From positions 23,343-87,342 of the forward strand of contig JAFTRQ010000037.1 in NCBI GenBank assembly GCA_017462125.1: a stretch of DNA of 64,000 bases, read 5' to 3'. Below are positions 1-64,000 of the stretch, piece after piece (the first letter of the stretch is position 1; each line of letters begins with the position of its first letter). The translations under genes were made by a program, and so were the position numbers. The DNA is from Clostridia bacterium. Lineage in GTDB: Bacteria; Bacillota_A; Clostridia; Oscillospirales; CAG-272. The notes under the pieces were generated by a model. The model was not told the DNA's origin. It was given only the letters and a program-made list of their open reading frames with translations, and searched no databases.

Positions 1-246
1 TCCGCCGAGGGTAACGGACGACTCGACGCGGTCAGCAATGCGTTCAAGCGCAGCCTTGGCCTTGATTACTCTAATCTGACCTATACGGAGCACGCGCTTG
101 AGTCGGGCTCTACCTCCAAGGCGGTGACTTATGTGAGCATCACCGACGAGAAGGGAAGAATGCATTGGGGCGCAGGCGTTCACGAGGATATTATTACCTC
201 CTCCGTACACGCATTGGTTTCGGCAATCAATAAGAAGCTGGCGTAA
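1..246 (+). CDS. leuA: 2-isopropylmalate synthase, C-terminal end (partial)
   Basis: Open reading frame from base 1 to a TAA at 244-246; the 5' part lies outside the window. The 81 visible residues form the end of the C-terminal allosteric (leucine-binding) domain of LeuA, with the typical ending in which a WGAGVHEDI segment is followed by a helix ending VSAINKKLA. LeuA condenses 2-oxoisovalerate with acetyl-CoA, the first committed step of leucine synthesis. The identification rests on this domain and on the leuC, leuD and leuB genes that follow on the same strand. Citramalate synthase (CimA) has a similar domain and is a less likely alternative. Confidence 0.85.
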   Translation, partial: SAEGNGRLDAVSNAFKRSLGLDYSNLTYTEHALESGSTSKAVTYVSITDEKGRMHWGAGVHEDIITSSVHALVSAINKKLA

Positions 247-257
247 AGGGATGCGTT

Positions 258-287
258 CGAGAACCTTTTTTGCAAAAACGGTTCTCG
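258..287. repeat. Variable-arm palindrome, copy 1 (leuA-leuC spacer)
   Basis: Inverted repeat 12 bases after the leuA stop: arms CGAGAACC and GGTTCTCG around a T-rich/A-rich centre, with one mismatch. It is the first of about fifteen intergenic palindromes in this window that share a TTTTT-nn-AAAAA centre but not the outer arms. An adjacent stretch (CTCTCCAAAAAACTC) resembles the trailing sequence of other copies. Confidence 0.7.
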
Positions 288-423
288 AGCTCTCCAAAAA
301 ACTCCGATAAGGATAGTTGTGATCAAAAACACTTTATCCTTTGAAACAATAAAAATTTAAACAGTAAAACTACATTTTCCCCTAACTCCTTTTTCAAAAA
401 GGTTTTTGAAGGTGGAGGGGGTT

Positions 424-470
424 CGGGGGAGGAGGGGACTTTTTCCTCAAAAAAGTCCCCTCCTCCCCCG
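424..470. repeat. Variable-arm palindrome, copy 2 (upstream of leuC)
   Basis: Perfect 21-base inverted repeat (arms 424-444 and 450-470, CGGGGGAGG... type) closed by a four- to five-base loop, ending 10 bases before the leuC Shine-Dalgarno sequence. The preceding 40 bases carry a shorter TTTTTCAAAAA palindrome. In RNA this would be a very stable hairpin in the leuA-leuC intercistronic region, but the T-run lies inside the stem and not after it, so it does not look like a classical terminator. Confidence 0.85.
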
Positions 471-490
471 AGAAAAAAGGAGAAATTAAT

Positions 491-1750
491 ATGGCAATGA
501 CGATGACACAAAAGATTCTGGCGGCACACGCAGGCTTGGAATCGGTTAAGGCGGGACAGTTGATCATGGCAAAATTGGATCTGGTGTTGGGTAACGATAT
601 TACCTCGCCGGTAGCGATCAACGAGTTCCATAAGAATGGCTTCGAGGGAGTTTTCGACAAAACGAAGATCGCGCTTGTAATGGACCACTTTGTGCCAAAC
701 AAGGACATCAAGGCGGCACAGCAGTGCAAGCAGTGCAGAGTTTTTGCGAAGAGCTTTGACATAAAGAACTATTTTGACGTGGGAGATATGGGAATCGAGC
801 ACGCACTGCTTCCCGAAAAAGGACTCGTTGCCCCCGGTGACTGTGTGATCGGCGCGGACTCCCATACCTGTACCTACGGCGCGCTTGGTGCATTCTCTAC
901 GGGCGTTGGAAGCACCGATATGGCGGCAGGAATGGCGAGAGGAATGGCTTGGTTCAAGGTTCCCTCGGCTATCAAGTTCAATTTGACAGGTGCGTTGAAG
1001 CCCCACGTTTCGGGTAAGGACGTTATTCTGCATATCATCGGTATGATAGGTGTCGACGGTGCGCTCTACCGCTCAATGGAGTTCTCGGGAGAGGGACTCA
1101 AGTCTCTTTCTATCGACGACAGACTTTGTATGGCCAATATGGCTATCGAGGCGGGCGCAAAGAACGGTATTTTTGAGGTCGATGAGATCACCCTCAAGTA
1201 CGTTGGCGAGAGAGTGGCGAGAGAGTATACCGTATATGCGGCAGATCCCGATGCGGAGTACGACGAGACCTATGATATCAACCTCTCCGAGATCGAGTCC
1301 ACTGTGGCTTGTCCTCACTTGCCCGAAAATACCAAGCTGGCGAAGGAGCTTGGCGAGATCGTCCCCGATCAGGTGGTTATCGGCTCCTGCACCAACGGAC
1401 GAATCTCCGATATGGAAGCAGCGGCGAAATATCTTAAGGGTAAGCACGTGGCAAAGGGTGTCAGATGTATCATCATCCCCGCGACACAGACCATCTACAA
1501 GGAGTGTATCAAGCGCGGCTATATCGAGACCTTTATCGACGCGGGTTGCGTGGTTTCCACACCTACCTGCGGCCCCTGCCTTGGCGGTTATATGGGAATC
1601 CTTGCCGAGGATGAGATCGCGGTTGCGACAACCAACCGTAACTTTGTCGGCAGAATGGGTCATATCACCTCTAAGATCTACCTTGCAAGCCCTGAGGTTG
1701 CTGCAGCGACCGCTGTGGCGGGTCATATCGTTGACCCCTCTGAAATATAA
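491..1750 (+). CDS. leuC: 3-isopropylmalate dehydratase large subunit
   Basis: 419 residues, the length of the short LeuC/HacA-type large subunit of the aconitase superfamily. With LeuD it isomerises 2-isopropylmalate to 3-isopropylmalate. The three cysteines that hold the [4Fe-4S] cluster are visible: Cys300 in VIGSCTNGR, and Cys360 and Cys363 in [22 protein letters not shown] near residue 121 is another family signature. The start is set by AAGGAG eight bases upstream of the ATG. Downstream leuD follows after 19 bases, so the two subunits are co-transcribed. A long hairpin (424-470) lies just upstream and may affect leuC translation. Confidence 0.97.
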
Positions 1751-1769
1751 AATAGGGAGGGAATGAATC

Positions 1770-2252
1770 ATGAACGCAAACGGAAAAGTACATAAATACG
1801 GCGACAACGTCGACACCGACGTTATTATCCCCGCAAGATACCTCAATACCGCCGACCATAAGGAGCTTGCATCCCACTGTATGGAGGATATCGACAAGGA
1901 TTTCGTCAAAAAAGTAAATGACGGTGACATTATGGTGGGCGGAGCAAACTTCGGCTGCGGAAGCTCCCGTGAGCATGCGCCCATCGCCATCAAGAAGGCG
2001 GGAATTTCCTGCGTCATCGCCAAGACCTTCGCACGAATCTTCTACAGAAACGCGATCAATATTGGTCTTGCGATTCTCGAATGTCCCGAGGCGAGCGAGA
2101 GAATTGACAACGGCGATCAGGTCGCTATCGATTTCGATACGGGTGTTATCACCAATCTCACCAAGAACGAAACCTATCAGGCAGAGCCGTTTCCCGAGTT
2201 TATTAAGGATATCATCAACTCCGACGGATTGATGAATTCCTTGAAAAAGTAA
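1770..2252 (+). CDS. leuD: 3-isopropylmalate dehydratase small subunit
   Basis: 160 residues, the swivelling domain partner of LeuC, matching the short bacterial/archaeal LeuD class. The signature [11 protein letters not shown] is at residues 61-71; the Ser-Arg of this loop contact substrate in the family. [14 protein letters not shown] near residue 12 is the usual N-terminal motif. A GGGAGG ribosome binding site lies upstream of the ATG. It is co-directional with leuC and spaced as in an operon. Confidence 0.97.
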
Positions 2253-2297
2253 GAGCTTGTTGAAAAGACCCGTAAAGCGGTGTCGCGGTGGAAGAAT

Positions 2298-3242
2298 ATG
2301 ACAAAAAAAGCAAAAATCATAATTGATATGGATATAGGCGACGACATTGACGACGCTATCGCGCTTTATGCCGCCATGCGACGGGAATTCGACATAATCG
2401 GAGTAACAACGGTCTTTCAAAATACGGTCGAACGCGCTCGCCAAGCGAAAAAATTATTAATAGAATACGGTAACGGCTATGAGAACGTTCCCGTGTTTGC
2501 GGGGCACGGCGGTACGATCCACGAAAAAAAAGAGTATCGTGATCATATTCCTCATTACACGCCGGAGCTTGACAATGAGATATACGCTCCCGATGGGACC
2601 GACCCTGACGATGCTGTGAATTTCATAATCGAATCCTGTCATAAGTATGGGAAGGAGCTTACGGTCATAGCCATTGGCGCGTTCACGAATATTGCTAAAG
2701 TAATAGAAAAGGACGGTGGCGCTCTTGATTCGATCTCAAGGGTGGTAATTATGGGCGGCGCGTATTATAAGCAGTATGCGGATTGGAACGTGATCTGTGA
2801 CGTGGAGGCGGCTGACGTAATGTTCCGAAATCTTCATAATCTGGAGTGCATCGGTGCCGACGTCACCCACCTGATGATCAGTGAACAAGCGCTATACGAC
2901 AATCTGCTGCACTATAGCGGAAACGAAAAGGGGCATATCTATCTTACGGAGCTTTGCCACCTGTGGGAGGCAGACCGTTCAAAGTCCGATCTCCTGCTTC
3001 ACGACCCTTTGGTGATCTATTACGTGGCGGATTCTGGTATTTGTAAGATGAATTCCGCATCCGTTGCGGTCATCACCGACGGATACGGTCGCGGTATGAC
3101 GTTGAATGTTGATGCGTACGGAAAAAAAGCATACAATCCCGCCGCTTACGTCGGCTTTGATGAAAAGCACCGCACTCTTGTAGCGGAGACGGCCGATCGG
3201 GATACCTTTAACTCCCGTATCCTTGACGATTTTAACGTTTAA
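2298..3242 (+). CDS. Nucleoside hydrolase, IunH/RihA-like
   Basis: 314 residues from the ATG at 2298. A GTG at 2280 in the same frame is an alternative start; neither has a strong ribosome binding site. The N-terminal calcium-binding aspartate cluster of the inosine/uridine-preferring nucleoside hydrolases is present in variant form (DMDIGDDIDDA, residues 10-20; the family usually reads DTDxGxDDxxA). The C-terminal LLLHDPLVI holds the conserved His-Asp pair. The family hydrolyses the N-glycosidic bond of ribonucleosides. It sits between leuD and leuB, where it has no obvious metabolic link. The actual substrate cannot be told from sequence. Confidence 0.85.
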   Translation: MTKKAKIIIDMDIGDDIDDAIALYAAMRREFDIIGVTTVFQNTVERARQAKKLLIEYGNGYENVPVFAGHGGTIHEKKEYRDHIPHYTPELDNEIYAPDGTDPDDAVNFIIESCHKYGKELTVIAIGAFTNIAKVIEKDGGALDSISRVVIMGGAYYKQYADWNVICDVEAADVMFRNLHNLECIGADVTHLMISEQALYDNLLHYSGNEKGHIYLTELCHLWEADRSKSDLLLHDPLVIYYVADSGICKMNSASVAVITDGYGRGMTLNVDAYGKKAYNPAAYVGFDEKHRTLVAETADRDTFNSRILDDFNV

Positions 3243-3306
3243 TAATCGAAAAAAGAAAAACGTATTGCGCAGTTCATTTTAATGGATGACGCAAAAAGGA
3301 GCAAAT

Positions 3307-4377
3307 ATGGAAAAGAACATTACACTTCTCAAGGGCGACGGAATAGGCCCCGAGATCGTGAATCAGGCGGTCAAGGTGCTGGATGCCGTTGCGGAAAAAT
3401 ACGGACATCGGTTCAATTACACCGAGGTCGACATCGGCGGTTGCTCGATAGACAAATTCGGCGTGCCGATCACCGACGAGGGAATGGAAATATGCAAGAA
3501 TGCCGATGCGGTGCTTCTTGGAGCCGTCGGCGGCCCCAAGTGGGATAACGTCGACCCCTCTGTCCGCCCCGAAAAGGCGCTTCTGGCGGTCAGACGCGAG
3601 CTCGGGCTCTTCGCAAACCTCCGTCCCACAAAGCTGTTCCCCCAGCTTGCGGACTCTTCTCCTTTGAAGCAGAGCATCGTAGGTAACGGAATCGATCTGA
3701 TGATCGTTCGTGAGCTGACGGGCGGCATCTACTTTGGCAAGAGATATACCGAGGTGGTTGACGGAGAAAAGGTGGCAACAGACTATATGACCTACTCCGA
3801 GCACGAGATCGAGAGAATCGGTCGCGTTGCTTTCGAGGCGGCGCTGAAGAGAAACAAGAAGCTTGCAAGCGTGGATAAGGCAAACGTGCTCGATTCCTCC
3901 AGACTCTGGAGAGCGGTTATGCACAAGCTCGCAGGGGAATACCCTGAGGTCGAGTACAGCGATATCCTGGTTGACAACACCGCTATGCAGTTGATCAAGA
4001 ATCCCACGCAGTTTGACGTTATCGTTACCGAGAATATGTTCGGCGACATTCTCTCCGACGAGGCAAGTATGCTGACAGGCTCTATCGGAATGATGCCCTC
4101 GGCATCGCTTTCCGAGAGAACGCTGGGTATGTACGAGCCTATCCACGGTTCTGCTCCCGACATCGCGGGAATGAATATTGCCAACCCCATCGGAACCGTA
4201 ATGAGCGCGGCTATGATGCTCCGTTATTCCTTCGATATGATGGAGGAAGCCGATGCAATTGAGGCGGCGGTCAACAAGGCACTTGACGATGGCTACCGTA
4301 CTCCCGACATCTACAAGGACGGCTTCACAAAGGTGGGATGCTCGGAGATGGGCGATATCCTTGCGGCTAATATATAA
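3307..4377 (+). CDS. leuB: 3-isopropylmalate dehydrogenase
   Basis: 356 residues, NAD-dependent oxidative decarboxylation of 3-isopropylmalate. I place the start at the ATG at 3307 because AAAGGAG lies six bases upstream; an ATG at 3286 adds seven unlikely residues. The start [12 protein letters not shown] is typical. Substrate-binding arginines lie in [13 protein letters not shown] and [11 protein letters not shown]. The metal-binding aspartates lie in the segment from VDNTAMQL to [28 protein letters not shown] is the C-terminal cofactor signature. It completes the leucine pathway with leuA, leuC and leuD upstream. Confidence 0.97.
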
Positions 4378-4494
4378 AAAAGATATACCTTGGGAAGAAG
4401 GAAACAGTAAAAAACGGTTTCTGCCCTCCTTGAGACACCTCCCCTCAAAATAGGCTTGAAAGTTTTTGAGAAGCTTTTGGCGAAGGGGGAGAGG

Positions 4495-4549
4495 TGCAGG
4501 AGAGGGGGAAACGCGCTTTTCCCGAAAAGGTGTTTCCCCCTCTCCTGCA
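4495..4549. repeat. Variable-arm palindrome, copy 3 (upstream of ilvE)
   Basis: Perfect 18-base arms (4495-4512 and 4532-4549, TGCAGGAGAGGGGGAAAC type) around a CTTTTcccGAAAAG centre. It ends about 13 bases before the ilvE Shine-Dalgarno. The upstream flank (about 4425-4494) carries the family's other hallmarks, a GAAAGTTTTTGAG stretch and a second small CTTTTGG palindrome. Confidence 0.85.
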
Positions 4550-4575
4550 AAATAAATAACAAAGGAGAAATAACA

Positions 4576-5643
4576 ATGCTTAACATCAGATATGAGCTTG
4601 TAACAGAAAAGAAAGCAAAGCCCGATTGGGATAACCTGGGCTTTGGAAAGCACTTTACCGACCATATGTTTATTATGGACTATGACGCGGGTCAGGGTTG
4701 GCACGACGCGAGAATCGTTCCTTATCAGAATCTCTCGCTTGATCCCGCGTGCATGGTCTTCCACTACGCGCAGGAGATGTTTGAGGGACTTAAGGCGTAC
4801 CGCACACCCGACGGCTCCGTTCAACTTTTCAGACCCGATCAGAATATCGACAGAATGAACCGCACCAACGAGCGTCTCTGCATTCCTCAGCTTGATAAAG
4901 CCGATGTTCTTGACGCTATCAAGGCCTTCGTCAAGGTAGAAGAGGATTGGGTTCCTTACAAGGAGGGCACCTCGCTCTACATTCGTCCCTTCATTATCGC
5001 TACCGACGTTCAGCTTGGCGTTCACCCCTCCAAGAGCTACAAGTTTATGATCATTACTTGCCCCGTTGGCGCGTACTACGCCGAGGGCATCAAGCCCGTC
5101 AAGATCTTCGTTGAAAGAGAGTACGTCCGCGCTGTAAGAGGCGGTACGGGCTTTGCCAAGGTTGGCGGCAACTACGCTTGCTCCCTGATCGGTCAGGAGA
5201 AGGCGGAAAAGATGGGATATTCTCAGGTCCTTTGGCTTGACGGTATCGAGCACAAGTATATCGACGAGGTTGGCGCTATGAACGTATTTTTCGTTCTTGA
5301 CGGCACCGTAGTTACTCCCGCTCTCGAGGAGGGAAGCATTCTTCCCGGTGTTACCAGAAAGTCCTGCATCCAGCTGCTTCAATCTATGGGCTACAAGGTC
5401 GAGGAGAGAAAGCTCTCCCTCGCTGAGGTAGAACAGGCTTATGCCGAGGGCAAGCTGAATGAGGCATTCGGTACGGGTACCGCTGCAGTTGTCTCTCCTA
5501 TGGGACTTCTCGACACCGGCGACCAGAAGATGGTCATCAACAACGGCGAAATTGGCCCCGTCGCGCAGAAGCTCTACGATACCCTCACAAGCATTCAGTG
5601 GGGCAAGATCGAAGACAAATTCGGCTGGACGGTTAAGGTTTAA
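4576..5643 (+). CDS. ilvE: Branched-chain amino acid aminotransferase (class II)
   Basis: 355 residues from the ATG at 4576, which follows AAAGGAG; the open frame extends upstream only through a repeat. Fold-type IV PLP transaminase that interconverts leucine, isoleucine and valine with their 2-oxo acids. The PLP lysine is Lys195 in TGFAKVGGNYACS. EMFEGLKAYR near residue 67 and the EVGAMNVFFV loop are family signatures. The length and the KVGGNYA form match the eukaryote-like class II enzymes common in Firmicutes. Its place after the leu genes fits the last step of leucine synthesis. Confidence 0.96.
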   Translation: MLNIRYELVTEKKAKPDWDNLGFGKHFTDHMFIMDYDAGQGWHDARIVPYQNLSLDPACMVFHYAQEMFEGLKAYRTPDGSVQLFRPDQNIDRMNRTNERLCIPQLDKADVLDAIKAFVKVEEDWVPYKEGTSLYIRPFIIATDVQLGVHPSKSYKFMIITCPVGAYYAEGIKPVKIFVEREYVRAVRGGTGFAKVGGNYACSLIGQEKAEKMGYSQVLWLDGIEHKYIDEVGAMNVFFVLDGTVVTPALEEGSILPGVTRKSCIQLLQSMGYKVEERKLSLAEVEQAYAEGKLNEAFGTGTAAVVSPMGLLDTGDQKMVINNGEIGPVAQKLYDTLTSIQWGKIEDKFGWTVKV

Positions 5644-5653
5644 GATTTTTTAT

Positions 5654-5703
5654 GTGGGGGAGAGGGCGAAACTTTTTTCAAAAAGTTTCGCCCTCTCCCC
5701 CAC
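5654..5703. repeat. Variable-arm palindrome, copy 4 (after ilvE)
   Basis: Perfect 24-base arms (5654-5677 and 5680-5703) with a two-base centre, beginning 11 bases after the ilvE stop. Outer arms are GTGGGGGAGAGGGCG type. It is followed by CACCCCCTCTCCCAC and CAAAAACTTTCAAAAAAG, the trailing C-rich and AAAAACTTTC segments seen beside other copies. Bases 5755-5935 contain no gene I can support. Confidence 0.85.
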
Positions 5704-5850
5704 ACCCCCTCTCCCACTTCAAAAACTTTCAAAAAAGGGGAAGTGCTTGGGTGGGGAGTGCAACTTTCGATTTGAAGTGATTGCAGAGAGAAAGTGGGTT
5801 TATAGAGCATACAAAATGGCGAATATTTCTCCTGAAAAATACACAAATGC

Positions 5851-5863
5851 TGAATAATATTCA
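5851..5863. promoter_or_regulatory. Possible ArgR-like palindrome upstream of argG
   Basis: TGAATAATATTCA is a perfect palindrome whose half-sites match the TGAAT/ATTCA halves of the ARG box. The spacer is one base shorter than in the canonical box, so the match is suggestive only. It lies about 70 bases upstream of the argG -35 element. Confidence 0.35.
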
Positions 5864-5935
5864 TTTTTGTGCATAACAACCACAAAATTGCCGGACGAAA
5901 GCCGAAATATTGTCACCCCTTTTGCTTGTAAACTG

Positions 5936-5964
5936 TTGACAAAATGCAAGAAAAGGTGTATAAT
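5936..5964 (+). promoter_or_regulatory. Sigma-A promoter of argG
   Basis: TTGACA (5936-5941), a 17-base spacer and TATAAT (5959-5964): both hexamers match consensus exactly. The leader of about 90 bases before argG contains two TGAATAA half-site-like motifs. Confidence 0.9.
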
Positions 5965-5995
5965 ATACAAAAATACAGCATATCTATTCTTTTGT

Positions 5996-6030
5996 GATGA
6001 ATAATACGCAAAATAAATGAATAAAATTAC
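5996..6030. promoter_or_regulatory. Candidate ArgR half-sites in the argG leader
   Basis: Two direct TGAATAA motifs (5998 and 6018) lie between the promoter and argG. The first sits in a 13-base string, GATGAATAATACG, that recurs exactly at 7455-7467 upstream of argH. Recurrence in front of two arginine genes suggests a shared regulatory site, probably for ArgR. Confidence 0.4.
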
Positions 6031-6061
6031 AAAAATCGCCGATTGGGCGTAGGAGTAAAAA

Positions 6062-7282
6062 ATGGACAAGAAAAACATAAAGAAAGTAGTGCTTGCGTAT
6101 TCGGGCGGACTTGATACTTCTATCATCATTCCGTGGCTTAAAGAGAACTACAACAACTGCGAGGTTATCGCGGTCAGCGGCAACGTAGGTCAGGCAGACG
6201 AGCTTGAAGGCCTTGAAGAAAAGGCACTTAAGACGGGAGCGTCCAAGCTTTACGTTCTCGACCTCACCGAGGAGTACGTTAACGAATATATCATCCCCTG
6301 TATGAAGGCGGGCGCTATCTATGAGGAATATCTCCTCGGTACCAGCCACGCACGTCCCTGCATCGCAAAGGGTCTTGCAGAGATCGCTATCAAGGAGAAT
6401 GCCGACGCTATCTGTCACGGTTGTACCGGTAAGGGTAACGACCAGGTTCGTTTTGAGTTGACTCTCAAGCATTTCTGCCCCGATATGCCCATCATCGCTC
6501 CCTGGCGTGAGTGGGACATCAAGTCCCGTGAGGAAGAGATCGACTACGCGGAGGCACACAACGTTCCTCTGAAGATAAACCGCGAGACAAACTACTCCAA
6601 GGATAAGAACCTCTGGCACCTTTCCCACGAGGGACTTGATCTTGAGGATACAGGCAACGAGCCTCAGTATGAAAAGCCCGGCTTCCTCGAAATGGGCGTT
6701 TCTCCCATTCAGGCTCCCGACGTGCCCACCTACGTTGAGCTTGACTTCGTTCAGGGTGTTCCCGTAGCGATCAATGGCGAGAAGAAGTCTGCTAAGGACA
6801 TTATCCTCGACCTCAATAAGCTTGGCGGCGAGAACGGCATCGGTTTGCTTGATATCGTAGAAAATCGCCTCATTGGTATGAAGTGCCGCGGCGTTTACGA
6901 AACTCCCGGCGGAACGATTCTTTACAAGGCTCACAGCGTTCTCGAGAGCATTTGTCTCGACAAGATGACACTTCACGAAAAGCAGAAGCTTGCTATCACC
7001 TACGCGGAGCTTGTTTACAACGGTCAGTGGTTCACACCTCTTCGCGAGGCTCTTGCGGCATTCGTTGACAAGACTCAGGAGAAGGTTACCGGTAAGGTTC
7101 GCCTTAAGCTCTACAAGGGCAATATGATCAACGCGGGTGTTTGGAGTGATTACTCCCTCTACAGCGAGGAGATCGCGACCTTCGGTGAGTCCGACTACGA
7201 TCAGAAGGACAGCGCAGGCTTCATCAACTTGTATGGTCTCCCGATCAAGGTTCAGGCAATGGTCGACGCGAAAAACAAATGA
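6062..7282 (+). CDS. argG: Argininosuccinate synthase
   Basis: 406 residues. It joins citrulline and aspartate with ATP to make argininosuccinate. The N-terminal PP-loop ATP pyrophosphatase motif is AYSGGLDTS (residues 13-21). [11 protein letters not shown] and the segment [16 protein letters not shown] form the citrulline/aspartate pocket. GGAG lies eight bases upstream of the ATG, and a consensus promoter is 100 bases upstream. It appears to be transcribed apart from the argH-argF cluster, because 288 bases with a repeat and a possible new promoter follow. Confidence 0.98.
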
Positions 7283-7296
7283 TTTCATGACGAGAT

Positions 7297-7328
7297 GCGG
7301 GGAAGCTTTTTGGAAAAAGTTCCCCCGC
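7297..7328. repeat. Variable-arm palindrome, copy 5 (after argG)
   Basis: Arms 7297-7311 and 7314-7328 (GCGGGGAAGCTTTTT type) with one mismatch and one G-T pair, starting 14 bases after the argG stop. It is followed by AACCCCTCAAAAACTTCCCG, the family's C-rich and AAAAACTT trailer. Confidence 0.75.
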
Positions 7329-7404
7329 AACCCCTCAAAAACTTCCCGAAGGAAAGTCTTGCAATAGACAGTTCATCCTTGAAGATGGGGAAGTGATAAA
7401 TATT

Positions 7405-7433
7405 TTGGGATAGTTTATGCTATCCCATATTAT
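7405..7433 (+). promoter_or_regulatory. Possible promoter with overlapping palindrome, argH operon
   Basis: TTGGGA (7405-7410), a 17-base spacer and TATTAT (7428-7433). An 8-base inverted repeat, TGGGATAG...CTATCCCA (7406-7427), fills the gap between the two hexamers, which is where an operator would block polymerase. The hexamers are only moderate matches, so this is tentative. Confidence 0.4.
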
Positions 7434-7454
7434 ACTTTTTAGCAATATCATCAA

Positions 7455-7467
7455 GATGAATAATACG
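7455..7467. promoter_or_regulatory. Recurring arginine-gene motif upstream of argH
   Basis: GATGAATAATACG, identical to 5996-6008 in the argG leader. It lies 22 bases after the possible -10 element at 7428-7433 and about 100 bases before argH. Confidence 0.4.
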
Positions 7468-7506
7468 GGGTGTTTTTTACTGCCCTGATTGAAAGTTTTG
7501 AAGGTT

Positions 7507-7560
7507 CTTAAGAAACTTTTACGAAAAGTTTCTTAAGCGGGTGCAGGGCAGGACCCTGCA
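7507..7560. repeat. Variable-arm palindromes, copy 6 (upstream of argH)
   Basis: Two adjacent hairpins: 14-base arms CTTAAGAAACTTTT/AAAAGTTTCTTAAG (7507-7520, 7524-7537), then TGCAGGG/CCCTGCA (7542-7548, 7554-7560). The second ends directly against the AGGAGG ribosome binding site of argH, so it could influence initiation. Confidence 0.8.
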
Positions 7561-7570
7561 AGGAGGCAAA

Positions 7571-8947
7571 ATGGCAAAGATGTGGGCAGGCAGAAATGCC
7601 GGTGTAACGGACAGTCTTGCGGACGATTTCAATTCGTCGATCCGCTTTGACTGCAAGATGTATAAGCAGGATATATTGGGCTCGGTGGCGCACGCGAAGA
7701 TGCTGGCAAAGCAGGGCATTATAAGTTGTGAGGACAGCGAGACCATCATTGACGGTCTGCTTTCGATACTTGAGGATATCGAGAGCGGAAGTCTGCAGTT
7801 TGATATGAGCGCGGAGGATATCCATATGTTTGTGGAGTCCGAGCTGACAGCACGTATCGGCGAGGCGGGTAAGAGACTTCACACCGCAAGAAGCCGAAAC
7901 GACCAGGTGGCGCTTGATATCAGAATGTATCTTCGCGACGAGAGCGAAAAGGTGGTCTCTCTTCTTAAAAAGCTTGTCGGGGCGATCTGTGATAAGGCTG
8001 ACGAAACCAAGCGCTATATAGGTCCGGGATATACTCATTTGCAGAGAGCGCAGCCTATCGTCTTCGGTCATCACCTGATGGCGTACGCGCAGATGCTGCT
8101 CCGTGATATCTCCCGCGTTGAGGATGCGGTGAAGAGAATGAACTGCTCTCCCATCGGTTGCTGTGCATTGGCGGGAACGACTTATAACACCGACCGTCGG
8201 TTTGAAGCCGAGCTGCTTGGCTTTGACAGCGTGGCGCAAAACAGCCTTGACGGTGTGTCCGACAGAGATTTCTGCGTTGAGCTTATGAGCGCGTTCGCAA
8301 TCGTTATGATGCACCTCTCCCGTTTCTCCGAGGAGATCATCCTCTGGTCAAGCTGGGAGTTCGGATATATCGAGCTTGACGATGCCTATACTACGGGCTC
8401 GTCGATCATGCCCCAGAAGAAAAACAGCGATATGGCAGAGCTTGTAAGAGGTAAGACCGGACGAGTCTACGGCGACCTTATGGCGCTTCTTACAACCCTT
8501 AAGGGCCTGCCTCTTGCGTACAATAAGGATATGCAGGAGGACAAGGAGGCAATGTTCGACTCTCTTGAGACCGTCATTATGTGCCTTGAAATATTTGTTC
8601 CTATGGTAGCGACTATGAGAGCAAAGCCCGAAAAGATGTATAAGGCGGCGCAGGAGGGCTTTATTAACGCTACCGACCTTGCCGATTATCTCACCAAAAA
8701 GGGAATGGCGTTCAGAAGCGCGTATAAGATCACGGGTGAGATCGTTGCCGAGTGTATAGCAAAGCATACCGTGCTTGATGCACTCTCCCTTGAAGAATAC
8801 AAGGCGCACAGCGATATATTTGAAAGCGACCTCTACGATGAAATTTCCCTCGAGACCTGCGTTGCAAAGCGCATTTCCGAAGGCGGAACAAGTGTCGCTT
8901 CGGTTGAAAAGCAAATTGAATTAGTGAAAGCACAAATAGTAAAATGA
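7571..8947 (+). CDS. argH: Argininosuccinate lyase
   Basis: 458 residues from the ATG at 7571, chosen because AAGGAGG lies just upstream. Member of the fumarase/aspartase superfamily; splits argininosuccinate into arginine and fumarate. The superfamily signature is GSSIMPQKKNSD near residue 278, with the catalytic serine loop. HTARSRNDQVALD near residue 102 and TVGPGYTHLQ-like GYTHLQRAQP complete the active site made across the homotetramer. The stop overlaps the argC start by four bases (ATGA), so the two are translationally coupled. Confidence 0.97.
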   Translation: MAKMWAGRNAGVTDSLADDFNSSIRFDCKMYKQDILGSVAHAKMLAKQGIISCEDSETIIDGLLSILEDIESGSLQFDMSAEDIHMFVESELTARIGEAGKRLHTARSRNDQVALDIRMYLRDESEKVVSLLKKLVGAICDKADETKRYIGPGYTHLQRAQPIVFGHHLMAYAQMLLRDISRVEDAVKRMNCSPIGCCALAGTTYNTDRRFEAELLGFDSVAQNSLDGVSDRDFCVELMSAFAIVMMHLSRFSEEIILWSSWEFGYIELDDAYTTGSSIMPQKKNSDMAELVRGKTGRVYGDLMALLTTLKGLPLAYNKDMQEDKEAMFDSLETVIMCLEIFVPMVATMRAKPEKMYKAAQEGFINATDLADYLTKKGMAFRSAYKITGEIVAECIAKHTVLDALSLEEYKAHSDIFESDLYDEISLETCVAKRISEGGTSVASVEKQIELVKAQIVK

Positions 8948-9879
8948 AAAAGAAAATTTTTATCGACGGTCGCGCGGGCACCACGGGGCTCCGCATTTAC
9001 GAGCGTCTTGAAGCAAGAGAAGATATAGAGCTTATCGTCCTTTCGGAGGATGAAAGAAAGGACGTGGCGGCAAGAAAGCGCGCGCTGAACGAAGCCGATG
9101 TGGCTTTCCTTTGCCTCCCCGATGACGCGGCGAGAGAGTCGGTGTCGCTGATTGAAAACGAAAACACCGTGGTGATTGATACCTCCACCGCGCACAGAAC
9201 CCTTGAGGGCTGGTGCTACGGCTTCCCTGAGCTTTCCGGGGAGCTTGAGGCAAAGCTGAAAAATGCCAAGCGGATCGCAGTTCCCGGATGTCACGCAAGC
9301 GGATTTATCGCACTTGTATATCCCTTGATAAAAAAGGAAATCCTTTCTCCGGACGCACTCTTGACCTGCCATAGTATAACGGGCTATAGCGGCGGCGGAA
9401 AGAAGATGATCGCCGAGTACGAGAGCGAGGAGAGAAGTGAGCTTTTCGATGCTCCCAGACAGTACGCACTCGGTCAGACCCATAAGCACCTTAAGGAAAT
9501 GAAAGCGATCACGGGCCTTTCAAGCGAGCCTATCTTCTGCCCCATCGTTTCGGATTTCTACAGCGGAATGACGGTGACCGTGCCCCTTTTCGCAAGTCAG
9601 CTGAATGCGGGCTTTACCGCTGACGATATAAAAAAGCTTTATGCTGAAAAGTATAATACAGAGCTTGTTGAGTATCTTGAAAACGCCGATGATGGCGGTC
9701 TTATCTCGGGAGCCAAGCTCTCACGCAAGGACTCGATGAAGATTACGGTCGCAGGAAATGCAGACAGAATTCTGCTGATCGCTATGTATGATAACCTTGG
9801 AAAGGGCGCATCGGGCGCGGCTGTCGAATGCCTCAACTTTGTCCTCGGAGTTGAAAAAACCGAAGGATTGGATATTTAA
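8944..9879 (+). CDS. argC: N-acetyl-gamma-glutamyl-phosphate reductase, type 2
   Basis: 311 residues, the shorter 'type 2' AGPR. NADPH-dependent reduction of N-acetylglutamyl phosphate to the semialdehyde. The N-terminal Rossmann motif is DGRAGTTGLRI (residues 8-18), and the catalytic cysteine is Cys116 in VPGCHASGF. Later signatures are HSITGYSGGGKKM and the QTHKHLKEM helix. It overlaps argH by four bases, and argJ follows after 17 bases. Confidence 0.96.
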   Translation: MKKKIFIDGRAGTTGLRIYERLEAREDIELIVLSEDERKDVAARKRALNEADVAFLCLPDDAARESVSLIENENTVVIDTSTAHRTLEGWCYGFPELSGELEAKLKNAKRIAVPGCHASGFIALVYPLIKKEILSPDALLTCHSITGYSGGGKKMIAEYESEERSELFDAPRQYALGQTHKHLKEMKAITGLSSEPIFCPIVSDFYSGMTVTVPLFASQLNAGFTADDIKKLYAEKYNTELVEYLENADDGGLISGAKLSRKDSMKITVAGNADRILLIAMYDNLGKGASGAAVECLNFVLGVEKTEGLDI

Positions 9880-9896
9880 AGTAAAGGAAAAACAAA

Positions 9897-11111
9897 ATGA
9901 TCACACAGATAAGTGGCGGCGTTTGCGCCGCAAAGGGCTTTACCGCAAACGGAATTCATTGCGGAATCAGAAAGAATAAGACGAAGAGAGACCTTGCGCT
10001 TATATACAGCGAGGTAAAGGGAACTGCAGCAGCTACCTATACGCAGAATCTTGTTAAGGGTGCGCCCCTGCTTGTTACCAAGAATAATATTTCCGACGGA
10101 TACGCGCAAGCAATGATCTGCAACAGCGGAAACGCCAATACCTGTAATGCCAACGGCATTGAGGTAGCGGAGGAGACCTGCAGGCTTCTTGCGAAGGAGC
10201 TGAACATTGATGCCAAGGACGTTATCGTCGCCTCCACCGGTGTTATCGGTCAACCTCTCGATCTTGCGCCTATCGCAAACGGTATTCCCACTCTTGCCGC
10301 AGGACTTGGCGACCATTCCGATCTCGCCTGCGAGGGTATTATGACCACCGACGTCAAGCCGAAGGAGATCGCTTTTGCATTCGACGTGGCGGGAGAAACC
10401 TGTCATATCGGCGGTATCGCAAAGGGAAGCGGTATGATCCATCCCAATATGGCAACGATGCTGGTGTTCATCACCACCGACTGCAAAATATCCTCCGAAA
10501 TGCTTACGAAGGCGCTTCGCGCGGATATCAAAAAATCCTTCAATATGATCAGCATCGACGGTGATACCTCCACTAATGATATGGTTTCGGTTATCGCCAA
10601 CGGTCTTGCCGATAACGATGAGATCGTTTCGGAGGGCTATGATTACGATGAATTCTGCAAGGCGCTTCGCGCAGTCACCTCCTATCTCTGCCGTTCTATC
10701 GCGGCGGATGGCGAGGGAGCAACAAAGCTTCTTGAATGTACGGTAAGCGGTGCCGTCGATGATGAAAACGCGGCTATGGCGGCAAAGAGCGTAATCTGCT
10801 CCTCGCTTTTCAAGGCGGCTATGTTCGGTGCCGACGCAAACTGGGGAAGAGTGCTCTGCGCTGTTGGCTACAGCGGCGCACAGGTTGACGTTAATAAAGT
10901 GGACGTTGCCTTCAAGAGCGCGAAGGGTATTATCGACGTTTGTAAGAACGGCTCGGGTGTGCCTTTCTCAGAGGAGCTTGCCAAGGAGATCCTCCTTGAA
11001 AACGAGATCGAGATCGTGATCTCTGTCGGTGACGGCGACGGTAAGGCAACCGCTTGGGGCTGTGACCTGACCTACGATTACGTTAAGATCAACGGCGACT
11101 ATAGGACATAA
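9897..11111 (+). CDS. argJ: Bifunctional ornithine acetyltransferase / N-acetylglutamate synthase
   Basis: 404 residues, full length for ArgJ. The protein cleaves itself within MIHPNMATMLVF before Thr187, the N-terminal nucleophile of the beta chain. It moves the acetyl group from N-acetylornithine to glutamate; whether it also uses acetyl-CoA cannot be read from sequence. No separate argA or argE is in the window, which fits the cyclic pathway. AAAGGA precedes the ATG. Its stop codon lies inside the first hairpin of the GTGATAT element that follows. Confidence 0.97.
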   Translation: MITQISGGVCAAKGFTANGIHCGIRKNKTKRDLALIYSEVKGTAAATYTQNLVKGAPLLVTKNNISDGYAQAMICNSGNANTCNANGIEVAEETCRLLAKELNIDAKDVIVASTGVIGQPLDLAPIANGIPTLAAGLGDHSDLACEGIMTTDVKPKEIAFAFDVAGETCHIGGIAKGSGMIHPNMATMLVFITTDCKISSEMLTKALRADIKKSFNMISIDGDTSTNDMVSVIANGLADNDEIVSEGYDYDEFCKALRAVTSYLCRSIAADGEGATKLLECTVSGAVDDENAAMAAKSVICSSLFKAAMFGADANWGRVLCAVGYSGAQVDVNKVDVAFKSAKGIIDVCKNGSGVPFSEELAKEILLENEIEIVISVGDGDGKATAWGCDLTYDYVKINGDYRT

Positions 11112-11223
11112 TTCGCAAAGCGAATTATGTCCGTGATATTCGCGGCGGTGCCGCGAGTGATATGCTCTGCAAGCAGAGCGTGATATTCGCCTTTGGCGAG
11201 TGATGTGTTTTGCTTCGCAAAAC
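11104..11223. repeat. Chain of five hairpins joined by GTGATAT linkers
   Basis: Five short perfect inverted repeats in a row: 11104-11132 (13-base arms, loop AAA), 11140-11156 (TCGCGGC/GCCGCGA), 11164-11179 (GCTCTGC/GCAGAGC), 11187-11199 (TCGCC/GGCGA) and 11207-11223 (GTTTTGC/GCAAAAC). They are separated by GTGATAT, GTGATAT, GTGATAT and GTGATGT. The arms differ in every hairpin while the linker stays constant. Loops are 2-3 bases. The first hairpin contains the argJ stop codon. It could be an RNA structure between argJ and argB or a mobile palindromic element. Confidence 0.9.
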
Positions 11224-11323
11224 GTTGCGGTAGCTTTTCTCGCTTTGCTCAAAAGCGATCTCATTCAGATAAATAATCTGTCAGCAAAATTTAACCATCC
11301 TAATTGAAAGCTTTTGGAGAGGG

Positions 11324-11362
11324 TGCAGGGAGAACCCTTTTTCCGAAAAGGTTCTCCCTGCA
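11324..11362. repeat. Variable-arm palindrome, copy 7 (upstream of argB)
   Basis: Arms TGCAGGGAGAACC/GGTTCTCCCTGCA (11324-11336, 11350-11362) around CTTTTTccgAAAAG. It ends 10 bases before the argB Shine-Dalgarno and is preceded by TTGAAAGCTTTTGG. Confidence 0.8.
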
Positions 11363-11383
11363 ATCTATCCAAAGAGGTAATTT

Positions 11384-12250
11384 ATGAATATCACACACGC
11401 ACAGAGAGCGGCGGTTATTACCGAGGCGCTCCCCTACATACAGAAGTATAATAACAAGATCATCGTAGTCAAGTACGGTGGAAACGCAATGATCAACGAC
11501 GAGCTGAAGGAAGCGGTTATGGGAGACATCGTGCTTCTGTCGCTGATCGGCATCAAGGTCGTGCTGGTGCACGGCGGTGGTCCCGAGATCACCGAGATGC
11601 TCGGCAAGGTTGGCAAAAAGAGCGAGTTTATCGACGGACTCAGAGTAACGGACAAGGAGACCGTTGACATCGTGCAGATGGTTTTGGCCGGCAAGATCAA
11701 CAAGAACCTTGTCAACCTGCTTGAAAACAAGGGCGGAAAGGCGATCGGCCTTTCGGGTATTGACGGCCATATGATCAAGGCGGAAATGCTTGACGATGCC
11801 CACGGATACGTAGGGGAGATCACCGAGGTTGACGTAACGCCTATCCTTGACTGCCTTGACAAGGGATATATCCCCGTTATTTCGACGTTGGGCTACGATA
11901 GCGAAGGAAACACCTACAATATAAATGCGGATACTGCCGCGGCAAGGATCGCGGGCGAGCTGAAAGCCGAGAGCCTTATCTCTATGACGGACGTTGACGG
12001 CATCCTGCGCGACAAGGACGATCCTTCGACTCTGATCTCCGTGATCAATGCCAGCGAGGCGCCTCAGCTTATGCGCGAGGGTGTCATCAGCGGCGGTATG
12101 ATCCCCAAGGTCAACTGTTGTATTGAGGCGATTCGCCGCGGAGTGAATAAGGTGTTTATTATCGACGGAAGAATTCCTCACTCGATTCTCATCGAGGTTC
12201 TGACCGATGCGGGAATCGGAACGATGTTTGTTGGCGGTAGTATGATATGA
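11384..12250 (+). CDS. argB: Acetylglutamate kinase
   Basis: 288 residues, amino acid kinase family. It phosphorylates N-acetylglutamate, usually the arginine-inhibited step in organisms with the ArgJ cycle. KYGGNAM near residue 29 binds phosphate, VLVHGGGPEI near residue 63 is the glycine-rich loop, and ISGGMIPKV near residue 233 contains the catalytic lysine. The start follows AAAGAGG. It overlaps argD by four bases. Confidence 0.97.
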   Translation: MNITHAQRAAVITEALPYIQKYNNKIIVVKYGGNAMINDELKEAVMGDIVLLSLIGIKVVLVHGGGPEITEMLGKVGKKSEFIDGLRVTDKETVDIVQMVLAGKINKNLVNLLENKGGKAIGLSGIDGHMIKAEMLDDAHGYVGEITEVDVTPILDCLDKGYIPVISTLGYDSEGNTYNINADTAAARIAGELKAESLISMTDVDGILRDKDDPSTLISVINASEAPQLMREGVISGGMIPKVNCCIEAIRRGVNKVFIIDGRIPHSILIEVLTDAGIGTMFVGGSMI

Positions 12251-13410
12251 TGAACATAAAAGAGCTTGATCAATCCTTTGTTGCAGGAACCTACGGCCGC
12301 TTTCCCATAGCGCTCACGTCGGGAAAGGGATCACACGTCTTTGACGACGAGGGAAACGAATATATTGACCTTGGCACGGGTATTGCCGTGAATACCTTTG
12401 GCGTGGCAGACCCCGAGTGGATCGCGGCGGTCACCGCCCAGCTTAGTAAAATTCAACATACGTCAAATCTCTATTTCAGCGAGCCCTGCGCGGTCTTAGC
12501 CAAGATGCTTTGCGAGAAAACGGGGATGAAGAAGGTCTTCTTTTCCAACTCGGGCGCGGAAGCCAATGAATGTGCTATCAAGACGGCGAGAAAATGGGGA
12601 GAGAAGACGAAGGGCGCGGAATATACTACGGTCATTACCCTTAAGGATAGCTTTCACGGAAGAACCCTTGCAACGCTTGCCGCAACCGGACAGGACGTGT
12701 TCCATAAGGACTTTTTGCCTATGCCGGAGGGCTTTGTCTACGCCGAGGCGAATAATATCGACGACGTAAGAAGGCTTACGGACGAAAACAAGTGCTGTGC
12801 CGTTATGTTTGAGACGGTACAGGGCGAGGGCGGCGTTTTGCCGCTCAAAAAGGAATTTGTCGACGGGCTTGTTGAGGTTGCGAAGGAAAAGAATCTTCTC
12901 CTTATTGCCGATGAGGTCCAGACCGGTAACGGAAGAACAGGGCAGCTTTACGGCTATATGAATTTCGGCATTCAACCCGATATTGTCAGCACGGCAAAGG
13001 GACTTGGCGGCGGGCTTCCCATTGGAGCAACGATGCTTGGTGAGAAGGTTCAGGACGTTCTCGGCGCGGGTATGCACGGCTCCACCTTCGGCGGAAACCC
13101 TGTTTCTTGCGCGGGCGCGATCAGCATTCTTTCACGTATCGATGAAAAGCTTCTTTCCGAGGTGAGAGAAAAGAGCGCGTATATCTTCTCGGCTCTTGCG
13201 TGCGCAGAAGGTGTCAAGAGCGTCAGCGGAATGGGGCTTATGATCGGAATTGAGACCGAAAAGGATGCCTCGGAGGTCATCAAAGCCTGTCGGGATAACG
13301 GCGTTCTTGTTATAAAGGCGAAGAGTAAGGTCAGACTTCTCCCCGCACTGAATATTCCGATGGAAGACCTTGAAAAGGCAATCGACGTACTGAAAAATGC
13401 ATTGAAATAA
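12247..13410 (+). CDS. argD: Acetylornithine aminotransferase
   Basis: 387 residues, fold-type I PLP aminotransferase of the class III group. It converts N-acetylglutamate semialdehyde to N-acetylornithine. The PLP lysine is Lys251 in STAKGLGGGLPIG, with the cofactor-binding aspartate Asp222 in IADEVQTG. FFSNSGAEANECA and DSFHGRTLA are family signatures. Two ATGs in a row start the frame; translation is coupled to argB through the ATGA overlap. Confidence 0.97.
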   Translation: MMNIKELDQSFVAGTYGRFPIALTSGKGSHVFDDEGNEYIDLGTGIAVNTFGVADPEWIAAVTAQLSKIQHTSNLYFSEPCAVLAKMLCEKTGMKKVFFSNSGAEANECAIKTARKWGEKTKGAEYTTVITLKDSFHGRTLATLAATGQDVFHKDFLPMPEGFVYAEANNIDDVRRLTDENKCCAVMFETVQGEGGVLPLKKEFVDGLVEVAKEKNLLLIADEVQTGNGRTGQLYGYMNFGIQPDIVSTAKGLGGGLPIGATMLGEKVQDVLGAGMHGSTFGGNPVSCAGAISILSRIDEKLLSEVREKSAYIFSALACAEGVKSVSGMGLMIGIETEKDASEVIKACRDNGVLVIKAKSKVRLLPALNIPMEDLEKAIDVLKNALK

Positions 13411-13432
13411 ACCCGAGAATGGAGAAACCCCA

Positions 13433-14335
13433 ATGAAACATTTATTGAAATTATCCGATTGGTCGGAAAAAGAGATAATAGATACCCTCAATCTTGCCGA
13501 TCAGTTGAAATTTGAAAAAAAGAACGGAATTGAGCACCATCACCTGAAGGGCAAGACTCTGGGAATGATCTTTGAGAAGTCCTCGACTCGAACCCGTGTG
13601 TCCTTTGAGGTGGGAATGTATGACCTTGGAGGCTATGCGCTTTTCCTTTCCTCACGCGACCTGCAGATAGGTCGTGGTGAGCCCGTAGGCGACACCGCGC
13701 GCGTGCTCTCTCGCTACATCGACGGAATTATGATCAGAACCTTTGCGCAGGAGGAGGTTGAAAACCTTGCGACTCTTGGCAGCATCCCGATCATTAACGG
13801 TCTTACCGACTACTGTCACCCCTGTCAGGTCTTGGCCGATCTTATGACGATCCGTGAGCATAAGGGAATCCTTAAGGGCAATAAGCTGGTTTATATCGGC
13901 GACGGAAACAATATGGCCAATTCTCTGATCGTTGGCGGTATCAAGGTTGGTATGGAGGTTGCGGTCGCTTGTCCCGAGGGATACAGACCCGATGCCGAGA
14001 TCATGAAATGGGCTGCTGAAAATGGCAAGTTCACCTGTACCGACAACGTTCTTGAGGCGGCAAAGGACGCAGACGTGCTTTACACAGATGTCTGGGCGTC
14101 TATGGGACAGGAATCCGAGGCGGAGGAAAGAAAGAAGATCTTCAAGGGTTATCAGATCAATGACGCCGTTATGGCAGTAGCCAAGCCGGATGCAATGGTG
14201 CTTCACTGTCTTCCCGCACACCGCGAGGAGGAGATCACCGCGAAGGTCTTTGAGGCTCATGCAGCCGAAATCTTCGACGAGGCGGAAAACCGTCTCCACG
14301 CTCAAAAAGCAGTTATGGTTATGTGTATGAAATAA
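13433..14335 (+). CDS. argF: Ornithine carbamoyltransferase
   Basis: 300 residues. It makes citrulline from ornithine and carbamoyl phosphate. The carbamoyl phosphate signature SSTRTRVSFE is near residue 47, the ornithine side carries DVWASMG, and HCLPAHREEE near residue 260 holds the catalytic cysteine. HPCQVLADLMT near residue 126 is also conserved. It lies 22 bases after argD with GGAG upstream, and closes the cluster, since a repeat hairpin and a gene on the opposite strand follow. Confidence 0.97.
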   Translation: MKHLLKLSDWSEKEIIDTLNLADQLKFEKKNGIEHHHLKGKTLGMIFEKSSTRTRVSFEVGMYDLGGYALFLSSRDLQIGRGEPVGDTARVLSRYIDGIMIRTFAQEEVENLATLGSIPIINGLTDYCHPCQVLADLMTIREHKGILKGNKLVYIGDGNNMANSLIVGGIKVGMEVAVACPEGYRPDAEIMKWAAENGKFTCTDNVLEAAKDADVLYTDVWASMGQESEAEERKKIFKGYQINDAVMAVAKPDAMVLHCLPAHREEEITAKVFEAHAAEIFDEAENRLHAQKAVMVMCMK

Positions 14336-14347
14336 ATGAACGTGAAT

Positions 14348-14389
14348 GCGGGGGAAGAAAACTTCTTGAAAGAAGTTTTCTTCCCCCGC
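14348..14389. repeat. Variable-arm palindrome, copy 8 (after argF)
   Basis: Perfect 20-base arms (14348-14367 and 14370-14389, GCGGGGGAAGAAAAC type) with a two-base centre. It is followed by ACCCCCATTTTTCAAGAAC, the family trailer. It lies between the argF stop and the converging gene on the minus strand. Confidence 0.85.
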
Positions 14390-14461
14390 ACCCCCATTTT
14401 TCAAGAACTTTTATGGGAAAGGGATGTTTTTTGTTCAATTCCTGTTTTGTTTCCGCGAATT

Positions 14462-15712
14462 TTATCTGTTTATTTCTGCAATCTCACCGTTGTTGACAAG
14501 CTCGCTCTGTCCTCCTGCGCGAATATTGGTAAATTGCAATTTGTTGATCGTTCCTCGGTTGACCATTACCGGCATATCACCCTTGTCGGTGTGATTTTCC
14601 TGAGTCACGTCATTGACGATCATATTTTCAACCGTAGCGCACTGACCCACGTAGATCGTCTCAACGGGTGTGTCGGTCTCAATGCGGTGGACGGCGTCAA
14701 TGGTCAGATTTTTTACGGTCAGATCGTTCTGCACGTAGAGCAGGGGATAGATGTAGCTGTTGCCCTTCATATATTCGGGCTTTCTCTCCGCCTTGGACAT
14801 ATAAATGTGATCGAGGTGGATGCCGTCGTAGCGACCGGTAGCATCGCCGGGATAGAACTTGGTGATACCGATGCCGTACTGATAATAGGTTCCGTGTACG
14901 TTGGTGATGCGAATGTTCTCGATGTTTTCTCCAACCGCAAGAAGTCTGACCGCACTGTGACAGTTTTCAGAGTAGATGCCGTCGATGGTAATGTTGGTGC
15001 AGTCACCGCAGCTGCCCTCGTGAGCGTTGATGGCAACAAGATCGTCGTAGCAGGTGCCCTTTAAGTTGCGGATAACGCCAAAGTGGCAGTTGCCGTCGAA
15101 ATGCACGCCGTCAAGGTTGACCGCATAGGGGTTGCCCATATTGTAATCAAAAACAATGTTTTCAATCGTGAAATAGGAAACTCGGTCAAAGGTCGCGCCG
15201 TAGTGAACGGGGTCCTTGAAGGTCATATTCGCCATTCGAAGTCCGCGCACGCCGTAAAAGAGCATTCCGTCGCCCGAGTAGCCGTATGGCTCGCGGACGT
15301 GAGTCTGCTCGGGGTTTGCAAGCTGCTTCATATTGTTGAAATTCCAGATGCCACCCTCGATCTCGATGTTTTCGGTCATAATCTCGGGCAGATATTTGTT
15401 GACGTGCGCCCAGAGATAGTAGGGATCGCCGTTATAGATAGTCTTGTATTTTTCGGGAATTCGCTCGGCATAGCACTCCACCATTCTGTTTGAGATCATA
15501 GGGCAGTTGGACATATCCATCAGCCGGACCTCGGCGTAGCGGGGGAGGGTCAGCTTGAAATTAGAGGGAAGCGTCAGCGTCTTTGATATAAGATAGCATT
15601 TTTCGGGTACGGGAAGGGAGACCTCGCAGACACCGCTGTCTATCATCTCCTGAATCGCGGGGTAATCGTCGTGAATACCGTCGCCGTAAAGCTTGTTTTT
15701 TAACGTGATCAT
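14462..15712 (-). CDS. Right-handed beta-helix glycosidase, GH28-like, cytoplasmic
   Basis: 416 residues. The start is set at the internal methionine with GGAGG about eight bases upstream, which drops eight residues. The body is a run of beta-helix coils of the form NIxIxGxxxxN. The segment LDGVHFDGNCHFGVIRNL followed by CYDDLVAIN resembles the catalytic region of GH28 polygalacturonases, in which paired aspartates act as general acid and base. No signal peptide is present, so it would act on imported sugars. It is the only minus-strand gene among the first 24 kb. Specificity is unknown. Confidence 0.7.
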   Translation of the reverse strand: MITLKNKLYGDGIHDDYPAIQEMIDSGVCEVSLPVPEKCYLISKTLTLPSNFKLTLPRYAEVRLMDMSNCPMISNRMVECYAERIPEKYKTIYNGDPYYLWAHVNKYLPEIMTENIEIEGGIWNFNNMKQLANPEQTHVREPYGYSGDGMLFYGVRGLRMANMTFKDPVHYGATFDRVSYFTIENIVFDYNMGNPYAVNLDGVHFDGNCHFGVIRNLKGTCYDDLVAINAHEGSCGDCTNITIDGIYSENCHSAVRLLAVGENIENIRITNVHGTYYQYGIGITKFYPGDATGRYDGIHLDHIYMSKAERKPEYMKGNSYIYPLLYVQNDLTVKNLTIDAVHRIETDTPVETIYVGQCATVENMIVNDVTQENHTDKGDMPVMVNRGTINKLQFTNIRAGGQSELVNNGEIAEINR

Positions 15713-15752
15713 AAAAAGAAACCTCCGATCGGGCAAAGATAAGGCTAATATT

Positions 15753-15781
15753 ATTATAAAGCGTATCCTGTGATATTTCTA
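15753..15781 (-). promoter_or_regulatory. Possible promoter of the beta-helix gene
   Basis: On the minus strand, TAGAAA, a 17-base spacer and TATAAT. The -10 is a perfect match but the -35 is weak. Confidence 0.35.
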
Positions 15782-15862
15782 TTGCTTTTTTGTCATATTT
15801 TAGTGAATTTTTATCATTTTTCGCTTTGCCCTGTGACTTGGTCACATCGGGAAAAAATTGTG

Positions 15863-15891
15863 TTGACTTTGTCGCGACGGTAATGTATAAT
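15863..15891 (+). promoter_or_regulatory. Sigma-A promoter of the ZIP transporter gene
   Basis: TTGACT, a 17-base spacer and TATAAT. A small inverted repeat, TGTGAC-TTG-GTCACA (15832-15846), lies 16 bases upstream of the -35 and could be an operator. Confidence 0.8.
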
Positions 15892-15924
15892 TTAATCAAG
15901 AAAACGTTGCGAAGGAGATCTTGT

Positions 15925-16725
15925 ATGGAAATGGTACTTCTGACAGCCCTCGGTGTTGGCGGAGCAACCGTGATCGGAGCACTGATAGGCTTTGTTTTTA
16001 AAAAAGCGTCTCATAAATTCAGCGATATCGTTTTGGCGTTTGCGGCGGGCGTGATGCTTGCGGCGGCGGTTTTGGGATTGATCATCCCGTCTGTGGAGCA
16101 CGGCTTTGCGATGCTTCGCCCAAATGACGATTCACCGTATATGGGGCAAAAATTACTTGCGCTTTTCATAACCGTGGCGGGCGTGTTTGTCGGAGCGCTT
16201 TGTCTGAATCTGATCGACAAGCTTGTGCCGCACCTACACAAAATGGTGGGAACGGATATCGAAGATCACAAAAACAATCAAAAGACAGGCAAGGTTTTGC
16301 TTTTTGTGATGGCAATCGCCATTCATAATCTGCCAGAGGGAATCGCGGCAGGTGTTGGCTTCGGCTCGGGCAACGTAGGCGAGGCTTTGCTGATCGCGGG
16401 CGGTATCGCTCTGCAGAATATCCCCGAGGGTATGGTGATCATTGCGCCAATGCTTTCCGCGGGGGTAAAGCCAAGCCGCACGTTTCTCATTGCGATGGGA
16501 ACAGGGCTTGTGGAGGTGGTCGGAACCTTTCTCGGTTATTTCGCTGTCAGTGTTTCAACGGCAATATTGCCGTTCGCTTTGGCTTTTGCCGGCGGTACGA
16601 TGCTGTATGTGATCAGCGATGAGATGATTCCCGAAACCCATGCCCACGGAAGTGAGCGCGGAGCTACTTACGCGCTTCTTATAGGCTTTTGTCTGATGCT
16701 GGTTTTTGACGTTTTGCTGGGTTGA
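15925..16725 (+). CDS. ZIP family divalent metal transporter, ZupT-like
   Basis: 266 residues from the ATG at 15925, which follows GAAGGAG. Integral membrane protein with about eight hydrophobic segments. The paired metal-site motifs of ZIP transmembrane helices 4 and 5 are HNLPEG (134-139) and QNIPEG (164-169). The loop between helices 3 and 4 (around 101-116) is histidine-containing (PHLHK). The family imports zinc, iron or manganese into the cytoplasm. It has its own promoter and no operon partner. Confidence 0.9.
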   Translation: MEMVLLTALGVGGATVIGALIGFVFKKASHKFSDIVLAFAAGVMLAAAVLGLIIPSVEHGFAMLRPNDDSPYMGQKLLALFITVAGVFVGALCLNLIDKLVPHLHKMVGTDIEDHKNNQKTGKVLLFVMAIAIHNLPEGIAAGVGFGSGNVGEALLIAGGIALQNIPEGMVIIAPMLSAGVKPSRTFLIAMGTGLVEVVGTFLGYFAVSVSTAILPFALAFAGGTMLYVISDEMIPETHAHGSERGATYALLIGFCLMLVFDVLLG

Positions 16726-16802
16726 TCGCGCTTTTTGTGGATTATCACGATAAATTTTCGATGAATCCTCCTGCTTTTCTACGCATTTTTCGCAACTTGT
16801 CC

Positions 16803-16831
16803 TTGACAGAATCGCGAGAAAATAGTATAAT
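16803..16831 (+). promoter_or_regulatory. Sigma-A promoter of purC
   Basis: TTGACA (16803-16808), a 17-base spacer and TATAAT (16826-16831), both perfect. Confidence 0.9.
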
Positions 16832-16837
16832 GGTAGA

Positions 16838-16905
16838 GTAATATTTTTCGGTACCGTAAATTAACGGACAAGCCGACGGGAAGCCCCGCGGTCAAAAAGG
16901 AGTAA
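16838..16905 (+). other. Structured purC leader
   Basis: About 70 transcribed bases before purC contain two small hairpins: CCGT-AAATTA-ACGG, and CCG-A-CGGG-AAGC-CCCG-CGG with one bulged A. The second sits right before the AAGGAG. I could not match this to a known purine-related riboswitch class. Confidence 0.4.
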
Positions 16906-16907
16906 TT

Positions 16908-17606
16908 ATGAATCTGCTTTACAAAGGTAAAACAAAAGACGTTTACGCACTTGAAAATGGCAACGTTCTCCTGAAGTTCAAGGATGACTGCACAGGCAAG
17001 GACGGTGTGTTCGATCCCGGTGAGAACAGCGTAGGACTTACCATCGACGGTATTGGAAAGGCAAATCTTCAGACGTCCGTTTACTATTTTGATCTCTGCA
17101 ACAAGGCGGGCATCAAAACCCACTACGTTTCTGCAGATATTGAGAACGCTACCATGGAGGTTCTTCCCGCAGAATGCTTCGGCAAGGACAAGGGCGGTAA
17201 CGGACTTGAGGTTATCTGCCGTCTTGTGGCTACGGGTAGCTTTATCCGCAGATACGGCGAGTATATCAAGAACGGTACTCCTCTTGAGGGCGGTTACGTT
17301 GAGTGTACCTTCAAGAACGACGAAAAGGGCGACCCGCTGGTAACAGGCGAGGGTCTCGTAGCGCTCGGTATTATGACTCCCGAGATGTTCGAAAGCCTTA
17401 AGGCGCAGACTCTTGCTATCACCAAGATCGTTGCCGACGACCTGAAGACCCTTGGCCTCGACCTTTGGGATATCAAGTTAGAGTTTGGTTACAACAACGG
17501 CGAGGTGATCCTCATCGACGAGATCGCTTCGGGTAACATGAGAGTTTATAAGGGTGACGAGATCGTTGACCCCGTTGAGCTCACCAAGATCAGTAATAAC
17601 AGATAA
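16908..17606 (+). CDS. purC: Phosphoribosylaminoimidazole-succinocarboxamide synthase
   Basis: 232 residues, typical for single-domain bacterial PurC. It joins aspartate to CAIR with ATP in purine synthesis. [10 protein letters not shown] at residues 4-13 starts the ATP-grasp-like fold. [10 protein letters not shown] and IKLEFG...[11 protein letters not shown] are the substrate and metal signatures. AAGGAG precedes the ATG. No other pur gene is nearby; it is transcribed alone from a consensus promoter. Confidence 0.97.
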
Positions 17607-17618
17607 TTGACTGAATAG

Positions 17619-17662
17619 GGGGGAAGGGGAAAACTTCTTTTAAGAAGTTTTCCCCTTCCCCC
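17619..17662. repeat. Variable-arm palindrome, copy 9 (after purC)
   Basis: Perfect 21-base arms (17619-17639 and 17642-17662, GGGGGAAGGGGAAAAC type) with a TT centre, 12 bases after the purC stop. The trailer ATACCCCCAACCCC and CTCTCAAAAAG follow. Confidence 0.85.
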
Positions 17663-17717
17663 ATACCCCCAACCCCTTTCAAGAACTCTCAAAAAGAAGA
17701 ATTATATGGATGGTTTA

Positions 17718-17746
17718 TTGATTTTTCGGGAAAAGTGTGTTATACT
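17718..17746 (+). promoter_or_regulatory. Sigma-A promoter of the phosphotransferase operon
   Basis: TTGATT, a 17-base spacer and TATACT, about 35 bases before the ATG at 17780. Confidence 0.7.
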
Positions 17747-17779
17747 GTAAAAGAGAACGCATATATAGGGGGGGACGAT

Positions 17780-18667
17780 ATGATTTTTGCTTCAAAAACG
17801 CTGATAAACAAGGGTTGGTCGGGCGACAAGAAATACAAGGTCACCACAGCCGACGGAAAGACCTACCTATACCGCGTTTCGCCTGCCGAGCAGTACGAGC
17901 GCAAAAAGCAGGAATACGAATATATGCAAAAGGTAGTGGCACTTGGCATCCCTATGTGTCTGCCCATTGAGTTCGGGCAAAATGAAGAAGGCGTGTATTC
18001 GATCCAAAGCTTTATCGATGGCGGTGATGCCGAAGAAATGATCAAAGGAATGACCGATGATCAGGTCTATTCTTACGGCTTTGAAGCGGGCAGGATATTA
18101 AAAAAGATACATTCGCGGAAAGCCCCCGACGATGTCCCCGATTGGAAACAGAGATATAACGCAAAGATCGACCGTAAGCTGAAAATGTATGCCGAATGCC
18201 CCTTGAAATATGAGCACGGCGACAGATTCGTCGAATTTATCGCGTCCCATAGGCATCTGCTCGAAACCCGTCCTCAATGCTATCATCATGGCGACTATCA
18301 CATCGGAAATATGATGATCGGCAACGATGGCATACTCTATATTATTGATTTCAACCGCTATGATTTCGGTGACCCGTGGGAGGAATTTAACCGCATCGTA
18401 TGGTGTGCGCAGGCGTCTCCAAGCTTTGCTTCGGGGATGGTGGACGGCTATTTTGACAGCAAGCCTCCGATGGAGTTTTGGAAGCTGTTAGCGCTCTATA
18501 TTGCTACAAACACGCTGTCGAGCCTGCCGTGGGCGATCCCGTTTGGTGAAAAAGAGATCGAAACCATGACAAAACAGGCAGAGGAAGTGCTACTTTGGTA
18601 TGATAATATGAAAAACGTTGTGCCGAGGTGGTACTGCGGAAAGGGGAAAGGGGATGAAATATCTTGA
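17780..18667 (+). CDS. Aminoglycoside phosphotransferase (APH) family kinase
   Basis: 295 residues from the ATG at 17780, which follows a run of G residues acting as ribosome binding site. Protein-kinase-like fold. The catalytic loop HGDYHIGNMMI (about residues 174-184) and the metal-binding IIDFNRYDFGDP are clear. The family includes drug, choline, thiamine and sugar kinases; close sequence features of known aminoglycoside-resistance enzymes are not evident, so the substrate is unknown. It overlaps the next gene by 14 bases, which points to a functional pair. Confidence 0.8.
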   Translation: MIFASKTLINKGWSGDKKYKVTTADGKTYLYRVSPAEQYERKKQEYEYMQKVVALGIPMCLPIEFGQNEEGVYSIQSFIDGGDAEEMIKGMTDDQVYSYGFEAGRILKKIHSRKAPDDVPDWKQRYNAKIDRKLKMYAECPLKYEHGDRFVEFIASHRHLLETRPQCYHHGDYHIGNMMIGNDGILYIIDFNRYDFGDPWEEFNRIVWCAQASPSFASGMVDGYFDSKPPMEFWKLLALYIATNTLSSLPWAIPFGEKEIETMTKQAEEVLLWYDNMKNVVPRWYCGKGKGDEIS

Positions 18668-19544
18668 AAGCTTTACTCTTCCTACCGAGGATGATGAGTA
18701 TGCTTATTTATGGTCGAAAAAATTAGGTAAGATCGATATGCAGTGCTATTCAAGCACGAATGTTTATCCCTTCAAGCTTTTCCCGCAAAAGGGTCTTGAA
18801 AGACTTGATTTTGAGCAGGTCACCATTATATACGGTGGTAACGGCTCGGGAAAATCCACGCTTCTCAATCTGATTGCTGAAAAACTCAAGCTGGAGCGTT
18901 CCGCCCCCTTCAATAATACGCCTTATATTGAGAATTATTTGGATTTCTGCCAACACACGCTTTCTTTCGGAAAAAGCGCGCCAAAGGGAAGCGGAATCAT
19001 CACCAGCGACGGTGTTTTTGATTCTCTGCTCGATATTCGCGCGATAAACGAAGGAGTAGACCGCCGCCGAGAGATGCTTTTTGAAGAATACTATCAGAGC
19101 CGTGAGGAAGCGTATCTTTTGCGTGATCTTGGTGACCTTGACGAGTTCAAGCGCAGAAATGAGACCAAGCGGCAGACGAAATCAAGCTACGTTTCCAAAA
19201 GATTGCCAAAAGAGATTAACGGTATGTCAAACGGAGAGACCGCGTATTTGTATTTTACCAAAAGGATAGAGGAAAATGCGCTGTATCTTTTAGACGAGCC
19301 CGAGAACAGCCTTTCGGCAAAGCTGCAAGGTGAGCTCAGAAAATTCATCGAGAATTCGGTGCGTTTCTACGGATGTCAGTTCATAATCTCCACCCACTCG
19401 CCCTTTTTGCTGTCCTTAAAGGGTGCGAAGATCTACGATTTAGACTCTGTGCCCGTACAGGCAAAAAAATGGACAGAGCTTGAAAATATGCGTATCTATC
19501 ACGATTTTTTTGAAGCGCACAGAAATGAATTTGCGGAAAAATGA
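18654..19544 (+). CDS. AAA family ATPase (COG3910-like)
   Basis: 296 residues from the ATG at 18654 inside the end of the kinase gene. ABC-type ATPase with Walker A GGNGSGKST (about residue 61), the signature-like GMSNGE and Walker B ALYLLDEPENSLS, followed by a switch histidine in STHSPF. This arrangement, without membrane domains, matches predicted soluble ATPases related to RecF/OLD-type proteins. Function is unknown. It overlaps sfsA by four bases. Confidence 0.8.
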   Translation: MKYLESFTLPTEDDEYAYLWSKKLGKIDMQCYSSTNVYPFKLFPQKGLERLDFEQVTIIYGGNGSGKSTLLNLIAEKLKLERSAPFNNTPYIENYLDFCQHTLSFGKSAPKGSGIITSDGVFDSLLDIRAINEGVDRRREMLFEEYYQSREEAYLLRDLGDLDEFKRRNETKRQTKSSYVSKRLPKEINGMSNGETAYLYFTKRIEENALYLLDEPENSLSAKLQGELRKFIENSVRFYGCQFIISTHSPFLLSLKGAKIYDLDSVPVQAKKWTELENMRIYHDFFEAHRNEFAEK

Positions 19545-20233
19545 GATATCAAGAAATAAAAAAAGCCAGGTTTCTCTCCCGCCCAAACCGTTTTATCGCG
19601 TATTGCGAAGTGGATGGCGCTTGTGAGACCGTACACGTTAAAAATACAGGCAGATGCCGTGAGCTTTTGGTGCCTGATGCCACGGTTTATCTTTCGGTGT
19701 CCGACAATCCCGCACGCAAGACGAAATACGACCTTGTAGCGGTGGAAAAGGAGACCGACAGAGGCTTATTGCTGATCAATATGGATTCCCAAGCCCCCAA
19801 CGAGGCGGCTTACGAATGGCTCTCTTCCGGCGGCTTGTTCGGAGAGGGCGCCAAGGTGCGCCGCGAGGTCACCTACGGCAATTCACGGTTCGATCTGTAC
19901 GTCGAGCAGGAAAACAGGAAGGCATTCGTGGAGGTCAAGGGGGTGACCCTTGAGAAGGACGGTGTTGCAAGCTTTCCCGACGCACCAACGGAGCGAGGCA
20001 TCAAGCATCTTGAAGAGCTTGTAGCGGCAATGGAGAAAGGATACGATGCCTATATCCTGTTTGTTATACAGATGAAGGGGGTTCACGTTTTCACCCCAAA
20101 CGATGAAACGCACAAGGCCTTTGGAGAGACGTTGCGACACGCGGCAGAGGCAGGCGTGCAAGTATTGGCATACGATTGTACTGTTACCCCCGATGAAATG
20201 ACGGTGGATAATTCTGTAAAAATACGTTTATGA
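19541..20233 (+). CDS. sfsA: Sugar fermentation stimulation protein SfsA
   Basis: 230 residues, the family's full length. The N-terminal OB-like part contains FLSRPNRF and HVKNTGRCRELLVP; the C-terminal part has a PD-(D/E)XK nuclease-like core, with SRFDLYV, AFVEVKGVTL and FPDAPTERG. Named for an effect on maltose metabolism in E. coli; the nuclease fold suggests a nucleic-acid role that is not settled. Coupled to the ATPase upstream (ATGA overlap) and to the flavoprotein downstream. Confidence 0.93.
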   Translation: MRYQEIKKARFLSRPNRFIAYCEVDGACETVHVKNTGRCRELLVPDATVYLSVSDNPARKTKYDLVAVEKETDRGLLLINMDSQAPNEAAYEWLSSGGLFGEGAKVRREVTYGNSRFDLYVEQENRKAFVEVKGVTLEKDGVASFPDAPTERGIKHLEELVAAMEKGYDAYILFVIQMKGVHVFTPNDETHKAFGETLRHAAEAGVQVLAYDCTVTPDEMTVDNSVKIRL

Positions 20234-20244
20234 GAGGTATAAAA

Positions 20245-20862
20245 ATGAAAGTATTGATGATTAACGGAAGCCCTAACGCGCAGGGCAATACGGCGCGTGC
20301 TCTTTCGGAAATGGAGCAGATCTTTGCCGCAGAGGGCATTGAGGTCGAAATTATCCACGTTGGCAACAAAGCCATTCGCGGATGCATGGCTTGTCAGGCT
20401 TGTAAAAAGACGGGAGCTTGCGCGATCGACGATATGGTCAACGAGGTGGCGCAAAAGCTTGCGGAATGTGACGGAGTTGTGCTTGGAAGTCCCGTACATT
20501 ATGCCGGACCCGCGGCAACGTTGGTTGCATTTCTTGACCGCTTGTTCTACAGCAGCAAATCCGACAAGCGTATGAAGGTAGGTGCTTCGGTGGTAATTGC
20601 CCGCCGTGGCGGTTGCGCTTCTGCTTTTGATCAGCTGAACAAGTATTTCACGATCTGCGGTATGCCTGTAGCATCCAGCCAGTATTGGAACAGCGCTCAC
20701 GGAGCGTTGCCCGGACAGGTAGAGGAGGATGCCGAGGGCCTTCAGACAATGCGCACACTTGCCCATAATATGGTATTCTTGATGAAATCCATTGCTCTCG
20801 GTAAGGAAGCGTACGGTCTTCCCGAGCGCGAAAAGCCTGCTCGCACAAACTTTATCAGATAA
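20245..20862 (+). CDS. Iron-sulfur flavoprotein / NADPH-dependent FMN reductase family
   Basis: 205 residues from the ATG at 20245, chosen for the GAGAGG seven bases upstream; an ATG at 20230 overlapping the sfsA stop is also possible. Flavodoxin-like fold with the FMN phosphate loop NGSPNAQGNT (residues 7-16). The compact cysteine motif CMACQACKKTGAC (CX2CX2CX5C, from residue 47) is that of iron-sulfur flavoproteins, which carry a [4Fe-4S] cluster. GSPVHYAGP is the flavin-contact loop. Likely cytoplasmic electron transfer or detoxification; it precedes a peroxiredoxin. Confidence 0.85.
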   Translation: MKVLMINGSPNAQGNTARALSEMEQIFAAEGIEVEIIHVGNKAIRGCMACQACKKTGACAIDDMVNEVAQKLAECDGVVLGSPVHYAGPAATLVAFLDRLFYSSKSDKRMKVGASVVIARRGGCASAFDQLNKYFTICGMPVASSQYWNSAHGALPGQVEEDAEGLQTMRTLAHNMVFLMKSIALGKEAYGLPEREKPARTNFIR

Positions 20863-20883
20863 ACAAAAAATAGGGAGATAGAA

Positions 20884-21339
20884 ATGATCAAGGAAGGAAC
20901 AAAAGCGCCGGACTTTACATTGACAGACAAGGATGGAAATCAAGTGTCGCTGTCTGATTTTCTCGGCAAAAAAGTAGTGCTGTACTTTTATCCCAAGGAC
21001 AATACCCCCGGATGCACACGTCAGGCGTGCGCCTTTGCGGCGGCTTACGAGGGCTTTCGGCAGAAGGACGTTGCCGTGATCGGTATCAGCAAGGATAGCG
21101 TGGCATCGCATCAGAAATTCGCCGAGAAATACGGTCTGCCCTTTGTTCTGCTGTCCGACCCCGACAGAGTGGCAATTGAAGCCTACGGAGTTTGGCAGGA
21201 GAAAAAGATGTGCGGCAAAACCTCGATGGGTGTAGTTCGCACCACCTTTATAATCGACGAGGACGGTAATGTGGAAAAGGTAATGGAAAAGGTCAAGCCC
21301 GACACCAATGCGGCGGAGATACTGAGTTATTTAGGCTGA
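20884..21339 (+). CDS. bcp: Thiol peroxidase, Bcp/PrxQ type
   Basis: 151 residues. Reduces hydroperoxides. The peroxidatic cysteine is Cys44 in PKDNTPGCTRQAC, and Cys49 five residues later is the resolving cysteine of the helix-type PrxQ subgroup. The thioredoxin fold is complete. GGGAGA lies upstream, 21 bases after the flavoprotein gene, so the two are probably co-transcribed and may share a redox role. Confidence 0.95.
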   Translation: MIKEGTKAPDFTLTDKDGNQVSLSDFLGKKVVLYFYPKDNTPGCTRQACAFAAAYEGFRQKDVAVIGISKDSVASHQKFAEKYGLPFVLLSDPDRVAIEAYGVWQEKKMCGKTSMGVVRTTFIIDEDGNVEKVMEKVKPDTNAAEILSYLG

Positions 21340-21355
21340 CCGAAGGGAGAAGATC

Positions 21356-23041
21356 ATGACACTTCACGTAAAGGATTTTATAAAGGACAATGCAAACGCT
21401 ACGCCTGCTTTGGTGGAGGCGATCAATGCGCTCTCGGATGGAGATACGCTGTTGTTTGACGGCGGTGTCTACCACCTTTATCCCGAGGAATCGTACGTAA
21501 AGGAATACTATATTTCCAACAACGATTGGGGAGATAAGCCCATTGCTATGCCGCTGATCGGCAAAAAGAACGTCACCGTAGACGGCGGCGGTGCAGAGCT
21601 GATCTTTCACGGCAAGATGCTTCCTATCGTCATCGACGGCTCGGAGAACGTTGCTCTCAAGGGGATCTCGATCGATTACCATACTCCTCTTTATGCGCAG
21701 GCGAAGATTCTGAAGGCTGATGACGAGGGTATTCTTTTGGAGTTTGACGGCAAGGATTTTCATTGCCGTGTTCAAAACGGAAACTTCTGCTTCTACAGTC
21801 CCGAGGACGGCTGGGAGTGGGAGGTTGAGAGTGCGCTGTCTCTTGAATTTGACGAGCAGGGGCATCCCTCGGCGTATTCGCCCCCTTATTTCCCTTATAC
21901 GGGAAAGCCCAAGGATCACGGCTTTCTTGGCGGAATGTTTCAGGACGTTCAGCTTGAGGAGAAGGGCAAGAATCTCATTATGATGCATTGCCACACAGGT
22001 AAGCATCACACCGTGGGCAATCATTTTATTATGACCTATTCGACCCGCGAGTATCCCGGTATTTTCGTCAACGAAGCCAAGGACGTAAAGCTTGACGATA
22101 TCAAGCTTTATCATACCGCTTCGATGGGTGTGATTGCTCAGATGACCGAAAATATTACACTCAACAAAATCGTTGCCGAGCCGAGAGAGGGAAGCGGAAG
22201 ACTTCTGAGTGTTGCCGCAGATGCAACGCATTTCGTCAACTGCCGCGGAAAGATCACGCAAACCGATTGTAAGTATATCCAGATGATGGACGACGCAGCG
22301 AATATCCACGGTATCTATCATCTTTACGAGGGCAAAAATGCCGACGGAAGCTTGAAGTTAGGATTTGGGCACTTCCAACAGAAGGGCATTCAGACCTACA
22401 GAGTAGGGGATTTGGTGGCTGTTATTGACAGCGAGACCAATGAGGTCAAGGCGCAGGGCGCGGTTGTTGAGGCTGAGCTAGTTTCTCCCGATGAGGTAAG
22501 ACTTCTGCTTGATTGTCCCGTTCCCGAGGCGGGAGAGCATTACGTGGTTGAGAATCTGTCTACCGCTCCGGACGTTTATTTCGCGGATTGTGAGTCGGGA
22601 TATAACCGCCCTCGCGGATTTCTCCTCAGCTCTTCGGGAAAAATCGTCATTGAGAGATGTAAATTTTATAATATGAATCAGGGAATTCAGCTCGCGGGTG
22701 AAATGAAGGATTGGTATGAGTCCGGTTGCGTCAGAGATGTGACTATCCGTGACTGCAATTTTGAAAACTCCGGATATGCCGGCGGTGTGGCAATATATTG
22801 CCGCCCCATACTTCGTTGCGAGACCACTGTTTTCAACGGCAGAGTAGTGGTGGAAAACAATACCTTTACCCAAGCGGAAAAGCGTATATGCGCAATCGAC
22901 CGGTGCGAGGAGGTCATATTCAGAGGCAATCGATTCAAGCAGGATCTGTCTCTGCCCCATAAGCACCCTCACGGTGAGAGCGGCTGCAGCTTTGATCAGA
23001 ATTGTACGGTGACGTTCGAAAACGTGATTTTAGAGGATTGA
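21356..23041 (+). CDS. Right-handed beta-helix glycosidase, GH110-like
   Basis: 561 residues. The N-terminal region (YYISNNDWGDKPIAMPLIGK, then NVTVDGGGAELIFHGKMLP) closely resembles, from memory, the start of GH110 alpha-1,3-galactosidases, which clip terminal galactose from blood group B-like glycans. The middle carries beta-helix coils, and DCESGYNRPRGFLLSSSG near residue 410 is the likely active-site face. No signal peptide is seen, whereas known Bacteroides GH110 enzymes are exported. Starts 17 bases after the peroxiredoxin with AGGGAGA. Family assignment is probable, specificity is not proven. Confidence 0.65.
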   Translation: MTLHVKDFIKDNANATPALVEAINALSDGDTLLFDGGVYHLYPEESYVKEYYISNNDWGDKPIAMPLIGKKNVTVDGGGAELIFHGKMLPIVIDGSENVALKGISIDYHTPLYAQAKILKADDEGILLEFDGKDFHCRVQNGNFCFYSPEDGWEWEVESALSLEFDEQGHPSAYSPPYFPYTGKPKDHGFLGGMFQDVQLEEKGKNLIMMHCHTGKHHTVGNHFIMTYSTREYPGIFVNEAKDVKLDDIKLYHTASMGVIAQMTENITLNKIVAEPREGSGRLLSVAADATHFVNCRGKITQTDCKYIQMMDDAANIHGIYHLYEGKNADGSLKLGFGHFQQKGIQTYRVGDLVAVIDSETNEVKAQGAVVEAELVSPDEVRLLLDCPVPEAGEHYVVENLSTAPDVYFADCESGYNRPRGFLLSSSGKIVIERCKFYNMNQGIQLAGEMKDWYESGCVRDVTIRDCNFENSGYAGGVAIYCRPILRCETTVFNGRVVVENNTFTQAEKRICAIDRCEEVIFRGNRFKQDLSLPHKHPHGESGCSFDQNCTVTFENVILED

Positions 23042-23054
23042 AACGGAGAGAACA

Positions 23055-24665
23055 ATGAAGGTTTGTATCATTCAACCGCCGTATTCGACGGACTATTCAA
23101 AAATTGACGAATATTTCAATTGGCAGCTTGATGCCCTTGCAAAATGCGATGAAGCTATGGATATAATCGTCCTGCCCGAAAGCTGTGACGTACCCTGCCT
23201 TGCGAAAAAGCAGGAGGACTTTCTTGCGGCGGTGGACAATTATCGCGACAGAATCGCCGATGCCGCTTGTGAGACAGCAAAAAGGTGCAATTCTATGGTC
23301 TTTTTCAATGCCTCGAGCGAGGGGCTGAAAAACACTACCTTTGCTGTCGACCGAGAGGGCAATATCGTTGGAAAATACGATAAACAACACCCCGTTTGGT
23401 CGGAGATCGCCGAGCGAGGACGTGACGGAAAATATTCCTTTGAGTTTTCAGAGCCGTATATCGTCGAGATTGAAGGATTTCGGTTTGCATTCCTTACCTG
23501 CTACGATTTCTATTTCTACGAGATCTATGCAAATATCGCAAGATATAACGTGGACTTCATCATCGGTTGCTCCCATCAGCGAAGCGACACCCACGAAGCG
23601 CTTGAGACCATAACGAAATTTTTGGCATACAATACCAATTCCTACGTCCTGCGCGCGTCGGTCAGCATGGGCGAGGATTCGCCCCTTGGCGGCTGCAGTA
23701 TGATCGTGGCTCCCACGGGTAAGGTGCTTTGTAATATGCACAGTGAGATCGGTATGCGTACCGTGGAAATCGATCCCAAGGATAAATATTACAAGCCCGC
23801 AGGATTCGGAAGCCCGCTTTCCGCCCATTGGGAGTACGTGGAAAAGGGAAGAAGACCCTGGAAATACCGTCAGGGTGGCAGCGGTATCGTTCCTTACGAT
23901 AAATGGATGGAATATCCTCGTCTTTGCGCGCACCGCGGCTTTAATTCGATTGCGCCCGAGAACAGTATGCCTGCCTACGGAGCGGCAATCGGTATGGGCG
24001 CCCATGAGATCGAGTTTGACGTTTGGGCAACAAGCGACGGCGTGCTGGTATCTCTCCACGACGCGATCCTTGACCGCGTTTCCGACGGCTGGGGAGCTAT
24101 CTGGGATCGAGATCTTGCGTATTTCAAAAACTGCGATTTCGGAAGCGTTTACAGTGAAAAATATAAGGGCCTTAAAGGTGCTACCTTCGAGGAGATCCTG
24201 AAGCGGTTTGCGGGCAGAGCGATTATGAATATCCACGTGAAAATATGGGATATGATACGAATCAGCACCAATAAAAGCATTGACCCGAAGCTCTGTGAGA
24301 TAGCCGCTCTCATCAAAAAATATGACTGCGAAAAGCACGTGTATTTTATGTCCACCAATACCGAGATGCTCTGTAAAATGCGCGAGCTTTTACCCAATGC
24401 AGGCTATTGTCAGGGCGCGGGTGAGGGCAACGCGAAAATGGTTGAAGCGGCGATTGACAATCGCTTTGATAAGGTGCAGTTCGTCAAAGATAGCCCCTAT
24501 TCCAAGGAGCTTATCGATAGATGTCACGAAAATGGCATCAGATGCAATATGTTCTGGTCGGATGACCCCGATGAGGCTCGTAAATTTTTGGAAATGGGGA
24601 TCGATTGTATACTTACAAATGATTATCAAAGAGTTTACGACGGCGTGAAAGACGTATTAGATTAA
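23055..24665 (+). CDS. Carbon-nitrogen hydrolase fused to glycerophosphodiester phosphodiesterase
   Basis: 536 residues, two enzymes in one chain. Residues 1-270 form a nitrilase-superfamily domain with the Glu42-Lys110-Cys149 triad (VLPES, KYDKQHP, LTCYDF). Residues 285-536 form a GDPD TIM barrel with HRG at 293-295, Glu320 and Asp322 in EIEFDVWATSDG, and His335 in SLHD. Nitrilase-type domains split amides or transfer acyl groups; GDPDs split glycerophosphodiesters. No signal peptide is visible. It lies 13 bases after the GH110-like gene. The ribosome binding site is GGAGAG. Confidence 0.85.
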   Translation: MKVCIIQPPYSTDYSKIDEYFNWQLDALAKCDEAMDIIVLPESCDVPCLAKKQEDFLAAVDNYRDRIADAACETAKRCNSMVFFNASSEGLKNTTFAVDREGNIVGKYDKQHPVWSEIAERGRDGKYSFEFSEPYIVEIEGFRFAFLTCYDFYFYEIYANIARYNVDFIIGCSHQRSDTHEALETITKFLAYNTNSYVLRASVSMGEDSPLGGCSMIVAPTGKVLCNMHSEIGMRTVEIDPKDKYYKPAGFGSPLSAHWEYVEKGRRPWKYRQGGSGIVPYDKWMEYPRLCAHRGFNSIAPENSMPAYGAAIGMGAHEIEFDVWATSDGVLVSLHDAILDRVSDGWGAIWDRDLAYFKNCDFGSVYSEKYKGLKGATFEEILKRFAGRAIMNIHVKIWDMIRISTNKSIDPKLCEIAALIKKYDCEKHVYFMSTNTEMLCKMRELLPNAGYCQGAGEGNAKMVEAAIDNRFDKVQFVKDSPYSKELIDRCHENGIRCNMFWSDDPDEARKFLEMGIDCILTNDYQRVYDGVKDVLD

Positions 24666-24672
24666 ATGACAA

Positions 24673-24710
24673 AACAGATCCCGACGATATCCGTCGGGAT
24701 CTGTTTTTTA
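24673..24710. terminator. Bidirectional terminator between convergent genes
   Basis: Perfect 14-base stem AACAGATCCCGACG/CGTCGGGATCTGTT (24673-24686, 24692-24705) followed by a T-run on the plus strand and TTTTG on the minus strand. It lies between the convergent nitrilase-GDPD and sialidase genes. Confidence 0.9.
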
Positions 24711-24792
24711 TACTTCACCGCGAATGATTTTTGCCATCTCTGCGCTGAGGATCTTTCTATTATCGTCGTCAACGAGGCTGAAGCGGTTTCTG

Positions 24793-25800
24793 TCATTTTT
24801 GGGGTAATGGGGTAGAATATATACGGTCAATTTCAAATACTTCAAAGAACAGCTCGAAGGGGCACCAGACCGCTTTGCCGTCCTGGTGAGATACGACCGT
24901 TTTTTCGTAAAGGACGCAGAGCTTGTCGCCAAGCAGGGCTATGTCGGAGTAACCGCCAAGCTCGGAAACAAGGATACTGCGGCAGCTTTTAAAAAGGTCG
25001 TTCGACACTTTGACAGTCAGATTCCTTCTTTCCGACACAGAATCGCAATTTGAATGATAAATCACCCCGTTTCGGTCCGTCATACTACCCATACAGATTG
25101 GGTCGGGCAGATTCTCTTCAAAGCGGAGATCGTGCCACAGAGAAATACCGTCCGCGCTCTTTGCCAAGGCTCTCGTTCTGATTTCTCCCTCGTGACGAAT
25201 CGAAATGAGGACCTCGCCCTCGTTTGTGATTGCCAAAGCGCATTCGCTGGGATTGCGAAGCTCGTTCTCAAATATCCGCTCGCCTAATTTCCAGCTCTCG
25301 CCTCCGTCGTCGGAATAGAGGGTTGAAATGAAGGACGGACGGTGCGCTTTCGCATCCTGTTGATTGCAGGCAAACCAAATAGGGATAAGAAGTCTTTGAC
25401 CGTGAACGATTCCGTGTCCGGGACCGACGGCGACAGCGTTGAAAAAGAAATCGACATGATCTTCAAAATCAACTCGGATAGCATCACCAAAGCTCTTTCC
25501 GTCATCCGTACTGACGCATTTCCAAATTTCTTTATAGTTTTTGCAATATAAAAAGATAAGCTTGTGGCCGCATATGAGCATAACGGGGTTGTTCAACGTG
25601 CATCCGCCGCTTTTGATCAAAAGAACCGTTTCCCAAGTGTTGCCGAAATCCTCGCTTCGGGATATCTTTATATCGATATCCGCCCAATCGCTTCCGCTTC
25701 TTCGACACTCGCAATAGCGGAGCAGACTTCCGCCATCGGTCGCCACGATTCCGGGGATTCTGAAATCGGTGTATTCTCCCGCAGATCTTTCAACGATCAT
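24793..25800 (-). CDS. Sialidase-like BNR-repeat protein, 3' end probably frameshifted
   Basis: 335 residues from the ATG at 25800, 17 bases after the GDPD gene, with GGAAG upstream. Six-bladed-propeller sialidase features: FRIPG with the conserved Arg14, and Asp boxes SEDFGNTW (49-56), STDDGKSF (97-104) and SDDGGESW (163-170). The frame stops at 24793. The next frame stays open from there to a TAA at 24708-24710, right beside the terminator, and reads sensibly (HYPKNDRNRFSLVDDD... and ending MAKIIRGEV). The switch point is a TATATA tract at 24817-24823. Loss of one TA unit would explain it; the intact protein would have about 364 residues. Cytoplasmic. Confidence 0.75.
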   Translation of the reverse strand: MIVERSAGEYTDFRIPGIVATDGGSLLRYCECRRSGSDWADIDIKISRSEDFGNTWETVLLIKSGGCTLNNPVMLICGHKLIFLYCKNYKEIWKCVSTDDGKSFGDAIRVDFEDHVDFFFNAVAVGPGHGIVHGQRLLIPIWFACNQQDAKAHRPSFISTLYSDDGGESWKLGERIFENELRNPSECALAITNEGEVLISIRHEGEIRTRALAKSADGISLWHDLRFEENLPDPICMGSMTDRNGVIYHSNCDSVSERRNLTVKVSNDLFKSCRSILVSELGGYSDIALLGDKLCVLYEKTVVSHQDGKAVWCPFELFFEVFEIDRIYSTPLPQK

Positions 25801-25817
25801 TTCCGTCACTTCCAATC

Positions 25818-26546
25818 TTAAATTCTTCCCAATACCTTCATCAGCGGTACGGGATCGTTTGCGGTGATAAGGTCTGCACCGCGCTCGATGCAAAGCTTTA
25901 CGTCGGCTTCATTGTCGGCGCAATACATATGCACGGGCATACCCTTGTCAACGTAGAATTTACAGAGCTCACTTCGAACGAACATCATAGAAAGCCCGAT
26001 CTCCTCATAATACTCGTAGGATTCAAACTCTCCCATCTGAATATCGGGGTATCCCATCGTTTTGCCGTTGTATTTTTCCTTGATGTAACGGATGATGCGG
26101 CCGTTGAAGGCGTAGAAGTAGCAACGGTCGAAAACACCGTATCGCTTTAACAGCTCCACGGTCAGATCAACGGTCTCCTCGGTGTATTCCTTGATCTCGA
26201 CGCCAAACCAGATATCGGGGCGCCTTCTCTCTGCCAACTGCAGAGTCTCCTCGAGAGTGGGAACTCCCACACCGCGGCCCTTGAAAGCGGCTCCGAATTT
26301 TGCCTCGTAGCACGCATCCAATTTCTTGACCTCCTCATAGGTCATGTCGCGCAAATGCCTGTTGACGCCGCAGGTGCGCAGACAATTTCCGTCGTGCATC
26401 AACACAGGCACCTTGTCGCTTGTCAGCCATACGTCGAATTCAAAGGCGTCAACGCCAAGATCCATAGCGGCTTCAAAGGAAATCAGAGTATTTTCGGGAT
26501 ATTTGGCGCAGTAGCCTCTGTGCCCTTCAACGATTATCTTTTTCAT
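25818..26546 (-). CDS. Glycerophosphodiester phosphodiesterase
   Basis: 242 residues from the ATG at 26546, which follows AAGGAG. Single GDPD domain: GHRGYCAKYPENT holds the catalytic His-Arg-Gly and the PEN metal motif; FEFDVWLTSD and LMHD complete the active site; EIKEY lines the barrel. No signal peptide, so cytosolic. It heads a two-gene operon with the sialidase-like gene. Confidence 0.92.
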   Translation of the reverse strand: MKKIIVEGHRGYCAKYPENTLISFEAAMDLGVDAFEFDVWLTSDKVPVLMHDGNCLRTCGVNRHLRDMTYEEVKKLDACYEAKFGAAFKGRGVGVPTLEETLQLAERRRPDIWFGVEIKEYTEETVDLTVELLKRYGVFDRCYFYAFNGRIIRYIKEKYNGKTMGYPDIQMGEFESYEYYEEIGLSMMFVRSELCKFYVDKGMPVHMYCADNEADVKLCIERGADLITANDPVPLMKVLGRI

Positions 26547-26587
26547 ATGGAATCTCCTTATAGACAGGCCGGTATAGCCTTTTTTTA

Positions 26588-26616
26588 AGTATATCACCTC
26601 AATTTTCATTTGTCAA
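26588..26616 (-). promoter_or_regulatory. Sigma-A promoter of the GDPD-sialidase operon
   Basis: On the minus strand TTGACA, a 17-base spacer and TATACT, about 40 bases before the GDPD start. Confidence 0.85.
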
Positions 26617-26709
26617 TAGCGGGAATAGCCGTTTTGCCGCCTTTAGCGGCTGTTTTTGTAATATGCGGCAGGCTGAAATTATTCACTCACGGAAATTGTG
26701 CAAAACCTC

Positions 26710-26738
26710 TTGCAAAACACGCGTTTTTATACTATAAT
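26710..26738 (+). promoter_or_regulatory. Sigma-A promoter of the alpha/beta hydrolase gene
   Basis: TTGCAA, a 17-base spacer and TATAAT. Divergent from the GDPD promoter. A GCCGC-CTTTA-GCGGC hairpin with a T-run (26636-26657) lies between the two promoters and may insulate them. Confidence 0.75.
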
Positions 26739-26785
26739 TAATATATTCCGACAAAGATCAAATAAAGTGAAAGGTGTATGTTGAA

Positions 26786-28573
26786 ATGAAAGATTTATAT
26801 AAGGTCTTGGGATATGCTCCCGATGACAGCCGTCTGCGCTTGACTCGCCACACGGGCACTGTATATCCGATTACCCGTTTTAATTCCCGTGAAGAGGTAG
26901 AACGTCGCAGAGAGGAGTTGCAATATAATCTTCGTATGTCGGCGGGACTTTATCCATGGCCCGATAAAACACCTTTGAATACAAAGCGTGAGCTTGTGGG
27001 CGAATATGAAGGATATTCGGTGGAAAAGATCATGTTTGAGAGTTACCCGGGATTCTGGTCTACGGGTAATCTGTACCTGCCCCGTCCACTGCCTGAAAAA
27101 TCTCCCGCTATCTTTAACGTGATAGGACATTGGGGTCCCCAGCGACTTGAGCGCTCGTCGGGCGCAGATTACCCACAGCAGCTTGCTAACTTTGCCAGAA
27201 TGGGCTTTATCTGCTTGGTCACCGATATGATAGGAATGGTGGACAGCCGTCAGATATCCCATGAATACGGCAAGGGGGAAAAGGAGCTTTGGCTTTCAAA
27301 CGGTCTTGGCGTTCAGCTTTGGAACAATATACGCGCGTTGGATCTTTTATGCTCTATGCCCGAGGTAGATCGGAATAACATAGGCATGACGGGGGCTTCG
27401 GGCGGTGGATCGCAAACTCTGTTTTTGAGCTTGATTGACGACCGTATCAAGGCTGCCGCTCCCATTAATATGATCTCTCTTCATATGCAGGGCGGATGTC
27501 AGTGCGAAAATGCTGCCGGATTGCGCAGACATACCGATAACACGGAAATGTGCGCAATGATCGCGCCGCGCCCTCTGTTCTTGGCGGGCTCGGACGGAGA
27601 TTGGACGAAGAATCTTGAGTCGACGGAGCTTCCCGCTGTATTGGAAGCTTACCGTCAGTATGGCGCGGAGAGCATGGTAGAGCATTTTTATCAGATCGCC
27701 CCTCATCAGTACAACGAGAAGACCAGACATAAGGTGTACAGCTTTTTTGCTCGTCATCTTATGGGAAAAGAACTGGATTGGGAGGAGCAACCCATAGAGG
27801 TTGCCGACCTTAACGCGTTTACTTGGTTCCGCGGTGAGGGCATGGCTCCCGGCTTTAAGAACGACGATGAATATTTTGCTGCTTACAAGGCGGAGCTTGG
27901 CGAGAGAATAGAATCGTTACAGGCAGACGAAAAGAAAAAGATGCTGAAGTGGATGACAGGAATTTGCGAAAACAAGCATCGCGTTGTTTTGGTTTCATCA
28001 GAGAAGAATGAGGGCATCTCAATTGACAAATACGTGGCGGTAGGCGAGAATGGCGAAAGGATCCCCTTCGTAAAGCTTTGCTCCTCAAAAAAGAACAGCG
28101 GTCGCGTGTGTCTTGCGTTGAGTGGTTCGGGCAAGAATTGCCTTGACGAACCTGCCGTTAGCAAAATGGTGTCGGAGGGTATTTCGGTGATCTGCGGAGA
28201 CCTTTTCCTGACGGGCGAGAGCGCGGAGTGTAAGCAGGAATATATCGGAGGTCCCTTTTTCAATGAGAATTATTATACCACCTTCCATTATAGTGTAGAT
28301 GCTTGCCGCGTTCAGGATGCTTATGCTCTCATCAAGGTTGCGAGCGATTTCGGTGGAGAGCTGTCAGTTTGGGCAGAAGGTTGCGGTGCGAGATCCGTAG
28401 CATGTGCATTGCCGTTCTGCGGAGAGGTAAAGACGGCTATGCTTGAAAAATCGGCGCTTGAGCTTGAAGGAGACGAGGCATATTTCAAAAGCTTCTTCAT
28501 TCCGGGTATCCGCGCCATTGGCGGAATTGAGGCTTGTGTTTCGCTTGCCGATTGTGAAATAACAACGTTTTGA
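26786..28573 (+). CDS. Large alpha/beta hydrolase, acetyl xylan esterase-like
   Basis: 595 residues from the ATG at 26786; a GTG at 26774 is an alternative. The alpha/beta hydrolase domain (about residues 75-330) has the nucleophile elbow GMTGASGGGSQT, a lid region, and APRPLFLAGSDGDWT carrying a probable acid residue; the HQY in IAPHQYNEKTRH is the likely catalytic histidine. It resembles the dienelactone hydrolase/CE7-CE15-like enzymes that remove ester groups from plant glycans. The C-terminal 200 residues form a second, less conserved alpha/beta unit. No signal peptide. Stands alone with its own promoter. Confidence 0.7.
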   Translation: MKDLYKVLGYAPDDSRLRLTRHTGTVYPITRFNSREEVERRREELQYNLRMSAGLYPWPDKTPLNTKRELVGEYEGYSVEKIMFESYPGFWSTGNLYLPRPLPEKSPAIFNVIGHWGPQRLERSSGADYPQQLANFARMGFICLVTDMIGMVDSRQISHEYGKGEKELWLSNGLGVQLWNNIRALDLLCSMPEVDRNNIGMTGASGGGSQTLFLSLIDDRIKAAAPINMISLHMQGGCQCENAAGLRRHTDNTEMCAMIAPRPLFLAGSDGDWTKNLESTELPAVLEAYRQYGAESMVEHFYQIAPHQYNEKTRHKVYSFFARHLMGKELDWEEQPIEVADLNAFTWFRGEGMAPGFKNDDEYFAAYKAELGERIESLQADEKKKMLKWMTGICENKHRVVLVSSEKNEGISIDKYVAVGENGERIPFVKLCSSKKNSGRVCLALSGSGKNCLDEPAVSKMVSEGISVICGDLFLTGESAECKQEYIGGPFFNENYYTTFHYSVDACRVQDAYALIKVASDFGGELSVWAEGCGARSVACALPFCGEVKTAMLEKSALELEGDEAYFKSFFIPGIRAIGGIEACVSLADCEITTF

Positions 28574-28638
28574 TGGGTCAAAGCTAAGCATTTATGCTTA
28601 AAAATTTGAGTTTGACGCAAAAATCCCCCAAAAACCTA

Positions 28639-28667
28639 TTGCGTAATTCGTCAATATGTTGTATAAT
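28639..28667 (+). promoter_or_regulatory. Sigma-A promoter of prfC
   Basis: TTGCGT, a 17-base spacer and TATAAT, about 45 bases before prfC. Confidence 0.75.
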
Positions 28668-28715
28668 TATTAAGATTAGCATAAATTAATAAATATTGAG
28701 AATTTGGAGAAAACC

Positions 28716-30308
28716 GTGGCAGATTTAAGACAAGAGATCAACAGACGACGCACTTTTGCGATCATTTCCCACCCCGACGCGGGTAAAACCACATTAACTG
28801 AAAAATTCCTCCTTTACGGAGGCGCAATACAGACCGCGGGCTCGGTCAAGGGTAAGCAGACCGATAAGCACGCAGTTTCCGACTGGATGGAGCTTGAAAA
28901 GCAGAGAGGTATTTCCGTGACCTCCTCCGTTATGCAGTTTGAATACGAGGGCTACTGTATCAACATCCTCGACACCCCCGGACATCAGGACTTCTCGGAG
29001 GATACCTATAGAACGCTTATGGCGGCGGATTCGGCGGTTATGGTCATCGATGCGGCTAAGGGTATCGAGCCTCAGACAAGAAAGCTTTTCCGTGTCTGTG
29101 CGGCGAGAAATATCCCGATCTTTACCTTTATTAACAAGCTGGACCGTGAGGCGAGAGACCCCTTCGACCTTCTTGACGAGCTTGAGACCGAGTTTGGCAT
29201 CGGCACCTATCCTATGAACTGGCCGATCTCCTGCGGACAGACCTTTAAGGGCGTTTACGACCGTGAGAAGAAGGCGATCCTCACCTTTGAGACCTCGCAC
29301 GGCGGCAGAGAGAGATTGCGCGCCATTGAGTGTGATATTACCGACAGAGAAAAGCTTGACGCGACCATTGGCGTTGACCTTGCCGACACACTCTGTGAGC
29401 AGGTCGACCTGCTTGACGGCGCGGGCAACGACTTTGATATTGAGCAGGTTCGCTCGGGTAAGCTTTCCCCCGTTTTCTTTGGCTCGGCTCTTAACAACTT
29501 CGGCATCGAGCCCTTCCTTGAAAGCTTCCTCAAGATGACCACAGCCCCTCTCGTCAGACAGACGGTTTCGGGTGAGGTCGATCCCTTTGACGAGCATTTT
29601 TCTGCGTTCGTCTTCAAGATTCAGGCGAATATGAATAAGGCGCACCGCGACCGTATCGCGTTTATGCGCATCTGTTCGGGAAGATTCCAGAGAAATAAGG
29701 AATATTTGCACGTTCGTCCCGGAAAGATGATCAAGCTCTCTCAGCCTCAGCAGATGATGGCGCAGGAGAGAGAAATGGTTGAAGAAGCCTATGCGGGCGA
29801 TATTATCGGTGTGTTTGACCCGGGTATCTTCTCGATCGGCGATACCATCTGCGAGCCCCCTCTCAAGGTGCAGTTCAAGGGTATTCCTACCTTTGCGCCC
29901 GAGCATTTCGCCGTCGTCGAGCAGATCGATTCTATGAAGCGTAAGCAGTTCCAGAAGGGTATGGAGCAGATCGCCGAGGAGGGTGCGATTCAGATCTTCT
30001 TCCTGCCCGACAGCGGTATGGAGCGTGTGATCGTCGGCGTTGTAGGTATGCTTCAGTTCGACGTGTTGAAGTTCAGACTTCAGAGCGAATACGGTGTGGG
30101 ATATTCGAGAATGGATCTTCCTCACGATCAGATCAGATATATCGAAAAATGCCCCTGCGACCCCAAGAATCTCACTCTTTCGGGCGACACCCGCCGCGTG
30201 GTGGACGTCAGAGGTAACAGCCTTCTGATCTTCCCGGGCTCTTGGGCGGTCAATTGGGCACTTGAAAACAACGAGGGCCTTGAGCTTTCCGAGTTTAACA
30301 GATGGTAA
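28716..30308 (+). CDS. prfC: Peptide chain release factor 3
   Basis: 530 residues from the GTG at 28716, preceded by TTGGAG; the in-frame TTG at 28704 lacks support. Translational GTPase that removes RF1/RF2 from the ribosome. G1 is SHPDAGKTTLTEK, G3 is DTPGHQDF and G4 is NKLDRE. Domains II and III follow. PrfC is patchily distributed in bacteria. DUF3592 and a lipoprotein gene follow closely on the same strand. Confidence 0.96.
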   Translation: MADLRQEINRRRTFAIISHPDAGKTTLTEKFLLYGGAIQTAGSVKGKQTDKHAVSDWMELEKQRGISVTSSVMQFEYEGYCINILDTPGHQDFSEDTYRTLMAADSAVMVIDAAKGIEPQTRKLFRVCAARNIPIFTFINKLDREARDPFDLLDELETEFGIGTYPMNWPISCGQTFKGVYDREKKAILTFETSHGGRERLRAIECDITDREKLDATIGVDLADTLCEQVDLLDGAGNDFDIEQVRSGKLSPVFFGSALNNFGIEPFLESFLKMTTAPLVRQTVSGEVDPFDEHFSAFVFKIQANMNKAHRDRIAFMRICSGRFQRNKEYLHVRPGKMIKLSQPQQMMAQEREMVEEAYAGDIIGVFDPGIFSIGDTICEPPLKVQFKGIPTFAPEHFAVVEQIDSMKRKQFQKGMEQIAEEGAIQIFFLPDSGMERVIVGVVGMLQFDVLKFRLQSEYGVGYSRMDLPHDQIRYIEKCPCDPKNLTLSGDTRRVVDVRGNSLLIFPGSWAVNWALENNEGLELSEFNRW

Positions 30309-30314
30309 GATACG

Positions 30315-30710
30315 ATGATTTTCCGCGAATTTCTGTATATAATTGTTATGTGTTATCTCGCCTATGAGACTGTGCGTGAAATCGTGTTCGTTGTGAAGCA
30401 CAAAAGCTGTAAGAGGCAGGTCTTGGCTACTGTGACCGAGCTGCGTGAAAGCTCCCGCGGAAAACATGGCTCAAGATTCAAGGCCACTGTGCGTTACACG
30501 GTTGGCGAGCAGACATATTCCGAGGAGCTACACCACAGCTATCATTATGACGAGCTGTCGGTGGGTGAGTCGGTAACGGTTTTCGTAGATGAACGAAATC
30601 CGACTGTTATGCTTGAGCCAAGAGAAAAAAGCTCTGCGATATTCAGAATCTGCGTTATACCGATTTTGGCATTACTTTTGTTGCTCCTTATATGGGCGAG
30701 TAAATTGTAA
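30315..30710 (+). CDS. DUF3592-like membrane protein
   Basis: 131 residues. A hydrophobic N-terminus (about 4-27), a central beta-rich domain of the DUF3592 type (TVRYTVGEQTYSEEL... and GESVTVFVDERNPTVMLEP), and a C-terminal transmembrane helix (about 108-127). The fold class is found in membrane proteins of unknown function. Starts six bases after prfC with no strong ribosome binding site. Confidence 0.7.
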   Translation: MIFREFLYIIVMCYLAYETVREIVFVVKHKSCKRQVLATVTELRESSRGKHGSRFKATVRYTVGEQTYSEELHHSYHYDELSVGESVTVFVDERNPTVMLEPREKSSAIFRICVIPILALLLLLLIWASKL

Positions 30711-30729
30711 TATTTGAAGGAGATGGAAT

Positions 30730-32916
30730 ATGAAAATGAATAAATGGATCAGATTGCTGGTCGGGATACTTTCGATGTCAATGCTTTGTTGCGCGGTGGC
30801 TTGTAATGTGTCGAACGGCAATGAAGATACCACGGCGGATGGATCGAAGGATCAGCCATTAGACACAAATGCGGATACAAAGCAATCGGGAGAGACCGAT
30901 TCGACCGAAACGGAGCTTGAGGACATAGAGGTTGTAACCGAAACCATTGTCATTGAGGTGGATGAGGAAGAAACCGAGCCCGAGAATTTGGGAGATCCAA
31001 ATGCTCCGACAGGCGTTACCTTTTTAAGACTTGACGGTCTCAACGCGGCGGGAGAAACGCTTCGTATTTACGGTGATTTTGCAGGAGACGCCGATGTTGA
31101 TGACCTGACGGACATCGTTTGGGAAAAAAGCGATTCATTTGACAGTGGCTATGCTGCCGTTGCGGGCGCAACAGCGTCTGAATATACTCCGTCGGAGGGC
31201 GGATACTATCTCCGCGCCAGTGCGAAGTTCAATGGCAGGAAGTATACAACGAAGGGCTTGTATATCCGTGAGGAAGCGAACAACAGCTTTGTCAAGGGCT
31301 ATCTGAGTGCGGATGGTGACACTCTGAACGCGGCAATTGTGTATCACAACGAGCTGACGGCAATTCAGACCAAGGTCAAGCTTGTGGTTTATCAAGGCGA
31401 CAGACCCGTAAAGATTATTACGGGTGATCTTAAACTGAAAAATGGCATCGAAGTGGTCGTTTTTGCGTGTGAAATTGATAATCTTGGCGACAAAAGGGTA
31501 GAGATGACCGTTTATGCGGGTGACGATGCAATTTCCGAGACCGTCTCTGTTTCGGAAGAGCTTCCCTCTGTTAAAATTTCGAAATCAGTCGTGGGAACAT
31601 CCGTGTATGTCCAAAAAAAGAAACTTGCATATTTCCAGAAGAACCGCTATATGCAGTTCCGCTCGACGGTTGAGAACGATCATTGGATCGGTACGGAGCA
31701 CAATCCCATCGACATGGGCTTTGCATATCAGGAAAGTGGCGTTGCGGGACTCAACAACATCGACGTGCAGTTCATTATAGCCCCCGGTGTCTTCAAGATC
31801 GTATTCATTGGCGAAAAGGCGAACGTTGATGCAACGCAGAGAAACGAGCTGATCGGCTTCTGGGATGCGGAAAAAGAGGAGTTTACTTATATTTACAATT
31901 GCTCTATGACCGCGAATACCGAAAGCTGGCACAGTAAATCCAGCTGGGCGGCGCAGGGCCGTATCGAGCCCTTTGACTATCACCTTGAAAGAATGTCCAT
32001 TCTTGACAGAGTGTATAACAAAAACGAGGGCGGCGATCTGTATGATTACGTAATCTACGAAAACGGCGAAGCGCTTGTAAGGATTCCCAAGCTGCCTGTT
32101 CCCCGTACCGCAATCAAGGGAACCTACTTCTACGGCTTCTTCTTAAGCCCCGGTGAGTCGGTATACTACCCTGATCCCACCGAGGGTGGTTGGAAGTCAA
32201 CCGTCCTTTCGGATTCGGGAGATACATACGTTGAGATCTGCTGGTCTTGGTATGATATGCATAGCTGTTCCGAGAATTCCGTGCCCAGAGTGGGCAATCG
32301 TGATACCTTCACCGTGTCTCAATCCTGGCTGTTTGATACCACTACCGCAGAGCATGACGCGGCATTGATAGACGAGGCGGTTGAGGTTGAGTGGAAGGAT
32401 CTTCCCAACTACCAGCTTCCTCTCTTCAGCACAGATAATACCTTTGAGACGCAGTTCGGCGGTACCGATTGGCAGTACGCTTGGTGGAAGTCTACCTATG
32501 ATTGCACAATGGACGCTGAGGTCGGTCACGACGGCGCGGGAAGTGTCAAGATCGAAAAGAAGACGTCGGGAGAGGCATCCTGGTACACCGAGGGCGTTTG
32601 GGGCTATCCCTACAGCTTTGATCAGGTACAGGGTAAGACCTACAGATTGTCGGGCTATATCAAGACCGAAAACGTGGTAGGCGAGGCATATATCGCCAAT
32701 ATCCAATACGCGCATCCTACACCGAATCAGCTTACGGAAACCAAGTCCGCGTCTGTTACGGGAACCACCGATTGGACTTATGTCTCTATCACCTTTGTGG
32801 GACAGGAGAGAATGCAGAACGGAAGCGTTCAGCGCTGCATAGACCATTTCTTCCTGACCTTGAACGGTACAGGTACCGTCTGGTTCGACGACGTGAAGAT
32901 CGAAGAGGTCAAGTAA
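30730..32916 (+). CDS. Large surface lipoprotein with C-terminal carbohydrate-binding-like module
   Basis: 728 residues. Signal peptide with lipobox CAVAC (lipidated Cys25). Residues about 30-95 are a Thr/Asp/Glu-rich linker typical of cell-wall-spanning lipoproteins. The middle is beta-rich without recognised catalytic motifs. The C-terminal 170 residues (from about 560) have the jelly-roll look of CBM4/9-like modules, with GAGSVKIEK, YRLSGYIKTENV and the closing VWFDDVKIEEV. I infer a glycan-binding role at the cell surface. AAGGAG lies upstream. No enzyme assignment is possible. Confidence 0.7.
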   Translation: MKMNKWIRLLVGILSMSMLCCAVACNVSNGNEDTTADGSKDQPLDTNADTKQSGETDSTETELEDIEVVTETIVIEVDEEETEPENLGDPNAPTGVTFLRLDGLNAAGETLRIYGDFAGDADVDDLTDIVWEKSDSFDSGYAAVAGATASEYTPSEGGYYLRASAKFNGRKYTTKGLYIREEANNSFVKGYLSADGDTLNAAIVYHNELTAIQTKVKLVVYQGDRPVKIITGDLKLKNGIEVVVFACEIDNLGDKRVEMTVYAGDDAISETVSVSEELPSVKISKSVVGTSVYVQKKKLAYFQKNRYMQFRSTVENDHWIGTEHNPIDMGFAYQESGVAGLNNIDVQFIIAPGVFKIVFIGEKANVDATQRNELIGFWDAEKEEFTYIYNCSMTANTESWHSKSSWAAQGRIEPFDYHLERMSILDRVYNKNEGGDLYDYVIYENGEALVRIPKLPVPRTAIKGTYFYGFFLSPGESVYYPDPTEGGWKSTVLSDSGDTYVEICWSWYDMHSCSENSVPRVGNRDTFTVSQSWLFDTTTAEHDAALIDEAVEVEWKDLPNYQLPLFSTDNTFETQFGGTDWQYAWWKSTYDCTMDAEVGHDGAGSVKIEKKTSGEASWYTEGVWGYPYSFDQVQGKTYRLSGYIKTENVVGEAYIANIQYAHPTPNQLTETKSASVTGTTDWTYVSITFVGQERMQNGSVQRCIDHFFLTLNGTGTVWFDDVKIEEVK

Positions 32917-32942
32917 GACTATCGAGCGCAATAGAAATAAAA

Positions 32943-32990
32943 AGGGCTGTTGCCAACTTCTTTAAGAGAAGTCGGGCAACAGCCCTATTC
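32943..32990. terminator. Convergent terminator
   Basis: Long hairpin AGGGCTGTTGCC...GGGCAACAGCCCT with a second inner stem (ACTTCT/AGAAGT). The T-run is best on the minus strand (CTTTTTATTT), where it ends the niaR operon; it may also end the lipoprotein transcript. Confidence 0.8.
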
Positions 32991-33016
32991 GTTTTCATAG
33001 CTCGAGACGATCGTGC

Positions 33017-33529
33017 TTAATCCTCGATGAGAATACCAAGCTCGGTTAGCCTCGCGCAGATCCTTGCAAAGGTTGCCTCATCCTTGACACTGACGGTGTG
33101 AACGTGAACCCCTCCCGTCAGATCGGAAAGCTGTGTTGCACCGGTCTCGCTGACCAGACGTACAAACTCCTCCGCGTCGTATCTTGAGGCGATGGACATA
33201 TCAGCGGAGATCACTCCGTAGATAGAATGCTCGACCTGAACGTCAAGCACTCTGCCGCCGTTGTCTACTATGGCAAAAAATTCATCCAACACGCCGTCCT
33301 TGGTGTGATGGCAGACAATCTTTTTTCGGATCTCTCCGTTCGGTTTGTCGAGGACATACCCGCGATGCTCCGCACGGATACCATAGCCTGCCGCTCTCAA
33401 AAGGGCGACGTCCGCGACGATGATCTGCCGTGTGACACCGAAGCGTTCCGCAAGCCTTGTGGCATTCAGAGCGGCATCTGCCTCGGTAAGCGCCGCGATG
33501 ATTTCCTGTCTTCTGCGTTCTCCGGTCAT
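33017..33529 (-). CDS. niaR: Niacin-responsive transcriptional repressor NiaR
   Basis: 170 residues. The N-terminal winged helix-turn-helix (about residues 6-60, LAERFGVTRQIIVADVALLRAAG) is followed by the 3H domain, named for three histidine motifs that are visible here: CHHTKDG, VEHSIYG and GGVHVHTV. NiaR proteins repress NAD synthesis or niacin uptake genes when nicotinic acid is present. No NAD or niacin gene lies next to it; it follows an ASRT-family gene with eight bases between. Confidence 0.92.
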   Translation of the reverse strand: MTGERRRQEIIAALTEADAALNATRLAERFGVTRQIIVADVALLRAAGYGIRAEHRGYVLDKPNGEIRKKIVCHHTKDGVLDEFFAIVDNGGRVLDVQVEHSIYGVISADMSIASRYDAEEFVRLVSETGATQLSDLTGGVHVHTVSVKDEATFARICARLTELGILIED

Positions 33530-33536
33530 AATGAGA

Positions 33537-33893
33537 TCAATATGCGATCGTTGTCATCAGCGCGTACTCGGGCTGAGAAACGTCGAGACGGGATGCCTGA
33601 ACGACTACGGGACGGTCGCTTTCGACAAGAACTGCGTAAGGGGTGTCCTTGGGGATCTTTCTGCCATCGTCGGTTACGATCTTATCAAGACGAACGTGAT
33701 TGGTTCTCTCGTGCTTGCAGACAGCGTGAATGCCGCGCATAGGCTCGTCGTTTTCGAAGAAGATCGTGATATCAATGTGTGCTTCCTCGCCGGAGAGGTT
33801 GAGCACGCAGATTGCCTCGTGGCTGACCAAATCGCCTTTTTCGGTGTTGCTCATAAAACCGTCAGCGATCATCCATACATTTTTTCCGTACAT
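33537..33893 (-). CDS. ASRT-family protein (sensory rhodopsin transducer-like)
   Basis: 118 residues from the ATG at 33893, eight bases after AAGGA; an ATG at 33899 is also possible. The whole protein resembles the Anabaena sensory rhodopsin transducer family: GKNVWMIADGF at the start, HEAICVLNLSGEEAHIDITI, and the ending PVVVQASRLDVSQPEYALMT. ASRT is a small beta-sandwich tetramer first found with a microbial rhodopsin; relatives in bacteria without rhodopsins are thought to bind small molecules such as sugars. No rhodopsin gene is in the window. Co-transcribed with niaR. Confidence 0.85.
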   Translation of the reverse strand: MYGKNVWMIADGFMSNTEKGDLVSHEAICVLNLSGEEAHIDITIFFENDEPMRGIHAVCKHERTNHVRLDKIVTDDGRKIPKDTPYAVLVESDRPVVVQASRLDVSQPEYALMTTIAY

Positions 33894-33940
33894 ATTCATA
33901 TTCCTTTCATTATCTCCGAGGGAGAGTTGATTTCTTTAAC

Positions 33941-33969
33941 AGTATAACATTTTTCGGAAAATCTGTCAA
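33941..33969 (-). promoter_or_regulatory. Sigma-A promoter of the ASRT-niaR operon
   Basis: On the minus strand TTGACA, a 17-base spacer and TATACT. Confidence 0.88.
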
Positions 33970-33999
33970 GATGAAATATGATTTTTTGTGTGGAGATGC

Positions 34000-34767
34000 T
34001 TATTTTTCGGCGTTACAGTTGACAGACGCGGTGAACAAGCCGTAGTTCATCTCGCCAAGCTCGATTTCACCCCAATCGGACAGCGTTCCCTCGTAGTTGA
34101 TCACCTTCAGCGTGTCACAACCGTAAAATGCCATATCTGCGATCTTGATCACGCTCTTGCTGATCGTCAGCTCGGTTGCGCCACAGGCGGAGGGGTAGGC
34201 GAGAAGGACCGATCCGTCCTTGGAATACAGCACACCGCCATCGTCTGTAAACGATTTGTTGTAATAATCAACAGAAATGTACACAAGGGAAGCGCAATCG
34301 GCGAACGCTTTGCTTCCGATGTAGCTGACGGTGGAGGGAATCTCTATGGCCTTGATTTCGCGATTGCCGTAAAAAGCCTTGTCATCAATGGAGGTTACGA
34401 TATCACCGGCGGGACTGCGCTCAGGAATAACGATGAAAAGGTCTGTGCAGCTTCCAATACCGGTTACGGCGCAGGTGCCGTTTCCGTAGCTGGTGAAGCG
34501 AAGGGTCTCGACGGGAACGGTAACGATCTCGGTTTCCTCTTCTGTGGGCTGTTCTGTTATCGTTTCGCTTTCGGTTTCCGAGGATTCCTCGGGAGAAAGA
34601 TAAACGGGGAGCTCTTGCGTGCCTTGCTCAGTGTCTTCCTCGGAAAAGGTGGGAGGCGTACTGTCGCCTTCGCTGACTTTATTCTTTCTGGCTGAGCAGG
34701 AGGGAAGGGCTGCCCAAATTGTGGTGAGCACTAAAAGTGCAATAATAAGTAACGTTGCTCGTTTCAT
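34000..34767 (-). CDS. Lipoprotein with BspA-like leucine-rich repeats
   Basis: 255 residues. Signal peptide with lipobox LPSC (Cys24), then a Thr/Glu/Ser-rich linker (about 28-85), then two or three BspA/LRR_5 repeats (SIDDKAFYGNREIKAIEIPS and VSYIGSKAFADCASLVYISV are the clearest). Such modules are common on the surface of gut Firmicutes and often bind host or microbial partners; partner unknown. It has its own consensus promoter. Confidence 0.85.
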   Translation of the reverse strand: MKRATLLIIALLVLTTIWAALPSCSARKNKVSEGDSTPPTFSEEDTEQGTQELPVYLSPEESSETESETITEQPTEEETEIVTVPVETLRFTSYGNGTCAVTGIGSCTDLFIVIPERSPAGDIVTSIDDKAFYGNREIKAIEIPSTVSYIGSKAFADCASLVYISVDYYNKSFTDDGGVLYSKDGSVLLAYPSACGATELTISKSVIKIADMAFYGCDTLKVINYEGTLSDWGEIELGEMNYGLFTASVNCNAEK

Positions 34768-34844
34768 TTTAAATTCCTTTCTTTATGCTTTAAACTTGCC
34801 GCATATGTCGCGGTGTGAAGTCGGTGTCTGCAAACCCTGAAAAA

Positions 34845-34873
34845 ATTATAGCAGGCGGTATTCCTCGTGTCAA
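34845..34873 (-). promoter_or_regulatory. Sigma-A promoter of the BspA-like lipoprotein gene
   Basis: On the minus strand TTGACA, a 17-base spacer and TATAAT, both perfect. Confidence 0.9.
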
Positions 34874-34917
34874 TTAAAACCGTGCGACCGAAAACTTGCT
34901 TTTCAGACGCGTTTTGA

Positions 34918-34939
34918 CTCGTTTTTGATCAAAAACGAG
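34918..34939. repeat. 22-base perfect palindrome between divergent genes
   Basis: CTCGTTTTTGATCAAAAACGAG is fully self-complementary. Its TTTTTgatcAAAAA centre resembles the variable-arm palindromes elsewhere. The rest of 34940-35082 is AT-rich, with a small TTTGAC-GAA-GTCAAA hairpin and no gene that I can support. Confidence 0.6.
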
Positions 34940-35082
34940 CCTATTTGATCTTTGTCTACAGAATAAACTTTTCGACTTTTTTGGCGATTTTTTGAGCGAA
35001 ATATCTTTGACGAAGTCAAAAAAGAAACAAACGATAGAGAAAACAACAAAAAGTATAGTGAAGGGCGGGCGAAAGAACTGTC

Positions 35083-35111
35083 TTGACAAATCTGCCGAGC
35101 CGTGATATAAT
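35083..35111 (+). promoter_or_regulatory. Sigma-A promoter of the cytidylate kinase-like gene
   Basis: TTGACA, a 17-base spacer and TATAAT, 40 bases before the ATG at 35155. Confidence 0.9.
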
Positions 35112-35154
35112 GAATTACAGAGCATCTCTGACTCAATAGAAAAGGAGTCTCAAT

Positions 35155-35757
35155 ATGAAAAGAATCGTTACAATCAGCCGTGAATTCGGAAGCGGCGGAA
35201 GAAGCATCGGTAAGATGGTTGCCGAGCGACTCGGTTATAAGTTTTATGATGGAGAGCTGATCGACGAGGTGGTGAAATCCAGCGGCCTCGCGAGAGAGAT
35301 CGTGGAAAAATACGATGAGTATGCCACACATAAAAACAGCTTTCTGTATTCCATTGCTGTCAACGCGGGCGGTGACGGATATAACGGTCTGTCCTTTGCG
35401 AATCGGGTACAGATCGCCCAAGTCAGCGTGATCAAGCAGCTGGCAGAGGAAGGCAACTGTGTGATCATCGGACGCGGCGCGGATTTTGTTTTGCGTGACC
35501 GAGAGGATTGCCTCAACGTTTTTGTGAGAGCAGATCTTGATCACAGAGCAAAGCACGTGATCGAGCAATACGGTGAGACCGAGGTGAAGATAGAGGACAG
35601 ATTGCGTGACAAGGATACAAGACGTAAGGTTTTCTACAGATCCTTTACTATGCGCGAATGGGGCGTTTGCGATAATTATCATCTTATGCTTGACAGCGGA
35701 GTGATCGGCCTCCAAAAATGTGCTGATATCATCTGTAGCGTGGTCGAGAACGCTTGA
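35155..35757 (+). CDS. Cytidylate kinase-like family protein
   Basis: 200 residues. P-loop kinase of the Cytidylate_kin2 type: the start TISREFGSGGRSIGKMVAERLG replaces a classical Walker A with GSGGRSIG. CVIIGRGADFVL is the second core strand. Lid arginines are seen in DKDTRRKVFY. The family is widespread in Clostridia and is only distantly related to Cmk; the substrate is not established. AAGGAG lies upstream. Monocistronic from its own promoter. Confidence 0.88.
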   Translation: MKRIVTISREFGSGGRSIGKMVAERLGYKFYDGELIDEVVKSSGLAREIVEKYDEYATHKNSFLYSIAVNAGGDGYNGLSFANRVQIAQVSVIKQLAEEGNCVIIGRGADFVLRDREDCLNVFVRADLDHRAKHVIEQYGETEVKIEDRLRDKDTRRKVFYRSFTMREWGVCDNYHLMLDSGVIGLQKCADIICSVVENA

Positions 35758-35845
35758 TTTTTTGCGTTTTGAAGCACCAATGAAACGATATGCATAAATA
35801 TTCGGAAAAAATGACAAAATATTCAAAAAATTTTTTAAAAAAAGA

Positions 35846-35874
35846 TTGACAAGACAGAAAAAGAGTGGTATAAT
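35846..35874 (+). promoter_or_regulatory. Sigma-A promoter of the ABC transporter operon
   Basis: TTGACA (35846-35851), a 17-base spacer and TATAAT (35869-35874), both perfect. Confidence 0.9.
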
Positions 35875-35935
35875 GAAACCACTTTATTCCGATGAAGCAA
35901 ATTTCCTCTTTTTTCAGAAAATATGCCTTATCGAA

Positions 35936-35964
35936 CCGCCGTGAAGCACAATGCTTGACGGCGG
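35936..35964 (+). other. Leader hairpin upstream of the ABC substrate-binding gene
   Basis: Within the leader of about 115 bases, CCGCCGT and AAGCA pair with TGCTT and ACGGCGG across a CAA loop, with one G-G mismatch. No T-run follows, so it is not a terminator. It may be a stabilising or regulatory 5' structure. Confidence 0.5.
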
Positions 35965-35997
35965 GTAAAAATTTTTATATCGAATGGAGAAAAGATC

Positions 35998-36975
35998 ATG
36001 AAAAAGCTTTTATGTATCGCTCTTGCAGCATTGATGTGTATGTCGATGCTCGTGTTCACATCTTGTGACACAGAAAAAGATGACGGCAAGTACGTAGTAG
36101 GTATCTGTCAGTTGCTTCCTCACGAAGCTTTGGATGCAGCAACACAGGGCTTTATGGATGCTCTGAAGGAAGAACTCGGTGAAGAAAACGTTGAGTTCCT
36201 CAATGAAAACGCAGGTAATGAGATCCCCGTATGTACTACGATCATCAACAACCTCGTCAATAAGGAAGTTGACCTGATCATGGCAAATGCAACTCCCGCA
36301 CTTGCCGCTGCTGTTAACGGTACCAGCACCATTCCCGTGCTTGGCACCTCTATCACCGAATACGGTACTGCCCTTGGAATCGAAAACTTCGACGGCCTTG
36401 TTGGCGGCAATGTTTCGGGTACAAGCGACCTTGCTCCTCTTGATCAGCAGGCACAGATGATCATCGATCTGTTCCCTGAGGCTAAGACGGTTGCAATGGT
36501 TTACTGCCTTGGTGAAGCAAACTCCAAGTATCAGGTTCAGGAAGTTAAGAAGTTCCTTGAGGCAGAGGGTATCACAGTTATCGACAAGGCGTTTACCGAT
36601 TCCAATGACGTTTCCGTTGTAGCCGCCGCCGCTGCTGCAGAAGCTGACGTAATTTACATTCCCACCGATAACACAGCAGCCGGCTGTGCAGAGACAATCG
36701 GCGGTGTGATCGGCGATACACCCGTTGTCGCAGGTGAAGAGGGTATTTGCAAGGGTTGCGGTGTGGCAACTTTGACCATCAGCTACTACGATCTCGGTGT
36801 TGCTACCGGTAAGATGGCTGCAAAGATTCTGAAGGGTGAGGCTGACATCTCCGAAATGCCCATTGAATATGCGGCAACCTTTACAAAGAAATACAATAAG
36901 AATATCTGCGAGCAGCTCGGTATTGATACCGCTGATCTTGAAGCAAAGGGCTACATTGCCATCGAAGCAGAGTAA
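35998..36975 (+). CDS. ABC transporter substrate-binding lipoprotein, TrpX-like
   Basis: 325 residues. Signal peptide with lipobox FTSC (Cys23). Periplasmic-binding fold of the family often annotated as tryptophan/tyrosine ABC transport (PF04392): YVVGICQLLPHEALDAATQGF at the start, IMANATPALAAAVN and the second-domain IYIPTDNTA. It feeds the permease and ATPase encoded just downstream. Ligand is inferred from family names only. GGAG precedes the ATG. Confidence 0.88.
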   Translation: MKKLLCIALAALMCMSMLVFTSCDTEKDDGKYVVGICQLLPHEALDAATQGFMDALKEELGEENVEFLNENAGNEIPVCTTIINNLVNKEVDLIMANATPALAAAVNGTSTIPVLGTSITEYGTALGIENFDGLVGGNVSGTSDLAPLDQQAQMIIDLFPEAKTVAMVYCLGEANSKYQVQEVKKFLEAEGITVIDKAFTDSNDVSVVAAAAAAEADVIYIPTDNTAAGCAETIGGVIGDTPVVAGEEGICKGCGVATLTISYYDLGVATGKMAAKILKGEADISEMPIEYAATFTKKYNKNICEQLGIDTADLEAKGYIAIEAE

Positions 36976-37013
36976 TTCTTTCGGACTTTTAACTGAACAG
37001 AACAGATAATAAT

Positions 37014-37056
37014 TCTGCCGTTGTCGGGAGATTTCCCGGCAACGACAGATTTTTGA
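37014..37056 (+). terminator. Intercistronic (partial) terminator
   Basis: 16-base stem with one mismatch (37014-37029 and 37034-37049) followed by ATTTTTG. It sits between the binding-protein and permease genes, a common place for a leaky terminator that keeps binding protein in excess over the membrane parts. Confidence 0.75.
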
Positions 37057-37137
37057 GATTTAAAGGGGATTTGTTTTTTTACTGAAGATGGCAAATTCCG
37101 TATAGAAAGGTAGCCTTTAAAAGGGCTTGGTAGCGAT

Positions 37138-38061
37138 ATGGGAATACTTCAATGGATAAATACATTGCCCGGAGCCGGCGCGCTCGGTCTTGTCTGGGGT
37201 CTTATGGCAATCGGTTTATACATTACATATAAAATATTAGATATTGCCGATCTTACTGTGGACGGCTCTATCTGTACGGGTGCAGTGGTCTGCACCGTGC
37301 TTTTGACAAACGGTGTGAACATCTGGATTGCAATGCTTTGCGCACTTTTGGCAGGTATGCTTGCCGGTTTTGTGACGGGATTGCTTCACACCTTCTTTGG
37401 AATCCCCGCCATACTTGCAGGTATTCTGACGCAGCTGATGCTTTGGTCGGTCAATCTTTTGACCATGAGCGGAAGATCAAATGTTGCGATTACAAGATTC
37501 CAATACGCCGATAAGGTCTTGATCACCTCCGACGTAACGGACGTTTACAGAACCATTGTAATTCTTGCACTTTTCGTGGCGGCAGTGGTGGCTTTGCTTT
37601 ATTGGTTCTTCGGAACCGAGCTTGGTTCTTCACTCCGTGTGACGGGTAACAACCTTGAGATGTCGCGTGCACAGGGCATCAATACAAACTTTACAAAGGT
37701 GTTTGGTCTTGCGATTTCAAACGGTATTGTAGCACTTGCAGGAGCATTGTATGCTCAGCAGCAGGGCTCTGCAGATATCAACATGGGCCGCGGTGCGATC
37801 GTCATCGGCCTTGCGGCAATTATTATTGGCGAAGCGATGTGTCCCAAGCTGATCACCAACTTTGCTATCCGTCTGCTTTGTGTAGTGGGTGGCTCCATCA
37901 TCTACTGGTTCGTATATCAGAGCGTTGTGTTCATGGGTCTGCCCAGTGAGCTTTTAAAGATGCTGTCGGCTCTCGTAGTCGCGCTCTTCCTTGGAATCCC
38001 TTATTTGAAAAAGGTGTATTTCTCGAAAAAGAAGAAAGCCGAGGTAAAGAAAAATGCTTGA
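37138..38061 (+). CDS. ABC transporter permease, TrpY-like
   Basis: 307 residues, about eight to nine hydrophobic helices, of the BPD_transp_2 family used by branched-chain amino acid and TrpXYZ-type importers. ILDIADLTVDGSICTGA near the N-terminus and GNNLEMSRAQGINT, the coupling-helix region that contacts the ATPase, are conserved. The C-terminus is lysine-rich and cytoplasmic. The ribosome binding site is weak. It overlaps the ATPase gene by eight bases. Confidence 0.9.
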   Translation: MGILQWINTLPGAGALGLVWGLMAIGLYITYKILDIADLTVDGSICTGAVVCTVLLTNGVNIWIAMLCALLAGMLAGFVTGLLHTFFGIPAILAGILTQLMLWSVNLLTMSGRSNVAITRFQYADKVLITSDVTDVYRTIVILALFVAAVVALLYWFFGTELGSSLRVTGNNLEMSRAQGINTNFTKVFGLAISNGIVALAGALYAQQQGSADINMGRGAIVIGLAAIIIGEAMCPKLITNFAIRLLCVVGGSIIYWFVYQSVVFMGLPSELLKMLSALVVALFLGIPYLKKVYFSKKKKAEVKKNA

Positions 38062-38848
38062 GCTGAAGAATATATGTAAGACCTTCAATGCAGGAACTGT
38101 CAATGAAAAGCAAGTGTTTGACGGACTCGATCTGACTCTGAAGGAAGGCGATTTTGTGACCGTTATCGGCGGTAACGGCGCGGGTAAATCCACGATGCTG
38201 AATATCGTTGCGGGTGCGTATGCTCCCGATGACGGTACGATCACCATCGACGGTGTGGACGTAACACACCTGCCCGAATATAAGAGAGCAAAGTATATCG
38301 GCCGTGTTTTCCAGGACCCCAGAATGGGCACTGCCACCGACATGTGGGTGGAGGAAAATATGGCGGTTGCAGACAGAAGGGGCCAGAGAAGAGGCTTAAA
38401 GTGGTCGATTACCAAGAGCGACAGAGAACGGTATAAAAAGGAGCTGATTCAGCTTGATCTTGGTCTCGAAGATAGACTTTCTACCAAAATGGGTCTGCTT
38501 TCGGGAGGACAGAGACAGGCGGTCACACTGTTGATGGCGGCAATGAAAAAGCCCAAGCTGTTGCTTTTGGACGAGCATACTGCGGCACTTGACCCTAAGA
38601 CCGCCGCAAAGGTGCTTGAGATCACCGATAAGCTGATCACCGAGAATAATTTGACCGCGTTGATGGTTACACACAATATGAAGGATGCCATCGAGCACGG
38701 TAACCGCCTTATTATGATGAACGCAGGTAAGATCATCATTGACGTGAGCGGTGAAGAAAAGAAAAAGCTGACGGTTGAGACGCTTCTTGCCGCATTCACA
38801 AAGGCGAGCGGCGCAGAATTCGCAAGCGACAGAGCGCTTTTGAGTTGA
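38054..38848 (+). CDS. ABC transporter ATP-binding protein, TrpZ-like
   Basis: 264 residues. Walker A GGNGAGKST (about residue 38), Q-loop in GRVFQDPRMG, signature LSGGQRQA (about 147-154), Walker B LLLLDEHTAALD and switch His in VTHNMKDA. It powers the permease it overlaps. Glu of Walker B is present, so the ATPase should be active. Confidence 0.95.
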   Translation: MLELKNICKTFNAGTVNEKQVFDGLDLTLKEGDFVTVIGGNGAGKSTMLNIVAGAYAPDDGTITIDGVDVTHLPEYKRAKYIGRVFQDPRMGTATDMWVEENMAVADRRGQRRGLKWSITKSDRERYKKELIQLDLGLEDRLSTKMGLLSGGQRQAVTLLMAAMKKPKLLLLDEHTAALDPKTAAKVLEITDKLITENNLTALMVTHNMKDAIEHGNRLIMMNAGKIIIDVSGEEKKKLTVETLLAAFTKASGAEFASDRALLS

Positions 38849-38864
38849 TCAATATGTATTTTGA

Positions 38865-38901
38865 GGGTGAGAAAACCGTTAGCGGTTTTCTCACCCCTTT
38901 T
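38865..38901 (+). terminator. Terminator of the ABC transporter operon
   Basis: Perfect 14-base stem GGGTGAGAAAACCG/CGGTTTTCTCACCC with a TTAG loop, followed by CTTTTG. Confidence 0.8.
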
Positions 38902-38917
38902 GTGTTGTTTAAATTTT

Positions 38918-39140
38918 GATTTGTAGGGGAGATGCGATGCGGGGCTCTGCCCCTGCACCCCGCTTAAGACCTTTTTGAAAAAAGGTCTTAAGAATCCCAA
39001 AAACTTTCAAAAAATGGCTATTATGTATCCATTTTATCCTTTTCAACCACGAATTTTGTGAAAAATTCGTGGTTCATTGAAAGTTTTGGTCGAGCTTTTT
39101 CAAAAGCTCGCCGCCGGAGGCACGCGTCCCCATAAATTGC
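38918..39140. repeat. Composite repeat: two variable-arm elements facing each other (copies 10 and 11)
   Basis: The left element starts with GATTTGTAGGGGAGATGCGA, has a GGGG/CCCC hairpin and the palindrome 38963-38992 (CTTAAGACCTTTTT arms). The right element, inverted, ends with the complement of the same start (CGTCCCCATAAATTGC), a GCCGCCGGAGGC segment and the palindrome 39091-39110 (CGAGCTTTT arms). Between them lie AAAAACTTTCAAAAA, a unique core and a CCACGAATTTT/AAAATTCGTGG hairpin. Bases 38983-39087 recur, inverted, at 63897-64000. No gene in 38902-39170. Confidence 0.85.
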
Positions 39141-39170
39141 AATTTAAAGATAACACCTCTTCAAAAATCG

Positions 39171-40211
39171 TCAGTTGACATCCGAATTACCGCCAAATCC
39201 CTTAATGCACAACGCGACAATGGGACCTATAAAAATACCCGAAAGTCCTAAAAACCTGATGCCGAGATAAACCGACGCTAACGTTGCCAAGGGATGCAGA
39301 CCGATGCTGTTGCCCACGATCCTCGGTTCTGTCAGCTGACGCAGGATCAGAACAACTCCGTATAGGATCAGAAGTCCCGTGCCCATCTTGGCATCTCCTG
39401 TCGTGAAGGCTAGGATAGACCATGGGATCAGTACCGTTCCCGTGCCCAAAATGGGTAAAACGTCCACAACGGCGATGATCAAGCTCATCAGGAGCGCATA
39501 ATTCGTTCCAAGGAGTGTGAGCCCTAAAAAGACCTCTGCAAAGGTCAAGAGCATCAAAAGCAAATAGGCTTTGAGGTAACCCGTCAGTGTGCGGGCTGCT
39601 TTTTCTTTCAAGGTGGGAAGCTTTTCTTGCCATCGGTCGGGGAGCAAGGAAGTAAAATAGCCGCCGATGCGCTCTCGATCTGCGGAAAAATAGAAGGAGG
39701 AAATGAGAAAAACCGCAGTGAAAAGAAGTGTCTCGGGAATCTTTGCGGCTACGTTCATCGCCATTGAGGACAGTCGGGAGGTCAGCGACGATAGCAGGGA
39801 GCTTAGCGCGTCGGTCAGTAAGCGATCAACGTCAAGCCCGAGCTCTTGCAGACTCTCCGAGCTCAATGCTTTTTGAAGAATGCTGAAGCGGTTGCCCAAA
39901 CGAGCGAATTTTTCTGCCAGCTGCTCGATCGTGAGACGAATACTGTCAGGATCAGCTGACAGGCGGTCCAAAAGATCGCCTATCTCCTCGATCAGCCTCG
40001 CTCCTGCAAAATACAGAAGTGAAACGATTGCAAAAAAGAAGAGCAGCACCAACGCGGCAGAGGCGGGCTTTTTGGGTATTTTGCATCGCTTGGAAAGAAA
40101 ATCGGCAATGGGAGAAATGAGCGAGGAAAACAGCAGGGCTAGCAAAAAGGGAAGTATCGCGCTCATAGCGTGTCTGAAAATAAGCCATGCGAGTGCCGCA
40201 AGTCCTGCCAC
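39171..40211 (-). CDS. AI-2E family transporter-like membrane protein
   Basis: 346 residues from a GTG at 40211; at least seven hydrophobic helices. The family signature block (LLGTNYALLMSLIIAVVDVLPILGTG and the ending GIRFLGLSGIFIGPIVAL) is intact. Family members include the autoinducer-2 exporter-like TqsA and sporulation-associated YtvI; function here is unknown. In-frame upstream codons spell LTDNEYRRAANLTVIV, which look coding, but no ATG, GTG or TTG precedes them. A good AAGGGAG lies about 60-70 bases upstream of the GTG, so the true start or an indel there is uncertain. Confidence 0.85.
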   Translation of the reverse strand: MAGLAALAWLIFRHAMSAILPFLLALLFSSLISPIADFLSKRCKIPKKPASAALVLLFFFAIVSLLYFAGARLIEEIGDLLDRLSADPDSIRLTIEQLAEKFARLGNRFSILQKALSSESLQELGLDVDRLLTDALSSLLSSLTSRLSSMAMNVAAKIPETLLFTAVFLISSFYFSADRERIGGYFTSLLPDRWQEKLPTLKEKAARTLTGYLKAYLLLMLLTFAEVFLGLTLLGTNYALLMSLIIAVVDVLPILGTGTVLIPWSILAFTTGDAKMGTGLLILYGVVLILRQLTEPRIVGNSIGLHPLATLASVYLGIRFLGLSGIFIGPIVALCIKGFGGNSDVN

Positions 40212-40329
40212 AATGACGGTAAGATTCGCCGCCCGTCTGTATTCGTTGTCCGTAAGATCATCTCCCTTCGCTTTTTATATACATTGTATGAGCTTTTGCG
40301 TAAATAATATGTCCGTGCGCAATTTATTC

Positions 40330-40358
40330 TTGACAATTCGGCGTTGCGGTGATACAAT
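40330..40358 (+). promoter_or_regulatory. Sigma-A promoter of the prolyl isomerase gene
   Basis: TTGACA, a 17-base spacer and TACAAT. Confidence 0.82.
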
Positions 40359-40392
40359 AATATTAGATTTTTTGAGAAAGGATTTTTTATTT

Positions 40393-41106
40393 ATGAAAAA
40401 AACAGCAAAAATCATTGTTTGTATTCTTGCGGCACTGATGGCTCTTTGCCTTGTTGCCTGCGATAAGCCTACGGGTAACGCGGCGTACGATCCCTCTGCT
40501 ACGGGTGAGGGCATCAGCGTTCGTATGAGTAAGGTCAAGGAAGAAATCGATTCTATGTCCGTCAGCGATTTCGAGCCCTCGGATCAGAAGAGCGATTACG
40601 TGCTCATCAAGGTGAAGGATTACGGCGAGATCGTCATCGTTCTTCGCGGCGACGTTGCGCCCGAAACCGTTGCAAACTTTAAGAGCTTGGTTGCGAACGA
40701 TTTTTATACCGGTACCGTGTTCCACAGAGTAATTGAAAACTTTATGATACAGGGTGGCGGATACACCTTGTTTGACGGTGATTTCCGTGAGAAGCCTGCT
40801 GATGAGATCGTAGGCGAATTCACAAATAACGGCCACATCAACAACCTGACGCACGTTCGCGGTGTGATCTCTATGGCAAGAGTGGGCGGTATGAATGACA
40901 GCGCGTCCTCGCAGTTCTTTATCGTGCACCAGACTACCGACAGCACAAGAAATCTCAACGGTGAATATGCAACCTTCGGTTACGTTCTGGCAGGTATGGA
41001 CGTGGTAGATGCCATTGCTACCTGCGAGGTGGAGGGAAGCGCACAGTCTCCCAATCCCGTTGTGGATATAGTCATTGAGTCCATCACCTTTGTTCAGCCC
41101 AAATGA
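40393..41106 (+). CDS. Cyclophilin-type peptidyl-prolyl isomerase lipoprotein
   Basis: 237 residues from the ATG at 40393 (AAAGGA upstream); the frame is open further upstream but that part is not coding. Signal peptide and lipobox CLVAC put the protein on the outer face of the membrane. Residues about 80-237 are a cyclophilin domain: VAPETVANFKSLV, FHRVIENFMIQGGG with the catalytic arginine, ISMARVG, SSQFFIVH and the closing VIESITF. It probably helps fold exported proteins. The stop overlaps the nnrD start by four bases. Confidence 0.93.
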   Translation: MKKTAKIIVCILAALMALCLVACDKPTGNAAYDPSATGEGISVRMSKVKEEIDSMSVSDFEPSDQKSDYVLIKVKDYGEIVIVLRGDVAPETVANFKSLVANDFYTGTVFHRVIENFMIQGGGYTLFDGDFREKPADEIVGEFTNNGHINNLTHVRGVISMARVGGMNDSASSQFFIVHQTTDSTRNLNGEYATFGYVLAGMDVVDAIATCEVEGSAQSPNPVVDIVIESITFVQPK

Positions 41107-42026
41107 CGGAAGCATCTTATCTTGCAGTCAGCAAGGATGATATTGCTCTGCGGTTCGGAAAATTGCCTCCCCGTACCCATAAAGGGGCGAGAGGCAGACT
41201 TCTTGTGGTCTGCGGTTCTTATGACCCTTGCGGGCTTTCTATGAGCGGCGCGGCTTATTTCGCGGCAAGCGCGGCATACCGCATAGGTGCGGGAATTGTT
41301 GAAATCTTCACGCCGAGGGAGAATTATCCCGCGTTAGCCTCTCTTGTTCCCGAAGCGGTCTTTTCGCTGTATGGGCACGATGAATCCGAGAGCGCGGTGA
41401 TATCCCGCCTGAAGGAGGCGGTCAAACACTCAACCGCAGTAGTGCTTGGTTGCGGACTCGGAAAAAGCGAGATGTCAAAAACGCTTGTAAAAGCTACGCT
41501 TGAAGCAGTGGAATGTCCTCTGCTGATCGATGCGGACGGCTTGAATATTCTTTCCGAGGATGAATCCCTTTGGAATATTCTCAGTAAGGTGCAGAGAAGA
41601 AGGACTGTCATCACCCCACACCCCGGAGAGATGAGCAGACTTGGCGGCTATCCGATCGCGAATATTCTGATGGATCCTGTCGCTGTCGCGGTAGAGTATG
41701 CAAAAAAGCGAGAAATTGTATGTCTTTTAAAGGATCACGAGACCGTGATCACCGATGGAGAAATAGTCTATCTGAATCACAGCGGAAATCCCGGAATGGC
41801 AAAGGCAGGGATGGGAGATCTGCTCTCGGGTATTATCGGTGCACTTCTTTCCTGGGAGGTGCAGTCAGGATACGAAGATGCTCTGCTTTGCACAGCCATA
41901 GGAGCCTATCTCCACGGACTTGCAGGGGATATTGCCGTGCGTGAGATCAATGAGCATGCTCTGATGACAAGTGATCTTTTGCCCAAAATAGGCAATGCAA
42001 TCGCGACTGCTTCTGGGCAATATTGA
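41103..42026 (+). CDS. nnrD: ADP-dependent NAD(P)H-hydrate dehydratase
   Basis: 307 residues, the ribokinase-like dehydratase domain alone; the NAD(P)HX epimerase domain found fused in many bacteria is absent. It repairs hydrated NADH/NADPH. Signatures: GARGRLLVVCGS near the start, VLGCGLGKSE, ITPHPGEMSRL and GNPGMAKAGMGDLLSG with the catalytic aspartate. Translationally coupled to the prolyl isomerase gene by the ATGA overlap. Confidence 0.93.
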   Translation: MTEASYLAVSKDDIALRFGKLPPRTHKGARGRLLVVCGSYDPCGLSMSGAAYFAASAAYRIGAGIVEIFTPRENYPALASLVPEAVFSLYGHDESESAVISRLKEAVKHSTAVVLGCGLGKSEMSKTLVKATLEAVECPLLIDADGLNILSEDESLWNILSKVQRRRTVITPHPGEMSRLGGYPIANILMDPVAVAVEYAKKREIVCLLKDHETVITDGEIVYLNHSGNPGMAKAGMGDLLSGIIGALLSWEVQSGYEDALLCTAIGAYLHGLAGDIAVREINEHALMTSDLLPKIGNAIATASGQY

Positions 42027-42063
42027 CAAATTTTAAAAAATGCAAAAAAATTCAAAAAAACTA

Positions 42064-42092
42064 TTGCATTTATGAAAAAAATGTGGTATTAT
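42064..42092 (+). promoter_or_regulatory. Sigma-A promoter of rpsT
   Basis: TTGCAT, a 17-base spacer and TATTAT. The leader of about 80 bases contains a CCCTC-TCAGACG-GAGGG hairpin, a possible site for autoregulation. Confidence 0.7.
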
Positions 42093-42181
42093 ATATGAGT
42101 ATGCGGCGGCAGGCCTGATGTACCCTCTCAGACGGAGGGCGGCCGTGCATTATGTAAAAAATTTACATGGAGGTTGAGAAA

Positions 42182-42448
42182 ATGCCGAACATTAAATCCG
42201 CAAAGAAGCGCGTACTGGTTACAAAGAAGAAGACTCTTCAGAACAAGATGTTCAAGTCTGCAATGAAGACAGAGATCAAGAAGTACTACGCTGCAGTTGC
42301 ATCCGGTGATGTAGCAAGCGCACAGGCTGCTTACAAGTCTGCTGCAAAGAAGATCGACGTTGCCGCATCCAAGGGCATTATCCACAAGAACGCCGCTGCT
42401 CACAAGAAGAGCCAGTTCACAAAGGCGCTCAACGGAATGCAGAAGTAA
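42182..42448 (+). CDS. rpsT: 30S ribosomal protein S20
   Basis: 88 residues from the ATG at 42182, preceded by GGAGG; an in-frame ATG 15 bases upstream overlaps that site and is rejected. Lysine- and alanine-rich three-helix protein binding 16S rRNA. The start MPNIKSAKKRV is diagnostic. Monocistronic. Confidence 0.97.
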   Translation: MPNIKSAKKRVLVTKKKTLQNKMFKSAMKTEIKKYYAAVASGDVASAQAAYKSAAKKIDVAASKGIIHKNAAAHKKSQFTKALNGMQK

Positions 42449-42504
42449 TTCTACAAAGCACAAACGAATACCGCGCCGTCTTAACCCAACGGTGGCGATA
42501 GCAT

Positions 42505-42553
42505 AAATAGAGGTATGCAAGGGCACTCACCCCTCCATACCTCTATTTATTTT
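42505..42553 (+). terminator. Terminator of rpsT
   Basis: Perfect 13-base stem AAATAGAGGTATG/CATACCTCTATTT (42505-42517, 42536-42548) followed by ATTTTAT. Confidence 0.8.
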
Positions 42554-42577
42554 ATAGTTGATGTGTTCAGATTTTGA

Positions 42578-42650
42578 TTTATAGGGGAGACGCAATGCCT
42601 CCGACGGCACACTTTTTTGAAAAAAGTGTGTCAAAAAACTTCAATAAGGA
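42578..42650. repeat. Variable-arm palindrome, copy 12
   Basis: Starts with GATTTATAGGGGAGACGCAA, as at 38918 and 63836, then CCTCCGACGGCA and the palindrome CACACTTTTTT/AAAAAAGTGTG (42608-42630), then CAAAAAACTTC. Bases 42651-42855 hold no gene or motif that I can support beyond a short GTAGCCATTTT echo of the repeat core. Confidence 0.8.
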
Positions 42651-42855
42651 AAGATGGAGAAGTAGCCATTTTAGGTTTTGAAATGGTGAAAAATTTAATC
42701 TAGCCCCACTGCTATCGTGTTCCGAGTTTCTTGCGAACTCTTTTGTGTAAAATAAACTTGCGATACGATAGAAGATAAGTTTTGGATCAAATCAATACGG
42801 CTTTAAAGGACAACATTGGCACCATTTCGACCTTTTTTGAGGAAAGTTTTTTGCC

Positions 42856-42881
42856 GCAACCTTTTTTTCAAAAAAGGTTGC
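42856..42881. repeat. Variable-arm palindrome, copy 13
   Basis: Arms GCAACCTTTTTT/AAAAAAGGTTGC around a two-base centre. A TTTTTGAGGAAAG segment lies just upstream. Confidence 0.75.
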
Positions 42882-42957
42882 AAACGCGTTCCCTATAAAC
42901 TATATCAACCGCCAAAGAATTGTCGAAAACATTTTTGCATATTTCTGCCAAAAGCCC

Positions 42958-42986
42958 TTGCAAAAAAGCGAAAGATATGCTATAAT
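42958..42986 (+). promoter_or_regulatory. Sigma-A promoter of darA
   Basis: TTGCAA, a 17-base spacer and TATAAT, 45 bases before the ATG at 43032. Confidence 0.8.
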
Positions 42987-43031
42987 AAAAGTGAAAAGAA
43001 TGAAATCCTATGTGAAAAGAGGTACCGAAAT

Positions 43032-43361
43032 ATGAAAATGATCACTGCAATCGTAAACTATAAGGATACCAACAGAGTTTGCCAAAAATTGACCGAAAAG
43101 GGATTTGAGCACACCCGCCTTGCTACCACGGGCGGCTTTTTGCGCGCAGGAAACACCACCGTGCTGATGGGCGTTGAGGATGCAAGACTTGACGAGGCTC
43201 TTGATATTATCCACAACAACTGTAAGAGAAGAAAAGAGGCTGTTCCCGAGATGCCTCCCGCAGAAATGCCCGCAGGAATCTACAATCAGTTTCCCTCCGA
43301 GGTAATGGTAGGCGGCGCAATCGTCTTCGTTACCGAAGTACAGAGATTTGAGAAGTATTGA
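43032..43361 (+). CDS. darA: Cyclic di-AMP receptor DarA (PII-like, PstA)
   Basis: 109 residues from the ATG at 43032 (AAAGAGG upstream). PII-like ferredoxin fold trimer that binds c-di-AMP. ATTGGFLRAGNTTVLMGVED (around residues 36-55) and the ending VGGAIVFV...RFEKY are diagnostic. The downstream output in Firmicutes is not fully known. It implies that a diadenylate cyclase exists elsewhere in the genome. Monocistronic. Confidence 0.93.
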   Translation: MKMITAIVNYKDTNRVCQKLTEKGFEHTRLATTGGFLRAGNTTVLMGVEDARLDEALDIIHNNCKRRKEAVPEMPPAEMPAGIYNQFPSEVMVGGAIVFVTEVQRFEKY

Positions 43362-43381
43362 TAAATCATACATAATGGAAC

Positions 43382-43409
43382 AAAAAATCCGCCCTTTGGC
43401 GGATTTTTT
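43382..43409. terminator. Terminator of darA
   Basis: AAAAAATCCGCC-CTTT-GGCGGATTTTTT, a perfect 12-base stem ending in T residues; symmetric, so it can act on both strands. Confidence 0.88.
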
Positions 43410-43567
43410 GTTCTTATTATTTCGCCCAAAGAATTCCATAGTTCTTGTGGCTACGAAGCACCTCAAATAAATATTCGATCCGGATCTGCGCTTATTATAA
43501 CATAGGTGAAGCTATATTACAATAACTTGTTTTTCGAGCACAATGCAACCTGCGGTTGAGAATATAT

Positions 43568-43609
43568 AAAAAATACAGGCGTGCCGATTTTTCATAGGCA
43601 CGCCTGTAT
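43568..43609 (-). terminator. Terminator of prfB
   Basis: On the minus strand, 13-base stem ATACAGGCGTGCC/GGCACGCCTGTAT followed by six T. It begins six bases after the prfB stop. The spacer 43410-43567 shows nothing else that I recognise. Confidence 0.88.
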
Positions 43610-43615
43610 CTTGTA

Positions 43616-44725
43616 TTACTTATTCGCATTCATTTTCAGATAAGCGTTGATGAAGCCATCGATGTTACCGTCCATAACCGATTGGATGTTGCCGTCCTCA
43701 TAGCCTGTTCTGGTGTCCTTTGCCAGGGTGTAGGGCATAAAGACGTAGGAGCGGATCTGTGCGCCCCACTCGATATTGGTCTTGTTACCCTGAATTTCTT
43801 CAATGGTGTCAAGACGCTCACGGAGCTTGATCTCCATCAGCTTTGCCTTCAGCATTTTTAAGGCGGTCTCCTTGTTCTGAAGCTGGCTTCTTTCGGTCTG
43901 ACAACCTACAACGATGCCTGTGGGCTTGTGTACGATACGGATAGCAGAGTCGGTCTTGTTGATGTGCTGACCGCCCGCACCGGAGGAACGGTGAGCGGTG
44001 ATTTCAAGGTCCTCGTCACGAAGAACAACTGCATCGACGTTCTCAAATTCGGGCATTACCTCGATGGACGCGAAGGAGGTCTGACGTCTGCCTGCGGCAT
44101 CGAAGGGAGAAACGCGCACAAGACGGTGTACGCCGTTTTCACTCTTGAGATATCCGTATGCATTGATGCCCTCAACGGTAATTGTTGCGGACTTGATTCC
44201 CGCAGCGTCGCCGTCAAGCCAATCAACGAGCTTGACCTTGAAGCCTGCCTTTTCGGCGTATCTGGTGATCATTCTGTAGAGCATCTGCGCCCAATCCTGC
44301 GCCTCTGTTCCGCCCGCGCCGGGATGGAAAGAAACGATGGCGTTATTTCTGTCGTATTCCTCGCAAAGAAGGACGGAAATTCTTTCCTTTTCAGCAGTTG
44401 CCTCGATCTCGGCAAGCTCGCTTTCAACCTCTTCCACAAAGCTGTCGTCGTTTTCGTCGATTGCCATTTCAGCCAATGCAATGGTGTCCTCCAAGCGTGC
44501 GCAGAGCTTTTCGTAATCGTCGATGGTATCCTGTGCCTGCTTGATCTCCTGGGTGATCTTGTTTGCCTGATCGGGGTTGTTCCAGAAATTGGGGTCAAGT
44601 GTCTGCGCGCCAAGCTCTGCGGCCTTCGCCTTCAGGTCAACTATGCGGAGTGCATTGCCCAGCTCCTTGATGTCACCGCGCATATCTATCAGCTTTCTTT
44701 TTGCTTCTTCAAGTGCTATAATCAT
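43616..44725 (-). CDS. prfB: Peptide chain release factor 2
   Basis: 369 residues. It reads UGA and UAA stop codons. The anticodon-like and catalytic parts are intact; the GGQ motif is in RSSGAGGQHINKTDSA. The whole protein lies in one frame: where many bacteria have the programmed frameshift CTT TGA C, this gene reads GTT GAC (the VDLKAK segment near residue 29), so the autoregulatory +1 shift has been lost. GGAG lies upstream of the ATG. Confidence 0.96.
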   Translation of the reverse strand: MIIALEEAKRKLIDMRGDIKELGNALRIVDLKAKAAELGAQTLDPNFWNNPDQANKITQEIKQAQDTIDDYEKLCARLEDTIALAEMAIDENDDSFVEEVESELAEIEATAEKERISVLLCEEYDRNNAIVSFHPGAGGTEAQDWAQMLYRMITRYAEKAGFKVKLVDWLDGDAAGIKSATITVEGINAYGYLKSENGVHRLVRVSPFDAAGRRQTSFASIEVMPEFENVDAVVLRDEDLEITAHRSSGAGGQHINKTDSAIRIVHKPTGIVVGCQTERSQLQNKETALKMLKAKLMEIKLRERLDTIEEIQGNKTNIEWGAQIRSYVFMPYTLAKDTRTGYEDGNIQSVMDGNIDGFINAYLKMNANK

Positions 44726-44844
44726 TTTAATTTATCTCCATTCTGTAATGTTTATTGATTGAATCCGATTTTTCTGTGGGGATAAATCGCTAAATATTGA
44801 GCTTCATTTTTCAAAATTCCTTATTACATAATTTTTCAGGATAT

Positions 44845-44873
44845 ATTATACCACAAGTTTTGGCATTTTGCAA
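44845..44873 (-). promoter_or_regulatory. Sigma-A promoter of prfB
   Basis: On the minus strand TTGCAA, a 17-base spacer and TATAAT. Confidence 0.82.
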
Positions 44874-44953
44874 GAGGAATTTTCGCCTTTTGTATACTTT
44901 TTGTTTTTGAGTCCAAAATAATTGCGAAATGCTTAAAATATATAGCATTTCTA

Positions 44954-44982
44954 TTGACTTTTATATATAAAAGATATATAAT
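44954..44982 (+). promoter_or_regulatory. Sigma-A promoter of the DUF1858 gene
   Basis: TTGACT, a 17-base spacer and TATAAT in a very AT-rich stretch. Confidence 0.78.
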
Positions 44983-45022
44983 ATTATATGTATAAATATA
45001 TCTAATAAAGGAGGATCGTACA

Positions 45023-45223
45023 ATGAAGGTAACCAAGGAATCTATCATCGGTGATATTCTCGATTACGATAAGGGAACTGCAGAGTTCTTCTTTGAGATC
45101 GGAATGCATTGCCTCGGATGCCCCGCATCTCGCGGCGAATCCATTGAAGAGGCTTGTGCCGTTCACGGCACAGACGCGGACGAGCTTGTTGCTAAGATCA
45201 ATAATTATCTTGCTAACAAGTAA
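45023..45223 (+). CDS. DUF1858 domain protein
   Basis: 66 residues, a single DUF1858 domain (start TKESIIGDILDYD, then the HCLGCPAS motif with paired cysteines near residue 30). The domain occurs alone or next to ScdA/hybrid-cluster proteins and is thought to have a redox or metal role. AAAGGAGG lies upstream. Monocistronic. Confidence 0.9.
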   Translation: MKVTKESIIGDILDYDKGTAEFFFEIGMHCLGCPASRGESIEEACAVHGTDADELVAKINNYLANK

Positions 45224-45266
45224 TGCCAATTGCAGTCCGTCGGAATTTTCCGAATACTGCGTTTCT

Positions 45267-45368
45267 CTACACAAGCGTGGCTTGCTGTCCTTAAAAGCAG
45301 CTCGACATAGGAAACTATGCCTTCGCCTTGCTTTTTTCGGTACGATACGCAAGCGTGGCTTGCTGACC
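45267..45368. repeat. Duplicated hairpin motif flanking a terminator-like structure
   Basis: CAAGCGTGGCTTGCTG occurs exactly at 45272-45287 and 45350-45365; each copy contains the hairpin CAAGC-GTG-GCTTG. Between them, AAAAGCA...TGCTTTTTT encloses CATAG-GAAA-CTATG (45306-45319), a stem with a GAAA tetraloop, and ends in a T-run. It may end the DUF1858 transcript, but the duplicated flanks are unexplained. Confidence 0.6.
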
Positions 45369-45491
45369 GTTGTTTCTTGCGGCGCGAACGCCTTGTCTTC
45401 GAAAAATTACGGCGGACTTCTTTCACTTAAGTTGATTAGCTTTGCATAACGAAAAACTAAAAAGCTCCGAAGGGAGATTTAAATATAAATT

Positions 45492-46169
45492 ATGATACTT
45501 GACGTAAGATTACGTGCGGCGGCGGATATGGTACCGCGCGGAGCAAGACTTGCCGATATCGGCAGTGACCACGCGTATCTGCCTATTGCGCTCTGCCTTG
45601 AAAATAAAATTGAGCGTGCGCTGGCATCGGACATTAACGAGGGTCCTGTGGCGGCGGCAGTTGCAAATATACAAAAAAAACGACTTGGTGACAGGATCGT
45701 TGCAGTAAAAGCCGATGGGCTTGATAAAACGCAGGACTTTCATCCCGATTGTATCACCGTGCTCGGTATGGGGGGCGAGCTTATCGTTTCGATCCTTGGC
45801 AAAGCGGAATGGGTGAAGGACGAGAGCATCACGCTTGTGCTCCAACCAATGACACACCCAGAGATCCTCTCCAAATATCTGGCGGCTAACGGCTTTGCGG
45901 TTGCGGACGAGAAGGTCGTCTGCGACGGCGGCAGAGATGACCGCATCTATCGCATCATTTGCGCGAGATTTGACGGTGCCGTCCGAAGCTTGACCGAAGC
46001 CGAGGCGCTTATTGGAAAGATCAATCTTGAGAGAGGCGATGAGGTCACGAGGGCGTATATCGGAAAGAATATCCGTGTGCTTGAAACGAGAATTGCAGGC
46101 AGAGCTCGGATAGGTGACCCTGCGGAGTCTGAAAAGGCGCTGGTCAACGAGCTGAAAGCCTATCTTTGA
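45492..46169 (+). CDS. trmK: tRNA (adenine(22)-N1)-methyltransferase
   Basis: 225 residues. SAM-dependent methyltransferase of the TrmK/COG2384 family: LADIGSDHAYLPI is the SAM loop, LASDINEGP the acidic ribose contact, and TVLGMGGELI the motif IV region. A C-terminal coiled helix pair follows. It methylates A22 of tRNAs. The nearest ribosome binding site (GAAGGGAG) is rather far from the ATG. It overlaps or abuts the yqfO gene, a pairing conserved in Firmicutes. Confidence 0.93.
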   Translation: MILDVRLRAAADMVPRGARLADIGSDHAYLPIALCLENKIERALASDINEGPVAAAVANIQKKRLGDRIVAVKADGLDKTQDFHPDCITVLGMGGELIVSILGKAEWVKDESITLVLQPMTHPEILSKYLAANGFAVADEKVVCDGGRDDRIYRIICARFDGAVRSLTEAEALIGKINLERGDEVTRAYIGKNIRVLETRIAGRARIGDPAESEKALVNELKAYL

Positions 46170-46183
46170 AAGGATTTTTGAAT

Positions 46184-46963
46184 ATGAAAGTAATTGAATT
46201 ATATAATAAACTCTCCGAGATCATCCCTCCGTCGCTTTCCTGCTCCTGGGATAGAGACGGGCTCGAGAGCTGTCCCGAGCCTGAAAGAGAGGTAAAGCGT
46301 GTACTGATCTCACTTGACACGACCAACGAGGTTATTGACAAGGCGATTGCAGACGGTGCTGACGTGATCGTCTCTCATCATCCGCTCTTTTTTGGCGGCC
46401 TTGGCAACATCAATACCCTGACCTTTGACGGAGCGCGTGCGGTAAAGCTGGCAAAGCACAATATTGCCACGATGTCCTTCCACACTCGTCTTGATGCCCT
46501 TGAGGGCGGCGTGAATGATATCCTTGCCGAGCTCATTGGCTTGAAAAACGTTGAGACCGTCGGAGACGAAGGGATCGTCCGTATAGGCGAGCTGTCCGCG
46601 GAGCTTGACGTGATGGATTTCGCAAAATCTGTCAAGGAAAGGCTCTCCTGCGGACAAAGTGAGAAGGAGGCACGGGTTGCGATCTGTCCTGCCAATAGAA
46701 GCGTCAAGCGCGTTGCAGTGCTCGGTGGCTCGGGCGGTGACGATATCAGAGTTGCGGCGCAGGCGGGCGCCGATACCTATCTGACAGGTGAGCTGAAATA
46801 TCACGAAAGGCTGTCAGCCGCAGATTTTGGAGTCAACCTTGTTTGCGCGGGTCATTTCTTCACGGAATATCCTGTTTGCGCGTTCTTGGAAAGGACGGTT
46901 AAGGCGCTTTTGCCCGAGGCACGAGTAGAGGTTGTATTTTCAAATACGATAGTTGAAATTTAA
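46184..46963 (+). CDS. Nif3-like dinuclear metal centre protein (YqfO/DUF34)
   Basis: 259 residues from the ATG at 46184 (GAAAGGA upstream). Metal ligands are visible in VIVSHHPLFF, FHTRLD and the C-terminal GHFFTEYPVC. It lacks the inserted PII-like domain of long YqfO proteins. Members form hexameric rings; activity as a GTP cyclohydrolase 1-type 2 homologue is only a database name. Operon with trmK. Confidence 0.92.
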   Translation: MKVIELYNKLSEIIPPSLSCSWDRDGLESCPEPEREVKRVLISLDTTNEVIDKAIADGADVIVSHHPLFFGGLGNINTLTFDGARAVKLAKHNIATMSFHTRLDALEGGVNDILAELIGLKNVETVGDEGIVRIGELSAELDVMDFAKSVKERLSCGQSEKEARVAICPANRSVKRVAVLGGSGGDDIRVAAQAGADTYLTGELKYHERLSAADFGVNLVCAGHFFTEYPVCAFLERTVKALLPEARVEVVFSNTIVEI

Positions 46964-46982
46964 AGAAAAAGAGGACATAAAA

Positions 46983-47669
46983 ATGGTATACGTAGTATCA
47001 AATCTTCACGGAAATTATACGAAGTTTAAACAGCTGCTGAAAACGATCGCCTTTAAGGAAACCGATCTTATGTACATACTTGGTGATATCGTGGATTACG
47101 GCGACGAGAGTATGGAGCTTATCGGCGATCTCAGCGTCCGCTATAACGTTTACCCGATCGTGGGTGAGCATGATTATACCGCACTCAAGATGCTTTCGGG
47201 CTTTGACGAGATGCTGAAATCGGGAGAGACCCCCGACAAGAAATTTATCACCTCGATGACAGAGTGGGTGCAGGACGGCGGACAGCCTACGCTGGATTCC
47301 TTCCGCACGCTTGACGATGAGATGAGGGAAGGAATCATCGATTATCTTACCGATATGACGATCTATGAGGAAGCCGAAGTGGGCGGTCAAAAGTATCTTC
47401 TCGTTCACGCGGGTATCGCGGGCTTCAAGAAGGGAATCGACCTTGAAAGCCTTAAGCCCAAGGCATTCTTTACCGAGCCCTTGGATCTGACGAAGAAATA
47501 TTTCGATGACGTAACCGTGATCGTCGGTCATATTTCCACCACCGAGGACAACGGCGGTGACGGCAAGATCTTCTACGGTAACGGAAGCATCGCAATCGAT
47601 TGCGGCGAGGCAAGAGGCGGTACTGTCGGTTGTCTGCGCCTTGACGATATGAAAGAATTTTACGTGTAA
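46983..47669 (+). CDS. Metallophosphoesterase, PP-like, with altered metal motifs
   Basis: 228 residues from the ATG at 46983 (AGAGGA upstream). Calcineurin-like fold: GDIVDYGD (34-41), LLVHAGI and VIVGHIST are recognisable. The first motif reads SNLHG where the family has (S/G)DxHG, so Asp7 is replaced by Asn, and the GNHE/D motif reads GEHD (61-64). Both changes affect metal ligands. It could be a divergent phosphatase or one with altered metal preference. Next to rlmD, 12 bases upstream. Confidence 0.8.
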   Translation: MVYVVSNLHGNYTKFKQLLKTIAFKETDLMYILGDIVDYGDESMELIGDLSVRYNVYPIVGEHDYTALKMLSGFDEMLKSGETPDKKFITSMTEWVQDGGQPTLDSFRTLDDEMREGIIDYLTDMTIYEEAEVGGQKYLLVHAGIAGFKKGIDLESLKPKAFFTEPLDLTKKYFDDVTVIVGHISTTEDNGGDGKIFYGNGSIAIDCGEARGGTVGCLRLDDMKEFYV

Positions 47670-47681
47670 AAAGGAATCATT

Positions 47682-49082
47682 GTGAACATAAAGAAAAACG
47701 ATATAATCGAGCTTGAAATAACCGACCTGAACAATTTGGGTTGCGGCGTGGGAAAGACAGACGACGGTGTGGTGGTCTTCGTCAAGGGTGCGGTCACGGG
47801 TGACCGCGTGACGGCTAAGATTATCAAGGTGTCGTCAAGCTTTCTCGTGGGCAAGCTTGAAAAGATACTGATAAGCTCTCCGAACCGTGCGGACGGTGAG
47901 GGTCTTCGAAAGAGCGATTGCAGAGCTCCGCAGTCCTGTGGAGGCTGTATTTACAGAAATATTAAATACGAGCATGAGCTCATTCTCAAGCGCGACTACG
48001 TAAAGTCTGCCTTCCGCAAGGCGGGGCTGCCCGACGTAACGGTGCTTGACACAGCACATACCGAGCGAGTGACAGGCTACCGAAACAAGGGTCAGTACCC
48101 CGTCAGAGAGGTGCAGGGCAGAGTGAGAGCGGGATTTTTTGCGACCAAAACCCATAATCTCATTCCTTGCGAGGAATGTCTGCTTCAGCCCGACGTGTTC
48201 GGCGAGATCGTGGCGTATGTTACAGATTTTGCCGAGAAAAATAAGATCAAGGCATACGATGAGGAAAAGGGCAAGGGCGTTTTGCGCCATATCTATCTCC
48301 GAATCGCAGAGAAGACGGGGCAGATCATGGTTTGCCTTGTGATCAATGCGGATAAGATGCCCTATGCCGAGCGCTTCGCCGAGGAATTGGTTGCAAAGTT
48401 CCCCTCGGTGACATCGGTGATGCTGAATTTTAACAAGAAGAATACCAACGTGATCCTCGGTGACAGATTTGAGTGCATCGGGGGTGTGGACTATATCATT
48501 GACGAGCTTTGCGGTCTGCAGTTCAAAATTTCTGCGGGCTCGTTCTATCAGGTCAACCGTGACGGAGCGGAGTTGCTTTATGGTTTAGCCAAGGAGCGCG
48601 CGGCATTGACGGGCAAGGAGACCGTAGCCGACCTTTACTGCGGCGCGGGAACCATCGGGCTTTCTATGGCGAAGGAGGCTTCGCGCATCGTCGGAGTCGA
48701 GATCGTGGACGAGGCGGTGGAGTGCGCAAAAGAAAACGCGAAACTCAACGGTGTGGAGAACGCATACTTTTTCTGCGGCGACGCATCCGACACAAGAGGA
48801 CTTTTGGCCACGGCAAAGGATACCCTTGGTGATTTCTGCCCCGATGTGGTGATCATCGACCCGCCGAGAAAGGGAACGACCGAGGAATTGGTTAATTACC
48901 TCGATTCGCTTGGTGTTCCGAGGATAGTGTACGTCTCTTGTAATCCCGATACGCTGGCGAGAGACTGTAAATGGTTTGCCGAAAAGGGATATAGCATAGG
49001 TGAAGTGACTCCCGTTGATCTTTTCCCGGGAACAGGGCACGTCGAAAGTGTCGTGTGTCTCGAAAGGAGAATATTATTATGA
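47682..49082 (+). CDS. rlmD: 23S rRNA (uracil-C5)-methyltransferase, RlmD/RlmCD type
   Basis: 466 residues from a GTG at 47682 preceded by AAAGGA. N-terminal TRAM domain (about 1-60), a [4Fe-4S] motif with Cys80, Cys86 and Cys89 plus a later cysteine near 162, then the SAM domain: VADLYCGAGTIGLSMA, VIIDPPRKG, and the catalytic cysteine in YVSCNPDTLARD near residue 419. It makes m5U in 23S rRNA. The end reads DLFPGTGHVESVVCLERR. The stop overlaps the first accessory gene by four bases, and degenerate copies of this 3' end recur in the spacers of the array downstream. Confidence 0.94.
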   Translation: MNIKKNDIIELEITDLNNLGCGVGKTDDGVVVFVKGAVTGDRVTAKIIKVSSSFLVGKLEKILISSPNRADGEGLRKSDCRAPQSCGGCIYRNIKYEHELILKRDYVKSAFRKAGLPDVTVLDTAHTERVTGYRNKGQYPVREVQGRVRAGFFATKTHNLIPCEECLLQPDVFGEIVAYVTDFAEKNKIKAYDEEKGKGVLRHIYLRIAEKTGQIMVCLVINADKMPYAERFAEELVAKFPSVTSVMLNFNKKNTNVILGDRFECIGGVDYIIDELCGLQFKISAGSFYQVNRDGAELLYGLAKERAALTGKETVADLYCGAGTIGLSMAKEASRIVGVEIVDEAVECAKENAKLNGVENAYFFCGDASDTRGLLATAKDTLGDFCPDVVIIDPPRKGTTEELVNYLDSLGVPRIVYVSCNPDTLARDCKWFAEKGYSIGEVTPVDLFPGTGHVESVVCLERRILL

Positions 49083-50407
49083 CAGAAGATCAAAAGCAGC
49101 TTATAAGAGAGCGATTGTTTTTTAGCAGCGATTTTCAAACAAGTTGGAAAAAATATTTAAAAGCTTTTGGAGAAGATTTAGACGAACTTTTTGGTGAGGA
49201 CTATGACAAAAAAATGCGCCTCCCCGAGGGTCTTGAACATTTGTTAAACAACAGATTGTCCGATGCATACCACATAATACGTCATTTAGAATCCGCGTGT
49301 GTAACCGATGCCGATAAACAGATTTTTGATAGACTGATTGCGCTTTGTTTAAATGAGAAAGAAATGGCAAAAGCCAAAGTCGGAGATTGGGTAAAACAAA
49401 GCAACGGGGGATTTTATCAAATAATCAAACGTACGCCCGATTATGCTGTTATCAAAAGAGCTTTCGATCATAAGTTTGTTTATGTGAAGCAATCTGTAAA
49501 CGTTGACAGCTTTGCTATTGAATTAACCGACTTAAAAACCTATCAATTTCTTGAAAAAGAAGAGCTGCTGAAAATCAAAAGCTTTTTTGCAGATAATCCC
49601 GATGAAGAGACGGATTTTTTGCGTTATACCGATACAATGCTTTCCTTGAGAGAAGCAATCCTCAAGGCAAAATTCAATGAAGCAGGGTGGGAGTTTAGAC
49701 AGTTCAGCTTTTACCGTTGTACGCTTGAAAAGGTTGCTTTTATTGTCAATTTGAAAGACTATGGCGACCATATTGGCGTAACCTATGGTTTTACATCTAT
49801 CGTAGATCAAGACCATTTGAAGAATTACGGCGAAGATAACAACGATATTAAGTTGCGTTTTTGCTCGGTTATAAAAAACGAGCAAGACAAGATAGCTGTT
49901 GCAAACGAAGTAAAAAATGTATATGCTACATACTTAGATAAATCGAAAGACGAAATATTGTCACTAAAACAAGAACGTCAAAAGCAGTTTTTGCAAAAAA
50001 TAGCCGATAAAATGAAGCCGCTTGGCTTTAAGAAAAAAGGTGCAAAATGGACAAGAACTTTGGATCGTGAGTTTTGCTTGGATTTTGAAGCTCAAAAATC
50101 CCAGTGGTCTGATGAGTATTATTTCAACGTGAGTGTGTATCACAAAGATGTTCAATTTCCGCAGTGTTACGGAACGCGCCTCAATACCAACGGAAAAGGC
50201 ATTTACAATTGGCAGTTAATAACAGACGAAGAATTGAATTGTTTGTTAAATGAAGCAATCCAAAGTATTTTGACACCGATTATCAATACCCCGCTTTCTG
50301 AACTTGGCAACCAAAAAGAAATATGGCAGGGCTGTACTTGCCCAAGAAACAAATGTAATGCTTGTTGGGTGCAGAAAAACATATGGGAAGCGAACGAAGC
50401 AAAATGA
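49079..50407 (+). CDS. Accessory cassette gene 1, DUF4304-like C-terminus
   Basis: 442 residues from the ATG at 49079, whose GAAAGGAG lies within the rlmD 3' end. Clearly more AT-rich than its neighbours. Residues 1-300 are not recognised. The region from about 318 (MKPLGFKKKGAKWTR, then YFNVSVYHKDVQFP) resembles DUF4304, a domain common in immunity-like and accessory proteins. The C-terminus has a CTCPRNKCNACW cysteine cluster (CxCx4CxxC), a possible zinc site. No signal peptide. Likely horizontally acquired. Confidence 0.7.
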   Translation: MTEDQKQLIRERLFFSSDFQTSWKKYLKAFGEDLDELFGEDYDKKMRLPEGLEHLLNNRLSDAYHIIRHLESACVTDADKQIFDRLIALCLNEKEMAKAKVGDWVKQSNGGFYQIIKRTPDYAVIKRAFDHKFVYVKQSVNVDSFAIELTDLKTYQFLEKEELLKIKSFFADNPDEETDFLRYTDTMLSLREAILKAKFNEAGWEFRQFSFYRCTLEKVAFIVNLKDYGDHIGVTYGFTSIVDQDHLKNYGEDNNDIKLRFCSVIKNEQDKIAVANEVKNVYATYLDKSKDEILSLKQERQKQFLQKIADKMKPLGFKKKGAKWTRTLDREFCLDFEAQKSQWSDEYYFNVSVYHKDVQFPQCYGTRLNTNGKGIYNWQLITDEELNCLLNEAIQSILTPIINTPLSELGNQKEIWQGCTCPRNKCNACWVQKNIWEANEAK

Positions 50408-50469
50408 AGCGATATGTTTCAAACACTACTCTAAAATTAGAGCAAATGTGGGGTTCCGCCTATTATTTT

Positions 50470-50530
50470 GAGACCTATTGCGCTCTTGCCCCATGTCGAA
50501 AGTTTAGTTTGTCTGTCCCGAGAGCAATAG
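50470..50530 (+). repeat. rlmD 3'-end-like spacer repeat, copy A
   Basis: Read in frame from 50480 it gives ALLPHVESLVCLSREQ and a TAG at 50528-50530, matching the rlmD ending (HVESVVCL). It has no start codon of its own. It lies between cassette genes 1 and 2 and shares a GAGACCTwTTGCrCT start with copy B. Confidence 0.8.
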
Positions 50531-50540
50531 AGGTATATTT

Positions 50541-50879
50541 ATGAATGATATAGAACTCATCTATGAAAAAGTGAAAGGCAGTCACAATTTGCGTTTAGCG
50601 AACACCGCTGCCTTAAATGAAGGATTTGTTTGGAATGTCCCCGTTATTTACGGTGAATCTCAACAAGGAAGATTTTGGTTGTATGCAGACGAAGATGTTC
50701 CCAATCCGCACGGAATCGGGTTTGTTTTTTCTGTGGAATATTCAGAATATGAGGAACAAACAGAAGAGGGATTGGAAAGAGTGGCGAAGTGTCATACACA
50801 TTGGCATCTGCAGACCATAGAACAAGCTGTTGAAGATGTAAGCAAATTTATGGCAGGGAAGCGTATTTTCAAAAAGTGA
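50541..50879 (+). CDS. Accessory cassette gene 2, unknown
   Basis: 112 residues, acidic, soluble, no signal peptide or known domain. It contains RFWLYADEDVPNPHGIGFVF and a C-terminal HTHWHLQTIEQAVEDVSKFM helix. Size, acidity and context suggest an immunity-type protein, but that is inference. AGAGGTATATTT precedes the ATG. AT-rich. Confidence 0.65.
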   Translation: MNDIELIYEKVKGSHNLRLANTAALNEGFVWNVPVIYGESQQGRFWLYADEDVPNPHGIGFVFSVEYSEYEEQTEEGLERVAKCHTHWHLQTIEQAVEDVSKFMAGKRIFKK

Positions 50880-50946
50880 GACCTTTTGCACTATTGACCC
50901 ATATCGAGTCCGTCGTTTGTCTGACGAGAAATTAACATATCGAAAG
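50878..50946 (+). repeat. rlmD 3'-end-like spacer repeat, copy B
   Basis: In frame from 50888: ALLTHIESVVCLTRN then TAA at 50933-50935. The following AACATATCGAAAGGAG supplies the ribosome binding site of cassette gene 3 and resembles both the rlmD tail (TCGAAAGGAGA) and the start of the next spacer's AACATATCAAAAGG. Confidence 0.82.
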
Positions 50947-50954
50947 GAGATTGT

Positions 50955-51407
50955 ATGAAAAACAAGAAGATAGACCAAAAAGTATTTTCTTTTTATAGCA
51001 TTTCATCTCCTTGCGATTTTACTGCAAGAATTAAGGAAGAAGCGATTGGTTCAAACCTGAATATTGAACAAAACGATACAGGCTTTAATTTACAACTTGA
51101 TAGTAATCATGGAGGAAGGATTGTTTACAAAGCAACCGTGATAGAAGAAAATGGCGGCTCTTACATAAGCGGAGAAATCGCAACGATTCCTTGGAGCGAC
51201 AAGCCCAACAAAAAGAAAAGTATAATCGAAAAAATCTTTTCGGTTATTGGTTATATTGTCGTCTTTCCTTTCATGCTGATTTTCTTATTATTTTATGGTA
51301 TATATACGTTGTTTGTTAGGCTCTTTCGCGGTAAAAGCATCGAAACTACAAAAGAAGATAAGCTTTGCGATTTTATGATAAATAAAATGTGTTGCAAGCA
51401 AAAATGA
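50955..51407 (+). CDS. Accessory cassette gene 3, small membrane protein
   Basis: 150 residues. An N-terminal soluble region (1-85), then a long hydrophobic segment (about 90-118, one or two passes), then a charged tail ending in CCKQK. No recognised domain. Could be a membrane-located immunity protein. AAAGGAGA precedes the ATG. AT-rich. Confidence 0.65.
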   Translation: MKNKKIDQKVFSFYSISSPCDFTARIKEEAIGSNLNIEQNDTGFNLQLDSNHGGRIVYKATVIEENGGSYISGEIATIPWSDKPNKKKSIIEKIFSVIGYIVVFPFMLIFLLFYGIYTLFVRLFRGKSIETTKEDKLCDFMINKMCCKQK

Positions 51408-51465
51408 GTTTTGAGCAAAACTTTTCTTATAGCAGTACGGTATAACATATCAAAAGGGGTATCAT
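51408..51465 (+). repeat. Degenerate spacer between cassette genes 3 and 4
   Basis: The HVESVVCL-coding part is not recognisable, but TAACATATC(A)AAAGG at 51443-51457 matches the tail of copy B. It may be a decayed member of the same repeat family. Confidence 0.4.
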
Positions 51466-51906
51466 ATGATAGACAGAAGCAAAGAAGAATATTGGACAGG
51501 CAATAGCGCTGGTGACATTCATGAATATCTTTGCGAATATAGCGAACAAGAAGATATTGAAGTTAAAGCTGTTGAATGTCAGATTTGTAAAGGTGATGTT
51601 TTTACACTAAAGGTTGACCAAGACGAGGGAGCTATTGAAGTAACATGCGTAAAATGTAAAGCAAAAAAGCTATTGCTTGATAGCTCGGAAATATGGGAGG
51701 AATGCAACCCCAAAACAGGTAGTTGTCCTATTTGCAAGGGTAAAAGCTATAATATTGGCGTAGGCTTTTTGCGACGTTCAACGGGAGATGTAAAACACGT
51801 GTTTATCGGCAATCGTTGTATAGGATGTGGGGCGCTAGGTTCGTATGTTGATTGGGATATAAATTATGGACCTACCGATGAAATGGAAAAAATATATAGT
51901 GAATAA
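51466..51906 (+). CDS. Accessory cassette gene 4, double zinc-ribbon protein
   Basis: 146 residues with four CxxC pairs (Cys38/41, 61/64, 87/90, 118/121), the pattern of two zinc ribbons. The start IDRSKEEYWTGNSAGDIHEYL is acidic and unlike nucleic-acid-binding ribbons. Function unknown. Its ribosome binding site AAAAGGGG comes from the preceding spacer. AT-rich. Confidence 0.65.
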   Translation: MIDRSKEEYWTGNSAGDIHEYLCEYSEQEDIEVKAVECQICKGDVFTLKVDQDEGAIEVTCVKCKAKKLLLDSSEIWEECNPKTGSCPICKGKSYNIGVGFLRRSTGDVKHVFIGNRCIGCGALGSYVDWDINYGPTDEMEKIYSE

Positions 51907-51908
51907 TA

Positions 51909-51964
51909 TACCTTTTGTACTCTTGACCTATGTTGAAAGTGTGGTCTGTCTCCCAAAAAGATAA
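51909..51964 (+). repeat. rlmD 3'-end-like spacer repeat, copy D
   Basis: In frame from 51917: VLLTYVESVVCLPKR then TAA at 51962-51964. It marks the right end of the array; base composition returns to the genome norm directly after it. Confidence 0.8.
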
Positions 51965-51985
51965 ATTTCAAGAGAGGATAACCCT

Positions 51986-52747
51986 ATGATACATTCATTT
52001 TTGATAATCGGACAGTCGAATATGGCGGGGCGCGGGTCTCTTACCGCGGCCAAACCCCTTGACACGTGCGGCGGCAAGTTGAAGGTCTTGCGCAACGGCA
52101 GGTGGCAGACTATGTACCGCCCCGTCAATCCCGACAGACCCTTTTCGGGAACCTGTTTGGCAGAGAGCTTTGCAAAGGCGTATTCGGACGAGCACACGGG
52201 CATTGAGGTGGGTATTATCCCCTGCGCCGACGGCGGAACGACCCTTGACCAATGGCAGGAGGGCGGCTTGCTTTTTGATAACGCGGTATATTGCGCCAGA
52301 CTTGCTATGAGGACATCACATCTTGTGGGAATACTTTGGCATCAGGGCGAGGGTGACTGCCATGAGACGAAATATCCCGTGTATCTTGAAAAGATAACGG
52401 CTATGATGGCGGCTTTGCGCAGAGAGTTGAATGCCGAGGACGTTCCGATCGTGGTCGGTGGCTTGGGAGATTTCCTCAAGGATATGACTACCGCTCCTGC
52501 GCTTGCAAATTATCCTCACGTAAATTCGGCGCTCCGTGAGTTTGCCGCAAGCGCGCCGAGAGTTGCCTTTGCGTCCGCCGAGGGACTTACGTCAAATCCC
52601 GACAATCTGCATTTTAATCACGAGTCCCTGCAGGCGTTCGGTTTACGTTATTACGAAGCATTCAAGACGGTGGAGGATAAGGAGCGCGTCTTTGACGAAA
52701 AGAGCAAAATGGATGATGCTGTGCGTACGGCAATGGAGCTTTTATAA
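51986..52747 (+). CDS. Sialate O-acetylesterase family (SASA) protein
   Basis: 253 residues. SGNH-type esterase of the SASA/CE6 group: IGQSNMAGRG holds the nucleophilic serine, ILWHQGEGDC the oxyanion-hole block, and DNLHFN the catalytic Asp-His. The family removes acetyl esters from sialic acids or xylan. No signal peptide. GAGAGGA precedes the ATG. It is followed after 23 bases by a sugar isomerase-like gene. Confidence 0.88.
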   Translation: MIHSFLIIGQSNMAGRGSLTAAKPLDTCGGKLKVLRNGRWQTMYRPVNPDRPFSGTCLAESFAKAYSDEHTGIEVGIIPCADGGTTLDQWQEGGLLFDNAVYCARLAMRTSHLVGILWHQGEGDCHETKYPVYLEKITAMMAALRRELNAEDVPIVVGGLGDFLKDMTTAPALANYPHVNSALREFAASAPRVAFASAEGLTSNPDNLHFNHESLQAFGLRYYEAFKTVEDKERVFDEKSKMDDAVRTAMELL

Positions 52748-52770
52748 ATGAAGTGCTCGGGAGGCAAATT

Positions 52771-53685
52771 ATGAAAATAGCAACTACAACGGGGGACTTC
52801 GGTCGGTTTTGCGGTACGGATGAAGAAAGAATCCGTGAATTACACCGCGCGGGATTTCGCAATATCGATTTTAGTATGTATACCTTTACGCCCGATTGCG
52901 TTTATATGCAGGACGGTTGGCGCGACGAGGCTCTGAAGCTGAAGGCTCTTGCCGAGGAGCTTGGAATGGAGTTCGTACAGGCGCATTCTCAGGGCGGCAA
53001 CCCGCTTTCGAGCGACCCAAATCACGTATATTTTCTTTTGACAGCCACGATTCGCTCTATTGAGATCTGCGAGGTACTTGGTATCAGAAACACGGTAGTA
53101 CATAATGGCAGGGCAAAGGGGCTTTCTAAGGAAGAATGGTTTGAGAAGAATAAGCAGTTCTACGAAAAGCTCTTTCCTACGATGGAGCGCTTGGGTGTCA
53201 ATGTGCTTTGCGAAAACTCCACCCAAGCCAATATGGGCGATATGTATTTTATAAATTCGGGCAGGGATATGCGCGAGTTTATTGAGTACGTTAACCATCC
53301 TATGATACACGGCTGTTGGGACACGGGCCATGCAAACTGCGAGGGCTCGCAGTATGACGAAATCATGGCGTTGGGTGAGCATCTTTATGCCATTCACTAT
53401 AACGATAACAAAGGCACTGCCGACGATCACGTTGCACCCTTCTTGGGTACGCTGAATCACGACGAGGTGATGCACGCCTTAATCGACGTGGGTTTTGCGG
53501 GTTATTTTACCCTTGAATGTGATTCGTCTTTGCGAAATTACAACTGCTGGACAGGCCCGAGAAGACGGTTTGAAGGTGACACCCGCCTTGCCGAGCCACA
53601 GCTCTTTATGCAGAGACATATCGAGAAAATGCTCTTTGAGACGGCGGAGTATATTTTGGAGTCTTACGGGCTGTTGGAGAAATAA
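52771..53685 (+). CDS. Sugar phosphate isomerase/epimerase (xylose isomerase-like TIM barrel)
   Basis: 304 residues from the ATG at 52771 (GGGAGG upstream). AP endonuclease 2-type TIM barrel. Metal-ligand segments seen are NVLCENSTQANMG, GCWDTGHANCEG (Asp-x-x-His), AIHYNDNKG and TLECD. Substrate unknown; it probably acts on a sugar released by the surrounding hydrolases. Confidence 0.88.
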   Translation: MKIATTTGDFGRFCGTDEERIRELHRAGFRNIDFSMYTFTPDCVYMQDGWRDEALKLKALAEELGMEFVQAHSQGGNPLSSDPNHVYFLLTATIRSIEICEVLGIRNTVVHNGRAKGLSKEEWFEKNKQFYEKLFPTMERLGVNVLCENSTQANMGDMYFINSGRDMREFIEYVNHPMIHGCWDTGHANCEGSQYDEIMALGEHLYAIHYNDNKGTADDHVAPFLGTLNHDEVMHALIDVGFAGYFTLECDSSLRNYNCWTGPRRRFEGDTRLAEPQLFMQRHIEKMLFETAEYILESYGLLEK

Positions 53686-53709
53686 TTGCGAAGCTGTACC
53701 GAAAGAATA

Positions 53710-54198
53710 ATGAAAGCTATGGAATATCAGATCAGAAAAATCGAAGCAAAGGACAACAAAAGCGTTGAAAACGTGATCAGAACGTGCTTGATCGAATTCG
53801 GAGCGAATCATGAGGGCACGGCTTGGGCTGATCCCGATCTCGACAGGTTTTCCGAGATCTTCAATTCTCCCGGCAACGAGTATTGGGTTGCCGAGGATGA
53901 GTCGGGGCGCATCGTGGGCGGCGTGGGAATCGGATTCCTTGAAGGGGAGGATGATATCTGCGAGCTGAAAAAGATGTATTGCCTGCCCGAGGCAAGAGGC
54001 ACGGGGATCGCACACATACTGATGCGTCGCGCGCTTGAATATGCCAAGCAGTATTACAAGAAATGCTATCTTGAGACCCTGCCGAATATGATCGCGGCGC
54101 AGAAATTTTACGAGAAATACGGGTTTGTACGAGTTTACGGAACGGTTGGAAAAACAGAGCATTTTGCCTGTGACGTAAGATATATTAGAGACCTTTGA
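53710..54198 (+). CDS. GNAT family N-acetyltransferase
   Basis: 162 residues from the ATG at 53710; ATG 53719 and TTG 53686 are alternatives. GNAT fold with the acetyl-CoA loop PEARGTGIAH (the R/Q-x-x-G-x-G/A motif) and the C-terminal AQKFYEKYGFVRV. Substrate unknown. It lies between sugar enzymes and a phosphatase on the same strand. Confidence 0.88.
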   Translation: MKAMEYQIRKIEAKDNKSVENVIRTCLIEFGANHEGTAWADPDLDRFSEIFNSPGNEYWVAEDESGRIVGGVGIGFLEGEDDICELKKMYCLPEARGTGIAHILMRRALEYAKQYYKKCYLETLPNMIAAQKFYEKYGFVRVYGTVGKTEHFACDVRYIRDL

Positions 54199-54210
54199 GG
54201 TTAGGATATT

Positions 54211-54849
54211 ATGAGTAAAACGTTTTTATTTGATTTTGACGGAACCTTGGTGGATTCTATGCCTACCTTCGTCGGGGTGATGCTTCGCATACTTGACGAG
54301 CGGAATATTGAATACGGCGAGGATATTGTAAAGATCATTACCCCCTTGGGCTATAAGGGGACAGCGGAATATTACCGCACGCTTGGCGTCAAAGAGAGTG
54401 CGGACGAGCTGATCGGGATCATGAACCGATATGCAAAATTTGAATATGAGAATAACATTCCCGCCAAGGAGGGCGTGATCGATACACTGCGGCAGATGAA
54501 GGCACGAGGGGACGATCTGAACGTGCTGACCGCAAGCCCTCATATCGCCTTGGATCCTTGCTTGAAGCGCCTTGGGGTGTGGGAGCTTTTCACAAACGTG
54601 TGGTCCTGCGATGATTTTAAGACCACAAAAGCCAATCCCGAGATCTACAAAATGGCGGCAGAGCGGATCGGCGTGCCTGTGGAGCAGGTCGTTTTTGTAG
54701 ACGACAATATCAATGCCGTTAAGACCGCGAAGCAAGCGGGGATGGTGTCTGTTGGAATCTATGATGAATCGAGTGCAGATTACGTGGAGGAATTCAGAGC
54801 CGCCGCAGACGGCTACGTGATGGATTTTGCCGAGTTGATTGCAGAATAA
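54211..54849 (+). CDS. HAD family hydrolase (phosphoglycolate phosphatase-like)
   Basis: 212 residues. Motif I DFDGTLVDS, motif II VLTASPH, motif III lysine near KTTKANPEIY and motif IV VFVDDNINAV, with a small helical cap. A broad phosphatase or phosphotransferase; in this setting possibly a sugar phosphatase. The 247 bases that follow hold no promoter or structure of which I am confident. Confidence 0.9.
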   Translation: MSKTFLFDFDGTLVDSMPTFVGVMLRILDERNIEYGEDIVKIITPLGYKGTAEYYRTLGVKESADELIGIMNRYAKFEYENNIPAKEGVIDTLRQMKARGDDLNVLTASPHIALDPCLKRLGVWELFTNVWSCDDFKTTKANPEIYKMAAERIGVPVEQVVFVDDNINAVKTAKQAGMVSVGIYDESSADYVEEFRAAADGYVMDFAELIAE

Positions 54850-55096
54850 CAGAGTTGGCTTGCGAAAAAAACGTTTGCATACAATCACTTTTGATCGACC
54901 TTTTTTTCGCTACCGATTTTCGTGCCGGTTAGCGCGCTGACCAATAAAAATTAAGTTTTTATCTGCTTGCGCGATCCTTTGTTCCAAAGCTGTATATCCT
55001 GCTCGGGGCAAAGCTCCGCATAGCCTACATGACAAATCAAAATTTGAAAAGAGCACTTTAACTTTAAAGCAACATATTACATCAGGAGGTCTCTCT

Positions 55097-57217
55097 ATGC
55101 TACCCGAGGTAAAAAAAGTAAAAATGCCGTCTCTTACGCTGCCTACGGCGTGGCAGACCGTGATCTTCCGTAATTTCGGTTACGTCAGAGCCGAAAGGAT
55201 CGCAGAGGTGCTGGGATGCGACGTGCAGACGGTACATTGCGAAGCGGAAAGGCTGAGAATAAAAGCTGCCGATTACAGCAGGGATTTTGAGGAGCGAGGA
55301 TACATAACGATCATTCGCAACAATTGGTTCCTGTTGCCCTACGACCAGCTTATGACTTTGCTTGGTATCGATGAAAGAAAGCTGGATTTTATCCTTGAAA
55401 AGGACGATTTTCTCTCTGTAAAGCTTGGAAATTTCAAGCCGGAATGTCCTGCCGTCGGGTATTTTCCCTTGACGAAGGAGCAGATCGCGGAGACCGAAGG
55501 TCTTGCCAAAACGCTCGCTCGGTATGCCGCCGAGCCCTCGGCTCACCCCTTTGATTTCTTTACAGGTGAGAATACCTATGAAGAAACGGTCACGACAGCT
55601 TGCGGAAAGCGCATCGTGCACGGATATCTTTCCCCCTGTGGCGATGCCTTTGCCACCGATTGCAACGATACGCTTCCCGAAGCCCTTTTGGCGGAGTATC
55701 AAAGAGTGGGAGTCAACGGTATCTGGCTTCACGGCGTGCTGTCATCGCTCTCTCCGTACCCCTTCCTGCCCGAGCTTTCCGAAGGGTATGAGCAGAGAAG
55801 GAAAAATATGAATAAGATCATCGAAAGATGTAAAAAATACGGCATTTCGCTGTATCTGTATATGAATGAGCCTCGCGCTCTGCCCGCGGAGGCCTTGCCC
55901 GAATATGAGGGCTTGATCGGATGGCAGGAGAGAAGAACCCTTTGCATGGAAAAGGCAGAGGTGAGAGAGTATCTTTACGAGGCGGTCCGTGACCTATGCG
56001 CAAGCGTGCCGCAGCTCGGCGGTATCTTTACCATTACCATGAGTGAGAATCCGACCCATTGTAACTACGTAAACGGAACCGAGTGCCCCGTTTGCAAGAA
56101 TATTCCTCCCGAGAACAGCACCTCTGCTATAAACAACATCTTTCTTCGCGCGATGCGCGACGCGGGATGCGAGGGTGAGCTGATCGCCAATCTTTGGGGA
56201 TGGTCGCCCTATATGTGTTGGAGCGAGGAACAGATCCTCAACGGCATCCGTATGCTGGATAAGGACATCGCTGTGATGTCGGTCAGCGAATTTGACCTTG
56301 AGATCGAAAAGGGCGGTGTCAAGAGCCGCGTGATCGATTACTCGATATCAAACCCCGGTCCCTCCGATATAAGCATTGGTAATTTCCAAAAAGCGCGGGA
56401 GACGGGACACAAAAACTTTGCAAAGATTCAGGCAAGCAACAGCTGGGAATGCTCGGCCGTGCCGTATATCCCCGTATTCGACCTTGTTTTCGAGCATCTT
56501 GAAGGTCTTGGCAATCACGGAGTAAATGACTTTTTCCTGACCTGGACGCAGGGAGGATATCCTTCCCCCTCGGTGGAGATCGCATCGGGATATCATAAGG
56601 GCTTTGACCTTGATGCGTGGTATAGCAAAAGGTTCGGCGAGCAGGCGGAGGCGGTGCATAAGGGTATCAGAAAGCTGTGCGAGGCCTTCAGAGAATACCC
56701 CTTCAGCATCCGCACGCTGTATATGTCGCCCAAGACTCTCGGGTCGGCTAACCTTTGGGATCTGACACCGGAGGAAAAGAGCTCCACGATGGTCTGCTTT
56801 GCCTACGACGATTTTGAGGGTTGGATATACCCCTATCCCGTCGAGACCTATCTTTCTCAGCTCGATAAGCAGTTGTCGCTGTGGCGAGAGGGAATTGCGA
56901 TCCTTGCAGACGTGCCCGAAAGTCCGCTTGTTTCGGAAATTTTGCGATATGCCAAGGTTGCGTACCTGCATTTTGATACCGACAGGCTGCAAACAAGATT
57001 TGCGATTGCAAAACGGGCAACGGATTACGGAGAGATGCTGAATTGCGTCCTTGCCGAGAGAGAAAATGCGGAGAGCTTGCTTTCTCTCGTTCGGAGTGAT
57101 GCAAAGATCGGCTATGAGGCGTCTAATCACTATTTTTATACGGAAAGAAATCTGTTAGAGAAGATTTTGCGAATGGACGCTTTTGCGAGTGAGCTGCAAA
57201 AGCGGATCAGGGCTTAA
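55097..57217 (+). CDS. Putative TIM-barrel glycosidase with N-terminal HTH-like segment
   Basis: 706 residues, no signal peptide. Residues 28-56 (VRAERIAEVLGCDVQTVHCEAE) read like a helix-turn-helix. From about 165 to 560 there is an alternating pattern typical of a glycoside hydrolase TIM barrel: VGVNGIWLHG, CKKYGISLYLYMNEP, LGGIFTITMSENPTHC with a candidate catalytic Glu, and MSVSEFDLEIEKGG. The C-terminal 150 residues are helical. It resembles uncharacterised proteins of Clostridia and Paenibacillus as I remember them; I cannot place it in a numbered GH family. CAGGAGG precedes the ATG. Confidence 0.55.
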   Translation: MLPEVKKVKMPSLTLPTAWQTVIFRNFGYVRAERIAEVLGCDVQTVHCEAERLRIKAADYSRDFEERGYITIIRNNWFLLPYDQLMTLLGIDERKLDFILEKDDFLSVKLGNFKPECPAVGYFPLTKEQIAETEGLAKTLARYAAEPSAHPFDFFTGENTYEETVTTACGKRIVHGYLSPCGDAFATDCNDTLPEALLAEYQRVGVNGIWLHGVLSSLSPYPFLPELSEGYEQRRKNMNKIIERCKKYGISLYLYMNEPRALPAEALPEYEGLIGWQERRTLCMEKAEVREYLYEAVRDLCASVPQLGGIFTITMSENPTHCNYVNGTECPVCKNIPPENSTSAINNIFLRAMRDAGCEGELIANLWGWSPYMCWSEEQILNGIRMLDKDIAVMSVSEFDLEIEKGGVKSRVIDYSISNPGPSDISIGNFQKARETGHKNFAKIQASNSWECSAVPYIPVFDLVFEHLEGLGNHGVNDFFLTWTQGGYPSPSVEIASGYHKGFDLDAWYSKRFGEQAEAVHKGIRKLCEAFREYPFSIRTLYMSPKTLGSANLWDLTPEEKSSTMVCFAYDDFEGWIYPYPVETYLSQLDKQLSLWREGIAILADVPESPLVSEILRYAKVAYLHFDTDRLQTRFAIAKRATDYGEMLNCVLAERENAESLLSLVRSDAKIGYEASNHYFYTERNLLEKILRMDAFASELQKRIRA

Positions 57218-57233
57218 TCGTTTTTGAGGTATT

Positions 57234-58046
57234 ATGGAATATTTGATTTCTGTTGATCTGGAGGGCATCCACGGCATCGTGGGAGAGCCCTATAAGTCGT
57301 TGACACGCGCTGCCGATTACGAAGCCTCTGCGAAAGCGGCTTGCTTTGAGATCAATGCGGCAGCAAAAGCGCTGTTTGACAACGGAGCCACCAAGGTGGC
57401 GGTTTACGATTACCACGGCTACAGCGATAATATTGATTTTTCGGAGCTTGACAGCCGTGTCATTAAGATCCACGCAAAAGAGGAGGATCCCCGCTTTATT
57501 TTTGCCAAGGAGCATCACTTTACGGGAGCCATATTCATCGGCTATCATGCCAAGGAGGGAACGAGAAGGGCTGTTATGGCGCACACCTTCAACTCGGTGG
57601 GCGTGCAGTACGTAAAGCTGAACGGAGAGACGATCGGCGAGGTAGGTGTGGACGCTTATCTTTGCAATGCTTACGGCATCACGCCCCTATTGATTACAGG
57701 CGATGACTATTGTATTGTCGAAGCCGAGCAGTATATGCCCGAGATCTGCGGTGTGGTCACCAAATACGGGGAAGGAAGAAACAAGGCTCGCTTCAGAGAC
57801 AGAGAAGAGATCCTTGAGGAGATCTACAACGGTGTTTCCGAAATGGTGCGAAACCAGATGAAGGTCACAACGCCCTGTTTCCCCGAAAAAGCATCGCTTG
57901 AGGTGCGCTATACCCGCGCCGAGACCGCCGAGGAGACCTATCTGAAGGTCAAAGAGGCAGGAAAGATGCCCGTAGAATACGGCTGTGACAGCCATACCCT
58001 GTGCTTTGAGATCGCTTCGGCGGATGTGATTGCGAACCTGCTTTGA
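57234..58046 (+). CDS. D-aminopeptidase DppA-like (peptidase M55)
   Basis: 270 residues. M55 zinc peptidase: SVDLEGIHG (Asp8, Glu10) is the first metal motif, VYDYHGYSDN the second, and IGYHAKEG and AHTFN the third. The family forms decamers and cuts D-Ala peptides, such as those from peptidoglycan. Starts 17 bases after the putative glycosidase with a weak ribosome binding site. Confidence 0.92.
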   Translation: MEYLISVDLEGIHGIVGEPYKSLTRAADYEASAKAACFEINAAAKALFDNGATKVAVYDYHGYSDNIDFSELDSRVIKIHAKEEDPRFIFAKEHHFTGAIFIGYHAKEGTRRAVMAHTFNSVGVQYVKLNGETIGEVGVDAYLCNAYGITPLLITGDDYCIVEAEQYMPEICGVVTKYGEGRNKARFRDREEILEEIYNGVSEMVRNQMKVTTPCFPEKASLEVRYTRAETAEETYLKVKEAGKMPVEYGCDSHTLCFEIASADVIANLL

Positions 58047-58066
58047 GATAACAATAAGGAGACCTT

Positions 58067-59320
58067 ATGAACCCAATCCTACCTGAAACTTGTTTTGTGC
58101 CCGATGCAGAGGCACGGGTGATGCCCGATGGGCGATTATATATTTACGGCTCTTGGGATATCTCGGGATCCGATGAATACTGTTCCCGCGAGCTGCACTG
58201 CTTTTCCACGGACGATCTTGTCAATTGGACAGATCACGGTGTGATTTTCAGAAATGACGGGAAGTTTTGCGGTATTCCGTGGAGTCCCGAAAGCCGTCTT
58301 TATGCTCCCGATGCCATCCATAAGGACGGTAAATATTATCTTTATCTCTGCGGCAGCCGTGCGGAGGAGGGCGTTGCTGTAGCAAGCTCTCCCATCGGCC
58401 CCTTTTCAGCCGCAGAAAGAATCGAGCTTGCCGACGGTGACAGCATTGATCCCACAATCTTTGTGGACGATGACGGGAGAGCTTATTACTTCTGGGGGCA
58501 GTTCAATCTGCGCGGAGGCGAGCTTTGCTCCGATATGAAGACGCTGAAGCCCGAGACGGTCAAGCGCGATCTTTTGACCGAGTGGGAGCACGGATTTCAC
58601 GAAGGAGCAAGCATCAGACGGCGCGGAGACAAGTATTATATGGTCTACACCGATATTTCGCGAGGGAAAGCTACCTGCTTGTCTTACGCTGTAGCGGACA
58701 AGCCCTTGGGACCTTACAGAAAGGGCGGCGTGATCATTGATAACGTGTACTGCGATCCCCAAAGCTGGAACAATCACGGCTCGATCGCCGAGTTCAAGGG
58801 GAAATGGTACGTTTTTTATCACCGTTCTTCACAGAATAAAAACACCTGCCGCCGTGTCTGTGTCGAGCCCATCGAATTTGATACGGACGGTAATATAAAA
58901 GAGGTCATACAGACCTCGTGCGGTGCCGAGGCGGCACTTGATGCCACGCATCCTATCCCTGCAAGAGCGGCTTGCCGCATGATGGGCAAGTGTTGCGTGG
59001 AGCTTCGCGATTCCCGCGAGGTGTTGGTGATCAATCGCGGCGGACACTGGGGGATCTCCGATTGGGCAGAGTACAAATATCTCGATTTCGGTGACGGTAC
59101 AGATCAACTTTGCACCACGGTCAAGGGGCAGGGAAGGCTGACAGTCAAAATTGAAGGAAATCATGAAATTTGCTCGTTTGCCTTTGACTGCAAGGAAATG
59201 ACCAAGGTAAGCGTGCCTGTGGAGAGGACTTGCGGAGTCCATGCTCTGTGGATCTTTTTCGAGGGTGCGTTTGAGTTGGCGAGCTTTTGCTTTGCCTCCG
59301 ACACAAGCCAAGTGACTTGA
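58067..59320 (+). CDS. Glycoside hydrolase family 43-like
   Basis: 417 residues. Five-bladed propeller GH43: PDAEARVMPDGRLYIYGS carries the catalytic base Asp, SIDPTIFVDDDGRAYYFWG the pKa-modulating Asp, and HEGASIRRRGDKYYMVY the acid Glu. The C-terminal 130 residues look like a beta-sandwich carbohydrate-binding module. Typical activities are beta-xylosidase or arabinofuranosidase. No signal peptide. AAGGAG precedes the ATG. Confidence 0.9.
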   Translation: MNPILPETCFVPDAEARVMPDGRLYIYGSWDISGSDEYCSRELHCFSTDDLVNWTDHGVIFRNDGKFCGIPWSPESRLYAPDAIHKDGKYYLYLCGSRAEEGVAVASSPIGPFSAAERIELADGDSIDPTIFVDDDGRAYYFWGQFNLRGGELCSDMKTLKPETVKRDLLTEWEHGFHEGASIRRRGDKYYMVYTDISRGKATCLSYAVADKPLGPYRKGGVIIDNVYCDPQSWNNHGSIAEFKGKWYVFYHRSSQNKNTCRRVCVEPIEFDTDGNIKEVIQTSCGAEAALDATHPIPARAACRMMGKCCVELRDSREVLVINRGGHWGISDWAEYKYLDFGDGTDQLCTTVKGQGRLTVKIEGNHEICSFAFDCKEMTKVSVPVERTCGVHALWIFFEGAFELASFCFASDTSQVT

Positions 59321-59396
59321 AAATGAAAGAATCAAGCAGCAAGCCTGCTGTTTTACATATACTGATGTTATAAAACAATTAAAGAGAGGAATCCCT

Positions 59397-60722
59397 ATGA
59401 CGACGTTCATTACTGCTATTATTCTTTTTGCGATTACTTACGTGCTGCTGTTCGCCCTGCCAAAATACAGAGCGTTTGTGGCGCTTGGCTCTGCCGTTGT
59501 ATTCTCGGTTTGGTTGGCGTTCTTCTGCAGCGACGTCAGCTTCACCTTCCTTGACGTATTGGGTGCCATTGATTTCAACGTGCTTATGATGATCGCGGGT
59601 ACGATGGGTATCGTCACGCTTTTTATCGAGTCTAAAATGCCGATGCGCATCGCCGACGTTTTGCTTTCCAAGTTCAAAAACGTTAAGACCGCCATCGTCG
59701 CTATGGCGCTTCTGGCAGGCGTGGTGTCCGCATTTGTGGATAACGTGGCAACCGTTTTGATGATCGCTCCTATTGCTCTTGCGGTCTGTAAAAAGCAGGG
59801 AATCTCGCCCGTTGCACCTATTATTTCTATCGCCATTTCCTCCAATCTGCAGGGCGCGGCAACCTTGGTGGGTGATACTACGTCTATTCTGCTTGGCGGT
59901 TATGCGGATATGACCTTCTTCGACTTCTTTGTTTTCAAGGGCAAGGCGGGCATTTTCTGGGCTGTTGAGCTTGGTGCGTTGCTGACCGCAGTGATCCTGC
60001 TCTTTATCTTCCGCAAGGAAACACAGCCCCTGAAGCTGAGCGATAAGACCGAGGTTACGGACTACGTTCCCAGCTTTCTGATGGTTGGCGTGGTCGTGCT
60101 TCTGATCCTTGCATCCTTCCTGCCCACTCCCGCAGAGGGATTTGCGCTTCAGATCTACAATCTGCGCAACGGACTTATCTGTATGGTGCTCCTTCTGATC
60201 GGTGTTATCATCGATCTTTGCAAAAAGAAGAGCCTTTTCGGCGCAAAGCTTGTGCTTCAGGAAATGGATTATCAGACGCTGTTGCTTTTGGCGTCTCTCT
60301 TCGTGGTTATTCAGGGTATTACGGCAGCCGGTGTGATCTCCAAGCTTTCCGAGGCGCTCGTATCTCTTGGAGGAAGCAATCTGTTCTTAATGTATACCAT
60401 CATCGTCTTTGCTTCGGTTCTGATCTCGGCGTTTGTGGATAACATTCCTTACGTGCTGACTATGCTTCCCGTAGTAGAGGGCGTTGCCGCTTCTATGGGT
60501 GTTGCACCTTACGTGCTCTATTTCGGATTGCTTGTGGGCGCGACCCTTGGCGGTAACATTACTCCCATCGGCGCCAGCGCGAATATTACGGGTATCGGAA
60601 TCCTGCGTAAGGAGGGCTACGAGGTCAAGGCAGGAGACTTTATGAAGATCAGCGTGCCCTTTACCTTGACAGCCGTTCTGTCGGGATATCTGTTTATCTG
60701 GATCGTTTGGGGAATTCTTTGA
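59397..60722 (+). CDS. ArsB/NhaD-superfamily transporter
   Basis: 441 residues with 10-12 predicted transmembrane helices in two related halves. Each half has the SAFVDN motif (SAFVDNVATVLMIAP and SAFVDNIPYVLTMLP), and GGNITPIGASANI marks the second hairpin. The ion transporter superfamily includes NhaD Na+/H+ antiporters, arsenite pumps and dicarboxylate carriers; the substrate here cannot be fixed. GAGAGGA precedes the ATG. It is the only obvious solute transporter in the glycan cluster. Confidence 0.88.
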   Translation: MTTFITAIILFAITYVLLFALPKYRAFVALGSAVVFSVWLAFFCSDVSFTFLDVLGAIDFNVLMMIAGTMGIVTLFIESKMPMRIADVLLSKFKNVKTAIVAMALLAGVVSAFVDNVATVLMIAPIALAVCKKQGISPVAPIISIAISSNLQGAATLVGDTTSILLGGYADMTFFDFFVFKGKAGIFWAVELGALLTAVILLFIFRKETQPLKLSDKTEVTDYVPSFLMVGVVVLLILASFLPTPAEGFALQIYNLRNGLICMVLLLIGVIIDLCKKKSLFGAKLVLQEMDYQTLLLLASLFVVIQGITAAGVISKLSEALVSLGGSNLFLMYTIIVFASVLISAFVDNIPYVLTMLPVVEGVAASMGVAPYVLYFGLLVGATLGGNITPIGASANITGIGILRKEGYEVKAGDFMKISVPFTLTAVLSGYLFIWIVWGIL

Positions 60723-60758
60723 TTAGAAAAAAATACTGAATTTTAAGAGGTTGAAAAT

Positions 60759-61766
60759 ATGAAAAAGCATAAGGCATTAAAAATTATCGGTATTGTGGTA
60801 GCAAGCATTTTTCTCTTCTTTGCTGTGATCAATATTATTCCTCCCGCAAAGAACGTGGAGAGCAATCCTTTCGTGGTTGAGAAGGGAGACCTTCCTATGA
60901 TCGCGGCGCACAGAGGCGGCGGTGACTGCAACCCCGAAAATACTATGCTTGCCTTCCGCGAGGCGGTCAACACCTATCAGGTCGATATCATAGAAAGCGA
61001 CCTCTATCTGACCCGAGATGGCTATCTTGTTTACAATCACGATTCTTACGTTGACGAGACCTGCAACATCAACGGTGACCTGACCCTTGATGAGGTTGAG
61101 GAGCTTTGCGACGATAAGGAAAACCGTCATTACATCGCCGATATGACTCTTGCCGAGCTTGAGCAGTATAATTTCGGCTACTATTTTGAAAACAAGCAGG
61201 GCGAGCGTATCTACAAGGATGCGGAGAATTTTGTCGAGCTTGGTCTGCAGATCGCAACGGTAGACAAGCTGTTTGCCGAGTTTTATGAGAGTAACCCCGA
61301 TCTGCTCTTTATCGTTGAGATCAAGGACGAGGCGGAAAGAGGCTATGAAGCCTGCAGGATCCTTTACGAGACCTTGGAGCAGTATCCTGCATACAAGGAT
61401 AGGATCGTGGTGGGAACCTTCCACGATGAGATCGAGCAGGAGCTGAAGGAAAAATATCCCGATCTTTTGCGAGGTGCGCCTATGGGAACGGCGGCAAAGT
61501 TCGTTGCCACTCAGTATCTGCGTGTCAACATCTTTGATAACGGGGATTTTGCCTGCCTGCAGATTCCTATGACCTATGACGTAGGCTTTGATCTTCCCTT
61601 GGTGGCAAAAACCTTGGTAAAGCGCGCACACAGAAGAAATATCGCGGTGCAGTATTGGACCATCAACGATCCGGACGAGATGCGGGAGCTGATCGAGCTT
61701 GGTTGTGATTGCATTATGACCGACGATCCCGAGCTTTTGGCAAGTATTCTGGAGGAGTATAAATAA
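60759..61766 (+). CDS. Membrane-anchored glycerophosphodiester phosphodiesterase
   Basis: 335 residues. An N-terminal uncleaved helix (about 8-27) anchors the enzyme, probably facing outward. GDPD barrel with His51-Arg-Gly (AAHRGGGDCNPENT), Glu79 and Asp81 in IIESDLYLTRDG, His94 in YNHDS and EIKDEAE. The ending MTDDPELLASIL is typical. The third GDPD domain in the window. AAGAGG precedes the ATG. Confidence 0.92.
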   Translation: MKKHKALKIIGIVVASIFLFFAVINIIPPAKNVESNPFVVEKGDLPMIAAHRGGGDCNPENTMLAFREAVNTYQVDIIESDLYLTRDGYLVYNHDSYVDETCNINGDLTLDEVEELCDDKENRHYIADMTLAELEQYNFGYYFENKQGERIYKDAENFVELGLQIATVDKLFAEFYESNPDLLFIVEIKDEAERGYEACRILYETLEQYPAYKDRIVVGTFHDEIEQELKEKYPDLLRGAPMGTAAKFVATQYLRVNIFDNGDFACLQIPMTYDVGFDLPLVAKTLVKRAHRRNIAVQYWTINDPDEMRELIELGCDCIMTDDPELLASILEEYK

Positions 61767-61803
61767 TCGAGACCCAAAAACATGGATTAAGGAGCGAAAT
61801 AGA

Positions 61804-63819
61804 ATGAAAACACATCATTTTTCGGGAAAATGGATCACGGATGAAGCCTTTGCGGCCCTTGAGCCTGTCAACGTTTTCCACCGTCAGCTTGAGAAGATAA
61901 CGGTTCCCGAGGACAAGAACCAAAACAGTCATATTCTGTTCCGCAGAAAATTTGATCTGAAGAGATCGGCGGAGAAGGCAACCGTCTATATCACCGCAGA
62001 CGACTACTATAAGCTTTATATCAACGGCAATTTTGTGGCGCAGGGACCTGCTCCCGCATATCACAATTGCTATAATTACAATGAGATCGACGTTACGGCA
62101 TACCTTTCGGAAGGGGAGAACTGCATTGCCGTACATACCTATTATCAGGGTTTGATCAACCGCGTTTGGCAGAGCGGAGATTTTCGCCACGGATTGCTGA
62201 TGGACGTGGTAGTTGACGGAGAGACCATAGTTCGATCCGACGAAAGCTTTCTTACCCACAGACACACCGCATACAGCGCATTGGGTATTGTGGGATATAA
62301 GACACAGTTTATGGAGCGTTACGATTCCCACGCGCATGAAGTGGATTTTTATGCCCCCGATTTTGACGATTCTGCGTGGGAAAACGCAAGGATCAAGACG
62401 GTGGACGATTATACCCTTGTGCCTCAGAGAACCAAGCTGTTGACCTTTGAGACCGTCAAGCCTGTGTCTGTCTGGCAGACGGGCGGGAGAATGCTCATCG
62501 ATTTCGGCGCGACCTACGTTGGCACGGTTACAGCTCACGCGAAGGGCGCTGACGGGGAAAAGATAACCCTCCGTATGGGGCAGGAGTTGAACGGAGACGG
62601 CAGTGTGCGTTATGCGCTCCGTTGCAACTGTGTTTACGAGGAGGAATGGATCCTTTCGGGCGGCGAGGATGCTTTGAATCAGTTTGACTACAAGGCGTTC
62701 CGCTATATGGAGATCATCACCGAGGGAGATGCCGAGATCACCGATATCGCATTGCAGGTGCGTCACTATCCCTTTGCTCTGCAGGCGAAGCTGCGCGCTC
62801 CCTTTGCGGGAAACGAAAGTGCCGAGAGGATCTGGGAGCTTTGCGTACATTCTCAAAAATACGGCGTGCAGGAGACCATTCAGGATTGCCCCGACAGAGA
62901 AAAGGGCTTTTATCTCGGTGACGGATGCTACGATGCCTTTACCCATTACGTATTGACGGGCGACGACAGTATGGTGCGCAAGCTGATCGACGATGCCTTT
63001 GCGTCCTCCTTCATTTGTGAGGGCTTGATGACCTGTATGTCCTGCTCCTTTATGCAGGAGATCGCGGAATACCCGCTGATCATGCCCGATCTCATGCTCT
63101 GGCTCTACAGAGCCGAGGGGGATCTTGCATACCTTCGCGAAAACGTGAAAAAGATGCGCAGGGTTCTTGATTTTTACAGAGAAAACTACGAAAAAGACGG
63201 CATTATCAATAATCTTGACCGCTGGTGTGTTGTGGAGTGGCCGAAAAACTATCAGGACGGCTATGCCGCAGACGTTGCTGAGGGCAAGATCAGCACCGAG
63301 GCGCATATTGCCATCAACGCTTATTATTACAGAGCCATCTCGGTGGTCAATAAGCTTTGCGAGATCGTTGGCGAGGAGAAATACCGCGACGAAGGGTATA
63401 TTTACGATGCGATTGTGGAGCTGTTCTACGATAAGGAAGCGCATCTGTTTGTGGACGGGGAAGAACACAGGCATATCAGCCTTATCGGAAATGCCTTCCC
63501 GTATGCCTTTGATATGGCGCCCGACCGTGAGTTTGAGGCGAATTTCCGCAAAATGCTTCGAGAGAAGGGCGAGGATCAGACCTCCTTCTTTACCACCTTC
63601 CCGTTGCTTCTGAAGTTTACCCGCGAGGGAGACCTTGAGCAGGTCGAGCGATATATTATGCACGAGGGTACGTGGAGAAGAATGCTTCGCGAGGGCGCGA
63701 CCTCTACCTTCGAGGGCTGGGGCAAGGATTGTAAATGGAATACCTCGCTGTTCCACCTGACAATGTCAAGCGCGGCGATGTTTATGGCTGACGTGGACTT
63801 GAAGGGACTTTTGCAGTAG
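61804..63819 (+). CDS. Alpha-L-rhamnosidase-like (GH78)
   Basis: 671 residues. N-terminal beta-sandwich domains (TVYITADDYYKLYINGNFV and the jelly-roll ending near residue 330) are followed by an (alpha/alpha)6 barrel. The GH78 signature region reads QDCPDREKGFYLGDG, corresponding to the family's DCPxRxExxGW(L)GD with its catalytic acid; the second acidic residue is probably in ATSTFEGWG. It would release L-rhamnose. No signal peptide. AAGGAG precedes the ATG. It is followed by a repeat block. Confidence 0.88.
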   Translation: MKTHHFSGKWITDEAFAALEPVNVFHRQLEKITVPEDKNQNSHILFRRKFDLKRSAEKATVYITADDYYKLYINGNFVAQGPAPAYHNCYNYNEIDVTAYLSEGENCIAVHTYYQGLINRVWQSGDFRHGLLMDVVVDGETIVRSDESFLTHRHTAYSALGIVGYKTQFMERYDSHAHEVDFYAPDFDDSAWENARIKTVDDYTLVPQRTKLLTFETVKPVSVWQTGGRMLIDFGATYVGTVTAHAKGADGEKITLRMGQELNGDGSVRYALRCNCVYEEEWILSGGEDALNQFDYKAFRYMEIITEGDAEITDIALQVRHYPFALQAKLRAPFAGNESAERIWELCVHSQKYGVQETIQDCPDREKGFYLGDGCYDAFTHYVLTGDDSMVRKLIDDAFASSFICEGLMTCMSCSFMQEIAEYPLIMPDLMLWLYRAEGDLAYLRENVKKMRRVLDFYRENYEKDGIINNLDRWCVVEWPKNYQDGYAADVAEGKISTEAHIAINAYYYRAISVVNKLCEIVGEEKYRDEGYIYDAIVELFYDKEAHLFVDGEEHRHISLIGNAFPYAFDMAPDREFEANFRKMLREKGEDQTSFFTTFPLLLKFTREGDLEQVERYIMHEGTWRRMLREGATSTFEGWGKDCKWNTSLFHLTMSSAAMFMADVDLKGLLQ

Positions 63820-63835
63820 TTGGCGGATAAATTGT

Positions 63836-64000
63836 GATTTATAGGGGAGACGCACGCCGCCGGCGGCTTACTTTCTTTGAAAAGAAAGTAAGCAAAGAAA
63901 CTTTCTATAAACCACGAATTTTTTCAAAATTCGTGGATGAAAAGGATAAAATGGATACATAATAGCCATTTTTTGAAAGTTTTTGGGATTCTTAAGACCT
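63836..64000. repeat. Variable-arm palindrome element, copy 14, with long inverted match to 39 kb
   Basis: Starts with GATTTATAGGGGAGACGCAC, then a GCCGCCGGCGGC palindrome (63856-63867) and the variable palindrome CTTACTTTCTTT/AAAGAAAGTAAG (63867-63892). Bases 63897-64000 are a near-perfect reverse complement of 38983-39087, including the CCACGAATTTT hairpin and the CATTTTATCC core. The window ends inside a further AAGACCT palindrome arm. Confidence 0.88.

Follow-up and report, generated by a model that had tools for sequence, protein, structure and literature searches.

Organization of the array downstream of rlmD

The window, that is, the whole 64-kb stretch of DNA that was analyzed, carries rlmD followed on the same strand by four genes and three copies of a repeated site. 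Genes were called with a simple ORF caller, and the features are as follows.

47682..49082, plus strand: rlmD (rumA), 23S rRNA m5U methyltransferase, 466 aa, GTG start (ORF; Pfam PF05958, TRAM)
49038..49066, plus strand: rlmD copy of the core (HVESVVCL...), with profile positions 41-64 at 49038-49061
49079..50407, plus strand: cassette gene A, 442 aa, DUF4304 at residues 309-358 (ORF, Pfam)
50460..50520, plus strand: site 1, arm plus rlmD tail, His codon at 50492 (independent profile)
50541..50879, plus strand: cassette gene B, 112 aa, without a Pfam match (ORF, Pfam)
50864..50929, plus strand: site 2, arm plus rlmD tail, His codon at 50900 (independent profile)
50955..51407, plus strand: cassette gene C, 150 aa, without a Pfam match (ORF, Pfam)
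51408..51459, plus strand: remnant of the conserved cassette leader, without a preceding site (sequence comparison)
51466..51906, plus strand: cassette gene D, 146 aa, CxxC pairs, no Pfam match reaching the cut-off (Pfam)
51891..51956, plus strand: site 3, arm plus rlmD tail, His codon at 51929, the last of the array (independent profile)
51986..52747, plus strand: carbohydrate esterase (SASA), first gene past the array and thus the right flank, GC 0.53 (Pfam)

The 3′ end of rlmD is the insertion target. The encoded RlmD, which is 87% identical to that of L001, ends in HVESVVCLERR from 49038, and the three spacer peptides given by the original prediction, which was made from the sequence alone, lie in one forward frame with a stop after each. 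The prediction had also described four AT-rich genes with spacers; all four genes are present, but with three sites only they form three site-bounded units. No site was found at the boundary of genes C and D, which holds the leader remnant only (51408-51459), and the site there was either lost or absent from the outset. No recombinase was detected in the six window genes scanned with Pfam.

The ATG of gene A overlaps the rlmD stop codon (ATGA), and a ribosome-site-like sequence, GAAAGGAG, sits within the rlmD tail. The start within the rlmD stop codon favors coupling to rlmD, and gene A is likely expressed by read-through from rlmD. A scan of 48800-52100 gave 12 promoter-like sequences, compared to 8.9 in shuffles, and 2 terminator-like ones, compared to 2.9. 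The stop codon of gene B is provided by the arm of site 2, and a leader remnant, AACATATCGAAAGGAG, precedes gene C. Homologs of gene A and gene B were observed in L051 (73% DNA identity over 1293 bp) and in L101, respectively, the latter immediately 3′ of a second rlmD paralog.

Structure and statistical support of the sites

The right half of each site copy corresponds to the final ~27 bp of rlmD (last ~9 codons). The left half, GACCTTTTG...TTGACC, is instead a conserved foreign arm that is common to the copies and not derived from rlmD. With a right half from the rlmD tail and a foreign left half, the spacers are hybrid att-like sites and more than degenerate rlmD tails.

In a typical cassette, the core is followed in many cases by a leader, then by a gene (usually a single one, oriented like rlmD), then by an arm and the next core. 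The leader, which is found often but not always, is conserved, ~110 bp long, and ends in AAAGGAG. Since many cassettes carry it, they may not be promoterless as the original prediction had proposed. In its full form, the arm measures ~70 bp and contains two similar half-units, of which the window copies retain the core-proximal one. Type A arms, type B arms, and a recombinase 3′ end all join the core at GTCGA or no more than 3 bp from it. Single-strand DNA folding of eight sites gave z-scores of -3.63, -2.36, -2.15, -1.67, +0.04, +0.31, +0.32, and +0.38, with both window sites among the eight near 0. Rfam analysis of L054 2200-7300 returned two matches, each far under its gathering score. MITE-like hairpins were seen inside several cassettes.

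Next, we searched the window with an independent profile of 47 sites, all from genomes other than the window's. The site alignment omitted one of 55 sites (L118 4201), whose anchor failed, and the profile left out seven of the 54 aligned sites: L111, L110, one from L051, one from L067, and the three window sites. Against the 64 kb, E values were 3.3e-14, 1.6e-13, and 3.2e-11 for the three window spacers, 1.8e-5 for the rlmD end, and 0.69 for the next match. The top score in 1000 dinucleotide shuffles of 49081-51985 was 10.0 bits, compared to 38.6-48.2 bits for the real sites. At the peptide level, the real matches scored 39, 37, and 34, whereas the per-shuffle best averaged 17.2 (sd 3.1) and a single one of 2000 shuffles reached 36.

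Recurrence in related genomes

The spacer search of related genomes proposed by the original prediction was run on a sample of 146 genomes, mostly fragmented MAGs, from one family. It located the site 3′ of rlmD in 17 of them, with 28 matches; the reversed pattern gave none in the same scan. Among strong sites, 38 of 51 lay in loci with rlmD, and 36 of these 38 were downstream of rlmD on its strand. Arrays in relatives held up to five sites. Over 23 arrays with 43 intervals, the median site spacing was 782 bp (IQR 521-1128), and cassette units spanned 0.3-3.1 kb. Almost all ORFs of at least 85 aa in these intervals were on the rlmD strand (50 of 52), compared to 65 of 114 upstream. GC content was 0.384 in the arrays and 0.523 upstream, being lower in 23 of 23 arrays.

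Scanning the 146 genomes for the leader gave 23 matches in 15 genomes, and scanning for the arm without the core, in search of a parent element, gave 23 matches in 13. All but one of the arm matches (22/23) were at sites known from the core search; the remaining one, in G075, adjoins a diverged core and has no recombinase beside it. The plasmids, phages, and viral contigs searched gave no match. PADLOC analysis covered 59 cassette proteins, a set without the recombinase fragment of L059 and without ORFs shorter than 85 aa, and yielded three single matches with E values between 3e-4 and 6e-4.

Cassette sharing and variation

The same cassette was found in different genomes at different positions. 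In four pairs, the cassette DNA was more alike than rlmD (identities, gaps excluded, of 0.95/0.73, 0.90/0.70, 0.95/0.72, and 0.96/0.72), whereas two compared pairs showed no excess (0.71 versus 0.71; cassette 0.81 where rlmD was 0.95). Window genes A and B matched diverged relatives only, with DNA identities of 0.75 and 0.77 versus 0.71 and 0.66 for rlmD. Homology between shared cassettes often began precisely at the core (offset 0 in both), as in L002 11878 and L066 3704; these pairs are examples among the matches listed, not a count.

In the close relatives L002 and L005, the left flank extends to position 11381 in each and is 91.1% identical along 11.4 kb, and the right flank is 94.3% identical along 6.4 kb. 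Between these flanks, the two have different cassettes and, apart from 145 bp, differ almost wholly. The GH38 gene of L059 has relatives in the downstream flanks of L002, L005, and L069; thus, some units may be host genes trapped between sites.

Recurrence of the site, homology that often starts at the core, and the varying order and content support the original prediction that cassettes enter at the 3′ end of rlmD, each with a tail of its own, and displace the old one. Spacer similarity exceeded that of shuffled sequence, and gene order was not fixed. Together with the points revised above, the earlier interpretation of the array is partly supported.

Search for a recombinase

The expected lack of a local recombinase was borne out, in that the families listed for the 59 cassette proteins included none. 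The listing comprises 25 of 29 families from Pfam and 25 of 30 from NCBIfam, those beyond being single weak matches. In contrast, the recombinase sought at such arrays elsewhere did not emerge: none could be linked to the arms, and none was tied to type A or B cassettes. Among array genomes, to which this count is confined, 16 of 26 contained serine recombinases (PF07508), and nine contained 22 tyrosine-recombinase matches, all distant from the arrays. A 280-aa tyrosine recombinase present in five of these nine was rejected as the enzyme, as it showed no association over the whole family (5/17 array genomes versus 43/129 others, P=1). The proposal that type B arms resemble serine-recombinase 3′ ends was likewise dropped after a fixed-register test, in which P for single sites was 0.09-0.40. 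For type A arms, the best match to such ends averaged 10.7 of 24 (maximum 14), compared to 9.2 for shuffled type B arms.

The only recombinase met in any array was a rumA-type serine recombinase fragment in array genome G032 (L059), which precedes a gene and a site; L059 has a site of type C. At E<=1e-30, 33 of 394 genomes contained relatives of the G032 serine recombinase, and an RlmD-like tail was read at the end of the rumA-type enzyme in 21 of 30 loci. The enzyme could plausibly be a large serine recombinase specific for rumA that a passing element supplies in trans, though we lean somewhat against it.

Proposed mechanism and alternatives

We propose, with a probability of roughly three in four, that in these uncultured gut Clostridia small cassettes without an integrase were inserted serially, in an integron-like manner, at the rlmD 3′ end by site-specific recombination. 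A circular cassette, consisting of arm and core, would recombine with the rlmD 3′ end; rlmD would gain the cassette's tail, and the old tail, now attached to the arm, would shift downstream. As HVESVVCL is still encoded by the incoming tail, each insertion would restore the target, and further ones could follow beside rlmD. The rumA-specific serine recombinase, if it is the enzyme, would act in trans.

A rather unlikely alternative, which overlaps with this explanation, is that the units are decayed remnants (CIMEs) of large rumA-integrating ICEs or IMEs, immobile and reduced to a gene plus att, the differences between genomes reflecting successive full-size insertions and deletions. Accretion of this kind is documented in passages of PMC5704250 and PMC3146451, and the frequency of G032-type recombinases (33/394 genomes), most with an RlmD-like tail (21/30 loci read), agrees with it. 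However, the units are short, with an IQR of 521-1128 bp, and of the 52 ORFs of at least 85 aa in the 43 intervals, 50 lie on the rlmD strand. They have a common leader and arm, neither of which turned up on an element with an integrase in the material searched, and distant genomes have single units in common.

Homologous exchange, in which DNA uptake is followed by ordinary recombination in arms (~70 bp), cores (~27 bp), and leaders (~110 bp), would use the homology that these offer, and it would account for a recombinase not being found, as no dedicated site-specific enzyme is involved. We consider it improbable, since it leaves unexplained both the initial fusion of a foreign arm to the rlmD tail and the fact that arms A, arms B, and the recombinase 3′ end all join the core at GTCGA or up to 3 bp away. 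Insertion of a target-specific transposon or MITE beside rlmD is very improbable: the right-end sequence and the target are both constant and several cassettes contain MITE-like hairpins, but we saw by eye no matching inverted repeat at the opposite end, the units carry and exchange a coding core of ~27 bp, the arm-only matches in the 146 genomes were at known sites (22/23) or by a diverged core (G075), and plasmids, phages, and viral contigs held no copy. Chance similarity or a tandem partial duplication of rlmD, for which the repeated part of only ~27 bp might speak, is negligible, being refuted by the shuffles and the independent profile and contradicted by a foreign arm common to many genomes.

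Comparison with known systems

The rlmD arrays resemble integrons and CALINs (attC arrays without an integrase) in their small one-strand units, with a recombination-type site 3′ of the gene, in tandem from a fixed site, as seen in 23 arrays with 43 intervals. As in CALINs, no integrase lies nearby, and as in integrons, cassettes are common to several genomes. In contrast to both, the arrays start from a fixed site in coding sequence, the 3′ end of rlmD, the recombination-type site joins an arm to an rlmD tail, a 5′ leader is present in many cassettes, and the hosts are Clostridia. The attC sites of integrons are imperfect palindromes that can fold; the z-scores of the eight sites folded here varied from -3.63 to +0.38. 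An IntI tyrosine integrase belongs to the integron platform but is not needed in CALINs, and no recombinase family was among those listed for the 59 cassette proteins.

In staphylococci, SCC elements insert serially at the 3′ end of the rRNA methyltransferase gene rlmH (orfX); they are large and carry ccr recombinases. Here, too, an rRNA methyltransferase gene 3′ end is the target and elements appear to be added serially, but the target is rlmD, not rlmH, and the window array genes include no recombinase.

The streptococcal precedent invoked by the original prediction is real but concerns ICEs and IMEs with their own serine integrase, according to sections of PMC4701971. Sections of that paper and of PMC4320837 describe rumA-targeting elements with a single serine integrase in streptococci and CTn5 of Clostridioides difficile, whose insertion swaps the 3′ ends, with a 2-21 bp repeat in rumA and the integrase gene. 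The rlmD arrays share the target gene and, apparently, the tail exchange on insertion, and the type C site in L059 is of this kind. Unlike the units here, those elements encode an integrase with att in its gene, and the ICEs also carry transfer genes; the rlmD units mostly hold one gene, have other arms, and show no integrase except the L059 fragment.

CIMEs, or cis-mobilizable elements, are defined by attL and attR without integration or transfer genes and are mobilized in cis by an adjacent element. The units here likewise seem to have att-like sites on both sides, with no such genes listed. In the part of PMC3146451 that treats Dehalococcoides ssrA islands, 16 have an integration module including a serine recombinase and 15 do not; CcrB is also discussed there. 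The rlmD arrays are similar to CIMEs and to these islands in that elements follow a target 3′ end in tandem and members lack an integration module, and to the islands, as that part describes them, also in the repeated target end at boundaries and a conserved motif just upstream. They differ from the islands in the protein-coding target, the unit size of 0.3-3.1 kb, and the L059 fragment as sole array recombinase. Nothing equivalent was found in the literature searched.

Tentatively, at slightly under even odds, the arrays may represent a Clostridia gene-capture system unrelated to integrons, in which the rlmD 3′ end is a permanent dock restored by the cassette tail, cassettes carry a standard leader and arm, and a non-IntI recombinase acting in trans reshuffles small genes from a pool common to the whole community. 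Most known gene-cassette arrays are those of integrons, and these occur only very occasionally in Firmicutes according to passages of PMC9024848. The question of which recombinase serves integrase-less cassettes becomes testable, and the rlmD arrays are pointers to new small accessory genes, many without a Pfam family. If the arrays are active, gut Clostridia would have a cassette traffic of their own, with a dock in a housekeeping gene that is repaired at each insertion.

The array behind rlmD

The genes following rlmD are best explained as integron-like cassettes without an integrase, inserted site-specifically at its 3' end. The features are as follows.

47682–49082, + strand: rlmD (rumA), 23S rRNA m5U methyltransferase gene, terminating in HVESVVCLERRILL; GC 0.52
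49079, + strand: start of gene A, within the rlmD stop codon (ATGA)
His codon at 50492: first spacer, PHVESLVCL running into a stop
His codon at 50900: second spacer, THIESVVCL running into a stop
His codon at 51929: third spacer, TYVESVVCL running into a stop

All four genes (A–D) lie on the rlmD strand, with GC of 0.37, 0.40, 0.33 and 0.38; rlmD before them has 0.52 and the esterase gene after them 0.53. The GAAAGGAG ahead of gene A is part of the rlmD tail. No spacer of this type lies between genes C and D in the window. A leader remnant is kept before gene D and a short one before gene C, which suggests a former site between them, since lost.

The spacers are hybrid sites

An independent profile, built from 47 sites all from other genomes, was searched against the 64-kb window. 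The three spacers matched at E≤3.2e-11 (3.3e-14, 1.6e-13 and 3.2e-11), the rlmD end at 1.8e-5, and the next match at 0.69. The three spacers scored 38.6–48.2 bits compared to a top score of 10.0 over 1000 shuffles, indicating that the likeness of the spacers to the rlmD end, claimed in the original prediction, is not by chance.

In an alignment of 12 copies from 5 loci, conservation begins well left of the rlmD-like part, with GAGACCTTTTGGAGTCTTGACC, or TATACCTTTTG..., then CACGTCGAGAGTGTCGTTTGTCTGACG. Among 54 printed sites, many have a longer left part, with two similar half-units ~35 bp apart; the printed rlmD ends lack this left part. Judged by sequence, the spacers are hybrids of an element-borne left half (arm) and an rlmD-like right half (core, the last ~27 bp of rlmD). 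It had also been noticed that the copies are closer to one another than to the resident rlmD; this holds because their left half is element-borne.

By eye, an inverted copy of the core often comes directly after it, as in GTCGAGTC...GACTCGAC, both at sites and at rlmD ends (for example L001 11357, L110 5650 and L118 5320; L, fetched loci), and this inverted copy tracks the local codon variant.

Recurrence in related genomes

The site was found behind rlmD in related genomes: a pattern scan of one family sample gave 28 matches in 17/146 genomes, and the reversed pattern gave 0. Among 17 loci retrieved through their similarity to RlmD, sites numbered 1 in L001, 4 in L002, 3 in L004 and 1 in L014. 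An order-level model scan, whose strict filters make its counts a lower bound, gave 24/394 genomes at E≤1e-3, some by the rlmD end only; both halves matched in 17 genomes by our own row count. The class-level scan gave 4/391 at E≤1e-5, including the centre genome. This taxonomic reach is approximate, and the genomes include MAGs. The longest arrays (G008 and G043; G, sampled genomes) have five sites each after rlmD. Of the 51 strong sites, 38 were in loci that also contained this gene. Downstream positions on the rlmD strand accounted for 36 of these 38; the other two, both in L103, were near a contig end, upstream of an rlmD homolog.

Sites in 23 arrays were spaced 296–3096 bp apart (median 782; 43 intervals). 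ORFs of ≥85 aa numbered 50 on the rlmD strand and 2 opposite, compared to 65 and 49 in the upstream control, and array GC was below upstream GC in 23/23 arrays. Many cassette genes have a conserved leader, ...TTTACAGCAGTTTAGTATAACATATCGAAAGGAG, directly 5' of the start codon. A loose search of 57 loci located its end at 38 places, 15 of them also with the longer upstream part. The family scan gave 23 leader matches in 15/146 genomes, 20 with coordinates within already fetched array contigs. Of three previously unseen matches, two were directly behind rlmD, and the third was behind a degenerate core ~7 kb down the contig from an rlmD end. MITE-like repeats (GTAGGGGCGA..., GTAGGGCRGGGGC...) lie between core and leader or gene in several cassettes (L004 11859–12092; L002 13337–13510; L005 12396–12637).

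Cassettes shared between genomes

Gap-free DNA identity of nine cassette pairs and of the last kb of rlmD
L002 second, L066 first: 0.95; rlmD 0.73
L004 third, L109 first: 0.90; rlmD 0.70
L118 second, L054 fifth: 0.96; rlmD 0.72
L014, L056: 0.95; rlmD 0.72 (from L055, same genome)
L002 first, L173 second: 0.80; rlmD 0.72
Gene A, L051: 0.75; rlmD 0.71 (weaker)
Gene B, L101: 0.77; rlmD 0.66 (weaker)
L002, L054: 0.71; rlmD 0.71 (no excess)
L002, L004: 0.81; rlmD 0.95 (counter case)

By these comparisons, the same single cassettes evidently occur in different genomes at other array positions. In many pairs listed (L002/L066, L004/L109, L051/L111), the alignment starts at the identical core base in both partners; other listed pairs, such as L014/L056, lack this common start. 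L002 and L005 share 91.1% identity to position 11381 of both, within the rlmD tail, and 94.3% from 15028/14005 onward, and are unrelated in between save one 145-bp stretch.

The gene B relative in L101 is located behind a second rlmD paralog, which carries the cassettes of that locus. Two RlmD paralogs also occur in L100 and L115, where both are on the same contig, separated by a few kb; the genes in between include one that by eye is PHP-like.

Gene content

Pfam assigned 6/59 cassette proteins to the four-helix 23S_rRNA_IVP family (L051, L118, L054, L067, L102, L105); these genes may be a separate element type sharing the rlmD place. Several are accompanied by runs of short hairpins behind rlmD. 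Other matches were two GIY-YIG and single DUF4304, glycerate kinase, GH38, helicase, ferredoxin-type and other domains. No recombinase was among the families listed for the 59 proteins (Pfam, 25 of 29; NCBIfam, 25 of 30), and PADLOC gave three weak matches. Relatives of the L059 GH38 gene are located in the downstream flanks of L002, L005 and L069, so that some units may be host genes trapped by flanking sites. A search using the gene B relative from L101 yielded 51 proteins, with Pfam domains in 0/51. In L271 (G075:C5), a type A arm, as in the window, adjoins a strongly diverged core, followed by 187-aa and 193-aa genes that look, by eye only, like a restriction pair.

Candidate enzyme and insertion model

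Two further left sides occur at the same core. The type B arm, GTAGACTCCCTACCTAAAGGGATAACC (also given as GTAGACTCCCTACCTAAAGGGA...), is a second cassette-end type (L005, L101, L165 of G057, L173 of G037, L163 of G046). In type C, seen in G032 (L059), the left side is formed by the 3' end of a large serine recombinase gene. This recombinase has relatives in 33/394 genomes at E≤1e-30; by our own reading of 30 loci, an RlmD-like tail (e.g. HVETVV) closes 21. These tails match reports on streptococcal rumA ICEs, where a repeat is present both in rumA and in the integrase gene, and 3' ends are exchanged (PMC4701971). In C. difficile, CTn5 reportedly moved into rumA (PMC4320837). Types A, B and C all abut the core at GTCGA or ≤3 bp from it. 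Because of the RlmD-like tails, the rumA precedents and this shared junction, a rumA-specific serine recombinase is the leading candidate enzyme. Comparison with recombinase 3' ends did not tie arms A and B to it as its sites, and the search for PF07508 genes came up empty in 10/26 array genomes.

Listings from searches of the open-access full-text literature contained no report on small cassette arrays at rlmD. Close precedents are integrons, CIME accretion (PMC5704250) and ssrA islands with boundary repeats (PMC3146451). We propose that a circular cassette would recombine with the rlmD end, whereby rlmD would receive the cassette's tail, and the old rlmD tail plus arm would become the right cassette boundary. 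Since the incoming tail codes for identical residues, the target would be restored after insertion.
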